A stretch of DNA of 28,587 nt from a virus: positions 1-28,587 of IMG/VR virus record IMGVR_UViG_3300017779_000107; one strand, 5' to 3'. The notes under the pieces are model-generated. The model did not search any database. It was not told where the DNA came from and saw only the letters and a list, made by a program, of their open reading frames with translations. The position numbers and the translations under genes are program-made. Shown one piece after another: positions 1 through 28,587 of the stretch (positions are counted from its first letter, which is position 1; the number at the start of each line of letters is the position of its first letter).

Positions 1-52
1 ATGTTCTTTGATGTGATTTATGTTTGCTTTTATTCAAGTCTAACTTAGCCAT
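1..52 (-). CDS. Start of an unidentified gene, cut by the window edge
   Basis: An ATG at 52..50 opens a frame that runs to the window edge without a stop and reads MAKLDLNKSKHKSHQRT. A purine-rich AGGG lies about 9 nt upstream of the ATG as a plausible ribosome binding site. The start follows directly after the terminator that closes the M15 peptidase gene, so this would be the first gene of the next unit. Only 17 codons are visible and the family cannot be recognised. The N-terminus is basic and hydrophilic with no signal peptide. Confidence 0.5.
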   Translation of the reverse strand, partial: MAKLDLNKSKHKSHQRT

Positions 53-65
53 ATTTATTCCCTAC

Positions 66-100
66 AAAAAATTAACAGTTCCTTATTTCTAAAGAACTGT
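66..100 (-). terminator. Rho-independent terminator after the M15 peptidase gene
   Basis: On the minus strand an 11-bp stem, ACAGTTCTTTA paired with TAAGGAACTGT (one G-T wobble), closes a GAAA tetraloop. It is followed by TAATTTTTT. It starts 7 nt after the stop of the upstream gene and has the form of a strong intrinsic terminator. Confidence 0.85.
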
Positions 101-106
101 CTTTCT

Positions 107-1273
107 TTAGTCAATATCTAAACCAAATAATTCAAATTCACTTCTAAGCTCTTGTTCCAGTTGTGCAGCAACCTCTGGATTATTTTTGGCTTTCTTAATA
201 AGCCTAGCATTCTTAGATCTAAAGCGAGAAATAATCACTCTCTTCTTCTGATCCATAGCAATCTTTTGTGCTTCTGCTTGTTCTCTTCTGTTTTTGAGGA
301 AACGTCTAAATCCGTAGATACCGCCAATAATCAAAGCCGCAAGTGCAGTAAGGCCACCGATAGTGCCTAAAGATGCAGAGGATCCTGTACCAAGATCTTT
401 TCCTTGGCCTTTAATGTTAATAATATACTTCTCAATGTTAGAGTTGGACATTAAAGCACCTTGACCCCTAAAACCAGTATTAGAATCAAGGATTGGATTA
501 ACACTTTTAATAACACCACCAACAATTTGTTCTTGTTTGTATATTGGTTCTCCTTTTAAATCTCCGTTTTCTCTATATAACGGTAACGCTGTTCTCAAAC
601 CATCCATATCACACAAACAAGAGGCTAAAATCCAACTTGGCGTAACAGGCTTACCTTTAACGGTAAGATTCCAAGAGGAATATACGTAGCCCATAAAACC
701 ATTTTGGCGTGTGTCGAAATGAAATTGACTTCCACCAAACCCTATTCCTCTAAACCCAGCCTTAAGTGCTTGAACAACAATATCTTGTAATGCTCGAATA
801 GAATCTGCATTCCAATTTCCATCATGCTTAATATCAACAGCCTGACCTTTTAGGTGATATGAATCATCGATACCACCAGCAAGAATGTTAGTTACGGGTG
901 GTCGGTAAGCCCATCTAGTCGATCCATCCTCTTGTGCTCTAGAAGAAGAAATCATATGTTTTCTAAAAACTTGAGACTGCATAACCTTTTGCAAAGCTCT
1001 TGCTGTCTTGCTTTCAAGATAAACACCATCACCAAAGTCTTCTAACTCTTTCTGGTAAACTTCTCTTGCTGGTTTGCCTGAAAAATCATTTCTATCAATC
1101 CAGTTTAATGATTCACCTCCCTTCGGTGCAGGATCTGGATCTGGATCTTTAAGAACGCCAACTTCACCACTAGGCAAAACACCTGCAGCCATCATACCGT
1201 CAGGAATACCCCAACCAGAAACTTTAGTGATATTTTCAATAAGTCTTTGTTTTGCTTTTTCTTTATTAGACAT
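107..1273 (-). CDS. Peptidase M15-like protein with C-terminal membrane anchor
   Basis: The 388-aa protein carries a zinc D-Ala-D-Ala peptidase (M15-type) signature. SYHLKGQAVDI at about residues 138-148 supplies His140 and Asp147, and FHFDTR at about 184-189 supplies His185, matching the SxHxxGxAxD...H.D pattern. Such enzymes cut peptidoglycan cross-links or stem peptides and often serve as phage endolysins or virion lysins. A single hydrophobic, glycine-rich helix lies at about 300-321, followed by RRFLKNRR and a basic, probably coiled tail to 388. By the positive-inside rule the tail would be cytoplasmic and the enzyme domain periplasmic, yet no N-terminal signal peptide is visible. Residues 42-52 are a DPDPDPAP linker. 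A GGAG ribosome binding site precedes the ATG, and the gene lies between two terminators with a late-promoter-like element upstream. Its role (lysis, virion entry or maturation) is inferred; the fold call is fairly firm. Confidence 0.75.
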   Translation of the reverse strand: MSNKEKAKQRLIENITKVSGWGIPDGMMAAGVLPSGEVGVLKDPDPDPAPKGGESLNWIDRNDFSGKPAREVYQKELEDFGDGVYLESKTARALQKVMQSQVFRKHMISSSRAQEDGSTRWAYRPPVTNILAGGIDDSYHLKGQAVDIKHDGNWNADSIRALQDIVVQALKAGFRGIGFGGSQFHFDTRQNGFMGYVYSSWNLTVKGKPVTPSWILASCLCDMDGLRTALPLYRENGDLKGEPIYKQEQIVGGVIKSVNPILDSNTGFRGQGALMSNSNIEKYIINIKGQGKDLGTGSSASLGTIGGLTALAALIIGGIYGFRRFLKNRREQAEAQKIAMDQKKRVIISRFRSKNARLIKKAKNNPEVAAQLEQELRSEFELFGLDID

Positions 1274-1287
1274 TTTGTTCTCCGATT

Positions 1288-1320
1288 AAAAAAAAATAGT
1301 GGCAGAGTATGCCACTATTT
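1288..1320 (-). terminator. Rho-independent terminator after the lipoprotein gene
   Basis: On the minus strand AAATAGTGGCA pairs with TGCCACTATTT (11 bp) around the 5-nt loop TACTC, and a run of T follows. It lies just after the lipoprotein stop at 1329 and before the peptidase start at 1273. A GATAAATA element overlaps the beginning of the hairpin. Confidence 0.85.
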
Positions 1321-1323
1321 ATC
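1316..1323 (-). promoter_or_regulatory. Possible late promoter (GATAAATA) overlapping terminator
   Basis: GATAAATA differs by one base from the T4-type late -10 box TATAAATA. A T4-like start about 6 nt downstream would fall near 1310, at the top of the terminator hairpin. It would drive the M15 peptidase gene. The assignment rests on the motif and on the parallel arrangement before hsp20. Confidence 0.45.
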
Positions 1324-1328
1324 TATTT

Positions 1329-1670
1329 TTATTCGACAGTATCTGTCTCTTGGGTTTCTATAACCTCTCCAAGCATCTTAACTGCTTGTCGATTATGAAA
1401 CCCGATTATGGTAGCATAGCAGTCCATGACAGCCACCTTACCATACTTATTAACAAGTGCGTCATCTATGAGTAAAACTTCTTGATCGTCATCTCTGAGT
1501 TGATTTAGAAGTTCATGTTCCTCACGGAGTGAGATAGTTCTACAGATATCACCTCTAGTAGTATTCTCTGTAAGAACGCTTAGTGTTGCATAGTCACTCC
1601 CTCTCTTTGAAGTGACTGTGCAACCCGATATAAACAATGCCCCAAGGCCCAAAATAAAAATATTTTTCAT
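1329..1670 (-). CDS. Small lipoprotein of unknown function
   Basis: The 113-aa product begins MKNIFILGLGALFISGC, a short lipoprotein signal with an ISGC lipobox, so Cys17 is the likely acylated residue. The mature part of about 97 residues is soluble and acidic, with two further cysteines in TRGDICRT and VMDCYA. The start lies directly after the stop of the outer-membrane-type gene upstream, so the two are probably co-transcribed, and a terminator follows. No family is recognised. Its position between an outer-membrane-like protein and a peptidoglycan peptidase would suit an outer-membrane spanin or another envelope lipoprotein, but the sequence alone does not show this. Confidence 0.75.
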   Translation of the reverse strand: MKNIFILGLGALFISGCTVTSKRGSDYATLSVLTENTTRGDICRTISLREEHELLNQLRDDDQEVLLIDDALVNKYGKVAVMDCYATIIGFHNRQAVKMLGEVIETQETDTVE

Positions 1671-1671
1671 A

Positions 1672-2265
1672 TTAGAAACTAAAGCCTACGCCAAGTTGCA
1701 TTCCGCCTTGGCCAATATCCCAAGAATCATTAACAGCCCAGACATAGCCAAGATCAACATGAGCGCCAGAACCAAGCTCATGCTTGTAACCTACACCAAT
1801 TTCTCCACCTACGATTTCGTAGCCAAAGCCACCATCAAAATCGAGGTCAATGTTACCACCTACGGAAACATACTCACCACCGATGATACCCGGAGTAGCT
1901 GTAATCGTAGGATTAAAAGACAAGTCGCCCCAAGTGTTCGTATCACCCCAGCCAATCATGTCTGTAGTAGTGTTATTCCAAGAGTAAGATACGTTAGTAT
2001 CAAGGCTTACTACAGAGAGATCAACAACAGCACCACCACTTACGGAGTACGAATTTGTTGTACCGTCAGAATAAGTAAATTCTGCGTATGTTTCTTGGTT
2101 AAAGGCTGTAACCCCTGTACCAACAGTAAGGTCAACATCGCCATCCAAGTTAGATGTAATGCCTACGTAAGAGTCTGCAAATACAGACGGTTGAGCAGCC
2201 TCTTGTGCTACGGCAACACCAGTTGTCGCAAATACAGCAAGAGCAGAAACGAGTAATTTATTCAT
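1672..2265 (-). CDS. Outer-membrane beta-barrel-like protein
   Basis: The 197-aa protein has a clear signal peptide (MNKLLVSALAVFATTGVAVA, cleavage before QEAAQ). The mature part has many alternating polar and hydrophobic beta-strand stretches with Gly, Asp, Thr and aromatic residues, and it ends in GVGFSF with a terminal phenylalanine. That end is the usual signal for outer-membrane barrel assembly by BamA. Repeated glycine-rich strands such as GGEIGVGYKH and GAHVDLGYVW fit a small eight-stranded barrel. The gene has a strong AGGAGG ribosome binding site 6 nt before the ATG and its own late promoter element at 2292-2299, so it is probably made late. What a phage does with it (receptor masking, lysis, membrane change) is unknown. 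Its resemblance to bacterial porin-like proteins suggests acquisition from a host. Confidence 0.75.
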   Translation of the reverse strand: MNKLLVSALAVFATTGVAVAQEAAQPSVFADSYVGITSNLDGDVDLTVGTGVTAFNQETYAEFTYSDGTTNSYSVSGGAVVDLSVVSLDTNVSYSWNNTTTDMIGWGDTNTWGDLSFNPTITATPGIIGGEYVSVGGNIDLDFDGGFGYEIVGGEIGVGYKHELGSGAHVDLGYVWAVNDSWDIGQGGMQLGVGFSF

Positions 2266-2291
2266 AATTACCTCCTAAAAAGTTAATGTAC

Positions 2292-2299
2292 TATTTATA
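2292..2299 (-). promoter_or_regulatory. T4-type late promoter TATAAATA for the barrel protein gene
   Basis: A perfect TATAAATA lies 27-34 nt upstream of the ATG at 2265. In T4 this box alone defines late promoters read by gp55-RNA polymerase with the gp45 clamp; both gp55 and gp45 are encoded in this window. The leader would be only about 20 nt and includes the AGGAGG site. Confidence 0.75.
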
Positions 2300-2335
2300 C
2301 AAATAGTAAACTTTAATGTCCACATGGGGAAATGA

Positions 2336-2498
2336 ATCGGGCGGGGGATAACTTTCCCCCTTCTGTTTCTAGGCTTCCCGAAATAAGCCCACTCCGTTAT
2401 GCTGCTAGAGCTACGGAAGGTCTTTTATAGTTATTTGCAACTATGGTTTCGTCCCCTCAGACAAGCTACTGACTACCAGTCGATCCTAATTCACCCCC
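2336..2498 (-). ncRNA. ssrA: tmRNA coding piece (tag-encoding RNA)
   Basis: It begins GGGGGTGAATTAGGATCGAC, the 5' acceptor strand followed by the D-loop-like motif of alpha-type tmRNA. The tag frame starts after CATAGTT, close to the TAGTC-GCA context of E. coli tmRNA. A helix 5-like stem forms between CTTCCGT and ACGGAG around the end of the tag. Next comes an H-type pseudoknot: GGGCTT (2390-2385) pairs with AAGCCT (2376-2371), and the loop bases TCGGG (2381-2377) pair with CCCGA (2341-2337). A GGGGG/CCCCC hairpin (2365-2343 region) sits inside it. The 3' end is set by this last pairing and is approximate. Confidence 0.88.
2397..2438 (-). other. tmRNA proteolysis-tag reading frame
   Basis: From the resume codon GCA at 2438 the frame reads ANNYKRPSVALAA and stops with TAA. 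The A-N beginning and the ALAA end are the hallmarks of SsrA tags; the end is what ClpXP and related proteases recognise. With the alanine carried by the tmRNA itself, the added tag would be A-ANNYKRPSVALAA. The central KRPSV is more basic than most known tags. Confidence 0.88.
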
Positions 2499-2503
2499 AT
2501 CAT

Positions 2504-2523
2504 AAACATACCTTGGTATGTTT
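2504..2523 (-). other. Linker hairpin between the two tmRNA pieces
   Basis: AAACATAC and GTATGTTT form a perfect 8-bp stem with loop CAAG. It lies in the 26-nt segment between the acceptor CCA (2525) and the coding-piece 5' G (2498). In permuted tmRNA precursors this segment is removed by processing (RNase P at the coding 5' end and trimming at the CCA end). The hairpin would bring the two ends of the acceptor stem together for that. Confidence 0.75.
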
Positions 2524-2524
2524 G

Positions 2525-2587
2525 TGGTGGAGGTGAGGGGATTTGCACCCCTGTCCTGAATAGATTTTGTCGAGTCCTCATCGAAGA
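2525..2587 (-). ncRNA. ssrA: tmRNA acceptor piece
   Basis: The 3' end is CACCTCC-A-CCA with CCA encoded. Upstream of it is a T-arm with 5-bp stem AGGGG/CCCCT (2552-2548 and 2540-2536) and 7-nt loop TGCAAAT. TTCAGGAC just before the T-arm pairs with the coding piece (helix 2). The 5' end is not marked in the sequence. It is placed at the start expected for the late promoter at 2594-2601 and may be trimmed further. Confidence 0.88.
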
Positions 2588-2593
2588 CAATTT

Positions 2594-2601
2594 TATTTAT
2601 A
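2594..2601 (-). promoter_or_regulatory. T4-type late promoter TATAAATA for the tmRNA
   Basis: A perfect TATAAATA overlaps the stop codon of the upstream secreted-protein gene. A start about 6 nt downstream would fall near 2588-2587, just before the acceptor piece. This places the tmRNA under late phage control, with possible read-through from the fibre genes upstream. Confidence 0.7.
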
Positions 2602-3025
2602 AAGGAGTTATCTCAGAACTGTCAACAGGAGGTTCTAGAGAATATATATCGAAAGCTTCATCAAGAATTAAAAAGTCGTCTTTATTCTCTATAACTATGT
2701 AATTGAAATAATCACAACCATATTTGTCTATTACAGAATTGACTGACTGATCTATAGCAATAGCTGAAGTTTTTAGAAATGATTTTGCTTGCTCTAAAGA
2801 CCAGTCTTGCTCATCCATTATAAAGTCTGCTGCACCCCTTACAATAAATGCAAACATATCTTCATCTATTGTCCCACATTTTCTATCATAACCTACATAT
2901 AATACTGCAGAATTATAGAAGTCGTGAAGAAAGTCTTGTTGCTGTATCTCTTTAGCATGAGCAAGAGAAGAGAACAACAAAATTGTAGGTAATACTATCC
3001 TCTTCAATAATTTAATCAATAACAT
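2597..3025 (-). CDS. Secreted hypothetical protein (signal peptide)
   Basis: The 142-aa product starts with two lysines and an arginine, then a hydrophobic core (IVLPTILLFSS) and LAHA before KE, a typical Sec signal peptide cleaved after about residue 24. The mature domain of about 118 residues is acidic, mainly helical in appearance, and contains two cysteines (Cys50 in RKCGTI and Cys104 in KYGCDY) that could form a disulfide in the periplasm. The start follows the stop of a 20-codon ORF within 4 nt, so translation may be coupled. The stop codon overlaps the tmRNA promoter. No family is recognised. Grouping with the lipoprotein, barrel protein and peptidase suggests an envelope role, for example lysis control or exclusion of other phages, but this is only context. 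Confidence 0.7.
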   Translation of the reverse strand: MLLIKLLKRIVLPTILLFSSLAHAKEIQQQDFLHDFYNSAVLYVGYDRKCGTIDEDMFAFIVRGAADFIMDEQDWSLEQAKSFLKTSAIAIDQSVNSVIDKYGCDYFNYIVIENKDDFLILDEAFDIYSLEPPVDSSEITPL

Positions 3026-3028
3026 ATA

Positions 3029-3091
3029 CTACTCCGTAAGTGGCGTACTAACTGAGGCTGCAATAGACGATCCAGAAATTGTTGTTGGCAT
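3029..3091 (-). CDS. 20-aa mini-ORF with strong ribosome binding site
   Basis: The frame MPTTISGSSIAASVSTPLTE is preceded by AAGGAGG 6 nt before its ATG, one of the best such sites in the window. It ends 3 nt before the secreted-protein start. The peptide resembles the first residues of phage fibre proteins (the TTISGSS type), so it may be the stump of a lost fibre gene. It may also serve as a leader that loads ribosomes onto the next gene. Confidence 0.5.
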   Translation of the reverse strand: MPTTISGSSIAASVSTPLTE

Positions 3092-3118
3092 AAATCCTCC
3101 TTAAGTTGGCTCTATATT

Positions 3119-3820
3119 CTATACTGCATTGATAATAAAGAAGTGCTGTCCCTGTCTACCAGCATCATTAGTGCTAATGGTTGTAGATACAAATGCGTCA
3201 CCAGCAGAAGCTAACTTATATGCGTAATCCATTTGGTCCGTACTGCTTAGAGGTTCACCGTCTACATGCACCCATCCAGCACTCGGCGAGAATGTAGGTG
3301 TAGGGTTTTGAATACTGCTTGAGAGTGTTCGTCCAGTCAGGAAGTACATGTAGATTCTACCACCTACTGCTGGATCATCTGCTACAGTAGTAATACTATC
3401 AGAAAGAGTAGATGGTCCTTCAGATGATTGGAACTGTTCGGTTGTAACAGTTGTAATTGGACTGTCAGGTCTAAATGCTACCACTATTCCAGCACCAGTA
3501 TCAGCAACATCCCATGTAACAGTCCAAGACGATGTTGTTCCATCATATATGATATAATAAGAACCACCAGCAGGATATTCAGCCAGATTGTCATTATCTC
3601 CAATTAGAGTCCATCCAGCAGGTGCTCCTGTAATAACGTCATCATCATCAGTAAAGCTAGTAAGAATTAAAAGATCACCAGCAATAGCACCAGCCGGAGG
3701 TGTAAATGTTCTTGTGGTTGCGTTAGCAGTGTTTCTTTGATAGGAAGCAGCAATGTGTGTAAATGCTGTAGTAACAGAAGCACCACCATATGTTGCAATT
3801 AAAGTCTGAACGATTGTCAT
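3119..3820 (-). CDS. Fibre-associated or virion structural protein
   Basis: The 233-aa protein is rich in Thr, Ser, Gly and Ala and looks all-beta. After a short N-terminal part it contains TFTPPAGAIAGDLLI (about residues 38-52), GAPAGWTLIGD and YYIIYDGTTSSWTVTWD. This pattern recurs in virion surface and fibre-associated proteins of tailed phages and is predicted to form a jelly-roll-like domain. The ATG overlaps the stop of the preceding fibre gene by 1 nt (TAATG). Codon use and composition match the fibre genes. A virion location is likely by context; the exact role is not recognised. Confidence 0.6.
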   Translation of the reverse strand: MTIVQTLIATYGGASVTTAFTHIAASYQRNTANATTRTFTPPAGAIAGDLLILTSFTDDDDVITGAPAGWTLIGDNDNLAEYPAGGSYYIIYDGTTSSWTVTWDVADTGAGIVVAFRPDSPITTVTTEQFQSSEGPSTLSDSITTVADDPAVGGRIYMYFLTGRTLSSSIQNPTPTFSPSAGWVHVDGEPLSSTDQMDYAYKLASAGDAFVSTTISTNDAGRQGQHFFIINAV

Positions 3821-4326
3821 TAAGAAAGCCCTGCACCAGATATGGCATAAACATTTGTATCAACACAAAGTGCAGTTGCTAATCCTCTCTGTGCAAGAGT
3901 TCTGCTTCCAGTATCTGCTGTTCCTGCACTATACAAAGTGATACCAGTAGCCGTTATTGTAATATCAGACCCAGAGTTGTTGAAAATGGTCACAGCATCA
4001 CCACTAGAAAAGCCTGTACTGGCATTAATGGTCACAGTTCCAGTAACTTTAAGATGCTTTCCGATATCGGCAGTTGTTACTGTTGTGCTAGTAGTTTGAG
4101 GAATAGCTCTTACATCTGAAAAAAAACTTTCAGATTGCAGATAATTATTAGATGAAAATGTTCCAGTCAGATAATTATTAGAAACATTACCTGTACCGAA
4201 GCCTTGGGCTTGGATGTAATTGTTAGAAGTAAGATTTCCTAAATTTATAGCACTATTATCAGCAGCAGCCGGAACTTTAATATCATTGTATCCTGACGTA
4301 TCACCATATAACCTTAAAGTGGACAT
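3820..4326 (-). CDS. Short fibre-like protein with SNNY repeats
   Basis: The 168-aa protein has three SNNY-type repeats in its first half (SNNYIQAQGF, SNNYLTGTF, SNNYLQSESF, residues about 34-70), the repeat shared with the long fibre proteins upstream. The C-terminal half (about 71-168) is a Thr- and Gly-rich beta domain with VTGTVTINASTGFSSGD and TLAQRGLATALCVDTNVYAI, typical of fibre cap domains. A late promoter lies 29 nt upstream of the ATG, so this gene starts its own late unit with the gene behind it. It is probably a minor fibre or a shortened paralogue of the long fibres. Confidence 0.65.
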   Translation of the reverse strand: MSTLRLYGDTSGYNDIKVPAAADNSAINLGNLTSNNYIQAQGFGTGNVSNNYLTGTFSSNNYLQSESFFSDVRAIPQTTSTTVTTADIGKHLKVTGTVTINASTGFSSGDAVTIFNNSGSDITITATGITLYSAGTADTGSRTLAQRGLATALCVDTNVYAISGAGLS

Positions 4327-4354
4327 TATCTTACCCTATAAATTTAGTTTTAAT

Positions 4355-4362
4355 TATTTATA
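4355..4362 (-). promoter_or_regulatory. T4-type late promoter TATAAATA for the short fibre gene
   Basis: A perfect TATAAATA in the 38-nt gap between two genes, 29-36 nt upstream of the ATG at 4326. The expected start is near 4349. Confidence 0.7.
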
Positions 4363-4364
4363 TC

Positions 4365-5123
4365 TTAGTCATACTTCTTCTTCTTATGAGCGTATGTTCT
4401 ATACCAATTGGAGAAAACAGAACGAAACCTTGTTTCTCTAATGGTCTCATTTTCAACACTCTCACTACCACACTCCATAACCCACTCATCTCTTTTGAAT
4501 GGAATAACTTGAACAATTGGAGTTCCTTTTTTTAAGAGTACTTGAGGCTCTTTATTATCCTTCCAGATAAATGGAAAATTAATGATATGCATATCGTCTG
4601 TGTCAACTACAGCCGGAAGAACTTCAAACGGAAGATCGTGATAAGCAGGAGGTCTAAAGTAACATGAATATCCTCTAGGAGTTTTTATTCTCCAAGGGTT
4701 ATTAAACTTAAAGATATCTCCATTGCTGGCACCTGCCTTAAGAGAAGGCGATCCTTCAAATTGAGATACGGGATGTCTGCCAAACAAATCAAAATTTGTA
4801 TCAGACCAATCAAAACCAATACCTTCCATATTGCTATTTATTTTGTGATTGGTAGCAATTACATCGCATTGTAGTAGAAGAGCGTACCCTGCTGTCATAA
4901 CATCTCTTACAGGGACACAGGTTTTTATTGTCCTAGTATCAACAGCTTGTCCAGAATCCATATCGTAATACTTAGATAATTTTTTAGGATTTTTTTCAGA
5001 CGTAACGTGATTCATCATATGTTTATACCAATCCGGAACTATTTTTTTCATAGGAACCGGATGCGGTGCAGAATGTTTAAGTTCTTCAGGGAAGATCTTA
5101 AACTCAATTTTCTTTTGCGTCAT
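4365..5123 (-). CDS. Conserved phage hypothetical protein (possibly DUF6065-like)
   Basis: The 252-aa protein has no signal peptide or membrane segment. Recognisable stretches are VPDWYKHM near the N-terminus, TIKTCVPVRDVMTAGYALLLQCD (about 65-87), a Phe/Pro/Gly-rich middle (FNNPWRIKTPRGYSCYF) and KKGTPIVQVIPFKRD (about 199-213). The combination of an N-terminal PxWYK, a central KxCxPxxDxxxxGY and a late GTPIxQxIPF is what I recall from a family of unknown function common in marine phages, but I cannot verify the family number. It lies between fibre-region genes, 6 nt after its upstream neighbour's stop. Function unknown. Confidence 0.65.
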   Translation of the reverse strand: MTQKKIEFKIFPEELKHSAPHPVPMKKIVPDWYKHMMNHVTSEKNPKKLSKYYDMDSGQAVDTRTIKTCVPVRDVMTAGYALLLQCDVIATNHKINSNMEGIGFDWSDTNFDLFGRHPVSQFEGSPSLKAGASNGDIFKFNNPWRIKTPRGYSCYFRPPAYHDLPFEVLPAVVDTDDMHIINFPFIWKDNKEPQVLLKKGTPIVQVIPFKRDEWVMECGSESVENETIRETRFRSVFSNWYRTYAHKKKKYD

Positions 5124-5129
5124 AATATT

Positions 5130-5453
5130 CTATTCGTCCTCAAACGACAGTTTAGTCTGGTCTCCGATTATTTTAGGCTGTTTTTTAACAACCTCAGTCA
5201 AAAGCATTTCTTGATTTTCTTTGTTTGCTTTAACAACTTCATTTCTAAAACTCTCAACTGCAGCACCAGTTTGTCTTTGTTGTTGAGAGTTCTCGATCAT
5301 TAAAACTGGCATCCATGCCATAGCACAACCCCAGTCATCTACTTCTTGTCCAGTATTAGGATTTGTCCCTCTAAGCTGCACGTACCAAGAACAATCATGT
5401 TCTTTACATGGTCGAAATCCTCTTAGGGGACAGTTTGATTTCACTTTGGTCAT
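5130..5453 (-). CDS. Conserved cysteine-containing phage protein
   Basis: The 107-aa protein has four cysteines in its first 43 residues (CPLRGFRPCKEHDC, then DDWGC), a spacing that could bind a metal. A highly patterned segment follows (AMAWMPVLMIENSQQQRQTG), then an amphipathic, probably helical C-terminus ending in FEDE. Proteins with this layout occur in many unrelated tailed phages as conserved hypotheticals. It lies just after the fibre chaperone-like gene, with 2 nt between stop and start. Metal binding is an inference from Cys spacing. Confidence 0.65.
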   Translation of the reverse strand: MTKVKSNCPLRGFRPCKEHDCSWYVQLRGTNPNTGQEVDDWGCAMAWMPVLMIENSQQQRQTGAAVESFRNEVVKANKENQEMLLTEVVKKQPKIIGDQTKLSFEDE

Positions 5454-5455
5454 TA

Positions 5456-6007
5456 TTAACCTCTAAGATCCTCTTCGCTTAAACCTGTAGGCTGATTCAT
5501 AGAATTCGTTGATGGCTCAATAACCAAATCAGAAGATGGGGGAGTCGGCCAGTTGTCATAGTTATATACACCGCCAAAAGGATACCCCACAGCAGCAGAA
5601 AGATCTCTAAGACTCTGGCGATATGTTTTCCATGCTGTCTTTTGAGTGCTTGTAAATGGCGTATCTGAAAGAACTATCCAGTCTGTCTGAATAAGCAAAC
5701 TGTCCCTTGTTGATTTAACATTTTGCAAAATCTCTGCGTCAGAATATGCAGAAGGATTCATCAAGGAATTTTTATGGTCTGTATGTAAAGCTACACACTG
5801 ATTCACATAAGAGGGAAGCTCTGAAATCTGTTCGTTCATAGAGCCGTCACTGAATTCAATCTCACCGGATGTTCCGTTCCATTGAACAACACGTACATTG
5901 GTAGGAAATTCAACACTAGAAAAATCTAGTTCGGTAAAAACCATTCCATCATTGATTATTGTTCCATCTTCAACGATCAAAGTAACTCTATTTCTATCTA
6001 TTGACAT
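5456..6007 (-). CDS. Tail fibre assembly chaperone-like protein
   Basis: The 183-aa protein contains, at about residues 100-138, the pattern RDSLLIQTDWIVLSD...W..YRQSLRDL. This is the core of the tail-fibre assembly-chaperone (Phage_tail_APC-type) domain found at the end of many phage fibre operons. The first 60 residues are a small beta-rich domain (VEDGTIINDGMVF, VRVVQWNGTSGEIEFSD), and a proline-rich tail with GYPFGGVYNYDNWP follows the motif. Its place directly after the three fibre-tip paralogues supports a role in folding, trimerising or mounting them. Its first 8 codons are duplicated in a vestige just upstream (6012-6083). Confidence 0.7.
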   Translation of the reverse strand: MSIDRNRVTLIVEDGTIINDGMVFTELDFSSVEFPTNVRVVQWNGTSGEIEFSDGSMNEQISELPSYVNQCVALHTDHKNSLMNPSAYSDAEILQNVKSTRDSLLIQTDWIVLSDTPFTSTQKTAWKTYRQSLRDLSAAVGYPFGGVYNYDNWPTPPSSDLVIEPSTNSMNQPTGLSEEDLRG

Positions 6008-6119
6008 TTTATTAATCCTTTAAAGCTATAATAATATCAACATCTTTTAAATGAAGGTCAACACTATTTCTATCTATTAGCATTTTATTAGTCCTTCGAA
6101 GCTATAATAACATCAACAT
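5984..6119 (-). repeat. 60-bp imperfect direct repeat spanning a gene junction
   Basis: Positions 5984-6043 and 6060-6119 match at 53 of 60 bases with a constant offset of 76. Each copy holds the last codons of a fibre-tip gene (VDVIIASKD or VDIIIALKD, stop), the spacer TAAAATG and the first codons of a chaperone-like gene (M-S/L-IDRN). The junction has been duplicated and has since diverged. Confidence 0.9.
6012..6083 (-). pseudogene. Vestige of a deleted chaperone/fibre-tip gene pair
   Basis: A 23-codon frame, M-L-IDRNSV...LKDVDIIIALKD, joins the start of the assembly-chaperone-like gene (MSIDRNRV) to the end of a fibre-tip paralogue (VRYVDVIIASKD). Everything between has been lost. It is best read as a scar from deletion of a gene pair at the repeated junction. 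Confidence 0.7.
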
Positions 6120-6474
6120 ATCTCACAGAAAAGTCAATACCGTGACTGTGACCACCACCACTACCAGCTCCACCTATATTTGCATTCTGAAAGCTATCCG
6201 TATTGTTCGTTCCCATAGCAGAATTTGTTGCAGTTCCGAAATTTCTGGAAGTCTTCCATGTAAAGTTGTGATTGTGAGAAGGAACTGTTGATTTAGTTAA
6301 GCTAAAATTATCAACGCTTCTGTTTGTAAATGTACCAGTGAAAGTGTTAGTTCCTCCAGAAGAAACAGTACCTGAAACAAGCCTTAGTGCTTTGTTGTCA
6401 TGTGAAGTACCTTTAGTCCATCCCGTAGGAGCAGCAGTCTGGTAAAATACTTGTAGTGTTCCTGCATCAACCAT
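6088..6474 (-). CDS. Collar/fibre-tip domain protein, paralogue 3
   Basis: The 128-aa protein shares with its two upstream neighbours the order: APTGWTK near residue 16-22, a loop with ALRLVSG, a FTGTF strand, PSHNHN, a variable Gly/Asn loop, GGHSHGI, and the ending VRYVDVIIASKD. APTGWxK with HxH pairs is the pattern of phage tail-collar or fibre-tip domains; in the T4 gp37 tip, HxH motifs bind iron in a trimeric needle. I place the start at the ATG at 6474, which overlaps the previous stop (TAATG), rather than eight codons upstream. Likely a distal adhesin or its cap. Confidence 0.72.
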   Translation of the reverse strand: MVDAGTLQVFYQTAAPTGWTKGTSHDNKALRLVSGTVSSGGTNTFTGTFTNRSVDNFSLTKSTVPSHNHNFTWKTSRNFGTATNSAMGTNNTDSFQNANIGGAGSGGGHSHGIDFSVRYVDVIIASKD

Positions 6475-6875
6475 TAGTCTTTCTCCGCCAGAATACAATC
6501 GACGTATTGAACCTGCATATTTATACCATGCGAGTGTGATCCACCAGTAGGGCTGTTGCTTCCATTGTTATTAGTAGCAACAGCACCAGTATTATTTCCT
6601 AAACCCCCTACATAAACTAAGTTTGCTGTTCCAGTGTTCTCTTTAAGTGACGCCCAGTTGTGGGTGTGTGAAGGTATTTGGTTTGTCGTAAGTGTTCTTC
6701 CGCTAGTAGATATTGAAGCCCCAAAACTACCTGTAAAGTTTGCATTACCGCCCGTTCCGACATTACCCGAAACAAGTCTTATAGCTTTATCGTTATGTGT
6801 GGTCAGCTTAGTCCATCCCGTAGGAGCAGAAGTTTGCTGAAACACTTGAATAACTCCAGTTGCAAATTCTGACAT
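6474..6875 (-). CDS. Collar/fibre-tip domain protein, paralogue 2
   Basis: The 133-aa protein has the same layout as its neighbours: IQVFQQTSAPTGWTK (residues about 9-23), AIRLVSG, NFTGSFG, PSHTHNW, a hypervariable loop rich in Gly and Asn (about 75-112), GGSHSHGI and the ending VQYVDCILAEKD. The conserved frame with a variable middle is what is expected where the loop contacts the receptor. It lies between its two paralogues, 1 nt after the upstream stop and overlapping the next start. Confidence 0.72.
   Translation of the reverse strand: MSEFATGVIQVFQQTSAPTGWTKLTTHNDKAIRLVSGNVGTGGNANFTGSFGASISTSGRTLTTNQIPSHTHNWASLKENTGTANLVYVGGLGNNTGAVATNNNGSNSPTGGSHSHGINMQVQYVDCILAEKD
6518..6525 (-). promoter_or_regulatory. 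Possible internal late promoter TATAAATA
   Basis: A perfect TATAAATA lies inside the end of paralogue 2, 44-51 nt before the start of paralogue 3. It coincides with codons for a conserved stretch, so chance cannot be excluded. Confidence 0.35.
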
Positions 6876-6876
6876 A

Positions 6877-7320
6877 TTAAGCCGCCTTCGATGCTATAAT
6901 AGTATCAACATACGTAACTTGCATACTTAAAGTGTGATCATGAGAACCACTATTACCAGTAGTATCACTTATAAATGTACCAACATTGGGGTTCGAACCA
7001 GTAGCACCACCGTTGCTGCCACCGCCACTGTTTTGATTGTCGTCAGTCCGATTAGTGGGACGACCGTGGTTGTGATTACCCATTGTTGAAGTGGTAATGG
7101 TTGTTGAATTTACAGCCATAGATGATGCAAATGCTGTTGTAAAGTCTCTATTGCCACCTACTCCAATAGTGCCTGTTATTACTCTAAATGCCCTATTGTC
7201 ATATGTGGTGTCCTTAGTCCAACCAGTGGGGGCAGTAGACATATTAAACAACATTGCTGTTCCCGCCTCAAAGGCTTCACCGCCAAAAAAATTAGTTGCT
7301 GCAAGCAGAATTGAACTCAT
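6877..7320 (-). CDS. Collar/fibre-tip domain protein, paralogue 1
   Basis: The 147-aa protein has an extra N-terminal stretch (SSILLAATNFFGGEAFEAG) before the shared domain: STAPTGWTK, AFRVITG, NHNHG, a Gly/Asn-rich loop (about 93-125), GSHDHTL and the ending VTYVDTIIASKAA. The two HxH motifs are kept although the loop differs wholly from those of the other copies. Its ATG overlaps the stop of the SNNY fibre gene (TAATG), so it may be assembled with that fibre as its tip. Confidence 0.72.
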   Translation of the reverse strand: MSSILLAATNFFGGEAFEAGTAMLFNMSTAPTGWTKDTTYDNRAFRVITGTIGVGGNRDFTTAFASSMAVNSTTITTSTMGNHNHGRPTNRTDDNQNSGGGSNGGATGSNPNVGTFISDTTGNSGSHDHTLSMQVTYVDTIIASKAA

Positions 7321-8468
7321 TATGTAACATCCGTTCCTGTTACTACAACTGCGTTACTATCAATCCACGTAATTGTAGTCATGGACCTAGCTCCTAATGT
7401 CAAGGTATTGTTGTGAGTAGTATTGTTATCAGCACCACGTCTCATAGATGTTACTGTTGAACCATCCTCTAGTGTGACGGTGCCGTTCACGTTATTATAT
7501 ACTGCCATAACTGTTCCAACGGCAGAAGCGCCTAAAGTAATTATTGATACGCCAGTTTGTAGTATATAAACACCTTCATTTGTTATGGTCGTATCAGAAC
7601 TGAGTGGAGTATGTCTTGGAGTTCTGATAGCACTAACATCGTCGGTAATTGTTCCGCTTACCTCAAGTTCTGTGCTTGGTGACGAATCGCCAATACCTAT
7701 TCTATTATTTACTGTATCGACCGTTATAACATTGTTGTTTGCTACAAATGTTGATTGAGTAAATGTCTGAATATAATTATTTGTAGTATATAACGTGCTA
7801 TTTTTACCATCCAACAAGTCAGCATCTAGACCTGATCCTACACCGTCTACAGTTTTAATCTTGGTCAAAACATCTGCAGCCGTGTAGGATGAAGAATTCA
7901 GTTTTAAGCCGAGTTGTGTTTGAACATAGTTATTTGACGAAAACAAAGACTTAGCGAAGTTGTTAGATGTAAATCTTCCTTGAATGTAACTATTAGAAGA
8001 AAAGTTTTTAGATTCAATATAAGTATTTGACGCAAAATCTACAGAATCTTTACCATCAAGTCTGTCAGCAGATCCAGAAATATTAATTGAGTAAGTACCA
8101 GAAAGTCTACCTGACGCCAGAGTGCCAGACGTGATGTTGCTCGCATTAGTAAAGAAATCTTGTGCGTATGTGTTTGCTGCAAACGTAGACTGAACATAAG
8201 TGTTTGTTGCTCTTATACCCAATCTCGTATTAAGTTCACCCTCAACATAGTTGTTGGAGGTAAAATTTGATTTAACAAAATTGTTAGAAGCGAATCTTCC
8301 TTGGGAATAGTTATTTGACGTAAATGTTGCTTTTACAAAACTATTAGATGCGAATGTTTCTTGTGCATAAGCATTAGATGTATAAGCTACGGCTAAACCG
8401 TCATCTGTGACATCACCATTCGTGTTAACGTTTAAAGCTAACTTACTGAGATTCTTGTTTACCGACAT
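7320..8468 (-). CDS. Tail fibre-like protein with SNNY repeats
   Basis: The 382-aa protein begins MSVNKNLSKLALNVNTNGDV and then has about a dozen 10-13-residue SNNY/TNTY repeats (for example FTSNNYVEG, FASNNFVKS). It carries one copy of the module SSYTAADVLTKIKTVDG..GLDADLLDG (about 190-225). The C-terminal 100 residues (from SAIRTPRHTPLSS) form a beta domain that is almost the whole of the neighbouring 8670-9074 protein (EGVYILQTG, LGASAVGTVMAVYNN, RRGADNNTTHNNTLTLGA). This is the pattern of a trimeric fibre shaft with a cap. A GGGGAACCAA site precedes the ATG, inside the end of the upstream small gene. Confidence 0.72.
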   Translation of the reverse strand: MSVNKNLSKLALNVNTNGDVTDDGLAVAYTSNAYAQETFASNSFVKATFTSNNYSQGRFASNNFVKSNFTSNNYVEGELNTRLGIRATNTYVQSTFAANTYAQDFFTNASNITSGTLASGRLSGTYSINISGSADRLDGKDSVDFASNTYIESKNFSSNSYIQGRFTSNNFAKSLFSSNNYVQTQLGLKLNSSSYTAADVLTKIKTVDGVGSGLDADLLDGKNSTLYTTNNYIQTFTQSTFVANNNVITVDTVNNRIGIGDSSPSTELEVSGTITDDVSAIRTPRHTPLSSDTTITNEGVYILQTGVSIITLGASAVGTVMAVYNNVNGTVTLEDGSTVTSMRRGADNNTTHNNTLTLGARSMTTITWIDSNAVVVTGTDVT

Positions 8469-8667
8469 TTGGTTCCCCGTCGAATATTTCTACTTCCGTG
8501 CAAAAGAATGAAGGAAAAAATCCATCAAATGCTCCACCACTATTTAGGAAGTTTTTTGTTCTATGTGCATATTTAGCTTTATCAAAGCCAGCAACTATGA
8601 TGTCATTACAGTTTTGAAGCACCAGCCACGCTTGGTGTTTTTTTGATTTTTGTACTCTGAATCTCAT
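8443..8667 (-). CDS. Small hypothetical protein
   Basis: The 74-aa basic protein (MRFRVQKSKKHQAWLVLQNC...) starts 2 nt after the stop of its upstream neighbour, and its last codons overlap the next gene by 26 nt. No signal, membrane segment or known motif is visible. Tight packing between fibre genes supports it as real. Function unknown. Confidence 0.55.
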   Translation of the reverse strand: MRFRVQKSKKHQAWLVLQNCNDIIVAGFDKAKYAHRTKNFLNSGGAFDGFFPSFFCTEVEIFDGEPNVGKQESQ

Positions 8668-8669
8668 AA

Positions 8670-9074
8670 TTAACTTACGTCCGTTCCTGTTACTAATGCA
8701 AGCACAGCCTGAAACATAGTTATCGTAGTGGTCGAATATGCCCCGAGAGTGAGTGAAGTATTATTGGTAGTATCATTGTCAGCACCCTTTCTCATTGTAG
8801 TAACAGTCGAACCTCTGTTCAGAGTCATAGAACTTGCGTTATTATTATAGATTGTCATTACTGAACCGTCTGCTGGTGCTCCCAAAGTAAGGGTAGGTGC
8901 ATTGGTACAGTAATATACTCCTTCATTGGCAATATCTGTAGCTGTAGTTATAGCTGTCCTACGAGGGGTTCTAACATTACCCACAGGATCATCAAGTGTG
9001 CCGTCACTATTAAAAACTAAGTTGTTAGCTGATGAAGAAGCATTTTTTATTGCCGTTACTTTTAATGTGCTCAT
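8670..9074 (-). CDS. Fibre cap-domain protein
   Basis: The 134-aa protein starts at MSTLKVTAIKN. This ATG overlaps the stop of the upstream fibre gene (TAATG), which makes it a better start than one five codons earlier. After a short N-terminus (NNLVFNSDGTLDD) it matches the C-terminal domain of the 7320-8468 protein over its remaining length: VRTPRRTAITTATDIANEG, LGAPADGSVMTIYNN, MRKGADNDTTNNTSLTLGA, LVTGTDVS. It is thus a free-standing copy of a fibre cap domain, probably a virion part or trimerisation domain. Confidence 0.68.
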   Translation of the reverse strand: MSTLKVTAIKNASSSANNLVFNSDGTLDDPVGNVRTPRRTAITTATDIANEGVYYCTNAPTLTLGAPADGSVMTIYNNNASSMTLNRGSTVTTMRKGADNDTTNNTSLTLGAYSTTTITMFQAVLALVTGTDVS

Positions 9075-10357
9075 TATACTACCGTCCAAGATGCGCCGGA
9101 TGGAATGGTTACTGTAACACCGCCGTTGACAGTAATAGGACCAGCCGACATAGCGTTTTTGTTTGCTGTCAATGTGTAGTTTGTTGTTACTGTTTGATCG
9201 TTCTCATAGAAAATTTCATCAGAGCCACCACCAGTAGCACCACCGCCACCACCGCCTGAATTATCTTGAAAGTAGTTATTGGAAACTAAAGACGTAACCT
9301 GTAAGCCATCTAAGGTATCAGCATCCAATCCAGAACCAGATCCATCCACAGTCTTAATTTTAGTAAGGACATCTGATGCAGTGTAGGAAGAAGAATTAAG
9401 TTTAGTTCCAAGCTGTGTTTGAATATAATTATTGGATGATAAAGATGTTGAATTCAGACCATCTAAAGTATCAGCATCTAATCCTGACCCCGAGCCATCT
9501 ACTGTTTTGATCTTAGTTAAAACATCTGATGCAGTGTAGGAAGAAGAATTTAACTTTGTTCCTAACTGACCTTGAAGGTAGTTGTTAGAACTAAATGTAG
9601 AGTTAACATAAGTGTTGGTTGATCGAATTCCTATTTGATTAGACACTGTAGTAGAGAAGTTAGAATCATCACCAAGAGCAGCAGCAAGTTCGTTTAGAGT
9701 ATCAAGAGCTGCTGGTGCTGAGTCTATAACACTAGCTACTTGAGCAGATACATATGTTTGAATATAGTTGTTAGATGCATAGTGATTAGTAATATAGTTA
9801 TTGGAGGAATAAGAGGAACCTTGAAGACCATCTAACAAGTCAGCATCTAATCCAGAAGCAGTGCCGTCAACCGTTTTAATTTTAGTAAGAACATCAGATG
9901 CTGTATATGAAGAAGAATTTAACTTTGTCCCAAGCTGGGTTTGAACATAATTATTGGAAGTAAAAATTCCCTTTACAAAGTTATTAGACGTAAATCTTCC
10001 ATCAACGTAATTGTTAGTGGTAAACGTTGAGGTGAGATAACTATTGGAAACATTACCACCACCACCGCCTGAATTATCTTGAAAGTAGTTATTAGAAACT
10101 AAAGACGTAACCTGTAAGCTATCTAAAGTATCCGCATCTAATCCAGAACCAGAACCATCTACAGTCTTAATGGCAGTGAGGATTTCTGCTGCTGTCTGGT
10201 CTGCTGTTGCACTTGCTTCAATGCCATCTAGCTTAGATCCATCAGTAGCTACGTCACGACCATCAACAGTACCACCTACAGTAATATTACCAGTAGTTGA
10301 TATCGAAGTTAAATCAGTAAGGTCAAGTACTAAAGTTGAACCCGTAACAGTTGCCAT
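9074..10357 (-). CDS. Tail fibre-like protein, DGRDVATDG and SNNY modules
   Basis: The 427-aa protein opens with TGNITVGGTVDGRDVATDG and SKLDGIEASATADQTAAEI (residues about 22-60), a module widespread in marine T4-like structural proteins. It then alternates SNNY repeats, four copies of the SSYTASDVLTKIKTVDG..GLDADTLDGL module (some partial) and APAALDTLNELAAALGDD (about 205-222). Two Gly-rich hinges (SGGGGG) lie near 98 and 370. The C-terminus is a short beta segment (VTVNGGVTVTIPSGASWTVV-like). AGAGGAAGG-type purines precede the ATG, which overlaps the upstream stop. Fibre shaft is the likely role; the internal repeats make it prone to recombination. Confidence 0.72.
   Translation of the reverse strand: MATVTGSTLVLDLTDLTSISTTGNITVGGTVDGRDVATDGSKLDGIEASATADQTAAEILTAIKTVDGSGSGLDADTLDSLQVTSLVSNNYFQDNSGGGGGNVSNSYLTSTFTTNNYVDGRFTSNNFVKGIFTSNNYVQTQLGTKLNSSSYTASDVLTKIKTVDGTASGLDADLLDGLQGSSYSSNNYITNHYASNNYIQTYVSAQVASVIDSAPAALDTLNELAAALGDDSNFSTTVSNQIGIRSTNTYVNSTFSSNNYLQGQLGTKLNSSSYTASDVLTKIKTVDGSGSGLDADTLDGLNSTSLSSNNYIQTQLGTKLNSSSYTASDVLTKIKTVDGSGSGLDADTLDGLQVTSLVSNNYFQDNSGGGGGGATGGGSDEIFYENDQTVTTNYTLTANKNAMSAGPITVNGGVTVTIPSGASWTVV
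9247..9356 (-). repeat. 110-bp direct repeat, copy 1
   Basis: This segment recurs at 10060-10169 with a constant offset of 813 and only scattered, mostly third-position differences. It encodes the Gly-rich hinge, SNNYFQDNSGG and the VDGSGSGLDADTLD module. The intervening 703 bp could be lost or duplicated by recombination between the copies. Confidence 0.85.
10060..10169 (-). repeat. 110-bp direct repeat, copy 2
   Basis: Partner of 9247-9356 within the same fibre gene. It lies near the N-terminal part of the protein and encodes the same hinge plus module in the same frame. Confidence 0.85.
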
Positions 10358-12090
10358 TAGAATTTCCTTCCTCTAATTCTATTTCTAGCCACTTTCAGAG
10401 GAATATTAATATCTAGTCCCCCAGAGTAAAGTGATCCATAAATTATATAATCAGGAATAGTAGACATTTTATATGGTGCCTTGCTTGGGAGTCCTGTTGC
10501 TGCATATTTAATCTTTAATTGGTTTCCGGTGCTTGAAAAACTATGTATATCGTCAGAATATGATTCCCATGTGCTTCCGTTGTTATTACTTACATAATAA
10601 TTTAAAGTGCAATTGCTTGGAACAAAATGGTCTTCTTTTCGAATATTAACAAAATTAATATTTTCACTAGTTGACATTGTATATGGTCCAAATTCACAAC
10701 TCCAATTTCCTATCAAACCTCCACCAACACTATCAGACCAAACTTTAAAAGAGTGTCCATCAGTGTTGTAACCAACTTTAATCCACCAATATGTCCCGTT
10801 TGCTGACTGCATTCTGAATATTGGATTCGAATAAGCAGACCTATAACTTCTACCTCTGCCTCCAGTAGTAGTATCTTCTGTTATACTACCGTGAGTCAAT
10901 GATCCTACTATCCTGTTATTGTCCCAATCCATCCAACCATCCATCGTAAATTTGTTCCTGTCCGAGCTAACAGGATTGAAAGTAGGATATGAAGGTAGTT
11001 TGTCGGTCCAAGCAGAAGTGTGGTCTTGCTTTATAGTTCCACTTCTGACTTGAGCAGCTGCAGCAACTCCATATGTAGAATTTTCTACATAAATTTGACT
11101 TATTATTTGTGGAGCAGACCCCGAAAAACAGTCGGTCACATCACAATATACAAATCTACTGCTACCACCTATACAAATTTTATTGGGATAATTAGTAGGA
11201 TCAGGAACAAATAGTCCCTGCTCAAATCCGTCATCACCTACACCAGCATCACCCAAATCACACCATACACACTTTGGATTTGCTGTTGAAGCATCTACAA
11301 TCATCATAAAGTTAGAGTTTGCATAATTGTTATAGAAGACACGATCATTTACTTCATCGTATGCTAAATATGCTCTATATCCGTTTCTATCTACAGTTGC
11401 GGCAGTATTTCCTCCACTAGAATAAATGTAAGAAGCTGACGTTCCATCTATCAACTCTTCAGTCCCATTAGTCCAATGTCTTCTAGGATATTTTTTATAG
11501 TGAGTTGCAGAGTTGTCTGAAATGTAAATCCAATCACCAGCAGTAACAACACCACAATAATAACTACTACCTGCTCTGTCTATATTTACTCCGTTGCTAA
11601 AAACATATTGACTAGAAGGTCGTGTATTAGTAACCGTTGTGCCGCCTGTCTTTAGATCTGAGTAATCAACCATCGAATATCCGTTGACGTTGTATGTCAT
11701 TAACAACATCTGACTTGATCCAGAATGAAATGCCAACGAACTCATATGAGTGTATGTAGAAGTAGTATCTCTATATAAAGCATTATTGTCATGCCATAAT
11801 TTTGTCATTGATCCATCGTTATTCAACCTACGAATAGCAGCACCATCACCCCATCCAGCAGTAAGCAATAAATCACCATCTACACCATAAGCACCGAAAC
11901 CAACATTTGCATCACCTCCATTATATTCTCCGCCTACACCGTTAGTCGTTAAGTTATCTATTCCTCTTGCCCAAACAGGAACAATAGAGTTTTGACCACT
12001 ACCGTCAGTATACAGTGCGCCTGTGATCGAAGAAATATTACTTCTTAACAACTTTGATGATTCAACAGTCAAGTTAAATCTCCTATGCAT
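10357..12090 (-). CDS. Large virion surface or fibre protein, possibly beta-propeller
   Basis: The 577-aa protein differs from its neighbours: no SNNY repeats, many Tyr, Trp, Ser, Asn and Asp residues, and blade-like recurring stretches such as GDLLLTAGWGDGAAIRRL, SQMLLMTYNVNGYSM, GDWIYISDN and GYRAYLAYDEVNDRVFYNN. This would fit a propeller or other repeated beta fold for ligand or receptor contact; that is inference. An ATG at 12090 gives the longest frame. A TTG at 12072 is preceded at ideal distance by AGGAG and overlaps the upstream stop as TTGA, so the true start may be there (MTVESSKLL). It sits between two fibre genes, so a receptor-binding or fibre-decoration role is plausible. Confidence 0.65.
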   Translation of the reverse strand: MHRRFNLTVESSKLLRSNISSITGALYTDGSGQNSIVPVWARGIDNLTTNGVGGEYNGGDANVGFGAYGVDGDLLLTAGWGDGAAIRRLNNDGSMTKLWHDNNALYRDTTSTYTHMSSLAFHSGSSQMLLMTYNVNGYSMVDYSDLKTGGTTVTNTRPSSQYVFSNGVNIDRAGSSYYCGVVTAGDWIYISDNSATHYKKYPRRHWTNGTEELIDGTSASYIYSSGGNTAATVDRNGYRAYLAYDEVNDRVFYNNYANSNFMMIVDASTANPKCVWCDLGDAGVGDDGFEQGLFVPDPTNYPNKICIGGSSRFVYCDVTDCFSGSAPQIISQIYVENSTYGVAAAAQVRSGTIKQDHTSAWTDKLPSYPTFNPVSSDRNKFTMDGWMDWDNNRIVGSLTHGSITEDTTTGGRGRSYRSAYSNPIFRMQSANGTYWWIKVGYNTDGHSFKVWSDSVGGGLIGNWSCEFGPYTMSTSENINFVNIRKEDHFVPSNCTLNYYVSNNNGSTWESYSDDIHSFSSTGNQLKIKYAATGLPSKAPYKMSTIPDYIIYGSLYSGGLDINIPLKVARNRIRGRKF

Positions 12091-12224
12091 TTCTTATAAT
12101 TTTTTATAGAATCTTTAAGAACTATAATCATATCTACACTTACTTCTTCCATTTCCATTTCAGCAGCAAGTGCTTCTTCATCTTCTGCTAATCTTTGTTG
12201 TATGTATTCTAATGTCTCATCCAT
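12069..12224 (-). CDS. 51-aa acidic small protein
   Basis: The frame MDETLEYIQQRLAEDEEALA... to ...KCIGDLT fills the gap between two fibre genes. It starts 1 nt after the upstream stop, and its stop overlaps the next gene. The first 30 residues are very acidic and predicted helical (EDEEALAAEMEMEE), the last part basic. It could be a small helical chaperone or adaptor for the fibres, but nothing identifies it. Confidence 0.6.
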   Translation of the reverse strand: MDETLEYIQQRLAEDEEALAAEMEMEEVSVDMIIVLKDSIKNYKKCIGDLT

Positions 12225-12225
12225 A

Positions 12226-13986
12226 TTACACACTCACAACCTCTACCCAAAATTGATGAAATTTCGCTTTATCTGAAGGCGATACATTATAGGTAAAATT
12301 ATCACTTGATCCACTATATATCAAAGCTGCACCAGTCCTTGATAAAGCCACTAAAGTCGTTTCAGCATCTTTGTAAATTTCAATATGGTCCAAAAATCTA
12401 GTTTCAGGAAGATCATATTGTATATGATAATTAGTGATACTAGACACGACAGACATGTTAGTGACATCTAAAGATGGAATCGTAAATGATTTGGTTGTAG
12501 TTGCAGCAGTAGAATATACACCATTTTTAATAGCATATACACGATATGCAACTGTTCCTCCAGTATCAAAAGATAGGTCAACTACACTCATAGACGCAGC
12601 AGCATCTTGAGAAGGGATAATAGAAATCAAAGAATAGTCAGAACCAGTAGCACCGTCACTCCAAACCTCATATCTAGTAACACCAGATGTGGATGATTGT
12701 CCAAATACTAATTCTATTGTTTCGTTTACAACTGTAGTGGAGGTAATGCTAGGTGAGTTTGGAGCAGCTACAGTTTGAAACGCTGAAGCTTCTTGACCAT
12801 CCAAAGTATCAGCATCCAATCCAGACCCTGTACCATCTACAGTCTTAATCTTAGTTAAGACATCAGAAGCAGTGTAGGAAGAAGAATTTAGTTTAGTTCC
12901 AAGCTGTGTTTGGATATAGTTATTAGAGGTAAACGTTGCTATAAGATATGCGTTTGCTACATCACCTACATTAGTAGTAAATCCAAGACCTTGTAAATAG
13001 TTGTTAGATGTTAAAGATGTAACCTGTAAGCTATCTAAGGTATCAGCATCTAATCCAGATCCAGAACCATCTACTGTTTTAATTTTTGTCAAAACATCAG
13101 AAGCAGTATAAGAAGAAGAATTTAGTTTATCACCTAACTGACCTTGAAGATAATTATTGGAACTAAATGTTGCAGTAAGATATGTATTGGTGACATCACC
13201 TACATTAGTAGTAAACCCAAGACCTTGAAGGTAATTGTTTGAGACATCTCCAGTATTAGTAGTGTAGCCGAGAGACTGTAAATAGTTATTAGATACGTCA
13301 CCTGTATTTGTTGTATATCCAAGTCCTTGTAGATAATTATTAGAACTAAATGTAGAGTTAACATAAGTGTTGGTTGCTCTAATGCCTATTTGTGTTGAAA
13401 CAGTCGTAGCAAAGTTAGCATCATCACCAAGAGCAGCAGCAAGCTCATTAAGAGTGTCTAAAGTAGCAGGAGCAGAGTTTACGATAGCAGCCACTTCAGC
13501 AGCGACATGATCTTGAACATAATTGTTAGATGCAAACGTAGCCACTAAGAATGTATTGGAGGTAAAGTTATCTCCAATGTAGTTGTTAGAAGTAAACCTT
13601 CCATCAACATAATTGTTAGTAGTGAACTTACCGTCGATATAGTTGTTAGAAGCGAATGTAGAATTTACATAAGTGTTTGTTGCCTTGAGATCTAACTTAG
13701 TCTGGATGTAGTTGTTAGACGTATACGTAGCAATTAAATATGTATTTGTTACATCTCCAGTACCAAATGTACTCTTTATATCTTCTAGGTAATTATTAGA
13801 AACAAAAGTAGACGTAAGATACGTATTTGTTACATCTCCAGCATTTGTTGTGAAGCCAAGACCTTGAACATAATTATTAGATGTAAACGTAGTGATGACA
13901 TATCCATTCGATACGCCGTCACTACTGCTGCTACCATTACTCTGAAACCAACTATTTGATACAAAATTTAGTACTTTTGTTGACAT
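12226..13986 (-). CDS. Long tail fibre-like protein with SNNY repeats and FnIII-like end
   Basis: The 586-aa protein consists, up to about residue 400, of some twenty SNNY/TNTY repeats of 10-17 residues. Interspersed are GLGFTTNAGDV-type units, APATLDTLNELAAALGDD (about 160-195) and two copies of SSYTASDVLTKIKTVDG..GLDADTLD. From about residue 404 (PSITSTTVVNETIELVFG) to the end it looks like one or two fibronectin-III-like domains (VTRYEVWSDGATGSDYSLI, VAYRVYAIKNGVYS). The repeat shaft followed by Ig-like domains suits a long fibre part binding surface sugars. It is the first gene of the fibre block after thyX. No clear late promoter is seen before it. Confidence 0.75.
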   Translation of the reverse strand: MSTKVLNFVSNSWFQSNGSSSSDGVSNGYVITTFTSNNYVQGLGFTTNAGDVTNTYLTSTFVSNNYLEDIKSTFGTGDVTNTYLIATYTSNNYIQTKLDLKATNTYVNSTFASNNYIDGKFTTNNYVDGRFTSNNYIGDNFTSNTFLVATFASNNYVQDHVAAEVAAIVNSAPATLDTLNELAAALGDDANFATTVSTQIGIRATNTYVNSTFSSNNYLQGLGYTTNTGDVSNNYLQSLGYTTNTGDVSNNYLQGLGFTTNVGDVTNTYLTATFSSNNYLQGQLGDKLNSSSYTASDVLTKIKTVDGSGSGLDADTLDSLQVTSLTSNNYLQGLGFTTNVGDVANAYLIATFTSNNYIQTQLGTKLNSSSYTASDVLTKIKTVDGTGSGLDADTLDGQEASAFQTVAAPNSPSITSTTVVNETIELVFGQSSTSGVTRYEVWSDGATGSDYSLISIIPSQDAAASMSVVDLSFDTGGTVAYRVYAIKNGVYSTAATTTKSFTIPSLDVTNMSVVSSITNYHIQYDLPETRFLDHIEIYKDAETTLVALSRTGAALIYSGSSDNFTYNVSPSDKAKFHQFWVEVVSV

Positions 13987-14010
13987 CAGCTACTCTTACC
14001 TATTGAATGA

Positions 14011-14673
14011 TCATGTGCTATTTAGCCATTTTGACACGATAGGCACCTTTCTTGAAACAATAGGCTTCATCAACATAGCAATTTCCGTATGTTCTTTCTG
14101 TGTGCCGTTTGCCTGTCTTAGATCAAGATAATGAAGCCAAGATCTCAATGTCCCGTTCATCGTCATCCGAGTCATCTGCATACCTTCCGGTAGAATAACT
14201 CTAGCACATTCCTTGGCCATGTTGTTCTCTAAAGCCCACTTATAAGCCAAAGTGACTTCACGCTGCAGTTGTTGCTGTTTAGCTTCCCATTGTCTCTTTA
14301 AAACATCGTCATCTGTCTCAATTGAGTTTTGACGATTTTTAGTGTCTTGCAATCTAAATTCTCTTGTTGTCATTCCGAGCTGAGTCGTCTCTGCATATCT
14401 TTGAGAAAACTCTTGGTAAGAGAAGGATCTGTGACGTAAAATCTGTCGTGCAATGTCTCTTGGACAGTCAATCTCAAAAACAAGATTTACCATTTCCAAG
14501 GGAGACCAGTGTGCATGTTTAATTAAATAATCAATCAATCTAGGGGCCGTATCGTAGTTGTCTTGATTGTCTGGATTACTCACTCTCGCACAATATGCAA
14601 TCAAGCCAGAAGAATCTGGGATGTTTGTTTCTTTTTCAGGCTGAGTCATTGCAAGAAGTCTTACCTTGTTCAC
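14011..14673 (-). CDS. thyX: Flavin-dependent thymidylate synthase ThyX
   Basis: ThyX methylates dUMP to dTMP using methylene-tetrahydrofolate and FAD/NADPH. The 220-aa protein shows the full signature RHRSFSYQEFSQRYAE at residues 80-95 (RHRxxSxxxxSQRY), plus HAHWSPLEMV (about 53-62), where ThyX proteins have their conserved H.S..EH segment. ARVILPEGMQMT and LRSWLHYLDLR complete the substrate-binding half. It begins with GTG overlapping the gp41 stop by 1 nt. With the dUTPase-like gene upstream it secures dTTP for phage DNA. ThyX instead of the T4 td enzyme is common in marine T4-like phages. Confidence 0.95.
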   Translation of the reverse strand: MNKVRLLAMTQPEKETNIPDSSGLIAYCARVSNPDNQDNYDTAPRLIDYLIKHAHWSPLEMVNLVFEIDCPRDIARQILRHRSFSYQEFSQRYAETTQLGMTTREFRLQDTKNRQNSIETDDDVLKRQWEAKQQQLQREVTLAYKWALENNMAKECARVILPEGMQMTRMTMNGTLRSWLHYLDLRQANGTQKEHTEIAMLMKPIVSRKVPIVSKWLNST

Positions 14674-16043
14674 TACATAAAATCCTTAAATTTGTTCATA
14701 TTAAATTTCTCTCCAGTGTTGGTGCTATCAAAAACTGGTGAGTCCATAACGTCATCATGTGCTGAATTGTCAACATTATATAGTCTCATCTTTTCCATAT
14801 CAACGCCAACAACAAACCTCTTGTTCTTGTTCTTGTCAGCATATCTATTCTTAAGCTGCTTAACCATGATCTGACCAAGCTCATCTAATTGGTCATTTCT
14901 TGTTAGAGCGACCATAAAGTCTGCCGTTGCAGGAAGACCAAAAGACTCAGCAACATCTTCAATATCAACATCAGAGTTCTTGAAACCTGATCGAGTGGTC
15001 TGTGTCGCCGTAACGACAGGTGGACCGTGTTCAACAGACAACCCCCTCAGTTCTTCCGAAATGCTCTTAATAATTGTGTATGAGTTCATACCAGAGCCAG
15101 CAGACACTCTAGAAGATGTCATAATGTTAATATAGTCAACATAAATGATGTCGGGCCAAAATTTCTTCTTAAGCTTAAGTTCATTCAAAAGAACCCTGAA
15201 GTGATTTACATTTGCCTGTGCTGTAGGATATTCTTTGGTAAGAAGTTTACCAGTTGTTCTATCACTAAACTTCTTTACCTTTGATAGAAAGTTTTCTTTG
15301 GAAAGTTGTATGATGTTTTCAATAGAAACATCAAGAATGTTGGCATCAAGTCTCTCAGAGATTTTCTCCTCTGCCATCTCCAAAGTAATGTAAAGAACGT
15401 TCTTTCCCATAGCTAGATGAGCACCAGCAAAGTGTGTCATTGTTAATGACTTACCGACATTCGGTCCTGCCATAAAAACGTTAAGGGTCTTGTTCTCAAA
15501 CCCACCTCTGGTAATGGTGTTGAAGAGATCGATATCAAACGGAATCTTATCATTCTTACGGTGATAAAAATCATAACGTTTTTCTGCGTCTTCAACGTAA
15601 TCGTGTCCAACATCAGTATCAAACGACACCGCCAAAGCGTCTGTAAGAATCTTGGGAATTGCACCCTTGGTCAGGCTCTTGTTCTGACCATCAACAATCT
15701 CAATAGACTGCATCAAAGCGTTATAGACAGCCTTTTCCTGACAAAACTTCTCCGTAGCATCAGCAAGCCAATCTATCTCAACGTCATCATCAACCTGAAA
15801 TCCAGTAATCAGATTTTTAATGCTATTAAAATCGTCTTCAGAAATGTTGTCCATTTCTTCAAGATCAACAACCAAAGACGTTTTAGTTGGATTTACGTTA
15901 TACCTTTCAATATGATCCTTTATCATCTTAAGAGTAATCTTATGACTCTTCATACTGAAGTAAGCCGAATCAATAAACGGAAGAACCTTTCTAGAGTACT
16001 TCTCGTTTATTGCTAAATTCGTTAGGATCAAATCTTCAATCAT
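14673..16043 (-). CDS. 41: Replicative DNA helicase (T4 gp41, DnaB family)
   Basis: This is the hexameric 5'-3' helicase of the lagging strand, working with primase. The 456-aa length is near T4 gp41 (475). Walker A is AGPNVGKS at residues 192-199. The DnaB-family motif LYITLEMAEEKISERLDAN follows at about 217-235, and the Walker B strand DIIYVDYINI lies near 297-306. The C-terminal part has TATQTTRSGF and an EDVAESFGLPATADF stretch. The ATG overlaps the uvsX stop (ATGA). The order 43-uvsX-41 groups polymerase, recombinase and helicase. Confidence 0.95.
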   Translation of the reverse strand: MIEDLILTNLAINEKYSRKVLPFIDSAYFSMKSHKITLKMIKDHIERYNVNPTKTSLVVDLEEMDNISEDDFNSIKNLITGFQVDDDVEIDWLADATEKFCQEKAVYNALMQSIEIVDGQNKSLTKGAIPKILTDALAVSFDTDVGHDYVEDAEKRYDFYHRKNDKIPFDIDLFNTITRGGFENKTLNVFMAGPNVGKSLTMTHFAGAHLAMGKNVLYITLEMAEEKISERLDANILDVSIENIIQLSKENFLSKVKKFSDRTTGKLLTKEYPTAQANVNHFRVLLNELKLKKKFWPDIIYVDYINIMTSSRVSAGSGMNSYTIIKSISEELRGLSVEHGPPVVTATQTTRSGFKNSDVDIEDVAESFGLPATADFMVALTRNDQLDELGQIMVKQLKNRYADKNKNKRFVVGVDMEKMRLYNVDNSAHDDVMDSPVFDSTNTGEKFNMNKFKDFM

Positions 16044-17065
16044 TGACCGTACTTAAACTCCTCTGCTACGGCTTGTTCAATCTTTTCCATTATTGAATCA
16101 GTAAAGTATTCTTCAGGCTTCTCATAAACATGTTTAGCGAACACAGAGGCTAACTCATCTGGGAACTTGTATCTAGCACCAGATTTTTCGACAATGCCTT
16201 TACTTTCCGCAAATTCAAGAACACCATGCCACTTGCTTAATCCAGTCTTATAGTTAAGAAGAAGTTCTACCTGTGAATTTTCTTTACTCAGTCTAGACTT
16301 GTTCATCTTCACAGTAATTATATTGCCTGTAAAGTCTGTACCCTCTTTGACCTTTTTCTTAGAAAGAAAGGCAATGGTCGATGCAGCAAACTTAAGACCA
16401 GAACCACCACCCATGTCCTTCATAGGAACATAGGATCCTATGACCTGATACACATGGTTGGTGATCAACAAAGGAACCTTAGCACGGGCAAGCTTTAAGG
16501 TCAGAGTTCTAAAAGTTCCCTTAATGACTTGAGATTTAGTCATGTCTCGGGTGTCTTTGCCATCATGAGAGTCTTGCATCTCTTTCTTAGTTGACATCAT
16601 ACCCAAAGAATCGAGAACCATCATCATTGGAGGCATCTCCTCTTCTTTGGTCCCTGCCGTCATATATTTGTCCAGAAACTTCAAAGAATGAGTGCGAAAA
16701 GACTCAATAGTATCTGGTTCAGCTAGAATGACTCTATTTACGTCAATTCCCCTCTCCTCCATCATCTGCTTTGTTACTGCAGCCTCTGTATCGTAGTAAA
16801 CAACACCTGATTTGGGATTGGCCTTCAAAAACTCTCTAACAGCAGACAACACAAAAAATGTCTTACCTGTTGCAGGATCTCCTGCAAAGGCAGTTACCTT
16901 GTTGTTTGGAACGCCACCATAAAGACTACCAGAAAGAACCGCATTCAACATTAGACAACCCGTGTCAATGTATCCGGTAAACTCAGCGGCACCTTCACCA
17001 TCGGCCAAAATGCTGCTATCAACATCTTTCACTTCGTCAGCAAGATTTCTAAAAAAATTGCTCAT
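16040..17065 (-). CDS. uvsX: RecA-like recombinase UvsX
   Basis: UvsX forms filaments on single-stranded DNA and drives strand exchange for recombination-dependent replication. The 341-aa protein has Walker A GDPATGKTF at residues 62-70. It also has the strand MMMVLDSLGMM (Walker B, about 147-157), TRDMTKSQVIKGTFR, and a DNA-loop-like segment GGGSGLKFAASTIAFLSKK (about 219-237). The acidic, amphipathic C-terminus (MEKIEQAVAEEFKYGQ) resembles that of other UvsX proteins. It starts 9 nt after the gp43 stop with an AGGAGC site. Confidence 0.93.
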   Translation of the reverse strand: MSNFFRNLADEVKDVDSSILADGEGAAEFTGYIDTGCLMLNAVLSGSLYGGVPNNKVTAFAGDPATGKTFFVLSAVREFLKANPKSGVVYYDTEAAVTKQMMEERGIDVNRVILAEPDTIESFRTHSLKFLDKYMTAGTKEEEMPPMMMVLDSLGMMSTKKEMQDSHDGKDTRDMTKSQVIKGTFRTLTLKLARAKVPLLITNHVYQVIGSYVPMKDMGGGSGLKFAASTIAFLSKKKVKEGTDFTGNIITVKMNKSRLSKENSQVELLLNYKTGLSKWHGVLEFAESKGIVEKSGARYKFPDELASVFAKHVYEKPEEYFTDSIMEKIEQAVAEEFKYGQ

Positions 17066-17074
17066 AAAAAGCTC

Positions 17075-19597
17075 CTATAAAAATGGAAGTGTGTTTCTCT
17101 TTTCGTGTTCCCATCCTATAGCATTGAGGATGGCTTTCATAGGCTCAAGATAACCCTTTTCGAATTGTATCTTGTAATCCACGTACTTTTCAAGTCCAAA
17201 TTCACTCGGCAATCCAGACGAACACGAAATCACGTTATCTTTAACCGGGTTAGGGAGTTTTAGATAACAAAATTTTACTTTATCAGCATCCTTTATTGGC
17301 TCATAAAGATTTGTTAGTCCATAATCTTCAATGGCTTTGTTGAAGATTAAAGATCCTCTTACCGCAATCGGTGTACCTTTCTTATATATTGTCGTATCAT
17401 CTCTGTATCTTTTTACATTATTTGCTGTTCTGGGAAATGCGACTTCATCGAACGTGCGATTAAAATGATCCCTTTTAATTTTTGATATGAAATCTTGAAC
17501 CTGATTTTCATCAGTATCCATAATTAATCTTATTGTATCCGTGATATACTGTCTGCAGATTGTAGGTGTAGATGACTTGATAGCTTCGATACCCATCATC
17601 TTGAGTTTCGGCGTATCATACACCTCGTTCTCATTAACATACATATTAAGAATGTAACGTTTCTTTGCTGTCCAAATACCCTTGTCAGCAATACATTCTC
17701 TTTTCATACTCATCTTTTGAGAATGCGCTCTAGTGTAGTCAGCCAACTCTTGATAAGCTTTTTCGATAAATGGTTGGATCTTTTGCTCACATACTTTGTC
17801 CAAGAAACGAACAATCTTCTGTTTTGGAACTTCAGATGTGTCACCGAAAGTAAGTTTAACCAATTTATCAAAAACAACATAAACAGAGTCAGTATCTGAC
17901 GCAACAATGAAATCCTCATCGGTAGTCCCTACAACTTTATTCAGGTAATTGTTTAGTTTTTTCTGTATCCATCGAATAGCAAGCTGTCCAGACAAGGTAA
18001 TCGACTCAGCATAACTATTATTAAACCACCGGAACCACTCGTTAGCCAAAGCTCCATAAGCAGAGTTCAATTGAATCTTTTTTGCCATCTGCATGTTGTG
18101 ATAACGTGTGATCTCTAATTTATATTTTTCTTCGCCCGTCTCTTTATACTTTCTAGACGATTCTTTCATCATGTTCTTATATTTAACACGATCTTCATAC
18201 ATAGTTTCCATAAGCTCTGCCAAAAAGCCTTGTTTTTTCTTTGAAAAGACAAACCCAGAAGCAGCCATGCAGCAATCTGTTTCATCAAGGCTTTTTTGTA
18301 TGGTTTCCATGCTTTTGCTTCGAGAAAGTATGCTATCCACAGTAACACTTTGACCGACATGACCTTTAAAGGTGTCGGGTGAAATGTTGTACTGCATGAT
18401 CAAGTGTGGATACAGCGAATCAAGGTCAAAGGAACATACCCAATCATACATTCCCGGTTTAGGCTGCTTAACATATCCACCTTTAATCTTCTCACCTTTT
18501 TCAACATCCAAAGGTTTCCCCGGAACTACAATATTTTTCTTTATAAGATGATTGTGAATAATCACATCCCACATCTTTACGGATGTCAAAGAATCAGAAA
18601 AATTTACTTTTGCGTCATATGCAAGAGTGTACACCAACTCCAACAAACCAAGCTTTTCATCAAGCCTCTGAACAAGCTCAACATCTTTAATGTTGTATTC
18701 TATGAACTTTTGATGATCGTTTTTATGTAGAGCCAAAAGTGACCCATGCTCTGAGTAATCTACCTTTCTCTCACCAAGCTCGACATTAGCAATGGTGTCG
18801 AGTCTATAGTTCTCTTGTGCCTTGTAAGTAAATTTTTTATACAAAATGATGTAATCAAGGACAGTTAGACCCTTTATGTCTTTGAGCTTTTGTGTCTCTT
18901 CTCCAAACTTTCCACGTTTAGTGATAGTTTTGTCGAAGATGGTGTCCCAAGGTGACAATCTTTCAGCTATCGATTTACCAGCCACACGCTCAAATCTATT
19001 GATCATGTAAGGAACATCAAAGCCCTCAACGTTCCATCCCGTAACAACGTCGGGATTTATTACTCTCCAATCATTTACGAATTCAAGTATCAGAGAAAGT
19101 TCATCTTCACACTTTTTATACTGAACATCTTCTCTATGATTAGCATAATCACCTATACCGTAAGCGTAATAAGTCCCATCGTAATACATCGTTATTGCTG
19201 TTATGGGTTTTAAGGCTTCTTCAATGTCAGGAAACCCATCATCAGCAGCAATCTCAATATCAATATTTACAACACGAATATATTTGGAATCGTACCGAAC
19301 ATTGTTTTTGAACATATTGTTTATGAATGGATAGAGACCCAATTCCATTCCAAAATATTCACGATTTACTGTCTCTGTAATTTCTTGACGTGCCTTTTTA
19401 AGCTCAGCCCTGTCTTTAAAATTTACCTGTACAACACCACGGCCATCCATAGTCTTTAAAGTTGTATCAAAATTTTTTGGTGCTGCCTCATAGTGGGAAT
19501 GTTTAATTCTATGCTTTTCCTCAAAAAGCTCACCGTTGTCATATCCACGAATATGAAAGTAATATCCAAGCGTATCGCACCGTGTGTAGAATTTCAT
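17075..19597 (-). CDS. 43: DNA polymerase (T4 gp43, family B)
   Basis: This is the replicative polymerase with 3'-5' proofreading. The 840-aa protein (T4: 898) has the exonuclease motifs NIDIEI (Asp113, Glu115), GWNVEGFDVPY (Asp194) and YNIKDVEL (Asp305). Its polymerase motifs are A SFDLDSLYPHLIMQYN (Asp391), B KIQLNSAYGALANE (about 507-520) and C ASDTDSVYVVF (Asp568, Asp570). All catalytic residues are present. The C-terminus (EKRNTLPFL) has the hydrophobic tail expected to bind the clamp. A good AAGGAAAT site precedes the ATG. The gene is separated from hsp20 by a terminator and so needs its own promoter. Confidence 0.97.
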   Translation of the reverse strand: MKFYTRCDTLGYYFHIRGYDNGELFEEKHRIKHSHYEAAPKNFDTTLKTMDGRGVVQVNFKDRAELKKARQEITETVNREYFGMELGLYPFINNMFKNNVRYDSKYIRVVNIDIEIAADDGFPDIEEALKPITAITMYYDGTYYAYGIGDYANHREDVQYKKCEDELSLILEFVNDWRVINPDVVTGWNVEGFDVPYMINRFERVAGKSIAERLSPWDTIFDKTITKRGKFGEETQKLKDIKGLTVLDYIILYKKFTYKAQENYRLDTIANVELGERKVDYSEHGSLLALHKNDHQKFIEYNIKDVELVQRLDEKLGLLELVYTLAYDAKVNFSDSLTSVKMWDVIIHNHLIKKNIVVPGKPLDVEKGEKIKGGYVKQPKPGMYDWVCSFDLDSLYPHLIMQYNISPDTFKGHVGQSVTVDSILSRSKSMETIQKSLDETDCCMAASGFVFSKKKQGFLAELMETMYEDRVKYKNMMKESSRKYKETGEEKYKLEITRYHNMQMAKKIQLNSAYGALANEWFRWFNNSYAESITLSGQLAIRWIQKKLNNYLNKVVGTTDEDFIVASDTDSVYVVFDKLVKLTFGDTSEVPKQKIVRFLDKVCEQKIQPFIEKAYQELADYTRAHSQKMSMKRECIADKGIWTAKKRYILNMYVNENEVYDTPKLKMMGIEAIKSSTPTICRQYITDTIRLIMDTDENQVQDFISKIKRDHFNRTFDEVAFPRTANNVKRYRDDTTIYKKGTPIAVRGSLIFNKAIEDYGLTNLYEPIKDADKVKFCYLKLPNPVKDNVISCSSGLPSEFGLEKYVDYKIQFEKGYLEPMKAILNAIGWEHEKRNTLPFL

Positions 19598-19618
19598 AGC
19601 ATTTCCTTCATTTACCGA

Positions 19619-19627
19619 ATTTTACCA
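19619..19627 (-). promoter_or_regulatory. Possible extended -10 promoter for gene 43
   Basis: TGGTAAAAT (a TGn-extended -10 box) lies 22-30 nt upstream of the gp43 ATG, after the terminator that ends the hsp20 unit. No good -35 box is seen. It is offered because transcription must restart here, not because the match is strong. Confidence 0.3.
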
Positions 19628-19641
19628 CACACGCTTTCAAC

Positions 19642-19666
19642 AAAAAAGCCCCCTTTCGGGGGCTTT
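19642..19666 (-). terminator. Rho-independent terminator after hsp20
   Basis: AAAGCCCCC and GGGGGCTTT form a 9-bp GC-rich stem around a GAAA tetraloop, followed by T-rich sequence on the minus strand. It also has a T run on the plus strand, so it could act in both directions. It starts 7 nt after the hsp20 stop. Confidence 0.92.
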
Positions 19667-19672
19667 AGTTTT

Positions 19673-20101
19673 TTACGACTCTATCTTATATTCTTTTGGT
19701 CGTTGTTCTTCAGGAATATTTTTGACAAGCTTGATCTCTAAAATACCTTGTCTTAACTTCACCGAATTTACCTCAACGTATTCTCCCAATGTGAATCTCT
19801 TTTCGAAATTCTTCATCGAAATGCCACGATGATGGTAGCTATAATCTATCTCACTACCTTCTTCTTTCTGTCTCTCGCCTTTTACAGTCAAGATTCTATT
19901 GGCAGCAGACCCATCATGAACAACCTTTAACTCACTCTCATCAAAGCCGGAAACAGCAAACTGAATAATGATATTTTGTTCGTCTGTTTCAATGATGTTG
20001 TAGGGTGGGTAACTTTGTTGTTGTGACGATAAATTTTCAAGGGTTTCTAATGTTTTTTCTAAACCAATGAAAAATGGTGAATTGTAATATACCTTGTTCA
20101 T
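19673..20101 (-). CDS. hsp20: Small heat-shock protein Hsp20
   Basis: The 142-aa chaperone has an alpha-crystallin domain at about residues 33-130: IIIQFAVSGFDESELKV, ILTVKGERQKEE, SYHHRGISMKNFEKRFTLGEYV and the GIL motif in LRQGILEIKL. It prevents aggregation of unfolded proteins and in phages may help virion protein folding. I choose the ATG at 20101 (MNKVYYNSPF, AGGAG site 7 nt upstream). The longer reading would begin inside the terminator hairpin. It has a terminator on each side and a late promoter upstream, so it is a one-gene late unit inserted between regA and 43. Hsp20 is a usual gene of marine T4-like phages. Confidence 0.94.
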   Translation of the reverse strand: MNKVYYNSPFFIGLEKTLETLENLSSQQQSYPPYNIIETDEQNIIIQFAVSGFDESELKVVHDGSAANRILTVKGERQKEEGSEIDYSYHHRGISMKNFEKRFTLGEYVEVNSVKLRQGILEIKLVKNIPEEQRPKEYKIES

Positions 20102-20123
20102 ACGCTTTCTCCTTATATAAAGC

Positions 20124-20162
20124 AAAAAAGAACCATTGAACCCTTTCGGCATTCAATGGTTC
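20124..20162 (-). terminator. Rho-independent terminator after regA
   Basis: GAACCATTGAA and TTCAATGGTTC form a perfect 11-bp stem, extended inside the loop by CC-GAAA-GG, followed by TTTTTT. It ends the 45-44-62-regA transcription unit 25 nt after the regA stop and overlaps the hsp20 late promoter region. Confidence 0.9.
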
Positions 20163-20170
20163 TATTTATA
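20163..20170 (-). promoter_or_regulatory. T4-type late promoter TATAAATA for hsp20
   Basis: A perfect TATAAATA abuts the 5' arm of the regA terminator. A start about 6 nt downstream (near 20157) would lie within that arm, so RNAs made from this promoter would lack half of the 5' arm of the hairpin. Confidence 0.75.
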
Positions 20171-20187
20171 CAAAATGTAATTAGAGA

Positions 20188-20595
20188 TCAAGGTATTCTT
20201 TTAGATCCTATATTATACTTCGGCACCAAGTCCCATTGCTCCTTCTCTTTGTAAGGAACAACTTTAATTTGGCTCATCGAAGCTACAGGATCTTTTGTCT
20301 TATCTGAATCTTTAACTTTCAGGAGATTCCATTCAGCAAGGAGATTTGCAATAGTATTGAGTCTGCCTGTGTCGTTTTCTTCCATATTGGAAGGTTTACC
20401 GTCCAAAGCAAACATCTGTTTGAAATGAACAATATAATACTTACCTTGTTTATGGAGAATGTGACAGGATTGGAAAAGCTTCTTTTCCTTCCTAGAGGAT
20501 ACACCTATCCTAGTAAGTGTCTCTCTAATTTTACGAAAGTCATCTTCACCTTCAAGATTAACCTCAACAAACGAATCAATAATATCTGCGTTCAT
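20188..20595 (-). CDS. regA: Translational repressor RegA
   Basis: RegA binds start regions of early phage mRNAs and blocks ribosomes, with its own and replication genes among the targets. The 135-aa protein aligns well with T4 RegA (122 aa): FRKIRETLTRIGVSSRKEK (about 20-38), LFQSCHILHKQGKYYIVHFKQM (about 40-61), LDGKPSNMEENDTGRLN, and the C-terminal WDLVPKYNIG. About ten extra residues stand at the N-terminus and a short RIP tail at the end. Its ATG overlaps the gp62 stop (ATGA). Confidence 0.95.
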   Translation of the reverse strand: MNADIIDSFVEVNLEGEDDFRKIRETLTRIGVSSRKEKKLFQSCHILHKQGKYYIVHFKQMFALDGKPSNMEENDTGRLNTIANLLAEWNLLKVKDSDKTKDPVASMSQIKVVPYKEKEQWDLVPKYNIGSKRIP

Positions 20596-20957
20596 ACCCC
20601 ACCTTCATCATACATTTCTTTCAGCACATCTAATTGTTCTTTCGACAACAGTTTCATTACCTGCTTTGTTTTATGCTGATTATATTTATATATTTTAGAT
20701 ACTAGCCTTTCATCTTCTGTGAAATTATTTTTAGGCCAAGGTGTAAACCTTTTTCTTTTCCTGACAGAATTAAAAAGATAAGAGTAATGTCTGTTATTTG
20801 GTATCTCAGGTCTCATGTTCATTTCGTTAGAGAACAAGATTGTATCAGGATACAAAGAGAAAGCCTTGTTTACAATGTAAGCATCATATTCTGACCCTGT
20901 TTCTTCAACAGGGTCATTTTCGACAGAAATATTTTTCACATAGTCGAAGAGCTTCAC
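20592..20957 (-). CDS. 62: Clamp loader small subunit (T4 gp62)
   Basis: gp62 joins four gp44 subunits to open and load the gp45 clamp. The start chosen is GTG at 20957, which overlaps the gp44 stop as GTGA and gives MKLFDYVKN, 121 aa. A longer frame from 20993 would overlap gp44 by 40 nt. The protein is much shorter than T4 gp62 (187 aa) but has YDAYIVNKAFSLYPDTILFSNEMN and YLFNSVRKRKRFTPW, the form seen in marine T4-like phages. Assignment rests on these stretches plus the 45-44-62-regA order. Confidence 0.88.
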   Translation of the reverse strand: MKLFDYVKNISVENDPVEETGSEYDAYIVNKAFSLYPDTILFSNEMNMRPEIPNNRHYSYLFNSVRKRKRFTPWPKNNFTEDERLVSKIYKYNQHKTKQVMKLLSKEQLDVLKEMYDEGGV

Positions 20958-21892
20958 TTGAACATACACCCCGCCATAATCTCTGTTAAACACGCTGTCA
21001 CGTTGATATCAGGGTTCGCCACAAAAGCTTGCTTGTACTGATAATCTGCAAGAATCAAAACAAGCTGTGCAATCGAAGCTTTCTCAAGGTAGTCAACAGA
21101 CATTGTATAGATATTTGAGAACAGTGTGTCGGGATGAATGTCGTTGTTATGCGAAACCCACTTACGAACTTCCGTGAAGTTCTTTTCTTTTAGATATTTG
21201 AACAGTTGACTGTATGCTTCGTCAAAGGAACTAACGACATCTGCACTAAGCTCTCCTGTCGATGAATAATACTGAACCTCATTTAAGATTTTCCTGAAGT
21301 CTGGAAAGTGCTTTTCGAGAAGCAAAACTAGAGTCTTCTTGTCGTATTCTACACCTTCAGACTCAAGAATACTCTTAAGACCTTTGAAGAATTGACTTGC
21401 AATCTGTGGTTTTTCATCCTTTGAGATTTTAAACTCTACGTGAGAGCATCTTGACCTTAAAGGCTGTAAGATTTTGTTAACGTAGTTACAAGTTAGGATA
21501 AATCCACAGTTCTTTGAAAACTCTTCCATAAAGTTTCGGAGAGCAGGTTGTGTTGAGTTTGGATTAAGATAGTCAGCCTCGTCAAGTATGACATACTTCC
21601 TACCGCCTGTCATCGAAACTGCAGAAGCAAACTGTTTAATCTTCACCCTCAAAGTATCAATGTTCCCATCTAGGGAACCGTTGATCACAATATAATCACA
21701 ACCCAACTCATCCAACATGGCTTTGGCAACTGTAGTTTTACCACAGCCAGAAGAACCAGAAAATATCAGGTTTGGTAGATTCCCTTTGTCTACAAACCTT
21801 TGCAGCTTCTCTTTGATACTTTCTGGTAAAACAACATCTTGCACTCTTTTGGGACGATATTTCTCAGCCCAAATACAATCATCAACAATCAC
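20954..21892 (-). CDS. 44: Clamp loader ATPase subunit (T4 gp44)
   Basis: This AAA+ ATPase loads the sliding clamp at primer ends. The 312-aa protein (T4: 319) has WAEKYRPKRVQDVVLP at the N-terminus (RFC box), Walker A GSSGCGKTT (46-54), Walker B VILDEADYLN (101-110) and the SRC motif (147-149) with the arginine finger. The C-terminal collar contains YLKEKNFTEVRKWVSHN. It starts with GTG overlapping the gp45 stop by GTGA. Confidence 0.96.
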   Translation of the reverse strand: MIVDDCIWAEKYRPKRVQDVVLPESIKEKLQRFVDKGNLPNLIFSGSSGCGKTTVAKAMLDELGCDYIVINGSLDGNIDTLRVKIKQFASAVSMTGGRKYVILDEADYLNPNSTQPALRNFMEEFSKNCGFILTCNYVNKILQPLRSRCSHVEFKISKDEKPQIASQFFKGLKSILESEGVEYDKKTLVLLLEKHFPDFRKILNEVQYYSSTGELSADVVSSFDEAYSQLFKYLKEKNFTEVRKWVSHNNDIHPDTLFSNIYTMSVDYLEKASIAQLVLILADYQYKQAFVANPDINVTACLTEIMAGCMFK

Positions 21893-22557
21893 ACGTCACC
21901 TCGTACACTGACAGCATAAGTCACAGGAATCTGCTTTGCCTTGAAGACACCAAAGGGAGAATTAGGATCCAAACATACATCATAGTCCCCGTCCATAAGC
22001 TTTAAGCTATCAAACGAAAATGTAATAGGTCCGCTATTTTCTTGATCTGTCGTAGTGATAACTGTTGTCCAGTCGTCAATCGTGCCATTGTCCATATCAA
22101 TTGCTCTGGCAATGATCTTGCCGTCAGTACACTCAAATTGAACTTCAGGCATATCCAAAAGAGCAGCAGCTTTACGTAAAACAACCACATCATTTTTAGT
22201 CATTGCAAAGTTCAATGACCCGGAAAAAGAAGTTACGTTAGTGGGATCCACTTTTTTGTGAATAATCATACTCTTATCAGCATACTGATAATTTACACTA
22301 TGTTTTCCTGAACTAATCTCAACAGACTTGTCGCCAAAATCAAATTCAGGATCAGGCATCATGGAAACAATGTTAAGAAATCTTGACAATTCATAAATGC
22401 CAAAAGGCTTGTCAAAAAATTCATCTACCTCCACAAATGCAAAAACATTATTATAGGGAGATGTAGTCTGGATCAAAGACCCAGACTCCACGTAAACAGA
22501 AGGGTTGATAGTTGAAAAGTTTTTCAACACATCAAACGTTTCCTTATGTATTTTCAT
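21889..22557 (-). CDS. 45: Sliding clamp (T4 gp45)
   Basis: gp45 is the trimeric processivity ring and, in T4, the activator of late transcription with gp55. The 222-aa protein (T4: 228) begins MKIHKETFDVLKNFSTINPSV, which matches the T4 start MKLSKDTTALLKNFATIN closely. This sets the start at the ATG at 22557 rather than the GTG one codon earlier. Further features are the FAFVEVDEFFDKPFGIYEL strand region and the domain 2 stretch ITFSFDSLKLMDGDYDV. The ATG overlaps the upstream stop (TGATG). Confidence 0.95.
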   Translation of the reverse strand: MKIHKETFDVLKNFSTINPSVYVESGSLIQTTSPYNNVFAFVEVDEFFDKPFGIYELSRFLNIVSMMPDPEFDFGDKSVEISSGKHSVNYQYADKSMIIHKKVDPTNVTSFSGSLNFAMTKNDVVVLRKAAALLDMPEVQFECTDGKIIARAIDMDNGTIDDWTTVITTTDQENSGPITFSFDSLKLMDGDYDVCLDPNSPFGVFKAKQIPVTYAVSVRGDV

Positions 22558-23405
22558 CACTTTTTCATCTTCTTAAGCTGGTTCATATCTGCTGTGGCAA
22601 CAGCACCAATCTGCGCCAATGCTCCAAGACTACCACCAAAGATATATGAACCGCAATGCTTAAGTTCCATCCAAGGACACAGCCAGACTTTCATTCCAGC
22701 TTTACGTGTATTGTAACAAAACATATAATCTTCTGATAGGTATCTCTTAGATTCAGGATCAATAATACAATCAAAGTAAGCCATAATCTCTCTAGAACCA
22801 TCGAAGTTTGCGGTTCTGACATGATCAGGCTTGTACTTATATTCGGGATAGATCTGGTCATACTTTTCAAATGTTTCACGACGAATCATCATAAAACCAG
22901 TACCAGCTTCACCAACTTCAACAGGCTCATTAACCGGAACAGCTTTTTGTCCTGCTACCGGATTAAAAACATAATCGCCCACAAACTGTTCAAGCGTATT
23001 TGGATCATCATCAGCTACACCTTGATCAACTGCCATCTTGATCTTTTCCCATGAGATGTTCTTTTTTGGATATGCTCCAGCAATAATGTCATATTCAGAT
23101 TCTTCATCTTGCAAAGCCATAAGTGCAAGCACGTCTTTAGGATTAAATCCAATGTCCGAGTCAATAAACATAAGGTGCGAGAAACCAGATCTGATAAACT
23201 CATCAACACAATAGTTTCTAGCTCTTGTAATTAAAGACTCGTTGAAAAGGTAATAAAATCGAATCTCGATATTATATTTTGCACAAACAGCGGCTAAGTC
23301 TGCTGTAGATCTAGCAAACATGCCGTGACATTGACCACCATACATAGGTGTTGCTACAAACAGTTTCCTTTTCTGTAATTCCTCAATAGAAATTTCAGTT
23401 TTCAT
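22557..23405 (-). CDS. Glycosyltransferase-like protein (GT-A fold)
   Basis: The 282-aa protein has the marks of a family 2-type GT-A enzyme: an N-terminal strand (KLFVATPMYGG), SLITRARNYCVDEFIRSG, the metal-binding DxD in LMFIDSDIGF (Asp82, Asp84), AGAYPKKNISW and EAGTGFMMIRRETFEKY (about 166-182). The segments EDYMFCYNTRKAGMKVWLCP and ELKHCGSYIFGG include the late acidic and histidine residues. Substrate is not evident; modified DNA bases, virion proteins or cell-surface sugars are all possible. It sits between the dUTPase-like gene and the clamp gene 45, where related marine phages also carry such a gene as far as I recall. An ACGAGG site precedes the ATG. Confidence 0.72.
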   Translation of the reverse strand: MKTEISIEELQKRKLFVATPMYGGQCHGMFARSTADLAAVCAKYNIEIRFYYLFNESLITRARNYCVDEFIRSGFSHLMFIDSDIGFNPKDVLALMALQDEESEYDIIAGAYPKKNISWEKIKMAVDQGVADDDPNTLEQFVGDYVFNPVAGQKAVPVNEPVEVGEAGTGFMMIRRETFEKYDQIYPEYKYKPDHVRTANFDGSREIMAYFDCIIDPESKRYLSEDYMFCYNTRKAGMKVWLCPWMELKHCGSYIFGGSLGALAQIGAVATADMNQLKKMKK

Positions 23406-23423
23406 TATATACCTCGTTTTAAG

Positions 23424-23900
23424 TTAAACAGATTTTTCGCCATAATTGCCTTGGTACGTACCATTGCTTTCTGATTCAAGAATGAGATACTGACCAACTC
23501 TAGCACCTTTTTTAATTTTTGCTGTTCCTGATGTAACAACCATAAGAGCAACCATAGATCCTTTGTATCCAGTATCGTAAAGACCAGAACAAAGATAAAC
23601 ACCGTTTCTGATCAAAGAGGATCTGCTAATAACGACTCCTGCTTCAGATTCTCCTATTTCAACATTATTTTTCATAATGATCTTGTAAGATCCCGGCTGT
23701 AAGACATAAAACCCATCCGTCTGAACTGGCATCTTTGATGTGATTCTATGTTTCTTGTCAATTTCGTCCAAGACGAAATCAGACGACTCAATTTTCTCTA
23801 CTTCTTCTAAACGAATATCTACAGCATTTGGCTGAACATCGCCTTTCTCTACGTTAGTAATTTTAGTAGAAGTAAATTGTGATTCAGGATGCAGAAGCAT
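23424..23900 (-). CDS. dUTPase-like enzyme (dUTPase/dCTP deaminase superfamily)
   Basis: The 158-aa protein has the five motifs of the superfamily: QPNAVDIRL (23-31), SRSSLIRNG (92-100), GLYDTGYKG (106-114), KGARVGQYLILE (131-142) and YQGNYG (149-154). Asp109 corresponds to the conserved Asp of dUTPase motif 3. The glutamate that dCTP deaminases carry a few residues later (in LTLEL) is not there (SMVALM), so dUTP hydrolysis to dUMP is more likely than deamination. That would feed ThyX and keep uracil out of DNA. The start at 23900 has AGAGGAAAG in front; a TTG six codons earlier is less likely. Confidence 0.78.
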   Translation of the reverse strand: MLLHPESQFTSTKITNVEKGDVQPNAVDIRLEEVEKIESSDFVLDEIDKKHRITSKMPVQTDGFYVLQPGSYKIIMKNNVEIGESEAGVVISRSSLIRNGVYLCSGLYDTGYKGSMVALMVVTSGTAKIKKGARVGQYLILESESNGTYQGNYGEKSV

Positions 23901-24174
23901 TTTTACTTTCCTCTTCAAAAGTGTATATCATCAATATAATATAATGTATTGCTTTTAACAGATCTTTTTTGTTTTTACCATCTTTTTTTCCATATCTAAG
24001 CAAATATTTTAAAGAATTATCTCTAGCAGTCATTTCAAGTGTACCTAGAGCTTCCCAAACATCAACAGCTTGCATATCGGTTTTCTTGCTTTTGTAATGC
24101 TGGCTATATGTTGACTCAATATACTCTTCAATCTCGAATAGAATTTCATTTTCTTTGTATTTGAATTTAGTCAT
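23884..24174 (-). CDS. DUF3310-like small protein
   Basis: The 96-aa protein has HYKSKKTDMQAVDVWEAL in its first half and NSLKYLLRYGKKDGKNKKDL with LLKAIHYIILMI in its second. This is the HYK...DV.EA...N..KYL.RYG.K....DL.KA..YI pattern of DUF3310 phage proteins, some of which are annotated as nucleotide-kinase-like without firm proof. It overlaps the deformylase-like gene upstream by 4 nt and the dUTPase-like gene downstream, so it belongs to the nucleotide-metabolism cluster by position. Confidence 0.7.
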   Translation of the reverse strand: MTKFKYKENEILFEIEEYIESTYSQHYKSKKTDMQAVDVWEALGTLEMTARDNSLKYLLRYGKKDGKNKKDLLKAIHYIILMIYTFEEESKNASAS

Positions 24175-24668
24175 TTTTGGCCCGACATCTTCTTTCTGTT
24201 CTTAAGAGCTTGCTGTCTATGATAAGACGTAGCCTTATTGTAGAACACCTGACCGTTGATGTTGTCAATATGATGAAGAAGATTTCTTGCAGTCAAACCT
24301 ACAAATTTTTCTACGTTAAATTCACCATTGATGTCCTGAAATCTAACTCTGACGCCAGAAGGTCTTTTAATCTTACAAACAACATCACTTCTAGTTATAT
24401 CGGTTTCATCCAAATATATATCCTCACCAAATGTAGTCGTAATAACAGGATTGAACATTGCAAAGATTGGATCTGTATCTAAAACAATAACTCTAGAATT
24501 TAAACCAATTTCATTCGCAGACAAAGCCAGTATTTTATGTTTTCTTATAACACCGATCATGTCGGTAGCTAGTTGTTTAGGATTTTCAACAGGATTTTTA
24601 AAATCAAATGGGTCTAACTTAGTTGTTAGAATATCATCTTTAGAATCAACAAGCTCTCTATCTTCCAT
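24171..24668 (-). CDS. Peptide deformylase-like protein, active site degenerate
   Basis: Peptide deformylase removes the formyl group from new proteins and uses Cys, two His and a Glu around a metal. The 165-aa protein keeps the fold markers: LALSANEIGLNSRVIVLD (motif I region, 47-64), MFNPVI (71-76) and ARNLLHHIDNINGQVF (motif III region, 127-142). The key residues have changed: motif I Gln is Glu53, the motif II EGCLS is replaced by EDIYLDE with no Cys, and HExDH reads HHIDN (Glu to His133, His to Asn136). Only His132 of the metal set remains. It is probably not an active deformylase. ATG overlaps the gp46 stop (TAATG). Confidence 0.78.
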   Translation of the reverse strand: MEDRELVDSKDDILTTKLDPFDFKNPVENPKQLATDMIGVIRKHKILALSANEIGLNSRVIVLDTDPIFAMFNPVITTTFGEDIYLDETDITRSDVVCKIKRPSGVRVRFQDINGEFNVEKFVGLTARNLLHHIDNINGQVFYNKATSYHRQQALKNRKKMSGQK

Positions 24669-26380
24669 TATGCTACCTTACTAAAACCTTTCACTTTTTC
24701 AAACTTTAAAACATTGTCAAAGGAATCATGTAATTGATCCCCTTTATGGCTAATGATGACGATGTTAGACATGTCATCCGTTTCATTGATTAGTTTCATA
24801 AAATCATCCGTTCCTCCCGAATCAAGAGAGGAGTCAAACACTTCATCCATGATCAAAATATTTGTGGAAACACTATTCTTGAGTTTAGCAATCTTTCTCC
24901 ACGTAAACAGGAGAGCAAGATCAATTCTAAACTTCTCTCCCTCGGAAAAAGAATCATAGCTAAATACATCCCTATGTCTGGACAAAATCTTCTCTGAGAA
25001 GCTTTCATCAAGCTCAAAACTGACAAAAAAGTCCATAGCTTGTAAATACTTGTTGATAAGAGAATTCATAATGGGAACATATTGTTTTACGATCTTGGAT
25101 TTAATTCCACTATCTTTCAACAACGACACAGCAACCTCAAGAATGCTGGCCTCTTCCTTTAAGACAAGATATTCTTTTTTCAATTTTTTTAATTCGCCTT
25201 CAAGCTTAAGAAGCTCACTATCGTCCTGATCTTGTTTACGCTCTTTATTGAGTTTATCGATTTCACGAACAATGTCAGAGACATAATTATTGTTCATTCT
25301 TATCTCATTATTTTTCTCAGACAACTCAATATTTTTTTGAGTCATCTCTTCAAGAATGTTTGAGATTTTATCGATTCTAGAACTGATCTTCTGATTTTTT
25401 TCTGAAAGAGAATTCAGACCTTCTTCATAATCAGATATTTTTTTAGATTTTGATACCTTAATTTCATCTCTGAAAGTGTCGTTGATGTCTTGATGACACG
25501 TCGGACATTGATCATTTTTTTCGTAGAATTCTATATCTTTTTTGATCTTACTAATTTTTTGTTTGATTCCATATTCGATCTTTTGGATCTCATTTATCTT
25601 TTGTGTAAGATCTTTATTCTGCCTTTTGACATCATTAAAATTAGAAACGTGCTCGACAAGAACATTAACTTCTTTCTGAGCGTCTTCTATTTTTGATTTA
25701 GTTTGATTTATTTTTTTGTTGTAGTTGGCTATAATTTCCTCAGTGTTACGATTAAGTTTTTTCTGAGTTTCTTTAAACATCCTGATACTTTCCTCCTTTA
25801 GACTTCTTTTGTCAGTATTTTGGGAAAGCTTGGTCTTTAAAGAAGATATTTCATCTTTGACCAAATTGCTCATAGATGAAAAAATCTTAATATCTAAAAT
25901 GTCTTCTATTACCTCTCTTCGGGAAGTTGTGTTCAATTGCATAAAGGGAACAAAGGATGCTGATCCCACAATAACTACCTGACAGAAAGACTTGTAGTTT
26001 AGTTTAAGTATATTCTTTTCAAGAACCTCTTGGTAATCCTTGTTTGCTGCATCTTGACTCAACAGTTCACCGTTCTTGTGGATCTCGAACACATTGGGCT
26101 TTATGCCTCTTGTTATCTTGTATTTATTTCCACCAGTCTCTAATTCTAACTCGACAAGACAATTTTTCTTGTTGATAGAATTTATGAGTTGAGGCTTGTT
26201 AATTTTTCTAAACGGCTTGTTATACAAACAAAATGTCAAAGCATCTAGAATAGTAGACTTGCCAGACCCATTGTCACCAATGATCAGTCTGGTTTTGTGA
26301 TCTGCTAAATCTACTTCGGTAAAAACGTTTCCTGTAGACAGGAAATTCATCCAACGAATTTTCTCAAACTTAATGTACAT
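24668..26380 (-). CDS. 46: Recombination nuclease ATPase subunit (T4 gp46, Rad50/SbcC-like)
   Basis: With gp47 it resects DNA ends for recombination-dependent replication and host DNA degradation. The 570-aa protein (T4: 560) has Walker A GDNGSGKST (35-43), two long coiled-coil arms (about 170-285 and 305-425) joined by the zinc-hook CPTCH (Cys292, Cys295), the ABC signature SFSEGEKFRIDLALLF (477-492) and Walker B ILIMDEVFDSSLD (508-520). It overlaps gp47 by TAATG. Confidence 0.97.
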   Translation of the reverse strand: MYIKFEKIRWMNFLSTGNVFTEVDLADHKTRLIIGDNGSGKSTILDALTFCLYNKPFRKINKPQLINSINKKNCLVELELETGGNKYKITRGIKPNVFEIHKNGELLSQDAANKDYQEVLEKNILKLNYKSFCQVVIVGSASFVPFMQLNTTSRREVIEDILDIKIFSSMSNLVKDEISSLKTKLSQNTDKRSLKEESIRMFKETQKKLNRNTEEIIANYNKKINQTKSKIEDAQKEVNVLVEHVSNFNDVKRQNKDLTQKINEIQKIEYGIKQKISKIKKDIEFYEKNDQCPTCHQDINDTFRDEIKVSKSKKISDYEEGLNSLSEKNQKISSRIDKISNILEEMTQKNIELSEKNNEIRMNNNYVSDIVREIDKLNKERKQDQDDSELLKLEGELKKLKKEYLVLKEEASILEVAVSLLKDSGIKSKIVKQYVPIMNSLINKYLQAMDFFVSFELDESFSEKILSRHRDVFSYDSFSEGEKFRIDLALLFTWRKIAKLKNSVSTNILIMDEVFDSSLDSGGTDDFMKLINETDDMSNIVIISHKGDQLHDSFDNVLKFEKVKGFSKVA

Positions 26381-27435
26381 TATTCTGCATTCATTGCCTT
26401 GTAGTAGATGTCGTGAATCTTGTTTTTGAGTTTATCAAGATCCACGTCAGTTTCAATCATGTCAACATATCTATCCATGATCTCTCTGGTGTTTTCAATA
26501 TTGTCTAAATCTACATCCGAACTTCTCTCTTGGTAGATCATTGTCTCATCGACAATCTTAACCTCAAGAGGAGAAAAAGACTCTAGTTCACCGATGAAGC
26601 TGTCAAACTGTTCAACGTCAACCTTTTCCTTAACAACAACACGAACATAGTGGTCTTTTACGTCTGCCTCTTTAGCAGACTTCTTGTACTTTCCAGAACC
26701 GTCTACAACGTACTTCGTGTAGATGTCGTATGGATTCTCAACAAAAGTCAGTTCCAATGTCTCTGTGTCCAAAACATGAAACCCTTTGACATAACCATAG
26801 TCAGACCAATTCATCTGGTACGGACAACCAAGATAGTATATTCCGTTGCTGTCCGATCTGTGATGAAAATGTCCAGATAAAGTTTTTTCAAACTTTTTGA
26901 AAACAGAGGCACTCAGACCTTCTTTGCTGAGTTGTCCCGGATGCATCGTAAATCCTTCGATTTCAAGATGACCGATACACAAACGAGACTCAGAAAGCTT
27001 CAACATATCCATGCTTTGTTTGTGGTTGTCGTTACAAATCCAAGGAAGATACAGAGCCGTAACACCAAAAAGATCTACTTCCTCTGGGTCTTTGTAGAAG
27101 TTAATATTATTATAACGTCTGACAACTTCGTCAATAGCATTGATCTGATTAGTATTCTTGTAGAATGTGTCATGATTGCCAACAATAATATCCATCTCCA
27201 TACCCATTTCTTCTAGAGGCTGAAGAAATGTCTTCCTGAGATTATGTGCTGTCAGAAAGTTGATATACTTTCTACGATCAACAACATCTCCAAGATGCAC
27301 AACCTTGTCTATTTTGTTTTTCTTTAGGTAAGGAAAAAATACCTTATCAAAAAATTTTTCAAAATAGTTGTAGTAGTTAACATTATCATTTCTAACACCA
27401 TAATGTGTATCGGCAATCAAAACAATCTTAGCCAT
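26380..27435 (-). CDS. 47: Recombination nuclease subunit (T4 gp47, Mre11/SbcD-like)
   Basis: This is the metal-dependent nuclease partner of gp46. The 351-aa protein (T4: 339) has the full metallophosphatase set: IADTHYG (Asp8, His10 region), VHLGDVVDRR (46-55), VGNHD (85-89), CIGHLEIEG and SGHFHHRSD. The C-terminal region has PLEVKIVDE and RYVDMIETD as capping or gp46-binding segments. Its ATG overlaps the gp55 end by 8 nt. Confidence 0.96.
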   Translation of the reverse strand: MAKIVLIADTHYGVRNDNVNYYNYFEKFFDKVFFPYLKKNKIDKVVHLGDVVDRRKYINFLTAHNLRKTFLQPLEEMGMEMDIIVGNHDTFYKNTNQINAIDEVVRRYNNINFYKDPEEVDLFGVTALYLPWICNDNHKQSMDMLKLSESRLCIGHLEIEGFTMHPGQLSKEGLSASVFKKFEKTLSGHFHHRSDSNGIYYLGCPYQMNWSDYGYVKGFHVLDTETLELTFVENPYDIYTKYVVDGSGKYKKSAKEADVKDHYVRVVVKEKVDVEQFDSFIGELESFSPLEVKIVDETMIYQERSSDVDLDNIENTREIMDRYVDMIETDVDLDKLKNKIHDIYYKAMNAE

Positions 27436-27928
27436 TCTTTTCGTCGTGCTTCTTCTCTAGCTCGTCCATGTAATCATTTTGTATATACGTATCTGCATAC
27501 GGAAGCGTGGCCTTGTCAGAAAGTGAGTAGTCCACAAGCTCCTGATTTACGTATTTGTAATCATAGTACTTTTTCTTAATAAGGAGAAGCTTTTTCTCTT
27601 TCTCGATCTTCCTAATAAACGCATTCCAGATGATCTGTGTGAAATAAGCAAAAGGATTGCTTCCCTTAGCAGGATCAAACTTCATAACGGCTTCGAACGC
27701 ATTTTCAATACCATCACCAATCATGTCCTCTTTAAAAATATACCCAGAGTAATTTGGTTTGGTGGCCAATCGAGTTGCAATTGTCTGTAAACAAATAGCA
27801 ATGTCGTTAGAAATAATCGGTCTTTCTTCACCGAGCTTATCAGCATCATAACACTCTTTCTGATGCTCGACTAGCCTGAGATAAAACGTCTTATTGTCGA
27901 TGTAATTTACTGGTGTTTTCTTTTTCAT
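27428..27928 (-). CDS. 55: Late-transcription sigma factor (T4 gp55)
   Basis: gp55 is the small sigma-like factor that directs host RNA polymerase to TATAAATA late promoters, assisted by gp45. The 166-aa protein (T4: 185) has the region-2-like segment from about residue 62 to 112: YIFKEDMIGDGIENAFEAVMKFDPAKGSN, then PFAYFTQIIWNAFIRKIEKEKK. The C-terminus, acidic then EKKHDEKNG, may carry the clamp-binding end, though the clear hydrophobic tail of T4 gp55 is not obvious. ATG overlaps the uvsW stop (ATGA). Its targets are visible in this window at 2292, 2594, 4355 and 20163. Confidence 0.94.
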   Translation of the reverse strand: MKKKTPVNYIDNKTFYLRLVEHQKECYDADKLGEERPIISNDIAICLQTIATRLATKPNYSGYIFKEDMIGDGIENAFEAVMKFDPAKGSNPFAYFTQIIWNAFIRKIEKEKKLLLIKKKYYDYKYVNQELVDYSLSDKATLPYADTYIQNDYMDELEKKHDEKNG

Positions 27929-28587
27929 ATATCAAACTCATAAACTTTAAAATTAAATTTTTCCTCAGTATATATCTTTAGACGTGCTTTGAAATGAAGA
28001 TAAGTATAATTCTCTTTTTTCTTATACTTGATATCATCAGAGATGTCGTAAATGACAGCTTTGTTTTTAATAGAAGATTTTCTGAGACCCCTACCAATCG
28101 ACTGAAGATTCCTGATTCTGGATTTAGACGGAGACGCAAAAACAACATTATGTAAATTTTTAATGTTCACTCCGGTACTGAATACGCCATAAGACGCCAC
28201 AATAATTACATCATCATTGTTCTCCGCATACTTTCTAACATACTCCCGGTCTTCTGCTTTAGTCTTCCCGTCTACGTAAAAAACGTCCCTACCTCTATCC
28301 TTCAAAAGATCGAATAACGTCTTACCTTGCTTGTCTACCATCTGGAAAAGAACAAGAGTGTTGCCTTTGCTTGACAGTGCTAAATTTCTTATAAATTTAT
28401 TTCTCTTGTCGTTAGAACAAAGGTAGTCGATCTCCTGTTGGTAAGTCACACCTTTCATAAACTTTCTAACTTCATCAGAGTGGCTTAAACAAACGCACTT
28501 TATCTTCATGTCGGCTAGGTGGTTCGCATCCATCAACTCCTTGGTGGTTGTAACTTTCCTAACAGCACCAAAAAGTCCTTCTAAAAC
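27925..28587 (-). CDS. uvsW: Helicase UvsW, C-terminal part (cut by window edge)
   Basis: UvsW unwinds R-loops, Holliday junctions and stalled forks and shifts T4 from origin- to recombination-based replication. The frame is open to the window edge, where it reads LEGLFGAVRKVTTTKELMDANHLAD; the TTG within it is not the start. The visible 220 codons are the second RecA-like domain: NTLVLFQMVDKQGKTLFDLL, VIVASYGVFSTGVNI (motif V) and NLQSIGRGLRKS (motif VI, arginine finger). The N-terminal domain and Walker A lie outside the window. Confidence 0.95.
   Translation of the reverse strand, partial: VLEGLFGAVRKVTTTKELMDANHLADMKIKCVCLSHSDEVRKFMKGVTYQQEIDYLCSNDKRNKFIRNLALSSKGNTLVLFQMVDKQGKTLFDLLKDRGRDVFYVDGKTKAEDREYVRKYAENNDDVIIVASYGVFSTGVNIKNLHNVVFASPSKSRIRNLQSIGRGLRKSSIKNKAVIYDISDDIKYKKKENYTYLHFKARLKIYTEEKFNFKVYEFDI

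Follow-up and report, generated by a model that had tools for sequence, protein, structure and literature searches.

The gap between two open reading frames (ORFs) of a marine phage sequence raises the question of whether it encodes a ribosome-rescue RNA and, if so, how a phage would express and use it. The window, i.e. the whole stretch of DNA analysed, is a 28.6-kb virus record of a marine T4-like phage (28,587 nt; IMG/VR record IMGVR_UViG_3300017779_000107). An earlier note, made from the letters alone, had proposed that this gap holds a phage-encoded, circularly permuted two-piece tmRNA.

Identity and genomic context of the tmRNA gene

The minus strand at 2588-2337 was assigned to a circularly permuted tmRNA gene with both Rfam models and ARAGORN. 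The tmRNA_permuted model (RF04321) matched 2581-2397 with 94.2 bits (E 2.6e-17; cut-off 47), the alpha_tmRNA model (RF01849) matched 2629-2351 with 63.8 bits (cut-off 50), and ARAGORN called a tmRNA* with the tag ANNYKRPSVALAA. The fold of the precursor lay 3.6 standard deviations beyond those of its shuffles (z-score -3.6), none of the 200 shuffles being as good. The gene is on the coding strand, between ORFs 2597-3025 and 1672-2265, and has the permuted order, as the CCA (2527-2525) comes before the acceptor 5' strand (2498-2492) with a linker between them. At the level of sequence, the proposal of a real, phage-encoded, alphaproteobacterial-type, two-piece tmRNA was confirmed, with scores well above the cut-offs of the permuted Rfam models, and the tRNA-like part together with these scores points to an alphaproteobacterial origin. 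The earlier note had credited phages with one-piece tmRNAs only; this is outdated, as 53 two-piece tmRNAs, 50 of them marine or aquatic, were reported in sequenced phages in 2022 (PMC9004378), and the window's tmRNA thus belongs to a group already described. Permuted tmRNAs are also abundant in IMG/VR.

The other genes of the window include those for a DNA polymerase, UvsX, a replicative helicase, a sliding clamp and its loader, a RegA-like translation repressor, gp46/47-like nucleases and the late sigma factor gp55. SmpB was found neither in the fragment, in agreement with the earlier note, nor in five relatives (four of 116-243 kb), and must therefore come from the host. ORF 2597-3025 had no Pfam, PHROG or phage match, and ORF 1672-2265, which follows the tmRNA and whose product has a signal peptide and is barrel-like, had no Pfam or PHROGs match. 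An endolysin-like M15-type peptidase, probably with a membrane segment at its C terminus, is encoded at 107-1273, downstream of the tmRNA. ORF 24171-24668 resembles, by eye, a peptide deformylase, and in phage Melnitz an annotated peptide deformylase follows gp46, matching the place of this ORF.

Relatives among viral sequences

As BLAST searches of the window's tmRNA against named phages gave no match, relatives were reached by sequence patterns and homologous queries. A strict pattern retrieved at least 120 stretches in IMG/VR, and the pattern with the window's own acceptor type retrieved 52 stretches, compared with 22 bacterial genomes. The searches yielded one close relative, L122 (97.6% over a 500-nt region, 93.5 bits), whose differences from the window leave the tag and the modelled stems intact, and among the matches listed the window's version of the tmRNA occurred in two contigs only. 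ARAGORN found a tmRNA in 66 of 122 records and missed L122; the standard finder misses many phage tmRNAs.

Permuted tmRNAs were annotated in Melnitz and present without annotation in Roseobacter phage DSS3P8, Rhodobacter phages RcSimone-Hastad and RcRudolph, and Caulobacter phage CcrBL9. In DSS3P8 (L224), a GOLLD RNA (843-1276) lies directly upstream of the tmRNA (1447-1833). In RcRudolph (L226, 1160-1495), the 'hypothetical protein' RCRUDOLPH_61 covers the tmRNA (1207-1495), and this gene is probably false.

Anatomy of the two pieces

The encoded CCA, acceptor pairing, T-arm, split helix 2, GGATCGAC motif, 13-codon tag and linker hairpin that had been described from the sequence were all recovered (Table 1). 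The 5' end was moved from 2587 to 2588, which is better placed.

Table 1. Features of the tmRNA gene, its promoter and the T4-type transcription and replication genes of the window, with the basis of each assignment.
Feature	Positions	Strand	Basis or remark
-35 box TTGACA, sigma70 type	2620-2625	-	read directly; within end of upstream ORF; conserved in L122
Putative T4-type late promoter octamer TATAAATA, doubling as -10 TATAAA	2594-2601	-	exact match
Predicted transcription start, 5' end of acceptor piece	2588	-	6 nt past the octamer's last base
5' hairpin of acceptor piece, GUCUUC-GAU-GAGGAC	2574-2588	-	folded; same place as 5' hairpin of the alpha_tmRNA model
Split helix 2, 3' strand: TCGACAA (2573-2567) and CTATTCAG (2563-2556)	2556-2573	-	model alignment, hand-outlined
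T-arm, 5 bp and 7-nt loop	2536-2552	-	model match, homologue comparison
Acceptor 3' strand CACCUCC and ACCA end (CCA 2527-2525)	2525-2535	-	model match, homologue comparison
Linker hairpin AAACATACC/GGTATGTTT (2523-2515/2512-2504), intervening segment	2499-2524	-	folding
Acceptor 5' strand GGGGGUG, start of coding piece	2492-2498	-	model match, homologue comparison
GGATCGAC motif (D-loop analogue)	2479-2486	-	read directly; model match
Split helix 2, 5' strand: CTGGTAG (2479-2473) and CTTGTCTGAG (2465-2456)	2456-2479	-	folding; alternative pairings exist
Stretch where pseudoknot 1 would lie	2439-2455	-	too short to form pseudoknot 1
Tag frame ANNYKRPSVALAA and UAA: 13 codons (2438-2400), TAA (2399-2397)	2397-2438	-	ARAGORN; identical in L122
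Helix 5	2418-2413/2397-2392	-	
Pseudoknot 2 candidate: conserved (U)AGAAACAGAA loop, extra GGGGGA/UCCCCC hairpin	2337-2390	-	stem 1 folded
Second composite promoter TGGACA-N17-TATAAATA, for next gene 1672-2265	2292-2322	-	conserved in L122
gp44-like clamp loader	20954-21892	-	phrog_168, E 1.5e-108
gp45-like sliding clamp	21889-22560	-	phrog_223, E 1e-46
gp55-like late sigma factor	27428-27928	-	phrog_234, E 3.9e-44

All seven acceptor pairs (2498-2492 with 2535-2529) form in the window, the third being G-U, an identity element for alanyl-tRNA synthetase (AlaRS). Among the matches listed, the 7-bp acceptor was formed in all 119 unique viral homologues, across which compensated pair exchanges were observed in both the acceptor and the T-arm. 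Acceptor pairs 5 and 6 each occurred as four pair types with no mismatch (n = 119), and pairs 1-4 carry no weight because the search pattern fixed them. The viral linkers fold at -5.5 kcal/mol compared with -1.9 kcal/mol for shuffles, and the linker hairpin of the window (2524-2499) would be removed on maturation.

Helix 2 of the window was drawn from the pairing of its two strands and from the alignment to the model, and its 3' strand is only partly present in the minimum-energy fold. As unconstrained duplexes over the whole set, matched strands (-11.9 kcal/mol) were only slightly better than swapped (-10.7) or shuffled ones (-11.3), so that this comparison is not proof of the helix. When the register was fixed, the 27-nt class lacking pseudoknot 1 (PK1) showed exchanges at two pairs, and mismatches too.

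The resume codon is at 2438 and the tag ends in AA (ALAA) before the stop codon. A tag was present in 115 of 120 viral tmRNAs among the matches listed, the other five being cut off at or near the sequence end; acceptor pairing and tag frame were thus both conserved in homologous phages, as expected from the earlier reading. The window's tag differs from those of the sampled relatives. Candidate tag-less decoy tmRNAs among the relatives were rejected, the cases being tagged compact PK1-less forms or end-cut sequences. Unusually long tags of 28-34 residues were found in seven viral records (L037, L042, L047, L057, L066, L078, L096), some of them with AASA or SLAV at the end in place of LAA.

Pseudoknots

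The lack of room for PK1 had escaped the earlier note. The distance from the GAC to the resume codon is 40 nt in the window, compared with 61-98 nt in 39 bacterial permuted tmRNAs, and is therefore too short for PK1. Spacings below 60 nt were found in 24 of 115 viral tmRNAs among the matches listed and in none of the 39 bacterial ones sampled. They fall into length classes of 26-29, 37, 40, 44, 53 and 59 nt, and helix 2 of the shortest class stops just short of the resume codon. As RF04321 does not model PK1, which is usual in alphaproteobacteria, this pseudoknot is not required for membership; an older comparison (PMC1168896) found few cases of its loss. Since a PK1-less Escherichia coli tmRNA was reported to tag proteins, going by the title of Wower 2009 (cited in PMC4236655), the window's PK1-less form can plausibly work as well. 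PK1 loss in a phage tmRNA appears to be new.

The downstream pseudoknot of the earlier note was upheld in part: stem 1 of pseudoknot 2 (2389-2385/2376-2372) folds, and stem 2 (2381-2377/2341-2337), proposed by hand, makes the full structure possible. Position 2337 is the probable 3' end of the tmRNA.

A composite promoter at the tmRNA gene

Upstream of the tmRNA, TTGACA is followed after an 18-nt spacer by TATAAATA, one of six such octamers in the window, all on the coding strand. Transcription from T4 late promoters starts about 6 nt past the octamer, and this spacing places the start at about G2588, where the 5' hairpin begins. With TATAAATA just upstream of the predicted start and genes for gp55 and gp45 in the same genome, the latter being the late transcription activator in T4, the site would qualify as a T4-type late promoter. 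The octamer is that of T4 late promoters and is near the NATAAATA of T4-like cyanophages (PMC2984593).

Among the matches listed, the exact octamer preceded 74 of 123 unique viral permuted tmRNAs (missing in 40%), nearly always 58 or 64-71 nt before CTCCACCA; its chance rate is 0.048 per 250 nt, and a search window shifted 110 nt upstream contained zero exact octamers. A -35 box matching at 5 or more of 6 positions accompanied 67 of 84 tmRNA octamers, compared with 11 of 200 other octamers and 2% of random sites, counts that are not independent because the homologues share ancestry, so that Fisher values overstate independence. The usual spacer in homologues was 17 nt, and many relatives have TG upstream of the -10. 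When the -35 box served as independent anchor, TATAAATA was found in 56 of 84 cases. Promoters of the form TTGAC-N16-18-TATAA at tmRNA genes carried TATAAATA in 66 of 72 cases and TATAAT in 3, whereas those elsewhere in the same contigs carried TATAAATA in 3 of 75 and TATAAT in 56. The composite promoter occurred in 16 of 36 tmRNA clusters (80% identity) and spanned 21 upstream and 19 downstream flank clusters, and therefore travels with the tmRNA gene. It was not found in the sampled host tmRNAs (22 alphaproteobacterial and 22 Pelagibacterales sequences) or in the named non-Kyanoviridae isolates examined. A composite early/late promoter on a tmRNA was not found in print, within an incomplete coverage of the literature, and its presence on a phage tmRNA appears to be new.

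Four of 36 records, each of them large, gave a gp55-like match, and in three of these four contigs the tmRNA octamer is diverged or absent. An attempt to tie octamer loss to gp55 loss failed, most contigs being fragments. Five viral tmRNAs (L150, L156, L158, L171, L175) have tags ending in ADENLALAA and promoters of the TATAAT type, not TATAAATA; L150 lies within a 243-kb contig carrying a gp55-like gene. The gp55-like gene of a large tmRNA-carrying contig (G106 C1:30954-31445) has one in-frame TAG.

Proposed function and alternative explanations

The composite promoter of the window's alphaproteobacterial-type permuted tmRNA is probably used early and late, and the host-processed product probably serves ribosome rescue. 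Host RNA polymerase with sigma70 would start the gene early, and polymerase with gp55 and gp45 would start it late from the same place (~G2588), so that the tmRNA would be made throughout infection. Host RNase P and 3' exonucleases would excise the linker, the two pieces would stay paired via the acceptor stem and helix 2, and host AlaRS would charge the CCA end. Host SmpB and EF-Tu would then carry the tmRNA to ribosomes stuck on broken messages, and the stalled protein would be tagged and passed to ClpXP or a similar protease. Such rescue, in both early and late infection, would keep ribosomes usable while the messages of host and phage are being cleaved and the loss of the host chromosome takes the host tmRNA gene with it. 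The broader reading, in which marine T4-like phages maintain their own tmRNA lineage as a cassette under a two-mode promoter of its own, providing rescue over the whole infection, with PK1 shed in some members, is favoured only slightly.

As TATAAA is also a tolerable sigma70 -10 box, use of the octamer by gp55 does not necessarily follow, and the tmRNA could be real but expressed from an ordinary early promoter with an A-rich -10. The clear -35 box and the TG upstream of the -10 in many relatives fit this explanation, as does the view of the Melnitz authors, who called their promoter early from a sigma70 prediction and proposed that the phage tmRNA acts early, perhaps breaking down host proteins (PMC9004378). 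The location of TTGACA inside the upstream ORF and the 18-nt spacer also count against use in two modes. However, ordinary TTGAC promoters of the same contigs prefer TATAAT, the reverse of those at tmRNA genes, and TATAAATA is a documented late motif closely similar to that of the cyanophages, which makes an exclusively early promoter rather unlikely.

The unusual tag and the PK1-less form are also compatible with a decoy or retargeting RNA that competes with the host tmRNA or redirects rescued proteins through its altered tag, in favour of which an excerpted passage on coli can be cited (PMC11915505). This is improbable, as the ALAA end typical of degradation tags is kept, the resume codon is normal, and the title of Wower 2009 speaks for tagging without PK1. 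A host tmRNA gene acquired by chance and carried as a passenger, unused by the phage, would fit the tag unlike those of sampled relatives, the missing PK1 and the occurrence of this version in two contigs among the matches listed; but the viral homologues retain the acceptor and the tag frame, the gene has a promoter of phage type, the L122 differences spare the tag and modelled stems, and selection on structure across the relatives was already seen, so that this origin is very improbable.

In contrast to the early action proposed by the Melnitz authors, the conserved composite promoter points to a need for rescue throughout infection, virion protein production included. The predicted two-mode promoter can be tested directly in culture with Melnitz/H5P1, and natural PK1-less tmRNAs could show how small a part of the pseudoknot ring suffices for trans-translation.

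Comparison with known systems

Melnitz, a Methylophilales phage (PMC9004378), is like the window a T4-like marine phage with a permuted alphaproteobacterial-type tmRNA, and both share a gp55-gp47-gp46 gene block. Its tmRNA promoter, TTGACA-N17-TATAAATA, located 69 nt before CTCCACCA, is the same composite as that of the window, and in 98% of the Melnitz genome 2 of 25 octamers have a -35 box (that of the tmRNA and one other). Melnitz has a long linker, a longer spacing before the resume codon, the tag ANDNYVPVDYALAA and a predicted glutamine riboswitch, whereas in the window the linker is a short hairpin, PK1 has no room and the tag is ANNYKRPSVALAA; a search for a glnA-type glutamine riboswitch beside its tmRNA (positions 1-6000) gave no match even at E 5.

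With the alphaproteobacterial permuted tmRNAs (RF01849, RF04321), the window's tmRNA shares piece order, acceptor, T-arm, GGATCGAC, tag and pseudoknot 2 region, but it scores lower, lacks PK1 and has a late-type octamer in place of the bacterial promoter. The early/late logic has a precedent in phage RB49 and the cyanophages S-PM2 and Syn9, whose middle genes were proposed to have overlapping early and late promoters; there the two kinds of element occur together, as in the window, and are thought to give middle-mode expression (PMC2984593). In those phages the genes concerned are homologues of T4 middle genes, whereas in the window the elements are fused into one site that, in the sampled contigs and Melnitz, is nearly confined to the tmRNA gene.
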